A DNA stretch of 42,552 nucleotides from Clostridiales bacterium (GTDB lineage Bacteria; Bacillota_A; Clostridia; Oscillospirales; Oscillospiraceae). Below, in pieces: positions 1 through 42,552 of this stretch. Location: assembly GCA_014799485.1 (NCBI GenBank), contig JAAVHY010000008.1, forward strand, positions 1-42,552. The letters are read 5' to 3'. Within the stretch, counting starts at the first letter, position 1, and the number at the start of each line of letters is the position of its first letter. Made by a program: the position numbers and the translations under genes. A model generated the notes under the pieces. The model saw only the letters and a list, made by a program, of their open reading frames with translations. It was not told the DNA's origin and did not search any database.

Positions 1-560
1 ATCTGCATGGCCATGTCCTTGCCCATCTCCAGCACCTTGTCGGAGACCTCGCCGTCCACGTCCAGGTTCACCAGCACGCCGATCTTGCCGCCGGCATGGA
101 CGTAGGGTACGCTCACGCCCTCGGCAAAACGGGCGAAACGGCGGACCTTGATGTTCTCACCGATAACCAGGACCATCTCCTGCTGCTGCTGGGTGACGGT
201 CATGTCGGTGCCGTTGTACTTGCAGTCCATCAAAGCGTCCAGATTGGCGGGAGCCTCGGATGCCACGGTGGCGGCCACGCCCTTGACAAAGTCCACAAAC
301 TTCTCGTTCTTGCCCACAAAGTCGGTCTCGGCGTTGACCTCGACCACCACGCCCTGGCCGTTGATCACGGCGGCGTAAGCCATACCCTCGGCGGCGATGC
401 GTCCGGCCTTCTTGGCGGAAGCGGCCAGGCCCTTCTCGCGCAGGTACTCAATGGCCTTGTCCATGTCTCCGTCGGAGGCGGCCAGAGCCTTCTTGCAGTC
501 CATCATGCCTACGCCGGTCATTTCACGCAGATTCTTTACGTCAGCAGCTGTAAAAGCCAT
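1..560 (-). CDS. tsf: Elongation factor Ts, N-terminal part (cut by window edge)
   Basis: Nucleotide-exchange factor that recycles EF-Tu-GDP to EF-Tu-GTP during translation in the cytoplasm. About 186 residues are present. The N-terminal UBA-like region (residues 1-55) opens MAFTAADVKNLREMTGVGMM, and the family signature TDFV lies near residue 80 in a context of VEVNAETDFVGKN. The start codon is the ATG complement at 558-560, preceded by a GGAGG ribosome site at about 571-575. It lies downstream of rpsB on the same strand, separated by about 150 bases that contain an intrinsic terminator. The C-terminal dimerisation region is outside the window. The identification is secure. Confidence 0.97.
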   Translation of the reverse strand, partial: MAFTAADVKNLREMTGVGMMDCKKALAASDGDMDKAIEYLREKGLAASAKKAGRIAAEGMAYAAVINGQGVVVEVNAETDFVGKNEKFVDFVKGVAATVASEAPANLDALMDCKYNGTDMTVTQQQQEMVLVIGENIKVRRFARFAEGVSVPYVHAGGKIGVLVNLDVDGEVSDKVLEMGKDMAMQ

Positions 561-614
561 AATTATATTCCTCCATATATTAAATAAGTGAAAATAGTAT
601 ATCCGTTTATTCAG

Positions 615-643
615 AAAAAATGGGGCGGGACACTCCCGCCCCA
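615..643 (-). terminator. Intrinsic terminator between rpsB and tsf
   Basis: On the minus strand a perfect 10-bp GC-rich stem (634-643 with 621-630, loop 631-633) is followed at once by six T (620 to 615). It lies after the rpsB stop and before the tsf start, so it would end or attenuate transcription between the two genes. Confidence 0.85.
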
Positions 644-710
644 TAGGGTTTCTCGCAGGACGATCATCGCTGGAACGTCATGGGGCCGCGCATGACGGCC
701 ATCCCGGCGT

Positions 711-1442
711 TTACTCAGCGGCGGGGGCTTCTTCCGCCTCGGCGGGCTCCTCGTTCTGCTCGCCCTGACGGCCCTCGATCATGGCGTTGGCCATGACGGA
801 GGAGATCAGCTTGATGGCGCGGATGGCGTCATCGTTGCCGGGAATGGCGTAGTCGATCTCATCGGGATCGCAGTTGGTATCGGCAATGGCGACCACGGGG
901 ATGCCCAGCTTGTGCGCCTCGGCGATGGCGTTGCGCTCCTTGCGGGTGTCCACGATGAACAGCGCGCCGGGGAGCTTCTTCATCTCCTTCACGCCGCCCA
1001 GGTACTTCTCCAGCTTGGCGATCTCGCCCATGTGCTTGATGACTTCCTTCTTGGGCAGCATGTCGAAGGTGCCGTCCTCCTGCATCTTCTTCAGCTGGGC
1101 CAGACGGTCCACGCGGCCCCGCATGGTCTTGAAGTTGGTGAGCATGCCGCCCAGCCAGCGGGCGTTCACCCAGTACATGCCCACGCGGCTGGCCTCTTCC
1201 TTGATGGCCTCCTGGGCCTGCTTCTTGGTGCCCACGAAGAGCAGGGTCTCGCCCTTCTCGCCCAGGGAGCGGACGAAGTTATAGGCCTCCTCCAGCTTCT
1301 TCACGGTCTTCTGCAGGTCGATGATATAGATGCCGTTGCGCTCCGTGTAAATGTAGGTGGCCATTTTGGGGTTCCACCGGCGGGTCTGGTGGCCGAAGTG
1401 GACGCCGGCCTCCAGCAGCTGCTTCATAGATACGACTGCCAT
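711..1442 (-). CDS. rpsB: 30S ribosomal protein S2
   Basis: Small-subunit ribosomal protein that binds late in 30S assembly and is needed for S1 or mRNA docking. The 243 residues match the usual length. The N-terminus ([20 protein letters not shown]) and the segment [16 protein letters not shown] are classic S2 blocks, and the region [19 protein letters not shown] is also conserved. The last 15 residues form an acidic, alanine-rich tail ([13 protein letters not shown]). The start follows an AGGAGG site. It is read leftward with tsf behind it, and its own promoter and a structured leader lie upstream (1443-1581). In many Firmicutes rpsB-tsf is co-directional with pyrH-frr; here it points the other way. 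Confidence 0.98.
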
Positions 1443-1485
1443 TGATTTTTCCTCCTAATATTTGGTTTTTACCTCCGAAAGCTTC

Positions 1486-1527
1486 ATTTTTCCCGCCCAC
1501 TTTTTTGGAAAGCACCGGGCGAAAAAT
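1486..1527 (-). promoter_or_regulatory. Candidate structured leader of rpsB
   Basis: Within the roughly 100-base rpsB leader the minus strand can fold into a long stem. Bases 1517-1527 pair with 1486-1498, giving 11 bp with one two-base bulge and an 18-base loop. No T-run follows, so it is not a terminator. Ribosomal protein leaders are often bound by their own product, so autoregulation by S2 is a reasonable inference, but no known S2 leader motif was recognised. Confidence 0.4.
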
Positions 1528-1552
1528 CGGCTCTCGTGCGGAATGCCTGGAT

Positions 1553-1581
1553 AGTTTATCACAAGATATGGGATAACGCAA
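1553..1581 (-). promoter_or_regulatory. Sigma-A promoter of rpsB
   Basis: On the minus strand TTGCGT (1581-1576) and TAAACT (1558-1553) are separated by 17 bases, and TGA directly precedes the -10 (extended -10). It lies just after the stop of the YlmC/YmxH gene and about 110 bases before the rpsB start. Confidence 0.75.
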
Positions 1582-1609
1582 GCATTTTCTCCAACATTTT
1601 AAGAAAAAG

Positions 1610-1876
1610 TTATCGTCTCCGGGGCCCCTGTCCGCCCCCGGTCCTCCCGTCCACCAAAATGATGTCTTCCCCGAACCGCTTGACACATGACCAGGGGAAC
1701 ACGGCGTCCTCAGCCCGGCCCAGAAGGCCGAACAGGCGGGGCCGTCCCCGCACGACGAGGCCGGCGACGGCCCCGCGCTCCGGGTCAAGCTCCACGTCGC
1801 CCACAAATCCGTATCGTGTGCCGTCGGCGATGTCGATTACCTCCTTGTACTGCAGATCGGCAATGCGGCAGATCAT
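1610..1876 (-). CDS. YlmC/YmxH-family PRC-barrel sporulation protein
   Basis: Small protein of 88 residues that starts MICRIADLQYKEVIDIADG and continues as a PRC-barrel-type beta fold (GFVGDVELDPERGAVAGLVV, then an Arg-rich turn and FPWSCVKRFGEDIILVD). This is the layout of the YlmC/YmxH family, which is linked to sporulation in Bacillus and Clostridia; its molecular role is not established. The ATG at 1874-1876 was chosen because AGGAGGG lies 8 bases upstream and homologues begin there. A longer reading to 1930 would put the ribosome site inside the gene. It is divergent from pyrH. A sigma-E-like -10 lies 29 bases upstream. Confidence 0.88.
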   Translation of the reverse strand: MICRIADLQYKEVIDIADGTRYGFVGDVELDPERGAVAGLVVRGRPRLFGLLGRAEDAVFPWSCVKRFGEDIILVDGRTGGGQGPRRR

Positions 1877-1904
1877 AGTATGCCCTCCTTTTCCTTTTGC
1901 CATC

Positions 1905-1931
1905 AATGTATGACGGGGGAGGGCGGTCAAT
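1905..1931 (-). promoter_or_regulatory. Sigma-E-like promoter of the YlmC/YmxH gene
   Basis: The minus strand reads CATACATT (1912-1905), a full match to the Bacillus sigma-E -10 consensus CATACAnT. Sixteen bases upstream stands ATT where ATA is expected. A weak sigma-A reading (TTGACC, 17 bases, ATTGAT) overlaps it. The predicted start site is about 22 bases before the gene. Confidence 0.5.
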
Positions 1932-1975
1932 CCGTGCGGCAGAGAAAAATATACGGAAAATTTTCATTTGCCCCC

Positions 1976-2004
1976 TATGCAAAAGGGGCTTTTTCCAGTA
2001 TAAT
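1976..2004 (+). promoter_or_regulatory. Likely promoter of pyrH-frr
   Basis: A perfect TATAAT at 1999-2004 lies 50 bases before the pyrH start. The best -35 at 17-base spacing is TATGCA (1976-1981), which is a poor match, so the -10 is the main evidence. Confidence 0.45.
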
Positions 2005-2053
2005 ACTGTCTATCTTAATCGAGAACTTTTGGGGATAGGAGAGGATAGGAGAC

Positions 2054-2770
2054 ATGAGCGAACTAAAATTCAAGCGAGTACTGCTAAAGGTCAGCGGCGA
2101 GGCGCTGGGCGGCGAGGCAGGCCGGGGCCTGGACTTCGACGTGATCGAAAAGGTGTGCGATGTGGTAGCCCGCTGTGCCCAGGAGGGTGTGGAAGTTGGC
2201 ATCGTTGTGGGCGGCGGAAATTTCTGGCGGGGGCTGAAAGACGGCAGAGGGATGAGCAACCGCACCCGGGCCGACCACATGGGGATGCTGGCCACTTCCA
2301 TCAACTGTCTGGCCCTGGCCGACGTGCTGGAAAACAAGGGCGTGGACGTGCGGGTGCAGACCGCGATCGAGATGAAGTCCATCGCCGAGCCTTACATCCG
2401 CTCCCGGGCCGTCCGGCATCTGGAAAAGGGGAGGGTGGTCATCTTCGGCTGCGGCACGGGCAGCCCCTTCTTCTCCACCGATACCGCGGCGGTGCTCCGC
2501 GCGGCCGAAATCAACGCTGATATCATACTGCTGGCAAAGAACGTGGACGGCGTATACAGCGCCGACCCGCTGAAAGACCCCGAGGCGGTGAAATACGACA
2601 GCATCAGTTACGACGACGTGCTGGCCCAGCGCCTGGGGGTGATGGACTCCACCGCCACGTCCCTGTGCATGGACAACAACATCCCCATCATCCTCTTCGC
2701 GCTGAAAGACCCGGAAAACATCCTCCGTGTGGTACACGGGGAAAAAATAGGCACAATTGTTAAGGATTAG
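2054..2770 (+). CDS. pyrH: UMP kinase
   Basis: Phosphorylates UMP to UDP with ATP; it belongs to the bacterial hexameric amino-acid-kinase fold group and acts in the cytosol in pyrimidine nucleotide supply. The 238 residues have the family length. Visible motifs are LLKVSGEAL at the N-terminus (phosphate-binding Lys), VGGGNFWRG near residue 52, the UMP-binding segment [12 protein letters not shown], and [16 protein letters not shown] near residue 135. The ATG follows GGAGAGGATAGGAGAC. It is co-transcribed with frr, 12 bases downstream, and diverges from the YlmC/YmxH gene. Confidence 0.98.
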
Positions 2771-2782
2771 GAGGAAACGACC

Positions 2783-3337
2783 ATGACTGATTTCTGCAAG
2801 ACCTACGACGAGAAAATGGGCAAGACCATCGAGGTAGTAAAGGGCGACTTCGCCAGCGTCCGGGCGGGCCGGGCCAACGCCGGCGTGCTGGACCGCATCA
2901 CAGTGGAGTATTATGGGACCCCTACGCCGCTGCAGCAGGTGGCCAGCATCTCCACCCCCGACCCCCGCACCCTTCAGATCCAGCCCTGGGACGCCAGTCT
3001 GCTCAAGGCCATCGAGAAGGCCATCCAGACCTCCGACCTTGGCATCAACCCCCAGAACGACGGGCGGGTCATCCGTCTTGCCTTCCCCCAGCTGACCGAG
3101 GAGCGCCGCGTAGAGCTGACCAAGCAGGTGCGGAAGTACGGCGAGAACGGCAAGGTCGCCATCCGCAATATCCGCCGGGATGCCATGGACACCTTGAAGG
3201 CCCAGGAGAAGAAGTCGGAGATCACCGAGGACGACCGCAAGCAGATTGAAAAGGAACTCCAGGACATCACCGATAAGCGCTGCAAGGAGATCGACAACCT
3301 CACCGCCGCGAAGGAAAAGGAACTGATGGCGGTCTGA
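2783..3337 (+). CDS. frr: Ribosome recycling factor
   Basis: Splits post-termination ribosomes together with EF-G. The protein has 184 residues (family about 185). The N-terminal helix carries the conserved RAGRANAGVLD, then YYGTPTPLQQVASI near residue 45, and the long helices of the three-helix bundle include RVELTKQVRKYGENGKVAIRN in shortened form near residues 111-131. GGAGG stands 8 bases before the ATG. The pyrH-frr pair is the usual bacterial order. A 32-base perfect palindrome follows the stop. Confidence 0.98.
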   Translation: MTDFCKTYDEKMGKTIEVVKGDFASVRAGRANAGVLDRITVEYYGTPTPLQQVASISTPDPRTLQIQPWDASLLKAIEKAIQTSDLGINPQNDGRVIRLAFPQLTEERRVELTKQVRKYGENGKVAIRNIRRDAMDTLKAQEKKSEITEDDRKQIEKELQDITDKRCKEIDNLTAAKEKELMAV

Positions 3338-3351
3338 TTTGGGCCGTTTGC

Positions 3352-3383
3352 GCATACAAGGGGGGCGCGCCCCCCTTGTATGC
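3352..3383. repeat. 32-base perfect palindrome after frr
   Basis: Bases 3352-3367 are the exact reverse complement of 3368-3383, with a GC-only core containing GGCGCGCC. It would fold to a 14-bp stem with a four-base loop. Neither strand has a T-run after it, so it is not a standard intrinsic terminator. It separates frr from the uppS promoter. Confidence 0.8.
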
Positions 3384-3410
3384 TGTCTGCCGCCTATGTG
3401 GAGTTCTTTT

Positions 3411-3438
3411 TTGTCAAAGATTTCAATAACAATATGTT
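3411..3438 (+). promoter_or_regulatory. Likely promoter of the uppS-to-polC run
   Basis: TTGTCA (3411-3416), a 16-base spacer and TATGTT (3433-3438) lie just before uppS. The -35 is good and the -10 moderate. Confidence 0.45.
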
Positions 3439-3451
3439 AGGATGAGCGCAT

Positions 3452-4198
3452 ATGGCATTCTTTCGCCGCCGGGGGGACGAAACCCCTGAGGTAGACCTGG
3501 ACCACCTGCCCCGCCATGTGGCCATTATCATGGATGGGAACGGCCGCTGGGCCAAGCGCCGGGGCCTGCCCCGCAAAGCGGGCCACGCCGCCGGGGCGGA
3601 GACCTTTCGGACCATCGCCACTTTCGCCAAGGAACTGGGGCTGGAGTACCTGACGGTGTACGCCTTTTCCACCGAGAACTGGAAGCGGCCTGCCGACGAG
3701 GTGGCGTCCATCATGAACCTGCTGGAAAAGTATCTCCACGAGGCCATTGAGACCATGGCCCGGGACAAGGTGAAGATGGCCTTTTTCGGCGACCTGTCCC
3801 CGCTGGCCCCCCATCTCCAGGCCCTTTGCCGGGAGACGGAGGAGATCTCCAAGGGTTACGACGGCTGCCAGGTGAACATCTGCCTGAACTACGGCGGGCG
3901 GGACGAATTGGTGCGGGCGGCAAAGGCCTTCGCGCTGGATTGTGCCGAGGGGAGGGAGGACCCGAACCATCTCACCCAGGAGATGCTCGGGAGCTATCTC
4001 TTTTCCGCGGGAGTGCCGGACCCCGATCTTATCATCCGGCCCAGCGGTGAGCTGCGGATATCCAATTTCCTGCTGTGGCAGTCGGCCTACGCCGAATTTT
4101 ATTTCACCGATGTGCTCTGGCCTGATTTCACCAAAGATGAGTTTTTAAAGGCTGTCGCTGACTATCAGGGCCGCTCCCGGCGGTATGGAGGTGTGTGA
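3452..4198 (+). CDS. uppS: Isoprenyl transferase (undecaprenyl diphosphate synthase)
   Basis: Cis-prenyltransferase that extends farnesyl diphosphate with isopentenyl diphosphate to the C55 carrier of cell-wall precursors. It has 248 residues. The catalytic block IIMDGNGRWAKRRG begins near residue 26, with Asp28 the conserved metal-linked residue. YAFSTENWKRP follows near residue 70, and the C-terminal substrate motif DLIIRPSGELRISNFLLWQ lies near residue 195. The ATG follows AGGATGA. cdsA starts one base after its stop. The neighbours cdsA, dxr and ispG supply related membrane and isoprenoid chemistry. Confidence 0.97.
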   Translation: MAFFRRRGDETPEVDLDHLPRHVAIIMDGNGRWAKRRGLPRKAGHAAGAETFRTIATFAKELGLEYLTVYAFSTENWKRPADEVASIMNLLEKYLHEAIETMARDKVKMAFFGDLSPLAPHLQALCRETEEISKGYDGCQVNICLNYGGRDELVRAAKAFALDCAEGREDPNHLTQEMLGSYLFSAGVPDPDLIIRPSGELRISNFLLWQSAYAEFYFTDVLWPDFTKDEFLKAVADYQGRSRRYGGV

Positions 4199-4199
4199 C

Positions 4200-5039
4200 A
4201 TGGCGAAGCGGATCCTTGTGGCGGTGGTTTTGCTGCCGGCTATGCTGTGGATCATGCTGGTGCCGCCCCCGCTGGCGTGGACGGTGCTGGTGTGCTTTAT
4301 CTCAGCCTTGGCCGCCTTTGAACTGCTCCGGGCGGTAGGGGAAGGAAAAATCACCCCGCCCATGAAGGCGGCGGCCATCCTGTCCGCGGCCCTGCTGCCC
4401 CTGGGAAGCTGGGCGGAGCTGGGCACAGCCTGCGTCAATCTGCTGTCCTTTGTGGTGATGGCGGTGTGCTTTTGGTGCGCCATTCGGGCCTATGACGGGG
4501 ACAGCGTCCGGGTGGGCTTTTTCCATGTGCTGGTGTGCCTGTTTGCCGGGATCATCCTCCCTCTGGCCCTGTCCGCTTTGGTGGAGCTGCGGCGGATGGA
4601 CCATGGAAAGTATCTGGTGCTGCTGGCGGTGCTGCTCACCTTTGTCACTGACGCGGGGGCCTACTTCGCCGGTGTATTTTTGGGCAAGCACCGGGGTATC
4701 ACAAAGGTCAGCCCGAATAAAAGTGTTGAGGGCTACATCGGCGGCTTTATCTCCGGGGCCGTGTTCGCCATCCTCTATGGCCTGGCGGCCGGCAAAATCG
4801 CGGGGGAGGCCGTCAACCTGCTGCCCCTGGGCTTGTGCGGGCTGTTTGGCGCTTTGGCCACCGAGGTGGGCGACCTGGCCTTCTCCTTCATCAAACGCCA
4901 GTACGGTGTGAAGGATTACGGCCATCTTCTGCCCGGACATGGCGGGATGCTGGACCGTTTTGACAGCATGATGTTCTGCGGGCCTGTGGTGCTGTTTATT
5001 GTGCAGTGCCTGCCGGTATTCGGGGGGCAGTCGATATGA
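4200..5039 (+). CDS. cdsA: Phosphatidate cytidylyltransferase
   Basis: Makes CDP-diacylglycerol from phosphatidate and CTP, the branch point of phospholipid synthesis. The 279 residues are mostly hydrophobic with about seven or eight membrane segments. The C-terminal family signature is present: SFIKRQYGVKDYGHLLPGHGG followed by DRFDS, with the conserved K-R, K-D and G-H-G-G-x-x-D-R residues. The ATG at 4200 was chosen because an earlier in-frame ATG at 4185 spans the GGAGGTG ribosome site. The stop overlaps the dxr start (ATGA), which indicates translational coupling. Confidence 0.96.
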   Translation: MAKRILVAVVLLPAMLWIMLVPPPLAWTVLVCFISALAAFELLRAVGEGKITPPMKAAAILSAALLPLGSWAELGTACVNLLSFVVMAVCFWCAIRAYDGDSVRVGFFHVLVCLFAGIILPLALSALVELRRMDHGKYLVLLAVLLTFVTDAGAYFAGVFLGKHRGITKVSPNKSVEGYIGGFISGAVFAILYGLAAGKIAGEAVNLLPLGLCGLFGALATEVGDLAFSFIKRQYGVKDYGHLLPGHGGMLDRFDSMMFCGPVVLFIVQCLPVFGGQSI

Positions 5040-6187
5040 AACGGACCCTTTCTGTTTTAGGCTCCAGCGGCTCTATCGGGCGGCAGACGCTGAAGGTCGC
5101 GGAGAGCTGTGGCTATGATGTGGCCGCTATCACGGTAAACGAAAGCGTGGAACTGGCTGAGGCCCAGGCGCGGCAGTTCCGGCCCCAGCTGGCGGTGGCG
5201 GTGGATGAACACGCCGCCGCCGATTTGCGCTTGCGGCTGGCGGACACCGGGACGAAAGTGCTGTCGGGGCAGGAGGGCCTGCTGGAAGCCGCGTCCCTGC
5301 CCGGGGCGGACACAGTGGTCACGGCCATCGTGGGGGTGGCGGGGTTGAAGCCTACCCTCGCCGCCATCGACTGCGGCAAGCGGATCGCCCTGGCCAACAA
5401 GGAGACGCTGGTGTGCGCCGGGGAGCTGGTGATGGCCCGGGCAAAGGAAAAGGGGGCGGAGATCGTTCCCGTGGACTCGGAGCACTCCGCCATCTTCCAA
5501 TGCCTGCAGGGGTGCAAAAATCGGGGCGAAGTGCGCAGGCTTATCATCACGGCATCGGGAGGGCCGTTCTACGGAAAGAGCCGTAAAGAGCTTTCCCTTG
5601 TCACAAAAGCGCAGGCGTTAAAACACCCAAACTGGGCGATGGGCGCAAAAATAACCATCGATTCGGCCACCCTAATGAACAAGGGGCTGGAGTTCATCGA
5701 GGCCATGCGGCTGTACGCCATGCCTCCGGAGCGCATCCAGATCGTGGTGCACCGGGAGAGCATCGTCCACTCCCTGGTGGAGTTTGAGGACGGGGCCGTT
5801 TTGGCCCAGCTGGGCAGCGCGGATATGTGCCTGCCGATCCAGTATGCCCTCACCTGGCCGGAGCGGACGCCCGGCCCGGCCAAGCCGCTGGACTTGCTGA
5901 GCTGTCCGCCGCTGACCTTCCAAAAGCCGGACCCGGACACCTTCCGATGCCTGGGGCTTGCGCTGGAATGCGCCCAGAAGGGCGGTACGTCCACGGCCAT
6001 CCTCAACGGTGCCAACGAGGCGGCGGTGGCCCTGTTTTTGGAGGAAAAAATCGCGTTCCTGGATATCCCCCGGCTGGTGGAGCGGGCGCTGGAACGGGTG
6101 CCGGTGGTGGTGGAAAACCCTGCGCTGGAAGACATTTTTGAAGCGGACCGTGCCGCCCGAGAGGCGGTCTATGAAGCTGTGAGGTGA
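5036..6187 (+). CDS. dxr: 1-Deoxy-D-xylulose 5-phosphate reductoisomerase
   Basis: Second enzyme of the MEP isoprenoid pathway: it rearranges and reduces DXP to 2-C-methylerythritol 4-phosphate with NADPH and a divalent metal. It has 383 residues. Motifs in order are the NADPH loop LGSSGSIGRQTL (residues 6-17), ALANKETLVCAGE near 120, the metal-binding PVDSEHSAIFQC near 148 (Asp and Glu), TASGGPF near 177 and HPNWAMGAKITIDSATLMN near 200. The start is the ATG at 5036 that overlaps the cdsA stop. ispG, another enzyme of the same pathway, lies two genes downstream. Confidence 0.98.
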   Translation: MKRTLSVLGSSGSIGRQTLKVAESCGYDVAAITVNESVELAEAQARQFRPQLAVAVDEHAAADLRLRLADTGTKVLSGQEGLLEAASLPGADTVVTAIVGVAGLKPTLAAIDCGKRIALANKETLVCAGELVMARAKEKGAEIVPVDSEHSAIFQCLQGCKNRGEVRRLIITASGGPFYGKSRKELSLVTKAQALKHPNWAMGAKITIDSATLMNKGLEFIEAMRLYAMPPERIQIVVHRESIVHSLVEFEDGAVLAQLGSADMCLPIQYALTWPERTPGPAKPLDLLSCPPLTFQKPDPDTFRCLGLALECAQKGGTSTAILNGANEAAVALFLEEKIAFLDIPRLVERALERVPVVVENPALEDIFEADRAAREAVYEAVR

Positions 6188-6193
6188 CACATT

Positions 6194-7264
6194 TTGGCGA
6201 GATTCCTTTATATCCTGCTGGCGATCCTGCTGTTCGGCGTGCTCATCGCCATCCACGAGTTTGGGCACTTCTTCACCGCCAAGCTGCTGGGGGTAAAGGT
6301 GAACGAGTTTGCCATCGGCATGGGCCCCGCCCTGTGGAGCAAGCAGAAAGGGGAAACCCTTTACGCCCTGCGCGCTTTCCCCGTCGGCGGCTACTGCGCT
6401 ATGGAGGGGGAGGACGAGGACACCGGCGACCCCCGGGCATTCTCCTGTCAGGCGGGATGGAAGAAGATCATCATCCTTTGCGCCGGGGCGTTTATGAATT
6501 TTGTGCTGGGCCTGGTTATCACAGTGGCGCTGTTTCTGGGCGTGACCCAGGCCCGTGCCCCCGTGATTACCGAGTTTGCCGACGGCTTCCAGCTCCAGGG
6601 TGCGGACGGCGTCATGGCAGGTGACCGCGTCGTACAGGTGGACGGCCACGGCATCTGGGTCTACGCCGACGTGCAGACCTACCTCTCCCGGAACGACGGC
6701 AATGGTGTGGATCTGGTGGTAGAGCGGGATGGGGAGCGGGTCGAGCTGAACGATTTCCCCATGGGCCGCTACGATTATGAGTTTGAGAACGGCAGATACC
6801 ATGGTTTCGGTCTGATTTTCGGCCAGGTGGATGAACTGTCCATCCCGGAACGCATTGGCCAGGGTGTTGCCCAGACCTTTGATTTTGTCCGCATCGTCTG
6901 GATGAGCCTGGGTGATCTGGTGACGGGCCGGGTGGCGGTGTCCGAGCTGTCCGGGGTGATCGGCGTGGTGGACGTGGTGTCCGAGGTGGGTTCCCAGTCG
7001 GAGACGGTGGCCATGGGCGTGCAGAACGTGTTCTATTTTATGGCCCTCATCGCCGTCAATCTGGCCGTGATGAATATGCTCCCCATACCCGCGCTGGACG
7101 GCGGCCGGATCTTTTTCGTCCTGCTCAACGGGCTGATTTATTTAGTGGCCCGCCGGCGCATCCCGGAGCGGTTTGAAGGTTATGTCCACGCCGGGGCGTT
7201 TGTGCTGCTGCTGGCGTTGATGGCGGTGGTGGCCCTCCACGACGTGTGGAATATTTTCGCATAG
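6194..7264 (+). CDS. rseP: RIP metalloprotease, RseP/RasP type (site-2 protease)
   Basis: Intramembrane zinc protease that cleaves membrane-bound anti-sigma factors and signal-peptide remnants. It has 356 residues. The first membrane helix carries the active site HEFGH (His21, Glu22, His25). A PDZ domain lies at about residues 115-190, and the third zinc-ligand motif PIPALDGGR sits near residue 300, followed by a last membrane helix. The start is TTG at 6194, preceded by GAGGTGA at 6181-6187; no ATG fits the N-terminal helix. The dxr-rseP order is as in Bacillus (dxr-rasP). It is distinct from the shorter sporulation M50 protease at 22653. Confidence 0.95.
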
Positions 7265-7277
7265 GCAGGTGCTTACA

Positions 7278-8315
7278 GTGACCAGACAGATCAACGTGGG
7301 CGGCGTCCCCATCGGCGGGGGCGCCCCCGTTTCCATCCAGTCCATGACCAACACTCCCACCCACGATGTGGAGGCGACCCTGTCCCAGATCCGGGCGTTG
7401 GCCGCGGCGGGGTGCGATATCGTCCGGGTAGCGGTGCCCGATATGTCCGCGGCAAAGGCCATCGGCGCGCTCAAGGCGGGCAGCCCGGTGCCGCTGGTGG
7501 CGGACATCCACTTTGACTATCGCCTTGCCCTGGAGGCGGCGGAGCAGGGGATTGACAAGATCCGCATCAACCCCGGCAACATCGGCGCGCCGGGACGGGT
7601 GGAGGCGGTGGCCAGAGCCTGTAAGGAGCGGGGCATCCCCATCCGGGTCGGGGTGAACGGCGGCTCGCTGGAAAAAGAATTGCTGGCCAAGTACGATGGC
7701 CCCACCCCGGAGGCCATGGTGGAGAGCGCCCTGGGGCACATCGAGCTGTTGGAACGATACGGCTTTGAGGACATCTGCGTATCGCTGAAGGCTTCGTCTG
7801 TGCCCGCCACCATGCGGGCCTACCGACTGATGGCGGAGCGGTACGATTATCCCCTGCACCTGGGCGTCACCGAGGCGGGCACCCGGGAGATCGGGGAGCT
7901 GAAGGCGGCGGCGGGCATCGGCGGACTGCTGGCACTGGGCATCGGGGACACCCTGCGGGTGAGCCTGACCGCCGACCCGGTGGAGGAAGTCTATGCGGCC
8001 AAGAGGATCCTCAAGGCCATCGGTCTGCGCCGGGAGGGGCCGGAGCTCATCGCCTGCCCAACCTGCGGGCGGACGCAGATCGACCTGATCCCCATGGCCA
8101 AACAGGTGGAGGAGCTGTTGAAAAATGTGGACAAGTCCATCACTGTGGCGGTGATGGGCTGTGTGGTCAACGGCCCCGGCGAGGCCAGCCATGCCGACGT
8201 TGGCTTGGCAGGCGGAAAAGGCGAGGGCGTGCTGTTCAAGCACGGCCAAATCGTGGCGAAAGTTCCCGAGGAACGGCTGGTGCCCGAACTGATGAAGCTG
8301 ATCGAGACCCTGTAA
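7278..8315 (+). CDS. ispG: (E)-4-hydroxy-3-methylbut-2-enyl-diphosphate synthase
   Basis: Iron-sulfur enzyme of the MEP pathway converting MEcPP to HMBPP. It has about 345 residues. The N-terminus [20 protein letters not shown] followed by SMTNTPTHD is the family hallmark of the TIM-barrel half. Cluster ligands are the two Cys of ACPTCGRTQ (near residue 260) and the Cys of [11 protein letters not shown] (near 295). The start is a GTG: 7278 is preferred because AGGTG lies six bases upstream and homologues start MTRQ; a GTG at 7269 would add three residues. It follows rseP by 13 bases and precedes polC by 13. Confidence 0.95.
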
Positions 8316-8328
8316 AGGAGCGAGACAT

Positions 8329-11300
8329 ATGACGGCTGGTATGCCGACCTTTCAACAGACCTTTGCCAACTGCCCCTTCCCAGAAGGGGTTTTGGCTGTT
8401 TTGGGGAGCTATCCCGTCCGGGTGCGGGTGCTCCGTACCCAGCGGGCCATGGAGGTGACGGCCAGCGGGGCGGCGGTGCCCGAGGAAACCCTGATCCAAG
8501 CGGCAGAAACGCTGAAAAGTGCCTTTGGGCTCAGCGCGGCCACGGTGGTAGTGGACATTCCCCAGGCCGCCACGCCGGAAAAGCCAGTGCCCGCCGGGGA
8601 GATGGGGGAGCCGACGCCCCAAAAACCTTTGCCTGAGAAAGAGTCCGCGCTCCCGTCAAAGCCGGAAACGCCCTCCGGTCAGCCCCAGTCCCCGGAGGCA
8701 AAAAAGGAGCCTCCCCAAGATCTGGAGGCCCAGATGGCGGCTATGCGCCGTGAAGTGATGCGTGCGGCGGATGCCCCTGCTTCAAAAGGCGGGAAAAAGC
8801 GGGTGAAGCAGATCTACGGCAAGATTAGCGGCAAAAAGAAACCTGTCCCCATGGGGGAGCTGGCGCTGGATATGGGCAGCGTGCTGGTGGAGGGTGAAGT
8901 ATTCAACATCGAGCACCGGGAGCTCGCCCGCAGAAAAGCGTGGGTGGTGTGTTTTGACATCACCGACCTGACAAGCTCCATCCGGGTCACCCGGTTCATG
9001 GAGGGGGAGGAGGCCAAACCCATCATCGCCCAGGTGAAAAAGGGACAGCGACTTCAAGTCCAGGGGCGACTGACCTTGGGGCGGTTCGACAACAGCGATT
9101 TGGTGCTGGAACCTTATGGCATCAACGAGGTGCCCACGCCGGAGGGACGGAAAGACACCGCTTCGGAAAAGCGGGTGGAGCTCCATCTGCATACCAAGAT
9201 GTCCATGATGGACGCGCTGTGCGACACCAAGGAGGTGGTAAAGCGGGCCATTGAGTGGGGGCATCCGGCCATTGCCATCACCGACCACGGGGTGGTGCAG
9301 TCCTTCCCGGACGCTTACAATGCCTCCGGCCGGGGGGAGAAAATCAAGATCCTGTATGGCGTGGAGGCGTACTATCAGAACGATGTGGATGAACAGGCGG
9401 CGGTCCACGGGCCGGGGGATATGCCCCTGGACGGGGAGTTTGTAGCCTTTGACCTGGAAACCACCGGCCTGGACGCCCGCACCGACGCAATTATCGAAAT
9501 CGGCGCGGTACGTGTCCGGGACGGGGAGGTGGTGGACAAATTCGCCTCCTTTGCCCAGCCGGGGCATCCGCTCAGCGCAAAGACCGTGTCCCTCACCGGG
9601 ATCACCGACGAACTGCTCAAGGGCGCGCCCGCCCCGGAGGAGGCGGTGGACGCGTTCCTGGACTGGGCGGGGGACACGCCCCTTTGCGCCCACAACGCCG
9701 CCTTTGATACGGGATTTATCCGGGAGTACTGCGCCCGTTCGGGCCGCCGGTTTGACCCGCTGTACTTCGATACCATGGTCCTGGCCCAATACCTGTGTCC
9801 CAAGCTGCCCAACCACAAGCTGGACACGGTGGCAAACGCCTTGGGCCTGCCTCCCTTCCAGCACCACCGCGCCTATGACGACGCGGAAACCTGCGGGCTG
9901 ATTCTGGCGGCGCTGATCCCAATGCTGAAGGAACGGGGAGTGGAGCGGGCCGCCGCCGTCAACGCGGCCTTCGTGGGGCAGAGGCGGGGAGGACGGGGAC
10001 GGCGCTCCGCCTATCACCTGATCCTGCTGGCGAAAAACCAGACTGGTTTGCGCAACCTCTATAAACTGGTTTCCAAGTCCCATTTGGAGCATTTCAACCG
10101 CTACCCCATCATGCCAAAATCGTTGGTGGACGAGAACCGGGAGGGGTTAATCATCGGCTCCGCCTGTGAGGCGGGGGAGTTGTTCCGGGCTGTGGCGGCC
10201 GGGAAGGAGGACCGGGAGCTGGAGCGCATCGCTTCCTGGTACGACTATCTGGAGATCCAGCCCCTGTCCAACAATGGATATATGCTCCGCCCGGATAAGG
10301 AGGGCAGATGTATTGCCAGGGATTTGGAAGATTTGAGGAACTTCAACCGCCGGGTGGTCGCCCTGGGGGAGCGGTTGGGCAAGCCGGTGTGCGCCACCGG
10401 GGACGTCCATTTCATGGAGCCTGAGGATGAGGTGTACCGCCACATCCTGCTGGCGGCCAAGGAGTTCGAGGACGCGGACCAGCCAAACCCCCTTTACTTC
10501 CGAACCACCGACGAAATGCTGGAGGAGTTCTCCTATCTGGGCAGTGAAAAGGCCCATGAGGTGGTGGTGGACAACCCTAAACTGATTGCGTCCTGGTGTG
10601 ACAATGTGCGCCCCCTGCCCGATGGATTGTTTGCGCCCAAGCTGGAGAATTCCGACGGTGAGTTAAAGGATTTGGTATGGGGTAAAGCACATCGCCTTTA
10701 CGGAGATGAACCGCCCCAAATCGTGGTGGATCGCATCAACGCGGAGCTGGTGGATATCATCCGCTGCAAATATGACGTGATCTATATGTCCGCCCAGAAG
10801 CTGGTGCAGAACTCATTGGAGCACGGCTACCTGGTGGGCTCCCGGGGGTCGGTGGGGTCGTCCCTGGTGGCGTTCATGTCGGGTATCACCGAGGTGAACT
10901 CCCTGCCCGCCCATTACCGCTGTCCCAACTGCAAGCACTCTGATTTCGACTATGCCCAGGACCCCGCCCACCCCTACGGCTGCGGCGCGGATATGCCTGA
11001 CATGAAGTGCCCTGTCTGCGGAGCGGACTATGAGAAGGACGGCTTCAACATCCCCTTCGAGACGTTCCTGGGCTTCGGCGGTGACAAGGTGCCCGATATT
11101 GACCTGAATTTCTCCGGTGAGTACCAGTCCGAGGCCCACAAATATACCTTTGAGCTGTTTGGCCGGGAGCATGTGTTCCGGGCGGGCACCATCGGCACCG
11201 TGGCGGAGAAAACCGCCATCGGCTATGTCAAGAAGTATCTGGAACTGGTTGGGAGGACAGACGTGCCTTTCGCCGAGGTGCTGCGGCTGGCCAAGGGATG

Positions 11301-12555
11301 CGAGGGGGTCAAGCGCACCACCGGCCAGCACCCCGGCGGCATGGTGGTCATCCCTCAGGACAAGGAAATCTACGACTTTTGCCCCGCCCAGTACCCGGCA
11401 GACGACAAGGACTCGGACATCATTACCACCCATTTTGAATACCACTCCATGGAGTCTAACCTGCTGAAGCTGGATATGCTGGGCCACGACGACCCGTCCA
11501 TGATCCGGATGCTGGAGGATTTGACGGGGGTGAACGCCCAGAAGATCCCCCTGGACGATCCCAAGACCATGAGCCTGTTCACCACGTCAGAGCACTTGGG
11601 CTACACCGACGACCCGGTGCTGGGCCCCACGGGGGCGGTGGCCGTGCCGGAATTCAACACCAGCTTTACCCGAGGCGTGCTGGAGGAGACCCAGCCCACC
11701 CAATTTGACACGCTGCTGCGCATCTCCGGCTTTACCCACGGCACGGACGTGTGGCTGGGCAACGCCCGGGATCTCATCCTCAGTGGGACGGCGAATACCC
11801 AGGAGTGCGTGGGGTGCCGTGACGACATCATGATTTACCTGATTTCCAAGGGGATCGACGCCAAGGTGGCGTTCAAAATCATGGAGGCCGTGCGGAAGGG
11901 GAAAGTGAAGAAAGGCGGCTTCCAGGATGGCTGGGAAGAGACGTTGAAGGAGCACAACGTCCCCCAGTGGTACATCGAATCGCTGGCCAAGATCGCCTAC
12001 CTGTTCCCCAAGGCCCACGCGGTGGCCTACGTGATGATGGCCTTCCGCATCGCGTGGTTCAAGGTACATAGGCCGCTGGCGTTCTATGCCGCCTATTTCT
12101 CCATCCGGGCCAAGGCGTTCGACGAGAAGTATATGTGCCGGGGGATGGATGTGGTGAAGCACAAAATGGCGGAGATCAACGCCAAAAAGAACGCCAAGGA
12201 GAAAAAAGACCGCCCATCGGCGGTGGAAGAGGATATGCTCACCACGCTGGAGGTGTGCTACGAGTTCTACCTTCGGGGATTCAGCTTTGCCCGGATGGAC
12301 ATTTCCCGCTCCCACGCGATCAACTTTTTGGTGGACGAGGAAAAGGGGGCGCTGATCCCGCCCTTCACGTCGGTGGCCGGGCTTGGCGAGACGGTGGGTT
12401 GGGATATCATGGACAAGCGTCAGGGGAAGGACTTCCTGTCCATTGAGGAGTTTGCCCTGGCCTGCACCAAGGTGTCCTCCACTCATCTGGCCCAGCTCAA
12501 GGACGCTGGGGCCTTTGGCGATCTGCCGGACAGCAGCCAGTTCAGCTTGTTTTGA
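8329..12555 (+). CDS. polC: DNA polymerase III alpha subunit, PolC type
   Basis: Main replicative polymerase of low-GC Gram-positive bacteria, with built-in 3'-5' proofreading. It has 1408 residues (family about 1400-1460). In order: an N-terminal domain; a Pro/Glu-rich linker at about 78-130; an OB fold; a PHP domain starting VELHLHTKMSMMDAL at residue 284; an inserted DEDD exonuclease beginning FDLETTGLD near 373 and ending near 525; the rest of PHP; a Cys4 zinc motif (CPNCK ... CPVCGAD, about 865-905); and the catalytic palm with PDIDLNFSGEYQ near 922. AAAGGAG precedes the ATG. It is the last housekeeping gene before a DUF7660-type ORF. Confidence 0.98.
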   Translation: MTAGMPTFQQTFANCPFPEGVLAVLGSYPVRVRVLRTQRAMEVTASGAAVPEETLIQAAETLKSAFGLSAATVVVDIPQAATPEKPVPAGEMGEPTPQKPLPEKESALPSKPETPSGQPQSPEAKKEPPQDLEAQMAAMRREVMRAADAPASKGGKKRVKQIYGKISGKKKPVPMGELALDMGSVLVEGEVFNIEHRELARRKAWVVCFDITDLTSSIRVTRFMEGEEAKPIIAQVKKGQRLQVQGRLTLGRFDNSDLVLEPYGINEVPTPEGRKDTASEKRVELHLHTKMSMMDALCDTKEVVKRAIEWGHPAIAITDHGVVQSFPDAYNASGRGEKIKILYGVEAYYQNDVDEQAAVHGPGDMPLDGEFVAFDLETTGLDARTDAIIEIGAVRVRDGEVVDKFASFAQPGHPLSAKTVSLTGITDELLKGAPAPEEAVDAFLDWAGDTPLCAHNAAFDTGFIREYCARSGRRFDPLYFDTMVLAQYLCPKLPNHKLDTVANALGLPPFQHHRAYDDAETCGLILAALIPMLKERGVERAAAVNAAFVGQRRGGRGRRSAYHLILLAKNQTGLRNLYKLVSKSHLEHFNRYPIMPKSLVDENREGLIIGSACEAGELFRAVAAGKEDRELERIASWYDYLEIQPLSNNGYMLRPDKEGRCIARDLEDLRNFNRRVVALGERLGKPVCATGDVHFMEPEDEVYRHILLAAKEFEDADQPNPLYFRTTDEMLEEFSYLGSEKAHEVVVDNPKLIASWCDNVRPLPDGLFAPKLENSDGELKDLVWGKAHRLYGDEPPQIVVDRINAELVDIIRCKYDVIYMSAQKLVQNSLEHGYLVGSRGSVGSSLVAFMSGITEVNSLPAHYRCPNCKHSDFDYAQDPAHPYGCGADMPDMKCPVCGADYEKDGFNIPFETFLGFGGDKVPDIDLNFSGEYQSEAHKYTFELFGREHVFRAGTIGTVAEKTAIGYVKKYLELVGRTDVPFAEVLRLAKGCEGVKRTTGQHPGGMVVIPQDKEIYDFCPAQYPADDKDSDIITTHFEYHSMESNLLKLDMLGHDDPSMIRMLEDLTGVNAQKIPLDDPKTMSLFTTSEHLGYTDDPVLGPTGAVAVPEFNTSFTRGVLEETQPTQFDTLLRISGFTHGTDVWLGNARDLILSGTANTQECVGCRDDIMIYLISKGIDAKVAFKIMEAVRKGKVKKGGFQDGWEETLKEHNVPQWYIESLAKIAYLFPKAHAVAYVMMAFRIAWFKVHRPLAFYAAYFSIRAKAFDEKYMCRGMDVVKHKMAEINAKKNAKEKKDRPSAVEEDMLTTLEVCYEFYLRGFSFARMDISRSHAINFLVDEEKGALIPPFTSVAGLGETVGWDIMDKRQGKDFLSIEEFALACTKVSSTHLAQLKDAGAFGDLPDSSQFSLF

Positions 12556-12574
12556 GGGGAGACAATTCGGAATA

Positions 12575-12826
12575 ATGGACAATGTGATAGAACAAATTGA
12601 GGGAATTGTGGACAGGAAAGACCTTTGCCGCTTTTTGGAGGGGTTGGCCGCTGATTTCCGAAAGAATCCGGGAGAGTGGGAGACCAGGACGATTGATGAG
12701 TTTTTAGAGGCCATGGCATCCTGGATCGAGGACTATTCTTCCGCGCCTAACAACGATATTGAGTGGGATAGAGCCAGTTACTCGACATTCGCAAAAATCT
12801 TATATATGGGAAAGCTGTACGAATGA
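12575..12826 (+). CDS. DUF7660-type small protein, function unknown
   Basis: An 83-residue acidic protein. The arrangement FLEGLAADFRKNPGEWE, then TIDEFLEAMASWIED and a C-terminal TFAKILYMGKLYE resembles the DUF7660 family as I remember it (leucine-rich helix, N-P-x-x-W-E, F-L-E-A-M-x-x-W, and a final A-K-x-Y-E). No function is established. The start ATG lies 20 bases after the polC stop; the only ribosome site is GGGGAGA about 12 bases upstream, so translation may be weak or coupled to polC. No terminator separates it from the his promoter. Family assignment rests on motif memory only. Confidence 0.72.
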   Translation: MDNVIEQIEGIVDRKDLCRFLEGLAADFRKNPGEWETRTIDEFLEAMASWIEDYSSAPNNDIEWDRASYSTFAKILYMGKLYE

Positions 12827-12847
12827 CCGAATTAAAATGGGCCAGGG

Positions 12848-12876
12848 TTGACACAGCGGTTTGGATGTGGTATGAT
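12848..12876 (+). promoter_or_regulatory. Sigma-A promoter of the his operon
   Basis: A perfect TTGACA (12848-12853), a 17-base spacer and TATGAT (12871-12876) with TGG directly before the -10. The start site would be near 12883, giving a leader of only about 34 bases, too short for a T-box or peptide attenuator. This rules out the TTG at 12848 as a gene start. Confidence 0.88.
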
Positions 12877-12884
12877 TTATCACA

Positions 12885-12896
12885 TTAGCGAGCTAA
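12885..12896 (+). promoter_or_regulatory. Candidate operator at the his start site
   Basis: Inverted repeat TTAGC-GA-GCTAA at about positions +3 to +14 of the predicted his transcript. Its position over the start of transcription suits a repressor. A TrpR-like YerC/HisR-type regulator is one candidate, but this is inference from position and symmetry. Confidence 0.45.
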
Positions 12897-12916
12897 AGAA
12901 TCCGGAGGCTATTCCA

Positions 12917-14083
12917 ATGAACATCCACATCAACACCCCCGAGGGCACCCGGGACCGCCTGTTTTCCGAGTGCCTGGAACGCCGCCAGGTGCAAAGCGCC
13001 CTGGTAGAGCTATTCCGCCGCCGGGGCTACACCGAGGTCATCACCCCCGAGGTGGAGTTTTACGATTTGTTCGTCCAGTCCGGCAACCCCATCCCCCAGG
13101 AGTCCATGCTGAAGATCATCGACCGCTCGGGGAAGATTATGGTCATGCGGCCCGACTGCACCGCCCCCATTGCCCGGGTGGCGGCCACCAAGCTGAAAGG
13201 GCTGGCCCTGCCCCAGCGGCTGTACTATGACCAAACCGTGTTCCGCTCCGGCCAGGCCCACCAGGGCGGCAGCAGCGAGATCGCCCAGTGCGGCGTGGAG
13301 ATGATCGGCGCGGTGGGGGAGAAGGCTGACCTGGAGATGGTGGCCCTGGCAGTGGATGCCCTGCGCGCCTGCGGCCTGCGGCAGTTCCACATCGAGCTGG
13401 GCCACGCCGGGTTCTATCGGGCGCTGGCCGGACGGATGAAGATGCCGGGAGATGAGCTGGAACGGCTGCGCATCGCCATTGAGGGGAAAAATTTTGCCCT
13501 GCTCAACGATCTGTTGGAGTCTTACCGGGGCGAGGACGCCTATGCCGCCCTGCGCCGCCTGCCCTACCTATTTGGCGGGGTGGAGGTGCTGGACGAGGCG
13601 GAAACGCTGGCCGGTCCGTGCGAGAGCATAGACCATCTGCGGCGGCTGCAGGTCGAGCTGTCCGCCGCCGGATACGGGGACTGCGTCCGTTTCGACCTGG
13701 GGCTGGTACATCAATTGGACTATTACACCGGCATGGTGTTCCGGGGCTACGCCGAGGGCGCGGGCGCCCCGGTGCTGTCCGGGGGCCGGTATGACGGCCT
13801 GATGGAGCAGTTCGGCCGGAGGGCGGAAGCCACCGGCTTTGCGGTGGATGTGGACGCGGTGGGGGCATGCCTGACCGTGGAGACGCCCAAGCTGGAAACT
13901 GTCATCCACTATGGCTCCGGCCTGTTGTCCCAGGCTCTGGCGGTGGTGGACAGCCGCCCGGCCGGGAGCTGTGAGCTGTCCCCCTGCCGTACACTGGACA
14001 GCACCATGAACCTGGCACGGGAAAAGGGCGCGGCCCGTGTGCTGGTCCTGGACGGCGAGGGAGAGAGGTGGCTGGCGGTATGA
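12917..14083 (+). CDS. hisZ: ATP phosphoribosyltransferase regulatory subunit
   Basis: HisZ is a paralogue of histidyl-tRNA synthetase that has lost aminoacylation and forms a complex with the short HisG to give histidine-controlled ATP phosphoribosyltransferase, the first step of histidine synthesis. It has 388 residues. The class II synthetase core is visible: NTPEGTRDRL (residues 5-14), the motif-2-like region TAPIARVAATK with YYDQTVFRSGQAHQGGSSE, and the motif-3 region APVLSGGRYDGL near 282. The start ATG follows CCGGAGG at 12902-12908. It overlaps hisG by ATGA. Confidence 0.95.
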   Translation: MNIHINTPEGTRDRLFSECLERRQVQSALVELFRRRGYTEVITPEVEFYDLFVQSGNPIPQESMLKIIDRSGKIMVMRPDCTAPIARVAATKLKGLALPQRLYYDQTVFRSGQAHQGGSSEIAQCGVEMIGAVGEKADLEMVALAVDALRACGLRQFHIELGHAGFYRALAGRMKMPGDELERLRIAIEGKNFALLNDLLESYRGEDAYAALRRLPYLFGGVEVLDEAETLAGPCESIDHLRRLQVELSAAGYGDCVRFDLGLVHQLDYYTGMVFRGYAEGAGAPVLSGGRYDGLMEQFGRRAEATGFAVDVDAVGACLTVETPKLETVIHYGSGLLSQALAVVDSRPAGSCELSPCRTLDSTMNLAREKGAARVLVLDGEGERWLAV

Positions 14084-14721
14084 GCGAACGGCTGAGAATC
14101 GCCCTGACGAAAGGACGTTTGCAGGACAAATCGGTGGAGCTGTTCGAGGCCATGGGGCTGGACTGCTCTCCGGTGCGTGATCCGGGCCGGCGGCTGATCC
14201 ATGCCCTGCCCAATTATCCGCTGGACGCGGTGCTGGCCAAGGCCCCGGACGTGATTACTTATGTGGAGCACGGCGTATGTGACCTGGGCGTGGTGGGCAA
14301 GGACACCATTCTGGAAAAGGGCGGGGCCTTTTACGAGGTGCTGGATCTGGGGTTTGGACGCTGCCGGTTCGCCCTGGCGGTGAAAAAGGGCAGCGATTTT
14401 TACGGCACCTATAAGACCCGTCGCATCGCGTCCAAGTATCCCAATGTCACCCGGGCCTTTTTTGAGGGCAAGGGGATGGATGTGGACATCATCAAAATCG
14501 AGGGCAGCGTGGAGCTGGCCCCCATTCTGGATCTGGCGGACGGTATTGTGGACATCGTGGAGACTGGTGCTACTTTAAAGGAAAACGGTTTGGAACCCAT
14601 TGAGGATGTGGCGCAGGTGTCGGCGCGGCTGATCGTCAACACTGCGTCCATGAAGCTGTATCGAAGCGAAATCACGGACTTTTTGTCCCGAGTGGAGCAG
14701 GGATTGGGGGAAAAGGTATGA
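14080..14721 (+). CDS. hisG: ATP phosphoribosyltransferase, short form catalytic subunit
   Basis: Joins ATP and PRPP to phosphoribosyl-ATP. At 213 residues it is the short form that lacks the C-terminal histidine-binding domain and so needs HisZ, which is encoded immediately upstream. RIALTKGRLQDKSVELFEAMG opens the protein. GVCDLGVVGKDTILE near residue 65 and the PRPP loop DGIVDIVETGATLKENGL near residue 155 fit the family. The ATG overlaps the hisZ stop, and its own stop overlaps the hisD ATG, so three genes are translationally coupled. Confidence 0.97.
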   Translation: MSERLRIALTKGRLQDKSVELFEAMGLDCSPVRDPGRRLIHALPNYPLDAVLAKAPDVITYVEHGVCDLGVVGKDTILEKGGAFYEVLDLGFGRCRFALAVKKGSDFYGTYKTRRIASKYPNVTRAFFEGKGMDVDIIKIEGSVELAPILDLADGIVDIVETGATLKENGLEPIEDVAQVSARLIVNTASMKLYRSEITDFLSRVEQGLGEKV

Positions 14722-15992
14722 TAACCATCGTCAAATCGGACGGCTCCGCCGAGCGCCGCCAGTTGGACGCCATGCGGGCCCGGGCCGCGGAGAAAAACGC
14801 GGATATTGAGCTGGCCGTCAAAGCGATTATGGAGAACGTGCGGCAGGAAGGCCTGCCGGCGGTGGAGTGCTATTCCCGTCAGTTTGACCATAAAGTCCCC
14901 TATGAACTGCCCCAACAGCGGCTGGAAGAGGCGTATGCAGCCTGTCCGTCAGAGCTGATCGAGGCTTTGGAGCACGCCGCCCGAAACATCCGGGACTACA
15001 ATGAGAAGCTGTTGACCAAGACCGAGGAGTGGACCTCTCCCGATGGGGGCCGGGTGGGCCGGATCGTCCGGGGGCTGGGCCGCGTGGGCATCTATGTCCC
15101 CGGCGGCACCGCCGCCTACCCCAGTTCTGTGCTGATGAACGCCGTCCCCGCCAAGGTGGCCGGGGTGGGGGAGATCGTTATGATCACGCCGCCCACGGAA
15201 AACCTGAGCGATGCGGTGTTGGCGGCGGCGAAGATCGCCGGCGTGGACCGGGTGATTGCCGTGGGCGGGGCCCAGGCGGTGGCCGCTGTAACCTATGGCG
15301 CGGGCTTCATCCCCAGGGTAGACAAGCTGGTGGGGCCGGGGAACGCCTATGTGGCGGCGGCGAAGCGGCTGGCCTATGGGCAATTGGATATCGACATGGT
15401 GGCGGGGCCGTCCGAGGTTCTGGTCATCGCGGACAACACCGCCAATCCCAAATACGTGGCCGCCGACCTGCTCAGCCAGGCGGAGCACGACAAGCTGGCC
15501 TCCGCCGTCCTGCTCACCGATTCCATGGGGCTGGCCCAGGCGGTGGATGCCGAGATCGTCCGGCAGACCGGCTATCTCAGCCGCAGTGAGATCATGGAGA
15601 CGTCCCTGCGGGATTTCGGCTGCGCCATCGTGTGCGGCAGCCTGGAACAGTGTGTGGAATTGGCCAACGAAATCGCGCCGGAGCACTTGGAAATCGTCAC
15701 CAAAGCCCCCCGGGAGCTGCTGCCCCAGGTGAAAAACGCGGGGGCGGTGTTCCTGGGCGCGTACACGCCGGAGCCGCTGGGGGATTACCTGGCAGGGCCG
15801 GACCATGTGCTGCCCACCAGCGGCACCGCCCGGTTCTTCTCGCCCCTCAGCGTGGACAGCTTTTTGAAAACCATGAGCGTGCTGGAGTTCGACAGGGCGG
15901 CTTTAGAGCCCATTTCCGGGGAAATCATCGCATTGGCGGAGACGGAAAAGCTTACCGCCCATGCCAATTCCATCCGGGTACGGTTTGAGTAA
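14718..15992 (+). CDS. hisD: Histidinol dehydrogenase
   Basis: Zinc- and NAD-dependent oxidation of histidinol to histidine, the last two steps of the pathway. It has 424 residues. Motifs: [20 protein letters not shown] near residue 122, [16 protein letters not shown] near 207, [14 protein letters not shown] near 225, the zinc-site block [12 protein letters not shown] near 250, the catalytic APEHLE near 317, and [15 protein letters not shown] near 360. The start is the ATG overlapping hisG. The frame is intact throughout. Confidence 0.98.
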
Positions 15993-16005
15993 GGGGGACA
16001 GCGTC

Positions 16006-16581
16006 ATGCGGCAAGCCACAATTCAGCGTACTACCAAGGAGACGGATATCAGCCTCACCTTGTGTCTGGATGGGGGAGAGGTGAACGTTTCCACTGGGAT
16101 CGGTTTCTTCGACCATATGCTCACTGCCCTGGCTTTTTACGCCGGGTTTGGGCTGGAACTGTCCGCATTGGGCGACCTCCATGTGGACGGTCACCACACG
16201 GTGGAGGATGTGGGCATCGTGCTGGGCCAGGCGTTCAAAGAAGCGCTGGGGGATAAGAAGGGCATCCGCCGTTATGGCGCCGCATTTGTCCCTATGGACG
16301 AAGCGCTCTGCCGCACGGTGCTGGACTGCTCCAACCGGCCCTATTTGGTATTTGACGCGGCCATGCCCCAGCCCATGATCGGCGGCTATGACAGCTGCCT
16401 TACTGTGGAATTCATGCGGGCGTTTGCGGTGAACGGTGGAATTACTTTACACCAAAAGTGTGAGTATGGAAACAATGCCCACCACATTACCGAGGCGCTG
16501 TTCAAGTCCCTGGGGCTGGCGCTGAAGGAGGCTGTTCGGATCGAGGGGGAGGGCGTTGCCTCCACCAAAGGAGCGTTGTGA
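16006..16581 (+). CDS. hisB: Imidazoleglycerol-phosphate dehydratase
   Basis: Manganese-dependent dehydration of imidazole glycerol phosphate to imidazole acetol phosphate. It has 191 residues and is the single-function form; the phosphatase domain of the enterobacterial HisB is absent. Metal-binding blocks are FFDHMLTALAFYAG near residue 36, DGHHTVEDVGIVLGQ near 62 and HHITEALFKSLGLAL near 160. The ATG at 16006 follows AAGGGGG (15991-15997). The stop overlaps the start region of hisH. Confidence 0.97.
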   Translation: MRQATIQRTTKETDISLTLCLDGGEVNVSTGIGFFDHMLTALAFYAGFGLELSALGDLHVDGHHTVEDVGIVLGQAFKEALGDKKGIRRYGAAFVPMDEALCRTVLDCSNRPYLVFDAAMPQPMIGGYDSCLTVEFMRAFAVNGGITLHQKCEYGNNAHHITEALFKSLGLALKEAVRIEGEGVASTKGAL

Positions 16582-17189
16582 TGAAGTACACCGCGATCGT
16601 GGACTACGGCGTAGGCAATCTGAAAAGCGTGGCCAACGCCATGTCGCATATTGGCCGGGAGACCCTGGTCACAAGCGACCCAATGGAGCTGGAGCGGGCG
16701 GATTCTATCATCCTTCCCGGTGTAGGCGCCTTCCCAGACGCGGCGGACAAGCTGCGCAATCTTGGGTTGGACAAGGTGCTGCGGGTACAGAGCGCGAAAA
16801 AGCCCATTCTGGGCATCTGCCTGGGGATGCAGCTGCTCTTTGACGGCAGTGACGAGGTGCGCCCCTGCCAGGGGCTGGGCCTTGTGGGAGGCCGGGTGGA
16901 ACGAATCCAGACCGACCGCAAGCTGCCCCACATTGGCTGGAACAGCCTGACGTTTCACAATGACAGCCCCCTGTTCAGGGGCCTGGACGACGGGACGTAT
17001 GTATACTTCGTCCACAGCTTCTGCGGGCTGGCCCAGCGAGAGGCCGATGTGATTGCCCGGACTGAATATGGCGCCAGTGTGGTGGCCGCCGTGGGCCGGG
17101 GAAACGTGTACGGCTGCCAGTTCCATCCAGAGAAGAGCGGCGAGGCCGGCCTGCAAATTTTGAAGAATTTTGGAGAATTGACGGGATGA
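16581..17189 (+). CDS. hisH: Imidazole glycerol phosphate synthase, glutaminase subunit
   Basis: Class I glutamine amidotransferase that feeds ammonia to HisF. It has 202 residues. The nucleophile Cys sits in LGICLGMQLLF near residue 80, and the His-Glu pair is in QFHPEKSG near residue 182. VDYGVGNLKSV is the N-terminal signature. The ATG at 16581 was chosen over the GTG at 16578 because AAAGGAG (16567-16573) is then spaced 7 bases away. The stop overlaps the hisA ATG. Confidence 0.97.
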   Translation: MKYTAIVDYGVGNLKSVANAMSHIGRETLVTSDPMELERADSIILPGVGAFPDAADKLRNLGLDKVLRVQSAKKPILGICLGMQLLFDGSDEVRPCQGLGLVGGRVERIQTDRKLPHIGWNSLTFHNDSPLFRGLDDGTYVYFVHSFCGLAQREADVIARTEYGASVVAAVGRGNVYGCQFHPEKSGEAGLQILKNFGELTG

Positions 17190-17908
17190 TTTTATTACCG
17201 GCGATTGACATGAAGGACGGACGGTGCGTCCGCCTGAAAAAAGGGGAGTTCTCCACCGTCAGCCAGGTGGCGGACAACGCGATGGAAACTGCCAAAGCCT
17301 TTGCTGCCGCCGGGGCGAAGTGGATCCATATGGTGGATCTTGACGGCGCGCGGGGCGGTGCGCGGCAGAATTTCCCCATCATTTCCGAAGTGATTCGGCA
17401 GTCCGGCCTGTTGGTAGAGCTGGGCGGCGGCATCAAGACCTGTGAAGATGTGGACGCGGTGGCCGAAGCGGGTGTGGCCCGAATGGTGATTGGCTCTGCC
17501 GCCGTGACAAATCCCCAGGTGGTGGACTACGCCGTGGAGCAGTACGGCGACCGGGTGGCGGTGGGCATCGACTGCCTGGATGGCCGGGTGCGCACCGCGG
17601 GCTGGGAGCGGGATTCCGGGCTGAGCGGCCTGGATTTGGCGAGAAGGATGGAGGAAAAAGGGGTCAAAACCCTCATCTACACCGATATCGCCACCGATGG
17701 GATGCTGTCCGGCCCCAGTTTTGACCAGCTTGCCGCTCTGCAAAAAGCGGTAAGATGTAATATTGTGGCCTCCGGCGGCGTGACCACCATCGACGATGTA
17801 AAGCGTCTGCGGGATATGGGGCTGTACGGGGCCATCATCGGCAAGGCGTATTACGCGGGAACACTGGATCTGGCGGAAGCCATCCGGGAGGCGGGGCCGC
17901 AGCAATGA
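17186..17908 (+). CDS. hisA: ProFAR isomerase
   Basis: Amadori isomerase of the histidine pathway converting ProFAR to PRFAR on a TIM barrel. It has 240 residues. The N-terminal catalytic Asp is in [18 protein letters not shown], and the second Asp in [15 protein letters not shown] near residue 127. Phosphate-binding loops are LGGGIKT near 80 and [11 protein letters not shown] near 192. It overlaps hisH by ATGA and is followed by hisF after 19 bases. Confidence 0.97.
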
Positions 17909-17927
17909 AAATCTGGGAGGGGCTTTC

Positions 17928-18683
17928 ATGTTAGCCAAGCGCATAATCCCATGCCTGGACGTCCGGGATGGCCGGGTGGTGAAAGGGGTCAACTTCATCA
18001 ACATCCGGGACGCCGGCGACCCGGTGGAGCTGGCAAAATTCTACTCAGACCAGGGTGCGGACGAGATCGTATTCCTGGACATCACCGCTACCAGCGATAC
18101 ACGGGACACCGTGGCCGACGTGGTGGAGCGCACCGCCGCCCAGGTGTTCGTCCCGCTGACGGTGGGGGGCGGCATCCGCACGCTGGATGATTTCCAACGG
18201 CTGCTCCGTGCAGGGGCGGATAAGATTTCTGTCAACTCCGCTGCTGTAAAGGATGAAACCTTGATTGCCAATGCCGCCCAACGGTTTGGCTCCCAATGCG
18301 TGGTGCTTGCCATTGACGCCCGCCGCCGTTCGGAGGGCTGGTATGAGGTAGTGGTGGCCGGAGGCAGGACGCCCACCGGGATCGACGCGGTGGAGTGGGC
18401 CCGCCGAGGCCAGGAACTGGGGGCGGGGGAGATCCTGCTCACCTCTATGGACGCCGATGGGACCAAGGCGGGCTTTGACATTGAAATGACCAGAGCGGTG
18501 ACCCAGGCGGTTTCCATCCCGGTGATCGCCTCCGGCGGCTGCGGCAGCCTGGAGCATTTTGCGGAAGTGTTCGAGCAGACCAACTGCGATGCGGCGCTGG
18601 CGGCGTCCCTGTTCCACTTTGGAGAGCTGACTGTACCCCAAGTGAAGGAGTTCCTCCGGGGGCGGGAAATCCCGGTGAGGTGA
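17928..18683 (+). CDS. hisF: Imidazole glycerol phosphate synthase, cyclase subunit
   Basis: TIM-barrel cyclase that joins PRFAR with ammonia from HisH to give imidazole glycerol phosphate and AICAR. It has 251 residues. Catalytic Asp residues are in [17 protein letters not shown] (residue 11) and VVLAIDARR (near 130). The phosphate loops VGGGIRT near 82 and [12 protein letters not shown] near 200 are intact. GGGAGGGG precedes the ATG. A 54-residue ORF lies between it and hisI. Confidence 0.98.
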
Positions 18684-18690
18684 GACGCCG

Positions 18691-18855
18691 ATGCTGGACG
18701 ATTTGCTGGAACTGGCGCTGGAAATCGGCGGGGAAGTGCTGGAAGCTGTGGCTGAGAACATGTGGGAAAAGAAAAAGAAACCGAAGCGGAAGCAGCGGCC
18801 CAAGACAGAAGAGCCTTGGGAAAGGCAGGAAAAGAAGCCACCCTGGGAGGCGTAG
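18691..18855 (+). CDS. 54-aa ORF of unknown function inside the his operon
   Basis: A short reading frame between hisF and hisI that is not a recognised his gene. Residues 1-24 form an acidic, leucine-rich amphipathic helix (MLDDLLELALEIGGEVLEAV). Residues 25-54 are strongly basic and hydrophilic (EKKKKPKRKQRPKTEE), with three Trp residues and Pro in the tail. AGGTGAG lies 6 bases before the ATG, and the stop falls 3 bases before the hisI ATG, the tight spacing of a translated operon member. Nothing in it suggests an enzyme; a small protein-binding or membrane-surface role is possible but unsupported. Confidence 0.6.
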   Translation: MLDDLLELALEIGGEVLEAVAENMWEKKKKPKRKQRPKTEEPWERQEKKPPWEA

Positions 18856-18858
18856 CGT

Positions 18859-19176
18859 ATGTTTGATATTGAGCTGTTGTTTCAAAAATCCGAGCTGATC
18901 CCGGTCATCATCCAGGACATAGACAGCAGGGAGGTACTTATGCTGGGCTACGCCGACCGGGAAGCGGTAAAGCTGACCCTGGAAACCAAAACCGCCTGGT
19001 TTTGGAGCCGCAGCCGGAAAAAGCTGTGGAACAAAGGGGAGAGCAGCGGGAATTTCCTTCACGTAAAAGAGGTCTACGCCGATTGCGACACGGACACGCT
19101 GCTCTGCCTTTGCAAACCGGACGGCCCCACCTGCCACACTGGGGCTCGCAGCTGCTTTTTCAACCAAATCATGTGA
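18859..19176 (+). CDS. hisI: Phosphoribosyl-AMP cyclohydrolase
   Basis: Opens the adenine ring of phosphoribosyl-AMP, the third step of the pathway, using zinc and magnesium. It has 105 residues and is the stand-alone form (not fused to HisE). TAWFWSRSRKKLWNKGESSG is the substrate block. YADCDTDTLL near residue 73 supplies the Asp and Cys ligands, and CHTGARSCFF near 92 has the remaining Cys ligands. GGGAGG at 18845-18850 lies inside the end of the preceding 54-aa ORF. Confidence 0.97.
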   Translation: MFDIELLFQKSELIPVIIQDIDSREVLMLGYADREAVKLTLETKTAWFWSRSRKKLWNKGESSGNFLHVKEVYADCDTDTLLCLCKPDGPTCHTGARSCFFNQIM

Positions 19177-19197
19177 TAATCTTGGGAGGGACATGTT

Positions 19198-19524
19198 ATG
19201 GACAGCACACTGGAGACCCTGTACGGGGTGGTTTTGGACCGCAGGGTCCACCCACAGGAGGGGTCGTATACCTGCTATTTGTTTGACAAAGGGCTGGACA
19301 AGATCCTAAAAAAAGTGGGGGAGGAGTGTGCCGAGACCATCATCGCGGCAAAAAATGATGTCCCTGCCGACACAGTGGGGGAGATCTGCGACCTTATTTA
19401 CCACCTGATGGTGATGATGGCGGAAAAGGGCATCCCTTTGGACGATGTGTTGACGGAGCTGGACCGCCGGGCGCGGAAAATCGGGAACCTGAAACAGATG
19501 AAGCAGGTGGACCGGGAAAGCTGA
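19198..19524 (+). CDS. hisE: Phosphoribosyl-ATP pyrophosphohydrolase
   Basis: Hydrolyses phosphoribosyl-ATP to phosphoribosyl-AMP, the second step; MazG-like all-alpha fold. It has 108 residues. The signature EECAETIIAAKND near residue 41 and the helix ICDLIYHLMVMMAEKG near 63 carry the metal-binding Glu and Asp residues. GGGAGGG precedes the ATG. It is the last gene of the his operon; a strong terminator hairpin follows within 10 bases. Confidence 0.96.
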   Translation: MDSTLETLYGVVLDRRVHPQEGSYTCYLFDKGLDKILKKVGEECAETIIAAKNDVPADTVGEICDLIYHLMVMMAEKGIPLDDVLTELDRRARKIGNLKQMKQVDRES

Positions 19525-19531
19525 CAACAGA

Positions 19532-19565
19532 AAAAGGGACACCGCCAACTGGCGGTGTCCCTTTT
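19532..19565 (+). terminator. Terminator of the his operon
   Basis: A perfect 15-bp stem (19532-19546 with 19551-19565), loop AACT, ending in CCCTTTTG. It is convergent with the terminator of the minus-strand mini-gene next door. Confidence 0.88.
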
Positions 19566-19573
19566 GTTGAGAC

Positions 19574-19600
19574 AAAATAAAATCGTCCCAAAGGGGACGA
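19574..19600 (-). terminator. Terminator of the 26-aa mini-gene
   Basis: On the minus strand a 7-bp stem TCGTCCC/GGGACGA (19600-19594 with 19589-19583) and a four-base loop, then TTTTATTTT (19582-19574). It lies 34 bases after the mini-gene stop. Confidence 0.8.
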
Positions 19601-19634
19601 GTTAAATCTCAGACCTTTGACATTTCCGTCGTGC

Positions 19635-19715
19635 TCAGCGGTCGCTGGGAACGGTAGTCTCTCCGGCGAAGATCAACTCGTCGATATCAACGGGCACAGA
19701 ATAGAGGACCTTCAT
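19635..19715 (-). CDS. 26-aa peptide gene, function unknown
   Basis: A tiny reading frame with a complete expression unit. A strong promoter lies at 19776-19748. An unusually full Shine-Dalgarno, AAGGAGGTGATTGAA, runs up to the ATG at 19715. The stop is TGA at 19637-19635 and an intrinsic terminator follows. The peptide starts MKVLYSVPVDIDELIF and ends in a polar tail (ETTVPSDR). It is acidic overall and has no Cys, no signal peptide and no membrane helix, so it does not look like a membrane toxin or a Cys-type bacteriocin. I do not recognise it. The roughly 168-base transcript could equally act as a small RNA carrying a short ORF. Confidence 0.62.
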   Translation of the reverse strand: MKVLYSVPVDIDELIFAGETTVPSDR

Positions 19716-19747
19716 TTCAATCACCTCCTTGCCTTATCTTGTTGTGT

Positions 19748-19776
19748 ATTATAGCAATAATTATTTCATTTGTAAA
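19748..19776 (-). promoter_or_regulatory. Strong promoter of the 26-aa mini-gene
   Basis: Minus strand: TTTACA (19776-19771), 17-base spacer, perfect TATAAT (19753-19748), with TGC just before the -10. It is divergent from the tRNA-Gly promoter; a GAAAATTTTC palindrome (19789-19798) lies between the two. Confidence 0.85.
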
Positions 19777-19835
19777 GAGGGTTTTGTAGAAAATTTTCAA
19801 AGGCCGGCTTCTGCCGCATCCGCAGGAAAAAATAC

Positions 19836-19864
19836 TTGCATTTTTTTCCGAAGTCTGCTATAAT
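19836..19864 (+). promoter_or_regulatory. Promoter of tRNA-Gly
   Basis: TTGCAT (19836-19841), 17 bases, perfect TATAAT (19859-19864) with TGC before the -10, and the tRNA 12 bases downstream. Confidence 0.8.
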
Positions 19865-19876
19865 GCAAAAACAGTT

Positions 19877-19950
19877 GCGGGTGTAGTTCAATGGTAGAAT
19901 GTCAGCTTCCCAAGCTGAACACGGGGGTTCGATTCCCCTCACCCGCTCCA
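19877..19950 (+). tRNA. tRNA-Gly(CCC)
   Basis: A 74-base cloverleaf with encoded CCA. The acceptor arms GCGGGTG and CACCCGC pair fully. The D loop contains AATGGTA. The anticodon arm TCAGC-TTCCCAA-GCTGA gives anticodon CCC, and the T arm carries GGTTCGATTCC. It has its own promoter and terminator. Confidence 0.96.
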
Positions 19951-19956
19951 CATCGG
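19941..19956 (+). repeat. tRNA-Gly 3' end, left copy of a direct repeat
   Basis: ACCCGCTCCACAT (19941-19953), covering the tRNA 3' arm, CCA and three bases beyond, recurs exactly at 21562-21574; after one mismatch, GG continues in both copies. The repeat brackets the methyltransferase and DinB-like genes, as an attachment-site duplication would. Confidence 0.6.
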
Positions 19957-19989
19957 AGCAAGCGGTACAACTGCTTGCTCCGATTTTTT
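19952..19989 (+). terminator. Terminator of tRNA-Gly
   Basis: A 12-bp perfect stem (19952-19963 with 19973-19984) and a nine-base loop, then five T. The methyltransferase start codons lie 9-27 bases after the T-run. Confidence 0.88.
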
Positions 19990-20015
19990 AACCCGGGGTG
20001 ATTGGGGTGGATGAT

Positions 20016-20813
20016 GTGAATTTTGACGAGCTTTATAAGATAAAAGATGAGATCGAACAGATCCAGAAGACCTATGAGCTGTTTGACGAGGACAGCAGGC
20101 TGAACCGCTCTAAGGCCGCGCGGGTGGAGTTTTTGACCACGACCCGTTACATTGAGCGCTACGTGAAGCCCGGGGCCCGTATTCTGGATGTTGGCGCCGG
20201 AGCGGGGGAGTACAGCCTCTATTTTGCGAGAAAAGGGTATAAAGTGCGCGCCCTGGAGCTGGCGGACAATAATATCAAAGCGTTCCGCAAAAAAATCAGG
20301 CCGGCGGATGAAATCGAGCTTGTCCAGGGGAACGCGGTGGATCTGGGCCGGTATGAGGATGAAAGCTTTGACGCTGTCTTGCTGTTCGGGCCGCTGTACC
20401 ATCTGCACAAGGAGGAGGACCGGCAGCGGTGCATCGCGGAGGCAAAGCGCGTTTGCAAGCCGGGCGGCAAGCTCTTCTTTGCGTTCATTTCCAACGATAT
20501 GGTCATCCTGACCGAGTTCTCCTACCGCCCGGACTATTTCACGGCGGGGGACTATAATAAGGATACCTTCAAGCTGGACGATTTCCCCTTCGTATTCCAC
20601 ACGGTGGATGGGTGCCGCCGGATGCTCCGGGACGGCGGCGTCCGGGTGCTCCACGAGGTGGCCGCCGACGGCGTCAGCGAGCTGATGGAGGATCGGATCA
20701 ACGCCATGGACGATGAGAGCTACGCCCAATATCTAAGGTATCATGAGTACATTTGTGAAAAGCCGGAGCTGCTGGGCATGACCAACCACCTGCTGTTTGT
20801 GGGGGAGAAGTAA
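20016..20813 (+). CDS. Class I SAM-dependent methyltransferase
   Basis: Rossmann-fold methyltransferase of unknown substrate, about 265 residues. The SAM loop ILDVGAGAGEYSLYFA is near residue 56, the acidic strand-2 end is VRALEL near 77, and motif IV is SFDAVLLFGPLYHLH near 117, followed by AKRVCKPGGKLFFAF. The start is uncertain among GTG codons at 19998, 20007 and 20016; 20016 gives MNFDELYKIKDE and is preceded by GGGGTGG. It sits directly after a tRNA terminator with no clear promoter of its own, and an adjacent TTG/ATG start leads into the DinB-like gene. The pair may be a transferred cassette. Confidence 0.85.
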   Translation: MNFDELYKIKDEIEQIQKTYELFDEDSRLNRSKAARVEFLTTTRYIERYVKPGARILDVGAGAGEYSLYFARKGYKVRALELADNNIKAFRKKIRPADEIELVQGNAVDLGRYEDESFDAVLLFGPLYHLHKEEDRQRCIAEAKRVCKPGGKLFFAFISNDMVILTEFSYRPDYFTAGDYNKDTFKLDDFPFVFHTVDGCRRMLRDGGVRVLHEVAADGVSELMEDRINAMDDESYAQYLRYHEYICEKPELLGMTNHLLFVGEK

Positions 20814-20840
20814 TTGCGTTTACAGGACAAGGGGCAGAGT

Positions 20841-21548
20841 ATGAAGATAAAGTGCGCCTGGGAACATAACGGAGACGACACGCTGCTGCACGCGGTCAAC
20901 TGCGCGGGGGCATATGCCCGAGGGGCGGACAGGGAGCTGGCGCTTGGAAAGATTCCGGGGGAGGTCATGTCCTACTTGCGCTGGAGCGGAAGGCCGGTCC
21001 CGAAAGAGATTGAGGTCGAAATCGTCCAGGAGAAAAGCAGCGAACTCCAGATCGCGGACGCCGATTCAGATATCCTGCTCGAGGAGGAGCGCGGGCCGCT
21101 GTCGAGGGAGGAGTATTTGGGGCTGAAATCACTGGCACTGAAATCCGCCGAAGACTTTTATGCGCTGTATACCTCCGTCCCGAACAAAAATGTCAGCTGC
21201 CTGCCAGAGCGGAGTACATTTTACGGCCCCGTTCCCCGGACGGCCCAGGAGATGTATGAACACACCAAAAACGTAAACTCCTACTATTTTGGGGAGATCG
21301 GCGTTGACGTGGACAATGAGGGGACCATCATCCAGTGCCGCCAAAGGGGATTTGCGCTTTTGGAGCAGTCCGACGGCTTTTTATGGGCCCCTGCCGTTGT
21401 GGGCAGTTACGATGAGCTGTGGTCCCTTAGAAAAGTGCTGCGCCGGTTTATCTGGCATGACCGAATTCACGCCAAGGCGATGTATCGGATGGCAGTCCGT
21501 ACCTTTGGGAAAAGGGTGGTCAACGATCCGTTCCAGTTTGATGAATAA
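20841..21548 (+). CDS. DinB-like four-helix protein with HicB-like N-terminus
   Basis: A 235-residue cytoplasmic protein with two parts. Residues 1-65 (MKIKCAWEHNGDDTLLHAVN, then GAYARGADRELALGKIPGE) look like the small HicB/antitoxin-like alpha-beta fold. The rest resembles DinB/YfiT four-helix domains, with HTKNVNSYYFGEIG near 141 and the WHDRIHAKAMYR motif near 205 that gives an H-x3-H pair (His206, His210) plus His141 as likely metal ligands. The substrate is unknown; DinB relatives include thiol transferases. The ATG at 20841 follows AAGGGGC; an upstream TTG at 20814 is less likely. It is co-oriented with the methyltransferase 27 bases upstream and ends at a terminator. Confidence 0.68.
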   Translation: MKIKCAWEHNGDDTLLHAVNCAGAYARGADRELALGKIPGEVMSYLRWSGRPVPKEIEVEIVQEKSSELQIADADSDILLEEERGPLSREEYLGLKSLALKSAEDFYALYTSVPNKNVSCLPERSTFYGPVPRTAQEMYEHTKNVNSYYFGEIGVDVDNEGTIIQCRQRGFALLEQSDGFLWAPAVVGSYDELWSLRKVLRRFIWHDRIHAKAMYRMAVRTFGKRVVNDPFQFDE

Positions 21549-21559
21549 CGCTTCGCCTG

Positions 21560-21589
21560 AGACCCGCTCCACATTGGGGCGGGTCTTTT
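21560..21589 (+). terminator. Terminator after the DinB-like gene
   Basis: An 11-bp stem with one G-U pair (21560-21570 with 21576-21586), loop ACATT, followed by TTT. The left arm contains the second copy of the tRNA-Gly 3' sequence. Confidence 0.7.
21562..21577 (+). repeat. Right copy of the tRNA-Gly 3' end repeat
   Basis: Thirteen bases identical to the end of tRNA-Gly and its flank (see 19941). It lies 1.6 kb downstream, just outside the DinB-like gene. Confidence 0.6.
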
Positions 21590-21609
21590 ACGTCTCGGTC
21601 CCGGTTTGC

Positions 21610-21636
21610 ATAAAACCCCATCCCCGGACATACAGT
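21610..21636 (+). promoter_or_regulatory. Sigma-E-type promoter of the SpoIVFA/SpoIVFB-like pair
   Basis: ATA (21610-21612), a 16-base gap and CATACAGT (21629-21636) fully match the Bacillus sigma-E consensus ATA-N16-18-CATACAnT. The start site would be near 21643, 25 bases before the gene. Mother-cell expression fits the products. Confidence 0.72.
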
Positions 21637-21667
21637 ATGACAGACTGTGTGGACAAGGAGGGGTAGT

Positions 21668-22669
21668 ATGGACGGTGTATCCAGACGCACAGCGGGAAGC
21701 AGAACGCGGAGACCTGCCCAGCGGGCAAGACGGCGCCCGACCCGGAGCGGCGAGGCAGAAGGGGATCAGCGTAGGCTCATCCAGCTGGCGGTCAGTCTGG
21801 TCCTGTTTCTGCTGGTGTACATTGGCCGTGGTGTGTTTCCCGCACAGCTGGAAGTATGGAAAACGGCCACGGCCGTCAATGTGGACTTCAAAGCGGCCTT
21901 CCAGCAGTTCAGCTCGGCCCTGTCCCAGGGGGAACCGGTGCGGGAGACTCTGGAGGCGCTGTGCGTCCAGCTGCTGGGCGGCGAGGTGAAGGAAAAAGAT
22001 TCGCCGCAGCTTCCTGCCTATGAACCGCCGCAAGCTGTAGTCCTTTTGAGCCAGACCACAGGCGGCGGGCTGAATTATTTGAACGAGCAGGGCGTGTTCC
22101 CCGGGCTTGAGCGTCCCCAAAAGGGGGACGAGCCGGTTGTAAATGAGCCGCTCCCAACCGAGCCGGAGCCTTCGGAGCCCAGCGAGCCCGCTGTGGTGAC
22201 GGCTATGGCCCAGGAGTACACCGACGATGGGGTGAAGCTGCCCCGAAATGTGAGCCTGGCATTCTACGAGTTGGGACTGAGCGAGACAACGGTACCCGTG
22301 AATGGGACGATCACCTCTGGATTTGGCTACCGGGATCACCCGATCAGCGGTAATAACGAATTTCACCTGGCGTTGGACATCGGCGCGGCGGAGGGGACGG
22401 AGATCGGCGCATTTGCCGCCGGGACGGTGGAATATATCGGTCAGAGCGATGAGTTCGGCAACTATCTGAAGATCCGCCACGACAACAATGTCAGCAGCTT
22501 TTACGCCCATTGCAGCAAGCTGCTGGTACACAAGGGGGACCAGGTTGCCTGCGGCCAGACGGTGGCGCTAGTAGGGCATACGGGAAACGCCACCGGGCCT
22601 CACCTCCACCTGACCATTGAGAAGGACAATATTCGATTGGATCCGGCATACTATGTGGATCTATCGTGA
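21668..22669 (+). CDS. M23 (LytM) peptidase-domain protein, SpoIVFA-like
   Basis: A 333-residue bitopic membrane protein. A basic cytoplasmic N-terminus (residues 1-36, many Arg) leads into one membrane helix (about 38-54), then a low-complexity Glu/Pro stretch (about 150-175) and a C-terminal LytM domain. The domain keeps His233 and Asp237 (HLALD), His281, and the pair His312/His314 (HLHL), so the zinc site looks complete. This layout and the adjacent M50 protease match SpoIVFA, which anchors and restrains SpoIVFB; a SpoIIQ-like role is the alternative. GGAGGGG precedes the ATG at 21668. It overlaps the next gene by 17 bases and sits behind a sigma-E-type promoter. Confidence 0.8.
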   Translation: MDGVSRRTAGSRTRRPAQRARRRPTRSGEAEGDQRRLIQLAVSLVLFLLVYIGRGVFPAQLEVWKTATAVNVDFKAAFQQFSSALSQGEPVRETLEALCVQLLGGEVKEKDSPQLPAYEPPQAVVLLSQTTGGGLNYLNEQGVFPGLERPQKGDEPVVNEPLPTEPEPSEPSEPAVVTAMAQEYTDDGVKLPRNVSLAFYELGLSETTVPVNGTITSGFGYRDHPISGNNEFHLALDIGAAEGTEIGAFAAGTVEYIGQSDEFGNYLKIRHDNNVSSFYAHCSKLLVHKGDQVACGQTVALVGHTGNATGPHLHLTIEKDNIRLDPAYYVDLS

Positions 22670-23237
22670 AACCCCGCGGGTGGAGGTGAGCCCCGGCTTC
22701 CTGCTGACGCTGGGCGTGCTGTTCTGGCTGGACGAAGGGATCGGGCTGCTGCCCTGCGGGTTATTGGCCTGTGCCCTGCATGAGCTTGGCCATGTGGCGG
22801 CTGCCGCCGCGTTAGGCGGGTCCATAAAGGGATTATCATTAACAGCCGTTGGGGCGGAACTGCGTATGGACTATAAGGAACCGCTGACCTACGGGCAGGA
22901 CAGCCTGGTGGCGCTGGCGGGCCCGGCGGCCAATCTGCTGTTCGGCGTACTGGCCCTTGCCTTGGGCTGGCAGTTGGCGGCGGTACTCACTTTGGCGGTG
23001 GGAGCGTTCAACCTGCTGCCCGTCCTGCCCCTGGACGGGGGACAGGTGGTGTATGCCCTGCTGGCGGAGCGGCTGGACGCGGATTGGGCGGAACGGCTGA
23101 TGACGGCGTTGTCCGGGTGCCTGGTCGGGGCGCTGGTGGGCGTGGGGGTCGTGTCCGCCGTCCACTATGCCAACGTGACCCTGCTACTCACCGCCTTGTG
23201 GCTGCTGGCGGGCGTTCTGCGGCGGGGGAGCGAATAA
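22653..23237 (+). CDS. spoIVFB: M50 intramembrane protease, SpoIVFB-like
   Basis: A 194-residue polytopic membrane protein. The zinc site is HELGH (His43, Glu44, His47) in the first conserved helix; ALAGPAANLLFG follows near 87 and the third ligand Asp128 lies in LPVLPLDGG. SpoIVFB cleaves pro-sigma-K in the mother cell. The protein lacks the C-terminal CBS domain found in Bacillus SpoIVFB, so control by ATP binding through CBS is not expected. The start ATG lies inside the end of the upstream LytM gene; the ribosome site is weak, which suggests coupling. It could be another M50B family member, but context favours SpoIVFB. Confidence 0.8.
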   Translation: MWIYRETPRVEVSPGFLLTLGVLFWLDEGIGLLPCGLLACALHELGHVAAAAALGGSIKGLSLTAVGAELRMDYKEPLTYGQDSLVALAGPAANLLFGVLALALGWQLAAVLTLAVGAFNLLPVLPLDGGQVVYALLAERLDADWAERLMTALSGCLVGALVGVGVVSAVHYANVTLLLTALWLLAGVLRRGSE

Positions 23238-23262
23238 AAACCGTTTGTATTGAAAAAAATAC

Positions 23263-23291
23263 TTGCAAATCCAACCCAGTTGTGGTAAACT
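23263..23291 (+). promoter_or_regulatory. Promoter of rplS
   Basis: TTGCAA (23263-23268), 17 bases, TAAACT (23286-23291) with TGG before the -10. Confidence 0.75.
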
Positions 23292-23307
23292 ACCTAAGTC
23301 TGAAAAA

Positions 23308-23350
23308 GGGCGGTCCTCTGCGCGGCCACAGGCATGGACGCATGAACGCC
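23308..23350 (+). promoter_or_regulatory. Candidate structured leader of rplS
   Basis: Bases 23309-23312 can pair with 23347-23350 and 23313-23316 with 23336-23339, leaving a 7-base one-sided bulge, and a small inner stem forms at 23318-23331. It lies between the promoter and the L19 start, where leader RNAs for L19 have been described in bacteria. A match to a named motif was not established. Confidence 0.38.
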
Positions 23351-23372
23351 TGAAATTAGGAGGAAAACACAA

Positions 23373-23714
23373 ATGGAACTGCTTAAGCAATTCAGCGAGA
23401 AGTACATGAAGGACGAGGCTCCTTCCGTCAGCGTGGGCGACACCGTCCGGGTCCACATCCGGGTAAAAGAGGGTAGCCGCGAGCGTATCCAGGTGTTCGA
23501 GGGCACCGTTATCGCCAAGAAGCACGGCGGCGTGGAGGAGAGCTTCACCGTTCGCCGTATCTCCTACGGCGTTGGCGTGGAGAAGGTGTTCCCCCTGCAC
23601 GCCCCCACCATCGAGAAGGTTGAGACCGTCCGCCGGGGCAAGGTCCGCCGGGCCAAGCTGTACTACCTGCGCGACCGCGTGGGCAAGGCCGCCAAGGTCA
23701 AAGAGGATCTGTAA
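23373..23714 (+). CDS. rplS: 50S ribosomal protein L19
   Basis: Large-subunit ribosomal protein at the 30S-50S interface. It has 113 residues (family 113-120). Conserved blocks are [56 protein letters not shown] and the basic C-terminus [28 protein letters not shown] precedes the ATG. It is transcribed from its own promoter with a possible regulatory leader and ends at a strong hairpin; trmD, its usual upstream partner, is not here. Confidence 0.98.
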
Positions 23715-23720
23715 GACACG

Positions 23721-23759
23721 AAATAAAAAAGGAGCGGGAGACCGCTCCTTTTTTATTTT
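23721..23759 (+). terminator. Terminator of rplS
   Basis: A 17-bp perfect stem (23721-23737 with 23742-23758), loop GAGA, with A-runs and T-runs on both sides, so it could act in both directions. Confidence 0.92.
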
Positions 23760-23774
23760 AAAACCGCGAAAAGG

Positions 23775-23803
23775 TGGACGCGCCCAGTCTTTTGTGGTAA
23801 AAT
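23775..23803 (+). promoter_or_regulatory. Promoter of the ylqF-rnhB-yraN operon
   Basis: TGGACG (23775-23780), 17 bases, TAAAAT (23798-23803) with TGG before the -10. Confidence 0.6.
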
Positions 23804-23858
23804 GAGCATCAACGTAAAAGGGCGCAGGACTGATTGCATGAAGAAGGAGGCCGCTTCA

Positions 23859-24713
23859 GTGAATATCCAATGGTATCCCGGGCACATGACCAAGACCCGG
23901 CGGCAGATGGAGGCGGACGTGAAGCTGGTGGATCTGGTGGCAGAGGTGGTGGACGCCCGCATCCCCGTCTCCAGCCGCAACCCGGACATTGACGCCATGG
24001 TGGGAGGACGGCCCCGGCTCATCGTTTTCAACCGGGCGGATCAGGCCGACCCCGCCATGACCGCCAAATGGATCGCATGGTTCAGGGCCAAAGGGTACGG
24101 AGTGCTGGAGACAGACGCGAAAAGCGGAAAAGGGGTTGGTCAGTTTTCCGCAGCGGCAAAGGACGTTTTGAAGGACAAACTGGCCGCCTGGAAGACCAAA
24201 GGCCAGGTGGGGCGTCCTGTCCGCGCCATGGTGGTCGGCGTGCCCAACGTGGGCAAATCCACATTTATCAATAAGGTAGCCCGGCGTAAGTCCGCAAAGG
24301 CCAGCGACCGCCCCGGCGTCACCCGGGGAAAGCAGTGGGTCACTGTGGACAGCGGTTTGGAACTGTTGGACACTCCGGGGATCCTTTGGCCTAAGTTTGA
24401 AGACGAGACCACCGGGCTTCACCTGGCTTTTACCGGCGCGGTAAAAGACGAGGTGACAGACATGGAGGCCCTGGCCTGCGCGCTGCTGGAGCTGCTGAGA
24501 GACCGTTACCCCAGGGCTTTGGAAGAGAGGTATAAGCTGACCGGCCTGGACGGGCTCCAGGGCTGGGAGCTGTTGGAGCAGGGGGCCCGGAAGCGGGGGA
24601 TGCTTGTCTCGGGCGGTGAGGCGGATACGGAACGGATGGCCAAGGTTTTGCTGGATGAGTTTCGGGGTGGAAAGCTTGGACGCTTTACACTAGAGTCACT
24701 GGAGGATCTATAA
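23859..24713 (+). CDS. ylqF: Ribosome biogenesis GTPase YlqF/RbgA
   Basis: Circularly permuted GTPase required for late 50S subunit assembly. It has 284 residues. The order of G motifs is permuted: NRAD (G4, residues 58-61) comes before the P-loop GVPNVGKST (near 127) and DTPG (near 170). The N-terminus MNIQWYPGHMTKTRRQ is the family hallmark. The GTG at 23859 is chosen because AAGAAGGAGG ends 8 bases upstream and homologues begin there; earlier in-frame starts (23802, 23838) run through the promoter or ribosome site. It is followed by rnhB, as in Bacillus. Confidence 0.95.
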   Translation: MNIQWYPGHMTKTRRQMEADVKLVDLVAEVVDARIPVSSRNPDIDAMVGGRPRLIVFNRADQADPAMTAKWIAWFRAKGYGVLETDAKSGKGVGQFSAAAKDVLKDKLAAWKTKGQVGRPVRAMVVGVPNVGKSTFINKVARRKSAKASDRPGVTRGKQWVTVDSGLELLDTPGILWPKFEDETTGLHLAFTGAVKDEVTDMEALACALLELLRDRYPRALEERYKLTGLDGLQGWELLEQGARKRGMLVSGGEADTERMAKVLLDEFRGGKLGRFTLESLEDL

Positions 24714-24731
24714 CGGAAGGGGGAGAGTGTC

Positions 24732-25337
24732 ATGCCCAGCTGGGATCTGGAACGCGCGGCCATGGCCCGAGGCTGCCGCGCTGTCTGCGGCTGTGACGAG
24801 GCAGGGGCAGGGCCGCTGGCGGGGCGGGTATACGCCGCGGCGGCCGTGCTGCCGGAGGGCCTGGAGCTGCCCTTTCTCAACGACTCCAAGCAGGTAACGG
24901 AAAAGCGCCGGGAAGAGCTGTACGATCAAATCACAGCTCAGGCCGTGGCATGGTCGGTGACCTGGGTGGAGCCGGAGGAGATCGACAAAATTGATATTCT
25001 CAACAGCCGCATCAAGGCCATGCAGCTGGCCATCGACGCGCTGGAGCCGCGGGCGGATTTCGCCCTAATCGACGGCAACCGGGACCACGGAAGCCGGTGC
25101 GCCATTGCTGCCCCCCATCAGCTGGTTGTAAAGGGAGACAGCCTGTCAGTATCTATCGCCGCGGCATCCATCCTGGCCAAGGTCAGCCGGGACCGGTATA
25201 TGCGGGATATGGCCGCCGTCTACCCACAGTACGAGTTTGACCGCCACAAAGGTTACCCCACCAAACGCCATTATGAGCTGTTGAGGGAATTTGGGCCGTG
25301 CCCCATCCATCGCCGCAGTTTTCTGAAAAAGCTGTGA
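24732..25337 (+). CDS. rnhB: Ribonuclease HII
   Basis: Removes ribonucleotides and RNA in RNA-DNA hybrids from DNA. It has 201 residues. The catalytic N-terminal motif CGCDEAGAGPLAG contains Asp22 and Glu23. LNDSKQVTEKRREELY follows near residue 54, ALIDGNRDHG near 115 supplies the next Asp, and SVSIAAASILAKVSRDRYM near 140 is conserved. GGAGAGTGTC precedes the ATG. The stop overlaps the GTG of the YraN gene. Confidence 0.97.
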   Translation: MPSWDLERAAMARGCRAVCGCDEAGAGPLAGRVYAAAAVLPEGLELPFLNDSKQVTEKRREELYDQITAQAVAWSVTWVEPEEIDKIDILNSRIKAMQLAIDALEPRADFALIDGNRDHGSRCAIAAPHQLVVKGDSLSVSIAAASILAKVSRDRYMRDMAAVYPQYEFDRHKGYPTKRHYELLREFGPCPIHRRSFLKKL

Positions 25338-25705
25338 ACGGCGGGGGAGACGCCCGTCTGCTGGGCCAGTGGGGGGAGGAGCAGGTGGCGGAAAAACTGC
25401 GGCGCGAAGGCTGGACTATCGTAGCGCGCAACTTCCGCTGCCGTATGGGCGAGATCGACATCGTGGCGAAAAATGGAACGTTTTTGGTTTTTGTGGAGGT
25501 CAAGCTGCGGAAAAATGACCGGTTCGGCGCGGCCTGCGAGGCCGTGACCTCAACCAAACAGCGCAAACTGCGCGCCGCCGCTCAATATTATTTGATAAGC
25601 CATCCTACGAATCTCCAACCCCGGTTTGATGTGGCAGAGGTATACGCCCCCTTTGGGGTACACACCGAAAGGCCGGACATATATTATATAGAAAACGCAT
25701 TTTAG
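25334..25705 (+). CDS. YraN/UPF0102 family nuclease-like protein
   Basis: A small protein with the restriction-endonuclease-like fold of the UPF0102 family; the biological role is unsettled. It has about 123 residues. The active-site style signature is MGEIDIVAK (Glu40, Asp42) and FVEVKLRK (Glu55, Lys57), after GQWGEEQVAEKLRREGW. The GTG at 25334, overlapping the rnhB TGA, is preferred; GTG at 25298 would add 12 residues inside rnhB. The ribosome site is weak, so translation is probably coupled to rnhB. The rnhB-yraN neighbourhood is common. Confidence 0.9.
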   Translation: MNGGGDARLLGQWGEEQVAEKLRREGWTIVARNFRCRMGEIDIVAKNGTFLVFVEVKLRKNDRFGAACEAVTSTKQRKLRAAAQYYLISHPTNLQPRFDVAEVYAPFGVHTERPDIYYIENAF

Positions 25706-25719
25706 TTGGGAGGACGGCT

Positions 25720-26658
25720 ATGAAGCCCATTTCAGTTTTCGATGCCCACTGTGATACGATCGCCCGCTGCTATTATCTCAACGAAGGACTGAGATACAAC
25801 ACCGGCCAACTGTCCTTGGAACGGACAGTCTGTTTTGCCCGGTACTGCCAGTTTTTTGCCCTGTGGACAGAGAAAGAATATGCAGAGGAAGATGGCCGCG
25901 CATTAGAGGATAGCTACTACGTATTGCTTAACTGCTTTAAAAAGCAGATGGCTCAGAATCCGGACAAAATCGTCCAATGCCGCACAGCGGAGGAAGCGCA
26001 GCGGGCCAACTGCCAGGGGAAAGCCGCCGCCTTCCTGACCGTGGAGGGCGCGGAACTGCTGGGCTGTGACCCAGACCGGCTGGATCAGGCGGCGGAGGAT
26101 GGGGTGGTGGCCATCAACCTGACCTGGAACCACGCAAACGTCCTGTCCGGCTCCTCCCGCGAACAGCCGGAGCGGGGATTATCCACAATCGGGAGACGTT
26201 TTGTGGAAAAAATGGAGGAGCTGCATATCCTGGTAGACGTGTCCCACTTGTCCGAGGCGGGGTTCTGGGATGTGGTCGGAATGGCACGGCGGCCCATCAT
26301 CGCCAGCCACTCCAACGCAAAATCTGTGTGGGATCACACAAGGAACTTGACGGATGGGCAAATAACTGCGATAATAAAGAATCAAGGTGTGATCGGTCTT
26401 AACTTCTATCAGGGCTTTGTGGGCGGCAGCCGGGATCTGGATATGCTGCGGGCCCACCTGGATCACATCCTGGCGCTGGGTGGGGCGGCAAGCGTGGCCC
26501 TTGGCGGCGATTGGGACGGCTGCGATACCATCGAGGCCCTTCCGTCCATTGACAGCCTGCCCCGGCTCTATGAGCACCTTTTGCGCCATGGCTATGGGGA
26601 AACGGTCGTTCAAGACCTGTTTTACAATAATTTAATGAGAGTAGTGAGTCAACGATGA
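25720..26658 (+). CDS. Membrane dipeptidase, M19 family
   Basis: Zinc dipeptidase of the renal dipeptidase family, which hydrolyses dipeptides including some with D-residues. It has 312 residues, on the short side but complete. Metal and active-site motifs are FDAHCDTI (His10, Asp12), LTVEGAELLG near 107 (bridging Glu), VDVSHLSEAGFWDV near 175 and ASHSNAKSVWDHTRNLTD near 193, then GGDWDGCDT near 266. It has no signal peptide, so it is probably cytoplasmic. TTGGGAGGACGGCT precedes the ATG. Its stop overlaps the thrC start (ATGA). Confidence 0.93.
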   Translation: MKPISVFDAHCDTIARCYYLNEGLRYNTGQLSLERTVCFARYCQFFALWTEKEYAEEDGRALEDSYYVLLNCFKKQMAQNPDKIVQCRTAEEAQRANCQGKAAAFLTVEGAELLGCDPDRLDQAAEDGVVAINLTWNHANVLSGSSREQPERGLSTIGRRFVEKMEELHILVDVSHLSEAGFWDVVGMARRPIIASHSNAKSVWDHTRNLTDGQITAIIKNQGVIGLNFYQGFVGGSRDLDMLRAHLDHILALGGAASVALGGDWDGCDTIEALPSIDSLPRLYEHLLRHGYGETVVQDLFYNNLMRVVSQR

Positions 26659-28142
26659 ATTACCTGAGCACGAGAAATAGAGATCTGCGTATGAGCGCGC
26701 CCCAGGCCATCGCCAAAGGGCTGGCCCCGGACGGGGGGCTGATGACGCCGGCGGTACTGCCGCGTCTGCCCGCTTCCGCCGTGGAGACCATGAAGGGGAT
26801 GTCCTACCAGCAGCGGGTAGTGTACATCATGAACAGCTTTTTGGAGGGCTTTGCCGCCTCTGAGCTCACCGCCTTCGCCTCCGAGGCCTATGGGGGAGGG
26901 AAGTTCTCCCATGAGGACGTTGCCCCCCTCCATAAGCTGGATGACAGCACCTACTGCCTGGAGCTGTGGCATGGCCCCACCTGCGCTTTCAAGGATATGG
27001 CGCTCCAAATTCTGCCCCACCTGCTCACCGCGTCCCTGGAGAAAAATGACGAGAAAAAGACGGTGTGCATCCTGGTGGCCACCTCCGGCGACACGGGCAA
27101 GGCCGCTTTGGAGGGCTTCCGCAATGTGGACAAGACCAAGATCCTGGTGTTCTACCCCAAGGACGGTGTATCAGAGATCCAGGAGCTCCAGATGGTCACC
27201 CAGCAGGGGGGGAACGTGGGGGTCTGCTCGGTGAAGGGTAACTTTGACGACGCCCAAACCGGCGTGAAGACCCTCTTCTCCGATGAAGAGCTGGCCGCGG
27301 AGCTGGCGGAGCGGGGGTATTTCCTGTCCTCCGCGAACTCCATCAACTGGGGCCGGGTGCTGCCCCAGATCGTCTACTACGCCTCCGCCTACTGCGACCT
27401 GCTGAAAGACGGGGCCATTACCAAGGGACAGGCCATCAACGTGTGTGTGCCCACCGGAAATTTCGGCAACATCCTGGCCGCGTACTATGCCAAGACCATG
27501 GGGATCCCCATCAATAAGCTGATTTGCGCCTCCAACCAGAACAACGTGCTCACTGATTTCATCCACACCGGGGCCTATGACCGCAACCGCACCTTCTACA
27601 ATACCCTTTCCCCGTCGATGGATATCCTTATCTCCAGCAATCTGGAGCGGATGATTTTTGAGCTGTCCGGCAGGGATGACAAGCTGGTGCGGGAGTATAT
27701 GTCCCAGCTGGCGGAGTACGGCAGCTACCGGGTGGACAGCTCCATCCGGACCAAGCTGAAGAAGGAGTTCAGCGCCGGATCCTGTGATGACGAGCAGACC
27801 CAGGCGATGATCGCCAAAATGTGGAATGAACACGGCTATCTCATCGACCCGCACACTGCCGTGGCCTTCCATGTGCTGGAGGAATACCGGGCGGAGACCG
27901 GGGACGACACGGTAACGGTGACGGTGTCCACCGCCAGCCCCTTCAAATTCTGCGACAGCGTACTCACCGCCCTTGGGGTGACCGAACACAGGCCCGGCCT
28001 GGATATCCTGGACCAGCTGGCCGAAACCACCGGCGTCCCCGTCCCGATGCCCCTTGCCCGGCTGAAAAAGCGCCAGCGCCGTTTTGACGGCGTGGTGGGG
28101 AAAGACGCTATGAAGGGCTGCGTGCTGGACTTTCTGAAATAA
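26655..28142 (+). CDS. thrC: Threonine synthase
   Basis: Pyridoxal-phosphate enzyme converting O-phosphohomoserine to threonine. It has 495 residues, the longer class. The PLP lysine is Lys113 in HGPTCAFKDMALQ; ATSGDTGKAALEGF near 142 and PTGNFGNILAAYYAK near 266 bind the cofactor phosphate. The N-terminal YLSTRNRDLRMSAPQAIAKG is typical of the class. The ATG overlaps the dipeptidase stop. No other threonine-pathway genes lie nearby. Confidence 0.97.
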   Translation: MNYLSTRNRDLRMSAPQAIAKGLAPDGGLMTPAVLPRLPASAVETMKGMSYQQRVVYIMNSFLEGFAASELTAFASEAYGGGKFSHEDVAPLHKLDDSTYCLELWHGPTCAFKDMALQILPHLLTASLEKNDEKKTVCILVATSGDTGKAALEGFRNVDKTKILVFYPKDGVSEIQELQMVTQQGGNVGVCSVKGNFDDAQTGVKTLFSDEELAAELAERGYFLSSANSINWGRVLPQIVYYASAYCDLLKDGAITKGQAINVCVPTGNFGNILAAYYAKTMGIPINKLICASNQNNVLTDFIHTGAYDRNRTFYNTLSPSMDILISSNLERMIFELSGRDDKLVREYMSQLAEYGSYRVDSSIRTKLKKEFSAGSCDDEQTQAMIAKMWNEHGYLIDPHTAVAFHVLEEYRAETGDDTVTVTVSTASPFKFCDSVLTALGVTEHRPGLDILDQLAETTGVPVPMPLARLKKRQRRFDGVVGKDAMKGCVLDFLK

Positions 28143-28153
28143 GAGGTGATGGG

Positions 28154-28843
28154 ATGGCTCTCTACGCCATCGGCGATACCCACCTTTCCCTGGGCGCGGA
28201 CAAGCCCATGGACGTGTTCGGCAACGGCTGGGAAGGCTATGTGGACAAGCTGCGGGAAGGGTTTTCCCCTGTGGACGACAACGATACGGTGGTGCTGTGC
28301 GGCGACCTGTCCTGGGGGATGAATCTGGAGCAGGCCAGGGAGGACTTCGCGTTCCTGAACGGTGAGCTGCCGGGGGAGAAGTGGCTGCTCAAGGGCAACC
28401 ATGACTACTGGTGGACCACCGCCTCGAAAATGAACGCCTTTTTCCAGGCCAACGGCTTTACCCGTCTCCATATCCTTCACAACAATTGCGCGTTTTACGG
28501 GGATGTGGCCCTTTGCGGTACCCGGGGATGGTTTTTTGAGGAGAACGGGGCGCCCCAGTGGGAAAAAGTGTTCAACCGGGAGCTGATCCGGCTGGAGGCA
28601 TCGCTGAAGGCGGCAGGGGAGCGGGAGAAGCTGTGCTTCCTCCATTACCCGCCCCTCTACCGGGGATACCGCTGCCAGGAGATCGTGGATCTGCTGGAGC
28701 GCTACCGTGTTGCCGCCTGCTATTACGGCCATCTCCACGGCCCCAGCCACCGGCTGGCCATCGAGGGGGCGCAGGGGGGCGTGGACTATCACCTGGTATC
28801 CGCGGACTTTGTCGGATTCCGTCCAAAAAAAATTTTAGATTGA
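28154..28843 (+). CDS. Calcineurin-like metallophosphoesterase
   Basis: Two-metal phosphoesterase of unknown substrate, 229 residues. The five family motifs are visible: IGDTHLS (residues 6-12), VLCGDLSWG near 47, KGNHDYWW near 80, FLHYPPLY near 160 and YYGHLHGPSH near 191. There are no membrane segments. AAGAGGTGATGGG precedes the ATG and the gene follows thrC by 11 bases, so it probably shares that transcript. Similar stand-alone proteins are widespread in Clostridia. Confidence 0.92.
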   Translation: MALYAIGDTHLSLGADKPMDVFGNGWEGYVDKLREGFSPVDDNDTVVLCGDLSWGMNLEQAREDFAFLNGELPGEKWLLKGNHDYWWTTASKMNAFFQANGFTRLHILHNNCAFYGDVALCGTRGWFFEENGAPQWEKVFNRELIRLEASLKAAGEREKLCFLHYPPLYRGYRCQEIVDLLERYRVAACYYGHLHGPSHRLAIEGAQGGVDYHLVSADFVGFRPKKILD

Positions 28844-28855
28844 GCAAAAAAACAG

Positions 28856-28884
28856 TGGAAATCTCTGCGCCTATCTGGTAGAAT
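28856..28884 (+). promoter_or_regulatory. Promoter of tig
   Basis: TGGAAA (28856-28861), 17 bases, TAGAAT (28879-28884) with TGG before the -10. The leader is about 60 bases. Confidence 0.55.
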
Positions 28885-28951
28885 AGGTTGGATTATTTAG
28901 AAAGAAGGCCCATGGGGTTCTTAAACCGGGCCGAGCTTGGAGGAGCATACC

Positions 28952-30346
28952 ATGAACATCAAGAGCAACGAGAAAAAAGAGAACAGCACCTATGAACTGG
29001 TGATTGAAGTCGGCGCCGCCGAATTCCAGGCCGCGATCGACAAGGTATACAACCGCCAGAAGAACCGCATCAGCGTCCCCGGCTTCCGCAAGGGCAAGGC
29101 CCCCCGGAAGATGGTGGAAAAGATGTACGGCGCTGAGATCTTCTATGAGGATGCCATCTCCATGGCCTATCCCGACGCCTATGAGGAAGCGCTGAAGGAG
29201 GCGGGCATCGATCCCGTGGCCTACCCCCAGCTGGAGATCCTGGACGTCAGCGCCGACGGCTTTACCTTCAAAGCCACCGTCACCGTCAAGCCCGAGGTAT
29301 CCATCAAGGACTACAAGGGCCTGCCCGTGGCCAAGCCCGACGTGAAGGTCTCCGCCGCCGACATCAAGGCGGAGCTGAAGCCGTACATCGACCGCGCGTC
29401 CCGTCTGGTGAGCGTGGAGCGGAAAGCCAAGAAGGGCGACACCGCTGTCATCGATTTCGAAGGCTTCCGGGACGGCGTCCCCTTCCAGGGCGGCAAGGGT
29501 GAGAACTACAGCCTGGAGCTGGGCTCCGGCTCCTTCGTCCCCGGCTTTGAGGATCAGGTCATCGGCATGAAGGCGGGCGATGAGAAGGATCTGGACATCA
29601 CCTTCCCCGAGGACTATACTCCCGAGCTGGCGGGCGCCCAGGTGGTGTTCAAGGTCAAGGTCCACGAGGTGAAGGAGAAGCAGGAGCCCGAGGTGGACGA
29701 TGAGTTCGCCAAGGATGTATCCGAGTTCGACACCCTGGACGAGTTCAAGAAGGATCTGGGCAGCAAGCTGAAGGCCCGCCGCCAGGAGCAGGCCGACCGG
29801 GACTTCGAGGCCGCCGTCATCGACGCCCTGATCGAGAAGCTGGAGTGCGACGTACCCCAGGCCATGATCGACTACCGCGCCGACAAGATGCTGGAGGATT
29901 ATGCCAACCGGGTCCAGAGCCAGGGCATCAAGTTTGAGGACTATCTGCGGATGATGGGCCTGTCCCTGGATGATATGCGCGCCCAGTCCAAGACCGCCGC
30001 CGAGCGCAACGTGCGCAGCGACCTGGCCCTGGAGGCCGTGGCCGCCGCCGAGGGTATTGAGGTCACCGACGCTGAGGTGGAAGAGGAGATCGGCAAGCTG
30101 GCCGAGCAGTACAGCATGGAGCAGGACAAGGTCCGCTCTATCATCAAGGATGAAGATCTGCGCCGCGACCTGTCTGTCCGCAAGGCGCTGGAGCTGGTGA
30201 AGTCCTCCGTCAAGAAGCCCGCCAAGAAGACGGAAAAGGCGGAAGACAAGGAGGAGAAGGCGGAGAAAAAGGCCGCCAAGAAGACGGAAAAGGCCGGGGA
30301 GAAAGCGGAGAAGAAGGCTTCCAAGGCAAAGAAAACCGAGGAATAA
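28952..30346 (+). CDS. tig: Trigger factor
   Basis: Ribosome-bound chaperone and peptidyl-prolyl isomerase that meets nascent chains. It has 464 residues. The ribosome-binding loop PGFRKGKAPRKMVEKMYG lies near residues 40-57. The FKBP-type domain covers about 155-245 (GDTAVIDFEGFRDGVPF ... VPGFEDQVIGMKAGDEK). The helical C-terminal arm is followed by an odd tail of about 45 residues made almost only of Lys, Glu and Ala, with the unit AKKTEKA repeated. The ATG at 28952 follows TTGGAGGAG; the TTG at 28937 belongs to that site. Confidence 0.96.
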   Translation: MNIKSNEKKENSTYELVIEVGAAEFQAAIDKVYNRQKNRISVPGFRKGKAPRKMVEKMYGAEIFYEDAISMAYPDAYEEALKEAGIDPVAYPQLEILDVSADGFTFKATVTVKPEVSIKDYKGLPVAKPDVKVSAADIKAELKPYIDRASRLVSVERKAKKGDTAVIDFEGFRDGVPFQGGKGENYSLELGSGSFVPGFEDQVIGMKAGDEKDLDITFPEDYTPELAGAQVVFKVKVHEVKEKQEPEVDDEFAKDVSEFDTLDEFKKDLGSKLKARRQEQADRDFEAAVIDALIEKLECDVPQAMIDYRADKMLEDYANRVQSQGIKFEDYLRMMGLSLDDMRAQSKTAAERNVRSDLALEAVAAAEGIEVTDAEVEEEIGKLAEQYSMEQDKVRSIIKDEDLRRDLSVRKALELVKSSVKKPAKKTEKAEDKEEKAEKKAAKKTEKAGEKAEKKASKAKKTEE

Positions 30347-30462
30347 AGCGATACCTGCGCCTTTTCCCTGAGAGGGAGGGAATAACTGCCGGCGGTGAAT
30401 GGGTATAATAGCCAGCACCGGCGGAAACCGAGGGGATTCCCCCATCTGAAAGGAGAAGCATC

Positions 30463-31044
30463 ATGAGTTTGGTTCCATATGTAGTTGAACAGACCAGCCG
30501 CGGCGAGCGGTCTTACGACATCTTTTCCCGGCTGCTCAACGACCGCATCGTTTTCTTGGGTGAGGAGGTCAACGCCACCACCGCGTCCCTGGTGGTCGCC
30601 CAGCTGCTCTACCTGGAGGCCCAGGACCCGGACAAGGACATCCAGTTCTATATCAACAGCCCCGGCGGCTCTGTGACCGACGGTATGGCGATTTACGACA
30701 CGATGCAGTACATCAAGTGTGATGTGTCCACCATCTGCGTGGGTATGGCGGCGTCCATGGGGGCGTTCCTGCTGTCCTCCGGCACCAAGGGCAAGCGCAT
30801 GGCCCTGCCCAACGCCGAGATCATGATCCACCAGCCCTCCGCCGGCACCCAGGGTCAGATCACGGATATGGCCATCCATTTGAAGCGGCTGGAGATCATC
30901 AAAAAGCGGATGAACGAGATCCTCGCCGGAAACTGCGGCAGAAGTCTGGAGCAGGTCACTGCCGACTGTGAGCGTGACAACTTCATGACCGCCGGGGAGG
31001 CGCTGGAGTACGGCCTCATTGACAAAATCATCACCAATCGTTGA
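30463..31044 (+). CDS. clpP: ATP-dependent Clp protease proteolytic subunit
   Basis: Serine protease that forms the double-heptamer chamber served by ClpX. It has 193 residues. The catalytic triad is Ser98 ([11 protein letters not shown]), His123 (MIHQPS) and Asp172 (ERDNFM). [13 protein letters not shown] near residue 62 forms the oxyanion strand. AAAGGAGAAGCATC precedes the ATG. A TATAAT at 30404-30409 suggests its own promoter, but no acceptable -35 is seen, and no CtsR-type repeat was found. The order tig-clpP-clpX-lon-ysxC is Bacillus-like, with clpP added. Confidence 0.98.
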
Positions 31045-31053
31045 GTTGGGCTG

Positions 31054-31081
31054 AAGAGCGGAGGGCTGCGTCTCCGCTCTT
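31054..31081 (+). terminator. Hairpin between clpP and clpX
   Basis: A 10-bp perfect stem (31054-31063 with 31072-31081) and an 8-base loop, not followed by a proper T-run (TTGGCGCTTT). Probably a partial attenuator or RNA-stability element rather than a full stop. Confidence 0.5.
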
Positions 31082-31110
31082 TGGCGCTTTCCTGAAAGGA
31101 AGACCAAAAT

Positions 31111-32427
31111 ATGGCAAGAGACGACTATAAATCGGTGCGCTGCTCCTTCTGCGGCAAGCATCAGGAGCAGGTGGAGCGGATCATTGCCGGTCCGGGCGCC
31201 TATATCTGCAACGAGTGCGTCCATCTGTGCATGAGCGTTTTGGGCGAGAATTACGACGACGGCCCGGCGGACACGCCGGACATCCCCGATGTGATCCCCA
31301 CGCCCAAAGAAATGGTGGCCGTGCTGGACGAATATATCATCGGCCAGGACAGCGCCAAGGTCGCTTTGTCGGTGGCGGTGTATAACCACTACAAACGCAT
31401 CTATTTCGGCGGCGGGGACAATGTGGAACTGCAAAAGAGCAATATCCTCATGATCGGCCCCACCGGCTGCGGCAAGACCCTGTTCGCCCAGACGCTTGCC
31501 CGCATTCTGAAGGTGCCCTTTGCCATTGCCGACGCCACCACGCTCACCGAGGCGGGCTATGTAGGCGACGATGTGGAAAATATCCTGCTGCGTCTGGTCC
31601 AGGCCGCTGACTACGACATTGAGCTTGCCCAGCGGGGCATCATTTATGTGGATGAGATCGACAAGATCGCCCGCAAGAGCGAGAATACCTCCATCACCCG
31701 GGACGTGTCCGGCGAAGGGGTCCAGCAGGCCCTGCTGAAGATCCTCGAGGGTACCGTGGCCAACGTGCCCCCCCAGGGCGGGCGCAAGCACCCGCACCAG
31801 GAGTTCTTGCAGATCGACACCAAAAACATCCTGTTCATCTGCGGCGGGGCCTTTGACGGGCTGGAAAAGATCGTTGAGCGCCGCCTGGATCAAAAGACCA
31901 TCGGCTTCGGCGCCGATGTGAAGACCTCGGCGGAGCGGGAAGAGGCGGACGTGCTCAAGTCTGTACAGCCCCACGACCTGCTGAAGTTTGGCATCATCCC
32001 CGAACTGGTGGGCCGTCTGCCCATCATCACCACCCTGAAGGCGCTGGACCGGGAGCAGCTGGTACGCATCCTGACGGAGCCGAAAAACGCCCTGGTCAAG
32101 CAGTACAAGTGCCTGATGGACTATGACAACGTGGAGCTGGAGTTTGCTCCCGAGGCGTTGGACGCCGCCGCGGACAAGGCGTTGGAGCGGAAGATCGGCG
32201 CCCGCGGCCTGCGGGCAGTGCTGGAAGAGGTCATGACCCCCGTGATGTTCGACGCCCCGTCCGACCCAGCCATTGCCAAGGTGACGGTCACCGCGGAGGC
32301 CATCAAGGGAGAGGCGAAACCCGACATCGTGCGTCAGGAAGGCCGTCCCGCGCGGCCGCGGCTGGGCGCCGCGGCGCTGCGCACAGAAAAAGGCGGGCAG
32401 GCCGCTCCGCGGGGGAACGCGTCCTAA
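31111..32427 (+). CDS. clpX: ATP-dependent Clp protease ATP-binding subunit ClpX
   Basis: AAA+ unfoldase that feeds substrates to ClpP. It has 438 residues. The N-terminal zinc domain has Cys11, Cys14, Cys33 and Cys36. Walker A is GPTGCGKT near residue 116, Walker B is [11 protein letters not shown] near 178, and the ClpP-binding loop with the IGF tripeptide lies in QKTIGFGAD near 266. The last 30 residues form a basic, low-complexity tail. GAAAGGAAGACC precedes the ATG. Confidence 0.98.
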
Positions 32428-32501
32428 TACGCTGGTGGGTCCCGTTGCCGGTTTGCCCCATCCCATCCGGCAGAACCAGCAGCAGGAATATCGGTCGTTT
32501 T

Positions 32502-32529
32502 GGGGCGGGCGTAAGTCCGCCCCCTTTTT
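32502..32529 (+). terminator. Terminator between clpX and lon
   Basis: A 9-bp GC stem with one G-U pair (32502-32510 with 32515-32523), loop GTAA, then C and five T. It lies 23 bases before the lon start; the lon ribosome site begins just after it, so read-through would be needed for co-transcription. Confidence 0.72.
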
Positions 32530-32551
32530 GAGTACGGAAGGAGTGACCTTC

Positions 32552-34972
32552 ATGACAAATACGCGGACAGACGGACCGATGGCGGTGACCATCCCTGTCC
32601 TGGCCCTGCGGGGGCTGACCGTGTTTCCCCAGCTGATGCTCCACTTTGACGTGGGCCGTGCCGCCTCTATCCAGGCTCTGGAGGAGGCCATGGGGGAGAA
32701 TAAGGAAATATTCCTGGTGACCCAGCGGGATCTGACGGTGGAAAACCCCGCCCAAAGCGACCTGTACGCCATCGGCACAGTGGCCGATGTAAAACAGATC
32801 CTGCGGCTCCCGGAAAGCGGCGTCCGCGTGATGGTGGAAGGGCGCAGCCGCGGCCGCCTGCTTCGGCTGACCGCTACGGAGCCCTATCTGACCGCGGAGG
32901 TGGAGTACCTGGCCGAGCTGTCACCGGCTAAGGGGAACTCGCCCCGGACGGAAGCCGCCATCCGGCAGGTCTATAACCAGATGGAGCGGTACACCGAGCT
33001 GTCTGACCGGGTGGCCCCGGAGACCTACCTGAAGCTTCTGACCAGTAACGACCCAGGCTATATCGCCGACTACGCGGCCCAGAATCTGCCCCTCCGGTTT
33101 GAAGATAAGCAGGCCGTGCTGGAAGAGCTGCGGCCCGCGCGCCGGCTGGACCGGCTGTGCCGGATTTTGGGCCGGGAAGTGGAGATCCTGGAGGTAGAGA
33201 GCGAGCTGGCCGCCAAAGTCCACGAGCAGGTGTCTGCCAGCCAGCGCAACTACTTTCTCAGGGAACAGCTGCGGGTCATCCAGCGCGAACTGGGGGAAGG
33301 CGAGGAGGACAACGAGATCCTCGACTACCGCCGTCAGATATCCCAGGCGAAGCTGCCGGTCGAGGTGAAGGAGAAGCTGCTCAAAGAGGTGAAGCACCTG
33401 GAAAAGCAGCCCTACAGCTCCTCGGAGGCGGCGGTGATCCGAACCTATCTGGATACCTGCCTGGAGCTGCCCTGGCAGGTCAAAACCCGTGAGCGGGTGA
33501 GCGTGGCGGCGGTATCCAAGGCGCTGGACGCGGACCACTACGGCCTTGAAAAAGTCAAAGAACGTATTTTGGAATTTGTAGCGGTGAAGCAGCTGGCGCC
33601 TGAACTGAAAGGGCAGATCATCTGCCTGGTGGGCCCGCCGGGGGTGGGGAAGACCTCCATCGCTATGAGCGTGGCCCGGGCCATGAACCGGAAGCTGGCC
33701 CGTATCTCTCTGGGCGGTATCCGGGACGAAGCGGATATCCGGGGCCATCGGAAGACCTATGTGGGATCCATGCCCGGTCGGATCATCGCCGGCATCAGGC
33801 AGGCGGGCAGCGCAAACCCGGTGCTGCTGTTAGATGAGATCGACAAAGTGGGCAGCGACCACCGGGGCGACCCGGCGGCGGCGCTGCTGGAGGTGCTGGA
33901 CAGTGAGCAGAACAGCACCTTCCGGGATCATTACCTGGAGCTGCCCTTCGATTTGTCTGATGTGATGTTCATCACGACTGCCAACACCACCGACAGTATC
34001 CCCAAGCCCCTGCTGGATCGCATGGAGGTCATTGAACTGCCCAGCTATACGGACAAGGAGAAATTACAGATCGCAAAACGCCATCTCCTGCCCCGGCAGT
34101 TGAAACGCCATGGCCTGACCCGGGCCCAGCTGAAAATCAGCGACAGCGGCATCGAAGCCTTGATCGCCGGGTACACCAAAGAGTCCGGCGTGCGCCTGCT
34201 GGAGCGGAAGCTGGCGGCTCTGTGTCGGAAATGCGCCATGCAAATTGTGCAAGAAGATGTAAAGCAGATTCGCATTACAGAGCTGAATTTACAAGAATTT
34301 CTTGGCCCCCGCCGCTATTTGGACGACAAAACCACCCGGGAACCGCTGGTGGGCGTGGTCAACGGCTTAGCCTGGACTTCCGTGGGCGGCGAGATTTTGG
34401 AGGTTGAGGTCAATGTGGTGCCGGGTACGGGCAAAGTGGTCCTTACCGGCAACCTGGGGGATGTGATGAAAGAGTCGGCCAAGGCGGCGCTGTCCTATAT
34501 CCGCAGCCGTGCGGCCCAGTTGGGGGTGGACCCGGAGTTCCACAGCACAAAAGACATCCATGTGCATTTCCCAGAAGGCGCGGTGCCCAAGGACGGGCCG
34601 TCCGCCGGAATCGCCATTGCCACCGCTATGGTTTCCGCCCTCACCGGCGTGCCGGTACGCAGGGATGTGGCGATGACCGGTGAAATAACGCTCCGGGGCC
34701 GGGTACTTGCCATCGGCGGTTTGCGGGAAAAGACTATGGGCGCCCTGCGGGGCGGGATTTCCACTGTCATCATCCCGGCGGACAATAGCAAGGATTTGGA
34801 GGATATCGACCAGACCGTGCGGAAAGCGCTCACCTTTGTGCCGGTGCATCAGGTGGATGAGGTGTTGGCACAGGCCCTGACAAGCGGATTGCCTGTACAG
34901 GCAGACGTAACGCCCCGCCAGTCCCCTGAGGCGCCGCGGGCTGTAGGCCGCGCCGTCAATCTGCGCCAGTGA
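32552..34972 (+). CDS. lon: Endopeptidase La (Lon protease)
   Basis: ATP-dependent protease for misfolded and regulatory proteins. It has 806 residues. The N-terminal LON domain covers roughly 10-210. The AAA+ module has Walker A GPPGVGKTS near residue 360 and Walker B PVLLLDEIDKVG near 425. The C-terminal protease has the catalytic Ser in PKDGPSAGIAIATAM near 683 and Lys in GGLREKTMGALRGG near 726. The ATG at 32552 follows GGAAGGAGTGACC; an in-frame extension to 32435 would run through the terminator. ysxC follows after 9 bases. Confidence 0.98.
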   Translation: MTNTRTDGPMAVTIPVLALRGLTVFPQLMLHFDVGRAASIQALEEAMGENKEIFLVTQRDLTVENPAQSDLYAIGTVADVKQILRLPESGVRVMVEGRSRGRLLRLTATEPYLTAEVEYLAELSPAKGNSPRTEAAIRQVYNQMERYTELSDRVAPETYLKLLTSNDPGYIADYAAQNLPLRFEDKQAVLEELRPARRLDRLCRILGREVEILEVESELAAKVHEQVSASQRNYFLREQLRVIQRELGEGEEDNEILDYRRQISQAKLPVEVKEKLLKEVKHLEKQPYSSSEAAVIRTYLDTCLELPWQVKTRERVSVAAVSKALDADHYGLEKVKERILEFVAVKQLAPELKGQIICLVGPPGVGKTSIAMSVARAMNRKLARISLGGIRDEADIRGHRKTYVGSMPGRIIAGIRQAGSANPVLLLDEIDKVGSDHRGDPAAALLEVLDSEQNSTFRDHYLELPFDLSDVMFITTANTTDSIPKPLLDRMEVIELPSYTDKEKLQIAKRHLLPRQLKRHGLTRAQLKISDSGIEALIAGYTKESGVRLLERKLAALCRKCAMQIVQEDVKQIRITELNLQEFLGPRRYLDDKTTREPLVGVVNGLAWTSVGGEILEVEVNVVPGTGKVVLTGNLGDVMKESAKAALSYIRSRAAQLGVDPEFHSTKDIHVHFPEGAVPKDGPSAGIAIATAMVSALTGVPVRRDVAMTGEITLRGRVLAIGGLREKTMGALRGGISTVIIPADNSKDLEDIDQTVRKALTFVPVHQVDEVLAQALTSGLPVQADVTPRQSPEAPRAVGRAVNLRQ

Positions 34973-34981
34973 GGTACTGCC

Positions 34982-35581
34982 ATGACGGTCAACTGGAATA
35001 TAGCGGAATTTGTCCGCTCAGCAGCGAAACCGGCAGATTTCCCCCGGGACGGGCTGCCCCAGGTGGTCTTTGCGGGACGCTCCAATGTAGGTAAGTCCTC
35101 GGTCATCAACCGCTTGCTCAACCGCAAAAACTTCGCCCGTGTGGGTTCCGCGCCGGGAAAAACCACTCATATCAACTATTTTCGGATCGACCAGAAGCTC
35201 TATTTGGTGGATTTGCCCGGCTATGGCTATGCCAAGGTGTCCAAGCAGGAGCGGGACCGCTGGGGACGGCTCATTGAGGCGTGGTTTGCCGACCCCCAGC
35301 GAATAGCCTTAGGCATGCTGATCGTAGACGCGCGGCATAAGCCAACGGCGGATGACTGCACCATGGCCCAAGTGTTTCTAAGTTCGGAGCGGCCTTTCCT
35401 GGTGGTCGCCAATAAGCTGGACAAGCTGAAGAAAAGCGAGATTGAGGGCAACGCACAGCTGATCCGTGACACGCTGGCGCTGCCGGACCCCGTTCCCCTT
35501 ATCCTGTTTTCCGCAGAAAAAGGGGAGGGGAAGGGGGAACTTTTGGGGCAAATCGTGAATCATTTGCAGGAATCAGTATAA
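34982..35581 (+). CDS. ysxC: Ribosome biogenesis GTP-binding protein YihA/YsxC
   Basis: Essential small GTPase of 50S assembly. It has 199 residues. G motifs: FAGRSNVGKSSVINRLL (G1) near residue 30, APGKTTHINYF (G2) near 60, VDLPGYGYAKV (G3) near 78, VANKLDKLKKSE (G4) near 143 and LFSAEKGEG (G5) near 177. GAGGTACTGCC precedes the ATG. The lon-ysxC order is conserved with Bacillus. A terminator follows. Confidence 0.97.
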   Translation: MTVNWNIAEFVRSAAKPADFPRDGLPQVVFAGRSNVGKSSVINRLLNRKNFARVGSAPGKTTHINYFRIDQKLYLVDLPGYGYAKVSKQERDRWGRLIEAWFADPQRIALGMLIVDARHKPTADDCTMAQVFLSSERPFLVVANKLDKLKKSEIEGNAQLIRDTLALPDPVPLILFSAEKGEGKGELLGQIVNHLQESV

Positions 35582-35618
35582 GGGTGGCCCGTCTGTTGGC
35601 CCTGCATGTAAGGACGCG

Positions 35619-35651
35619 TCCCGGCGGGCGAGCTGCCCGCCGGGAGGTTTT
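35619..35651 (+). terminator. Terminator of lon-ysxC
   Basis: An 11-bp perfect GC stem (35619-35629 with 35635-35645), loop GAGCT, then GGTTTT. Confidence 0.82.
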
Positions 35652-35673
35652 ACAGAAAACTTTGCAAAAAGGG

Positions 35674-35701
35674 TTGACAAACGGCAGGATTTTGATATAA
35701 T
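35674..35701 (+). promoter_or_regulatory. Promoter of tRNA-Gln
   Basis: Perfect TTGACA (35674-35679), 16 bases, perfect TATAAT (35696-35701) with TGA before the -10: the strongest promoter in the window. Confidence 0.92.
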
Positions 35702-35730
35702 GGCATACGGTCGATTGAGAGAGTTGACAT

Positions 35731-35804
35731 AGCGGATTAGTGTAATGGTAGCACACCAGACTCTGACTCTGTTTGTGAGGGTTCGAATCCTTCATCCGCT
35801 GCCA
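35731..35804 (+). tRNA. tRNA-Gln(CUG)
   Basis: A 74-base cloverleaf with encoded CCA. The acceptor arms AGCGGAT and ATCCGCT pair fully. The D loop contains TAATGGTA. The anticodon loop CTCTGAC gives anticodon CTG (one mismatch at the outer pair of that stem), and the T arm carries GGTTCGAATCC. It has its own promoter and terminator. Confidence 0.95.
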
Positions 35805-35808
35805 CTAA

Positions 35809-35840
35809 CCCCCCGGAACTGTGAGGTTCCGGGGGGTTTT
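35809..35840 (+). terminator. Terminator of tRNA-Gln
   Basis: An 11-bp perfect stem (35809-35819 with 35826-35836), six-base loop, then TTTT. Confidence 0.9.
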
Positions 35841-35902
35841 CATGATTCCGGGTCACTAATGCTGATATTTGCATTTGACAACCAGTTTTTTTCAGCAAAC
35901 GC

Positions 35903-35931
35903 TTGCAAACCTCCGTCAGATTGGGTATACT
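35903..35931 (+). promoter_or_regulatory. Promoter of the DUF1858 gene
   Basis: TTGCAA (35903-35908), 17 bases, TATACT (35926-35931). Confidence 0.75.
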
Positions 35932-35970
35932 ATATCCGTTCGACAAAAACTGCAAGGAGGTCATCCCAGC

Positions 35971-36168
35971 ATGGCTCAGATTACCAAGGATACCATCATT
36001 GGCGATATTTTGGACATCGCGCCCGACACTGCCCCTATCTTCCTGTCCATCGGTATGCACTGCCTGGGCTGCCCGTCTTCCCGCGGGGAGACCGTGGAGC
36101 AGGCCTGCATGGTCCATGGGGTGGATGTGGACGCTCTGCTGGACAAGCTGAACGCCACGATCGCCTGA
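35971..36168 (+). CDS. DUF1858 domain protein, possible redox or metal switch
   Basis: A 65-residue protein that is essentially one DUF1858 domain: ITKDTIIGDILDIAPDTAPI, then the signature SIGMHCLGCPSSRGETVEQAC with a C-x-x-C pair and a third Cys. Related domains occur in hybrid-cluster and redox-linked proteins; a metal- or thiol-binding role is likely but not shown. AAGGAGG lies 10 bases before the ATG at 35971. It is a single-gene transcription unit with promoter and terminator. Confidence 0.92.
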   Translation: MAQITKDTIIGDILDIAPDTAPIFLSIGMHCLGCPSSRGETVEQACMVHGVDVDALLDKLNATIA

Positions 36169-36179
36169 TTGGCACGTCT

Positions 36180-36209
36180 GAAAAGAGCGGAGGTTCCGCT
36201 CTTTTCTTT
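36180..36209 (+). terminator. Terminator of the DUF1858 gene
   Basis: A 12-bp stem (36180-36191 with 36195-36206), loop GGT, with CTTTTCTTT on the 3' side. It lies 26 bases before the next start codon. Confidence 0.82.
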
Positions 36210-36234
36210 ATCCCGGAAGAACAGGAGAGGAAAC

Positions 36235-37704
36235 ATGGAATTGACGCCAAGGCTCCAAGCCGTTGCCCAGCAAGTGCCCCATGGCGCGCGGCTGGCTGAT
36301 ATAGGCACCGACCACGGCTATCTGCCTGTCTGGCTGCTGCAAAATAGCCGCATTGAAACAGCCATTGCTGCCGACCTGCGGAAGGGGCCGCTGGATCGGG
36401 CCCGGGAGACGGCCCGGCAGTATGGGCAAAGTGAAAATATCACTTTTCGGCTGTGCGACGGCTTGGCCGAGATTGGGGCGGACGAGGTCGATACGGTAGT
36501 CATCGCCGGCATGGGAGGGGAGACCATCGCCGCCATTTTGGAGGCCGCCCCCTGGACCTGCCGGGACAAGCTTCTGCTTTTACAGCCTATGACCGGCGCG
36601 CCCCAGCTCCGTCAGTGGCTTCAGCGCCATGGATATGCGATCCTCCATGAGCAGATCGCCCGGGAAGGCAAGCGGCTGTACAGTGTCTGGAGCGTGCGCG
36701 GCGGCTGGATGGCGCCATTTTCTCCGGCGGAGCTCTGGGCGGGGAGGGACAGCCGGGACCCGCTGCGGCTGGAGTATTTGGTGATGGTGGAGGAGAAAGC
36801 GGAAAAAGCCCTGCGCGGGCAGCTCGCCGCCCGGGAAACCGACCAGGAGGCCGTCACAGAGCTGGAGGCCGTGCTGACCGGGCTGAAGAAGATGAAAAAG
36901 GAGTTGGGCGTCATGACCACTGTGGGCGAAGTATTCGCGTTTTTACAGGAAAAGGCCCCGTTTGAACTGCAGGAAAGCTTTGACAACGCAGGCTTCCTGG
37001 TGGGCAGGGAAGAGGCTGTCGTCACCAAAATTTTGGTGGCGCTGGATATCACCGAGCAGGTGGTCCAGGAGGCTGCCGGGCAGGGGGCCCAGCTCATTGT
37101 GGCCCATCATCCGGTGATTTTTGGCGGGGCAAAGTCGATGACAGATCAGACAGTCACCGGGCGGATCCTGCTGGCCCTGGCGGAAAACCACATCGCCGCC
37201 GTCTGTGCCCATACCAATTTGGACGCGGTCGAGGGTGGCGTCAACGATGCCCTTGCCCTGCGCCTGGGGCTGGCGGACATCGGCCAGTTGAAGCAAGCCG
37301 GGGTAGACGGGCAGGGGAGACCCTATGGCATCGGCCGGATCGGTTCCGTGTCCGAGCAGCCCCTCTATGATTTTGCTATGGCGGTAAAGCGCCTGCTTGG
37401 CGCCAACGGCATCCGGCTGGTGGACGGCGGCAAGCCCGTCCGCCGGGTAGCCGTGGGCGGCGGGGCCTGCGCCGATATGATGGAGGAGGCGCTGTCCCAA
37501 GGCTGCGATACCTTCGTCACCTCTGACGTGAAATACCATCAATTTCTGGAGGCGAGGGCTTTGGGCCTCAGTCTGGTGGACGCGGGGCATTTCCCCACAG
37601 AAAACGTGGTCTGCCCAGTGCTGAAAAATTGGCTGTCCAAGCAATTTCCCCAGGTGTCCGTGGCGGTCTCCCAGGTCCATACCGAGGTGTTCTCCTACCT
37701 GTGA
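36235..37704 (+). CDS. Fused TrmK methyltransferase / Nif3-like dinuclear metal protein
   Basis: One uninterrupted 489-residue frame that joins two genes usually adjacent in Firmicutes. Residues 1-226 are TrmK, the tRNA adenine-22 N1-methyltransferase: SAM loop ADIGTDHGYLPVWLL (near 21), VVIAGMGGETIAAIL (88-102), LLLQPMTGAPQLRQWL (114-129). Residues 227-489 are a Nif3/YqfO-type protein: metal ligands His291-His292 (AHHPVIFGG), Asp330 (HTNLDAVEGG) and His452/Glu456 (GHFPTEN). The Nif3 half is the short form without the PII-like insert of Bacillus YqfO. At the junction Met227 is preceded by AAAAAGGAG (36895-36903), so a separate Nif3 product may also be made. AGGAGAGGAAAC precedes the main ATG. 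Confidence 0.92.
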   Translation: MELTPRLQAVAQQVPHGARLADIGTDHGYLPVWLLQNSRIETAIAADLRKGPLDRARETARQYGQSENITFRLCDGLAEIGADEVDTVVIAGMGGETIAAILEAAPWTCRDKLLLLQPMTGAPQLRQWLQRHGYAILHEQIAREGKRLYSVWSVRGGWMAPFSPAELWAGRDSRDPLRLEYLVMVEEKAEKALRGQLAARETDQEAVTELEAVLTGLKKMKKELGVMTTVGEVFAFLQEKAPFELQESFDNAGFLVGREEAVVTKILVALDITEQVVQEAAGQGAQLIVAHHPVIFGGAKSMTDQTVTGRILLALAENHIAAVCAHTNLDAVEGGVNDALALRLGLADIGQLKQAGVDGQGRPYGIGRIGSVSEQPLYDFAMAVKRLLGANGIRLVDGGKPVRRVAVGGGACADMMEEALSQGCDTFVTSDVKYHQFLEARALGLSLVDAGHFPTENVVCPVLKNWLSKQFPQVSVAVSQVHTEVFSYL

Positions 37705-37719
37705 CCCAGGCATGAAGCG

Positions 37720-37751
37720 CCCCCTTCCTTCATATGGTGGAGGGAAGGGGG
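37720..37751 (+). promoter_or_regulatory. Hairpin covering the cwlD ribosome site
   Basis: CCCCCTTCC (37720-37728) pairs perfectly with GGAAGGGGG (37743-37751), which contains the AAGGGGG Shine-Dalgarno of cwlD, 8 bases before the ATG. The pairing would mask translation initiation. Confidence 0.5.
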
Positions 37752-37759
37752 ACTGGCTC

Positions 37760-38479
37760 ATGAAACGAGATATGCTGCTGTTATTCCTGTGCTTGTGTGT
37801 GTTGGGCGGAGTGGGCTGGCTTGGCGCCGGACAGCCCCGTTTTCTGGAAGCTGTATCCGCTGCCGAGGGAGAGTGGACGTTGATCCTGGACGCCGGACAC
37901 GGCGGGGAGGACGGCGGCGCCAGCACCGCGGCGGGTGAGAAAGAGAGCGACATCAATCTGGCGATCGTGCGCAAGACCCAGGCCCTGATGGTGTTTCTGG
38001 GGGTGGAGCCGATGCTGACCCGGGAGACGGATATCTCTTTGCACAGCGGCGGGGCAGAGACCCTCCGGCAAAAAAAGGTGTCCGACTTGAAAAACCGGGC
38101 GGCGCTGATAGAGGCCAGTCCCAACGCCATCCTTATCAGTGTACATCAAAATCACTTTACAGACCCGAGATATGGCGGGGCACAGGTGTTTTTTTGCGGC
38201 GGCGATATGAACCGCCAGTGGGGAGAATATACCCAGGAAGTGCTCCGGCAGGTGCTGGATCCGGGGAATGACCGCAAGGCCAAGCCAATGCCTTCGGGAA
38301 TCTATTTATTTGACCATATCAGCTGTCCGGCTATTTTGGTGGAGTGCGGTTTCCTCAGCAACGGGGAAGAGGCGGCGCTGCTGCTCACCGACACCTATCA
38401 GCGGAAAGCGGCGATGGCGCTGGCAGGGGCATATTTGAATGAAATACAGATGATACCCACAAGTTTGGGAGGGGAATAG
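37760..38479 (+). CDS. cwlD: N-acetylmuramoyl-L-alanine amidase CwlD
   Basis: Zinc amidase (Amidase_3) that trims stem peptides in the spore cortex, a step toward muramic-delta-lactam. It has 239 residues. An N-terminal signal or anchor helix (residues 4-23) is followed by the catalytic domain: ILDAGHGGEDGGAS (His47), Glu62, ISVHQNHF (His129) and ILVECGFLSN (Glu195). These are the expected zinc ligands and catalytic Glu. The ATG at 37760 gives the signal helix; an upstream ATG at 37712 lacks a ribosome site. A degenerate sigma-E-like CATATGGT sits at 37731. radA follows after one base. Confidence 0.9.
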   Translation: MKRDMLLLFLCLCVLGGVGWLGAGQPRFLEAVSAAEGEWTLILDAGHGGEDGGASTAAGEKESDINLAIVRKTQALMVFLGVEPMLTRETDISLHSGGAETLRQKKVSDLKNRAALIEASPNAILISVHQNHFTDPRYGGAQVFFCGGDMNRQWGEYTQEVLRQVLDPGNDRKAKPMPSGIYLFDHISCPAILVECGFLSNGEEAALLLTDTYQRKAAMALAGAYLNEIQMIPTSLGGE

Positions 38480-38480
38480 C

Positions 38481-39845
38481 ATGGCCAAGGCCAAATCCAC
38501 GTTTTACTGCACGGACTGCGGCAATGAATATCTGAGATGGCAGGGAAGGTGCCCTGCCTGTGGGGCCTGGAACACCATCGTGGAGCAGCCCGCGGCAGAT
38601 GGGAAGAAAAAGGCTGCGGTATCGTCCCCCGGCGGCCTGGGGGCGCGCCGTCCCCGTCCCATGGCCGAAGTGGAAGCGGTGGATGAGCTGCGCTTCAATA
38701 CCGGGATGAACGAGCTGGACCGGGTGCTGGGCGGGGGCGCGGTGAAGGGCTCGCTGGTGCTGGTGGGCGGCGCGCCCGGGATCGGAAAGTCCACGCTGAT
38801 GCTGCAAATCTGTGACAATTTATGCCGTTTCTGCGACGTTTTATATGTATCCGGGGAGGAGTCGGAGCGCCAGATCAAGCTCCGTGCCCAGCGGCTGGGC
38901 ATCCGGGAAGAGGGATTGTATCTCTTTTCCGAAACAAATCTGGATGATATCGTATCCACCGTCCAGGAAAAAAAGCCGGATATCCTGATCGTAGACTCTA
39001 TCCAGACCATCTATAACGGAGACTCCAATTCCTCGCCGGGCAGCGTGGCCCAGGTGAAGGAGTGTACCATGGCGCTGATGCACCTGGCAAAAGGCTTGGG
39101 GGTCACGGTATTCGTAGTGGGCCACATCAACAAGGAGGGCTCCCTGGCCGGGCCTAAGGTACTGGAGCACATGGTGGACTGCGTGCTCCACTTTGAGGGG
39201 GAAGAGCACAATTCTTACCGCATCCTCCGGGCCGCGAAGAACCGCTTCGGCGCCACCAACGAAATCGGGGTATTTGAGATGGGCGACCAGGGGCTGGTGG
39301 AGGTGCCCAACCCGTCTGAGGCGATGCTGTCCGGCCGCCCGGAAAACATGCCCGGCTCCTGCGTCACCTGTGTCATGGAGGGGGTGCGCCCCGTGTTGGC
39401 GGAAGTGCAGGCCCTGCTGTCGCCCTCGGCCTATGGGAACTCCCGCCGCACCAGCAACGGCTTTGACTATAACCGGGCCATGATGATGCTGGCCGTGCTG
39501 GAAAAACGGGGCGGACTGGCGCTGTCCAATTGCGATTTTTACGTCAATGTCATCGGCGGACTGACGTTGGACGAGCCTGCCGCCGATCTGGCGCTCATTG
39601 TGGCGCTGGCGTCCAGCTTCCGGGACAAGCCCGTACCCTTTGACCTGGCGGCGGTCGGGGAGGTGGGGCTCACCGGTGAGCTGCGCTCGGTGAACGCCAT
39701 CAACCAGCGGCTCAGCGAAGTGCGGCGGCTGGGCTTCACCAAATGTCTGCTCCCGGCCAGGAGCAGCGGAAAGATCATCGCGCCGGCCGGGTTAGACTTG
39801 ATCCGGGTCACGAACATTCGTGAGGCCATCGCTGTGCTGGTTTGA
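38481..39845 (+). CDS. radA: DNA repair protein RadA (Sms)
   Basis: Hexameric DnaB-like helicase that helps branch migration in homologous recombination. It has 454 residues. The N-terminal zinc finger uses Cys10, Cys13, Cys24 and Cys27. Walker A is GGAPGIGKST near residue 95, the RadA-specific AKNRFGATNEIGVF lies near 253, and the C-terminal Lon-protease-like domain ends near residue 450 without the Lon catalytic Ser. GGGAGGGG precedes the ATG. Its last 54 bases are overlapped by a small antisense gene. Confidence 0.98.
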   Translation: MAKAKSTFYCTDCGNEYLRWQGRCPACGAWNTIVEQPAADGKKKAAVSSPGGLGARRPRPMAEVEAVDELRFNTGMNELDRVLGGGAVKGSLVLVGGAPGIGKSTLMLQICDNLCRFCDVLYVSGEESERQIKLRAQRLGIREEGLYLFSETNLDDIVSTVQEKKPDILIVDSIQTIYNGDSNSSPGSVAQVKECTMALMHLAKGLGVTVFVVGHINKEGSLAGPKVLEHMVDCVLHFEGEEHNSYRILRAAKNRFGATNEIGVFEMGDQGLVEVPNPSEAMLSGRPENMPGSCVTCVMEGVRPVLAEVQALLSPSAYGNSRRTSNGFDYNRAMMMLAVLEKRGGLALSNCDFYVNVIGGLTLDEPAADLALIVALASSFRDKPVPFDLAAVGEVGLTGELRSVNAINQRLSEVRRLGFTKCLLPARSSGKIIAPAGLDLIRVTNIREAIAVLV

Positions 39846-39971
39846 CAGGCGGGGTGTGAAATTGAGGCAGGCATCGTTCGGGACAGCCCGATCCACAGCT
39901 TGGGCCTGGGCCAGCGTACACAGGCCCTCATTCTGGAATTTGCAGTTTTGTGTGCATGGGATGAAGCTCAT
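39792..39971 (-). CDS. Cys-rich small protein (C-x3-C-x7-C-x16-C), unknown function
   Basis: A 59-residue minus-strand frame starting MSFIPCTQNCKFQNEGLCTL. Cys6, Cys10, Cys18 and Cys35 form a probable metal-binding knuckle followed by a hydrophilic tail. The spacing recalls short Cys-rich clostridial proteins, sometimes labelled hydroxymyristoyl-ACP dehydratase in databases without support. AGGTGAT lies 6 bases before the ATG at 39971, a full Shine-Dalgarno. The 3' third overlaps the end of radA in antisense, where the coding constraint of radA could shape the tail; the Cys motif itself lies outside radA, which supports it being real. Confidence 0.68.
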   Translation of the reverse strand: MSFIPCTQNCKFQNEGLCTLAQAQAVDRAVPNDACLNFTPRLSNQHSDGLTNVRDPDQV

Positions 39972-40214
39972 TGGGATCACCTGAATCATTGGATTTTAAA
40001 AGGAATCAAATCAGAGCATATCGGAGGGAGGTGTGGCTTGGCACATACTCAACTCAACAAAATAAAAATTTTGTTGAGTTGAGGGGAGGGTAAATCCAGC
40101 TTTTCGCTGCTTTGGCCGGATTGAGGACTGTGGGTCTCAGGCCTTTCATCGGCCACACGGCTGATTTAAGATATTGCCGTTCTGCGGCTTAGTCTGCCCA
40201 ACTGTCCCCATGTT
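39972..40214. other. Gene-poor stretch before the recombinase gene
   Basis: Apart from the 36-base palindrome at 40048-40083, nothing convincing is seen: short frames lack ribosome sites, no good sigma-A promoter was found for either flanking gene, and no riboswitch was recognised. A few small GC hairpins occur at 40110-40175. Confidence 0.5.
40048..40083. repeat. 36-base inverted repeat with 16-bp perfect stem
   Basis: CTCAACTCAACAAAAT (40048-40063) is followed by AAAA and its exact reverse complement (40068-40083). Each arm itself contains the tandem unit CTCAA. No T-run follows on either strand. It lies 130 bases upstream of a tyrosine recombinase gene. Confidence 0.8.
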
Positions 40215-41276
40215 ATGAATGTGTCAAACCCTTTGGTCATGACAGATTATCGTACCGAAGCCCCGCCGATTTTGCGGGACTTCCTGACCTACCATGAGAC
40301 CATCCAGGGCCACTCCAGAAAAACCGTGGATGAATACTTTCTGGACCTGCGTACATTTTTCCGCTACATAAAGATTGAAAAAGGCCGCGTACCGCGTACC
40401 GCGTTGCTGGACGAGATCTCCATTGACGATGTGGATCTGCCCCTGGTCAAGTCGGTCACGCTGGCGGACATCTACGCCTATCTGAGCTTCCTCAGCCGGG
40501 ACCGGGAGAAAAACGCCAAGAATCCCAGCTTGGGCGTTGGCCTGGCGGCATCATCCCGGGCAAGAAAAGTGGCTACAATACGCTCTTTTTACAAGTATTT
40601 GGTAACAAAAGCAAAGCTTTTAGAGGAAAGCCCCATTCAGGAGCTGGATTCGCCCAGGATGCGCCAGTCCCTTCCGCGGTATCTGACCCTGGACGAGAGC
40701 GTCCAGCTCCTGGAATCCATTGACGGCGACAACGCAGAACGGGATTTCTGCATCATTACCTTGTTCCTAAACTGCGGCATACGTATCTCTGAGCTGGTGG
40801 GCCTCAACCTCACCGATATCCGGGGCGACCGGATGCGGGTGCTGGGCAAGGGCAACAAGGAGCGGGTGGTCTATCTGAACGCGGCCTGTCAGAACGCCAT
40901 TGAGGACTGGCTGGCGGTCCGCTCCCGCTCCGGCGCGGCAGATCCTTACGCCCTGTTTATCACCCGCAAACACACCCGGGTGACCAAAGCCGGGGTCCAC
41001 TATATGCTGAAGCAGCGTTTTACCGCCGCCGGACTGGACAGCAGCAAATACTCCGCCCACAAGCTGCGCCATACCGCTGCCACCTTGATGCTGCAAAACG
41101 GCGTGGACGTGCGTACACTCCAGGAGGTGCTGGGCCACGAGCACCTGAACACCACCCAGATCTACACCCATGTGGACAGCGGCGCGCTGCAAAATGCGGC
41201 CCAGTCCAACCCGCTGGGCCAGCTCAAGGCCAGGCCCCGGGGGCGGCCCAAAAAGCAGACCGGGGACGATACCTAA
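40215..41276 (+). CDS. Tyrosine recombinase, XerC/XerD type
   Basis: Site-specific recombinase, 353 residues, about 50 longer than typical XerC/D. The N-terminal SAM-like domain covers about 15-135. The catalytic set is complete: Arg190 (CGIRISELVG), Lys in GKGNKERVV (near 212-215), His282 and Arg285 (HKLRHTAATLM), His308 (LGHEHLNTTQ) and Tyr317 (IYTHV). The C-terminus is Arg/Lys/Pro-rich. Neither ATG (40215 or 40239) has a recognisable Shine-Dalgarno. It may be the chromosome-dimer XerC/XerD or a specialised relative; the dif site is not visible here. Confidence 0.88.
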   Translation: MNVSNPLVMTDYRTEAPPILRDFLTYHETIQGHSRKTVDEYFLDLRTFFRYIKIEKGRVPRTALLDEISIDDVDLPLVKSVTLADIYAYLSFLSRDREKNAKNPSLGVGLAASSRARKVATIRSFYKYLVTKAKLLEESPIQELDSPRMRQSLPRYLTLDESVQLLESIDGDNAERDFCIITLFLNCGIRISELVGLNLTDIRGDRMRVLGKGNKERVVYLNAACQNAIEDWLAVRSRSGAADPYALFITRKHTRVTKAGVHYMLKQRFTAAGLDSSKYSAHKLRHTAATLMLQNGVDVRTLQEVLGHEHLNTTQIYTHVDSGALQNAAQSNPLGQLKARPRGRPKKQTGDDT

Positions 41277-41280
41277 CAGC

Positions 41281-41311
41281 AAGGCGCGAAGGGCTCAGCC
41301 CTCCGCGCCTT
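41281..41311. terminator. Shared hairpin between convergent genes
   Basis: AAGGCGCG pairs with CGCGCCTT (41281-41288 with 41304-41311), with an inner AGGGC/GCCCT stem after one mismatch. No long T-run follows on either strand. The stop of the minus-strand amidase gene lies inside it. Confidence 0.6.
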
Positions 41312-41855
41312 GTGTGTTCCCCATACCGGACGGGGCCCCATCCGTCACTTTGAGCGCCCCCACAATATGGAGGAACCGCCACTCTACCACGTTCTGATAA
41401 CTGTCCAGGGGCCGGTAGTCGGCGTCATTGGAGTGGGCCGCGACGAGGATGTTGTCCGGCCTGGGCGTGGGCCCGACCGATACGATCACCGGCGTGTGGG
41501 CAAACACCTCTCCGCTGGTTTCGAATCGGAGCTGGACAAAGTCACCGGGCCGCAAAAAGTCCATGTGTACCTGGATGCCCACCGGGCCGTCGGTGGGCTG
41601 GGCACGGGTCATGAATTCCCAAAAAAACGGCACCCCTGTCCAGGCGGGCGCCCGGTCGGTGGCGTCGATGTAGTACCAGCCGTAGTCCGGCGTGAAGTTC
41701 ATGATGCCCGTGCCGGCATACAGGCATTGGGACGCGAAATTGGTGCAGTCGCCGCCGATCTCGCTGAAATCATAGAAGGCCGGGTTGCGGCTGTAGGCCC
41801 ATTTGTGGGCGTAGGCCACCGCCGCCCGGCGGTTGTATGGGAGCAGCTGAATCAT
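41295..41855 (-). CDS. Amidase-like (Amidase_6) domain protein, probably sporulation-linked
   Basis: A 186-residue protein with the papain-like Amidase_6 layout: YNRRAAVAYAHKWAYSRNP, the nucleophile Cys37 in IGGDCTNFASQC, and the catalytic His120 in VFAHTPVIVS with a nearby Asp. There is no signal peptide. The family may hydrolyse peptide or amide bonds, possibly in cell-wall material; the substrate is unknown. AAAGGGGGGAGG precedes the ATG. A perfect sigma-E -10 (CATACAGT) lies about 52 bases upstream on the same strand. It is convergent with the recombinase gene and divergent from fba. Confidence 0.87.
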   Translation of the reverse strand: MIQLLPYNRRAAVAYAHKWAYSRNPAFYDFSEIGGDCTNFASQCLYAGTGIMNFTPDYGWYYIDATDRAPAWTGVPFFWEFMTRAQPTDGPVGIQVHMDFLRPGDFVQLRFETSGEVFAHTPVIVSVGPTPRPDNILVAAHSNDADYRPLDSYQNVVEWRFLHIVGALKVTDGAPSGMGNTQGAEG

Positions 41856-41906
41856 GCCGCCTCCCCCCCTTTCCCGTTATCCTATGCCCGCCGTCATTTT
41901 GTTGAC

Positions 41907-41933
41907 ACTGTATGGCAAAAAATTTTCCTGATT
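41907..41933 (-). promoter_or_regulatory. Sigma-E-like promoter of the amidase gene
   Basis: Minus strand CATACAGT (41914-41907) is a full match to CATACAnT; 16 bases upstream stands AAT instead of ATA. Confidence 0.5.
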
Positions 41934-41968
41934 TGTGGTTTTTGTCCAGAAAAAGCTGGAGCTTTTGC

Positions 41969-41997
41969 TTGCATTTTTCCGTTTCAAATGTTAAAAT
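41969..41997 (+). promoter_or_regulatory. Promoter of fba
   Basis: TTGCAT (41969-41974), 17 bases, TAAAAT (41992-41997) with TGT before the -10. Confidence 0.75.
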
Positions 41998-42047
41998 CAT
42001 AACATATACCCCAGCAAATCAATATTATTTTAAGGAGTTGGTCAACT

Positions 42048-42552
42048 ATGCCACTGGTTACCTCTACCGAAATGTTCAAGAAAGCCTACAACGGCGGTTA
42101 TGCCGTCGGCGCTTTCAACGTCAACAACATGGAGATCGTCCAGGGTATCACCGAGGCCTGCCGCGAGGAGAAGGCCCCCGTCATCCTTCAGGTTTCCAAG
42201 GGTGCCCGTGCTTACGCCAACCACACTTATCTGGTCAAGCTGGTTGAGGCCGCCGTTATCGAGTGCCCCGAGATCCCCATCGTGCTCCATCTGGACCACG
42301 GCGACAGCTTCGAGACCTGCAAGAGCTGCATCGACGGCGGCTTCACCTCCGTCATGATCGACGCCTCCTCCAAGCCCTTCGAGGAGAACATCGAGATCAC
42401 CAAGAAGGTGGTCGAGTACGCCCATGACCACGGCGTGGTGGTCGAGGCCGAGCTGGGCGCCCTGGCCGGCGTGGAGGACGAGGTCAACGTCTCCGCCGAG
42501 GAGTCCCACTACACCCGTCCCGAGGAGGTCGAGGAGTTCGTCTCCAAGACCG
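42048..42552 (+). CDS. fba: Class II fructose-bisphosphate aldolase, N-terminal part (cut by window edge)
   Basis: Zinc aldolase of glycolysis that splits fructose 1,6-bisphosphate. The first 168 residues are present and the frame runs off the end. VTSTEMFKKAYNGGYAVGAF and NVNNMEIVQGI open the TIM barrel. LHLDHGDSFETCKSCIDGGF near residue 80 carries the catalytic Asp and a zinc His, and VVEAELGALAGVEDEV near 135 the conserved Glu. TAAGGAG precedes the ATG at 42048. The codon choice is strongly biased toward C-ending codons, as in the highly expressed tig and rplS. Confidence 0.96.
   Translation, partial: MPLVTSTEMFKKAYNGGYAVGAFNVNNMEIVQGITEACREEKAPVILQVSKGARAYANHTYLVKLVEAAVIECPEIPIVLHLDHGDSFETCKSCIDGGFTSVMIDASSKPFEENIEITKKVVEYAHDHGVVVEAELGALAGVEDEVNVSAEESHYTRPEEVEEFVSKT

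Follow-up and report, generated by a model that had tools for sequence, protein, structure and literature searches.

A compact transcription unit beside hisE

On the minus strand of the window (the whole 42,552-nucleotide stretch of DNA analysed here), between a convergent hisE gene (PF01503) and a divergent tRNA-Gly(CCC) gene at 19877-19950, lies a small unit that a preliminary description had read as a complete mini-gene, with promoter, Shine-Dalgarno sequence, frame and terminator in that order. The coordinates confirm this arrangement, as does its recurrence in relatives (see below). A scan for promoter-like sites placed a -35 box, TTTACA, at 19776-19771 and, after a 17-base spacer, TATAAT at 19753-19748, the latter with TG ahead of it to form an extended -10 element (TGC TATAAT, 19756-19748), so that 11 of 12 bases agree with the consensus. 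The Shine-Dalgarno sequence, AAGGAGGTGAT (19730-19720), is also conserved in the clade alignment and is followed by a 26-codon frame (MKVLYSVPVDIDELIFAGETTVPSDR, 19715-19635) that runs from an ATG at 19715-19713 to a TGA at 19637-19635, and by an intrinsic terminator (19600-19574) made up of a stem of seven pairs, five of them G-C (19600-19583), and then TTTTATTTT (19582-19574). The positions of the promoter and terminator predict a minus-strand transcript of about 168 bases (19741-19574), which matches covariance model R1 (described below) with 179 bits, the window sequence itself being among those used to build that model. A second strong hairpin, found by a hairpin scan at 19532-19565, separates the mini-gene from hisE and probably ends transcription from both sides, its predicted direction of use. 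There is no same-strand gene downstream of the mini-gene before the convergent hisE.

Each of these signals is common when taken singly, and their excess over shuffled sequence in the region 15000-24000 is slight, with 5 promoter-like sites against 2.8 expected and 11 terminator-like hairpins against 9.4; the promoter of the mini-gene is the only one of the five with 11 of 12 bases. The peptide is acidic, with a net charge of about -3, and has no Cys, a residue that is present in some of its relatives. No hydrophobic stretch was seen in the sequence of the window peptide or of its relatives, hence there is no membrane helix of the kind found in type I toxins, and the earlier view that the product does not belong to a common membrane toxin type is supported.

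Recurrence in related genomes

Two checks had been proposed for the frame, namely a tblastn search of related Oscillospiraceae and a search for indels that break it. Relatives were collected through hisE, and when the best 80 of 512 loci, many of them labelled Oscillospiraceae, were searched with the window peptide, the frame was found in 23 of the 80, with 62-96 % identity. Promoter, Shine-Dalgarno sequence, frame and terminator all align across these 23 clade copies, the frames are 26, 27 or 30 residues long and thus differ by whole codons, and none of the 23 has a frame-breaking indel. One distant paralogue, L187 (genome G103), located just before prfB, the gene for release factor 2 (RF2), has one extra base ahead of the TGA and its frame runs 8 residues past SER, which represents either a sequence error or a shifted stop. 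Since the frame recurs in 23 of 80 related hisE loci with changes in length of whole codons only, the unit lies beyond what chance would produce, and a fortuitous run of signals with no functional gene behind it, already at odds with the conservation of the frame across the family, is extremely improbable.

The signals are also found with more distant copies. A strong Shine-Dalgarno sequence precedes the start at 88 of 92 stand-alone sites of the family, and a terminator-like hairpin follows the stop within 110 bases at 75, compared with 8 of 91 control segments for the hairpin. In the four relatives in which the hisE side was inspected (L001, L002, L008 and L012), hisE and the mini-gene are separated by a plus-strand gene whose product looks like a membrane protein by eye; this gene is missing from the window (19525-19573). 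The tRNA-Gly gene was considered as a partner and rejected, as it is on 19 of the 23 clade loci (missing from L006, L012, L017 and L018) and only three of 20 fetched distant loci (L116, L121 and L123) have one.

A conserved C-terminal signature

The N-terminal part of the peptide varies, and the C-terminal half is constant, consisting of D-[VIL]-[DE]-[DE]-[LMF]-I-[FY], a short spacer, and S-x-[RK] directly before the stop. Family proteins span about 20-43 residues with this signature fixed. In a set of 100 copies, a few of them clade copies entered again with different locus numbers, the codons for D, D and I have zero entropy at their first and second bases and 0.96-1.11 bits at the third, and the last Ser is encoded by AGC or AGT in 98. 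Variation of the third base with the first and second fixed is the mark of a translated frame. Recurrence in 23 of 80 loci, whole-codon differences in length and conservation by codon position thus together support the proposal that the peptide is the conserved product of a real mini-gene. On these sequence comparisons the mini-gene is almost certainly a real translated gene, and its frame is under selection at the protein level.

That the peptide is unrecognised, as first described, holds for the libraries searched. Pfam, NCBIfam and PHROGs gave no match for six of the peptides up to an E value of 10, short peptides being hard for such searches, NCBIfam gave none for 20 family peptides, and Rfam gave none for the unit. 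Three weak matches to polyubiquitin among solved structures (E 0.06-0.55) were taken as chance, and a match to the letters of the signature in the literature was taken as a database file name in which underscores had been passed over. The family was not recognised in the accessible parts of the literature on prfB leader peptides, RF2 autoregulation and RF2 with small proteins, most subscription papers lying outside its scope. These tiny proteins make up a family that is widespread in a large group of gut bacteria; it has no name, and the libraries and papers searched gave no function, family model or link to prfB for it.

Breadth of the family and paralogues

A protein search of 400 family genomes found only five at E values up to 0.01, and covariance model R1, built from the whole unit, matched in 109 of 400 family genomes at E up to 1. 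Thirty R1 loci were returned, of which five were clade copies, and each of the other 25 codes for a diverged peptide built on the same plan. With the E limit set at 0.1, a second model, R2, matched in 263 of 394 genomes of the order and 189 of 250 of the family, though these counts are not prevalence figures because weak matches are unverified and some cover the terminator alone. In all 34 further R2 loci, several of them sites already seen, the motif is recognisable at least loosely in the encoded peptide, and 33 of these peptides end in S-x-[RK], the exception being L156. Such a peptide is also encoded by every one of the 20 second-copy regions, which were selected mainly because they were extra copies; hence, several genomes carry at least two paralogues.

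When a profile of 20 members was run against 5.8 billion proteins, 2,045 matched with E values of up to 10. The motif is present in all 120 of the matches listed and the S-x-[RK] end in 112; none of the 120 has a Pfam domain and only two are named, both as 'hypothetical protein'. Five of the 120 (P0024, P0069, P0073, P0095 and P0105) resemble two paralogues fused at the DIDDLIF core and are probably chimeras of metagenome assembly, or possibly products of recombination. In six loci that belong to another subfamily (L144, L150, L151, L159, L160 and L189), the opposite strand carries, approximately 900-1,100 bases upstream, a gene resembling that for translation factor IF-3 by eye. A phage origin was considered and set aside, as none of 73 pattern matches in viral contigs was confirmed by tblastn, a weak test for a protein so short. 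A T-box leader suspected by eye beside the relocated copies L340-L342 had no Rfam match at the gathering score.

The product is short, its C-terminal part is constant and its N-terminal part variable, and several paralogues occur per genome, features that might suit a precursor from which a signalling peptide is made by modification or secretion. However, no hydrophobic signal sequence is apparent by eye, and no maturation enzyme or exporter recurs among the clustered neighbours, most of which were judged by eye, though such an enzyme might be encoded elsewhere in the genome. ABC transporter-like proteins do occur near copies in up to seven loci, as local synteny. We consider a precursor role very unlikely.

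Codon conservation and a possible RNA function

The last 19 codons are nearly unchanged within the clade, the mean synonymous codon difference being 0.153 for the peptide and 0.396 for hisE over 276 pairs. A dual-function small RNA had been suggested, and this could mean that the 168-base transcript is also a regulatory RNA or attenuator, with coding bases constrained by pairing. The ribosomal protein gene rpsL, presumably highly expressed and readable in 15 of the 22 genomes searched, served as a control and gave 0.173 compared with 0.160 for the peptide over 105 pairs. Codon conservation similar to that of rpsL is as expected of strong expression and, because of this similarity, a separate function of the RNA need not be invoked. 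Among the 45 closest pairs, however, the values are 0.048 for the peptide and 0.104 for rpsL, leaving a residual excess of conservation.

Helices that involve coding bases are possible, one between GAAG[GA]UC, which follows the start, and GAUCUUC, the other between GACGAG and the CUCGUC of the terminator arm. However, neither coding-region helix in the consensus fold has a pair changed on both sides, one pair varying one-sidedly, and the GACGAG:CUCGUC pairing is broken in L006 and L032. The window RNA folds no better than shuffled sequences (z -0.78; relatives -2.41, -2.15 and -1.34). In distant relatives, the 3' sequences differ and it is the peptide rather than the RNA that is kept. The suggestion of a second function for the RNA therefore retains the residual excess among close relatives and the possible pairings in its favour and loses ground on codon conservation and on what distant relatives keep, and we regard it as improbable.

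Association with prfB

A paralogue is found repeatedly directly upstream of prfB. Surroundings were fetched for 40 sites, half of them selected as second copies; five of the 40 are followed on the same strand by prfB, at a distance of 62-357 bases. Comparison of the 150 listed R2 matches with the 150 listed prfB matches placed 15 R2 matches 49-358 bases upstream of prfB on the same strand, 15 elsewhere on the prfB contig, 74 on other contigs and 46 in genomes with no listed prfB, so that a paralogue precedes prfB in 15 of the 75 genomes common to both listings. A scan for the strict motif upstream of prfB found it in 7 of 30 family loci and in 14 of 22 genomes of the window clade, counts that leave out L202, the variant L219, and L234, which is cut by a contig end. 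It was found at none of 30 prfB loci of the wider order, though the peptide occurs in the order, and upstream of none of 30 prfA loci. At least 300 bases of upstream sequence were available in 29 (family), 20 (clade), 28 (order) and 29 (prfA) of these loci, the family, order and prfA loci being the best-scoring ones rather than random draws. Fisher tests against prfA gave p values of 0.01 for 7/30 and 1e-5 for 21/52, with relatedness ignored.

With prfB-side copies present in the clade, its genomes commonly carry a pair of paralogues, one of the stand-alone window type and one of a prfB-side type (for example, ...QDVDDLIFLGQTGPQVSQR). Several clade genomes have no copy upstream of prfB, and in three genomes that lack it there (G758, G003 and G766) the second type is located elsewhere. 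At 72 distinct sites in all, prfB follows in five, a membrane protein (by eye) follows in another five, a further family lies downstream in six and a third lies upstream in nine, and these other recurring neighbours, and in part the prfB link, may be local synteny. In L174 and L177, frames resembling phage-type integrases (by eye) end some 440-510 bases before the prfB-side copy begins, which suggests an integration site in the gap upstream of that copy. On contig C200 of G042, R2 matches at 6688-6857 and 8269-8464 flank prfB in opposite orientation.

In every listed match prfB is one open frame from model position 1-9, and the start regions of L190-L219 were seen in 28 of 30. Since prfB reads in one open frame in all of these, the frameshift control of this gene is absent here; none of the listed matches has an in-frame stop with a slippery site inside prfB.

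This position brings in a further explanation, namely that the nascent chain slows its own termination and thereby controls a downstream gene, which would be prfB for the prfB-side copies, the window copy being an orphan. In 110 of the 120 listed relatives, the conserved S-x-[RK] at the stop is accompanied by a second block that ends 9-11 residues from the C-terminus, a layout that we take to resemble that of known arrest peptides, and the gap between the stop and prfB is just 27-44 bases in L202, L203 and L206. However, the block and the end are 12-40 residues apart in the other 10 listed relatives, 13 of 28 prfB-side copies have a terminator-like hairpin past the stop, and a promoter-like TTTACA/TATATAAT often lies between the copy and prfB. 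Moreover, the window copy, its clade relatives and many stand-alone copies have no same-strand gene to control. The proposal that the window peptide is of the leader type thus fails for the window copy itself, though a paralogue does precede prfB, and arrest is an unlikely general explanation.

TnaC (PMC8429421) and CliM (PMC13183943), the latter from Clostridia, are leader peptides that act by termination arrest. The family shares with them very short length, conserved residues at the stop together with an inner block, and a connection to RF2 or release factors. Unlike the window copy, they precede the gene they control; the prfB-side paralogues match them in position only, and ribosome arrest is conjectural here.

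Promoter types and stop codons

All 19 of the clade copies scored have at least 10 of 12 vegetative-type promoter bases. Many prfB-side copies are instead preceded by [TG]CATCNT-14-CATA[TC]ACT, which presumably resembles the sporulation sigma-E consensus. A sigma-E-like score of at least 12 of 15 was reached by 17 of 29 prfB-side copies (16 of 28 if L325, which is of the window type, is left out), compared with 15 of 75 other stand-alone copies, 17 of 123 shuffled regions and one of 19 clade copies, and the statistics for a sigma-E-type promoter of the prfB-side copies are modest. Stop codons also differ, with TGA 46, TAA 44 and TAG 2 in stand-alone copies (n=92), TAG 11, TGA 10 and TAA 7 in prfB-side copies (n=28), and TGA 133, TAA 115 and TAG 45 in the long frames of L116-L135 (n=293). 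As related copies are not independent, both contrasts should be considered leads.

Sensing of the stop codon by RF2, as a general rule, is weakened by the 11 of 28 prfB-side copies that end in TAG, which RF2 does not read, although TAG is scarce in stand-alone copies (2 of 92, compared with 45 of 293 long frames). According to a 2025 survey (PMC12421855), genomes without the prfB frameshift use TGA more, and TAG does not occur in the motif. As described there, the programmed frameshift element is inside prfB and ends in TGA, never TAG, and the family resembles it in being a short reading stretch, here putatively tied to the supply of RF2. Unlike that element, the peptide gene is separate from prfB, has no similarity to it and, as noted, often ends in TAG on the prfB side.

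A possible role in translation termination

The reading we favour is that the window copy acts in trans as an abundant small protein, since it stands alone, has a vegetative-type promoter and has no same-strand gene downstream. A role of this kind is probable, judging from gene layout. The stand-alone gene, with its vegetative-type promoter, very strong ribosome-binding site and own terminator, would be strongly expressed and give a tiny cytosolic protein. Its segment D-x-[DE]-[DE]-x-I-[FY], which is acidic, may dock on one conserved partner jointly with the S-x-[RK] C-terminus. Human-microbiome surveys, among them MetaRibo-Seq, have reportedly found conserved clusters of small proteins under 50 residues that are unnamed and unannotated. 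The family is like these in being conserved, unannotated and shorter than 50 residues, and may already be listed, unnamed, in one of their catalogues.

The partner might belong to translation termination, with RF2 or the terminating ribosome the foremost candidates, because a paralogue is repeatedly found directly upstream of prfB and because prfB has no frameshift autoregulation. This step is weaker than those before it and, though it is the leading idea about the partner, it is held tentatively. Small proteins that work with RF2 exist, BrfA being one. ArfA and BrfA have a basic tail for the mRNA channel and are made from mRNA that lacks a stop; by contrast, the peptides of this family are acidic, and their frame closes with an ordinary stop codon before the terminator. 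The likeness to ArfA (PMC5378476) is that of a small protein tied to RF2, here by a candidate link only. The fullest form of the idea is that a class of trans-acting mini-proteins tunes termination via RF2 and replaces the missing prfB frameshift control, with a vegetative stand-alone copy and a copy with a sporulation-type promoter directly upstream of prfB; we would give this rather little credence.

Frames so short are usually skipped in annotation, and a strongly conserved and probably abundant protein of gut bacteria has thus been left nameless in the libraries searched. Its repeated occurrence next to prfB, where that gene lacks the frameshift control, raises the question of how RF2 is held in check in these bacteria, if at all.
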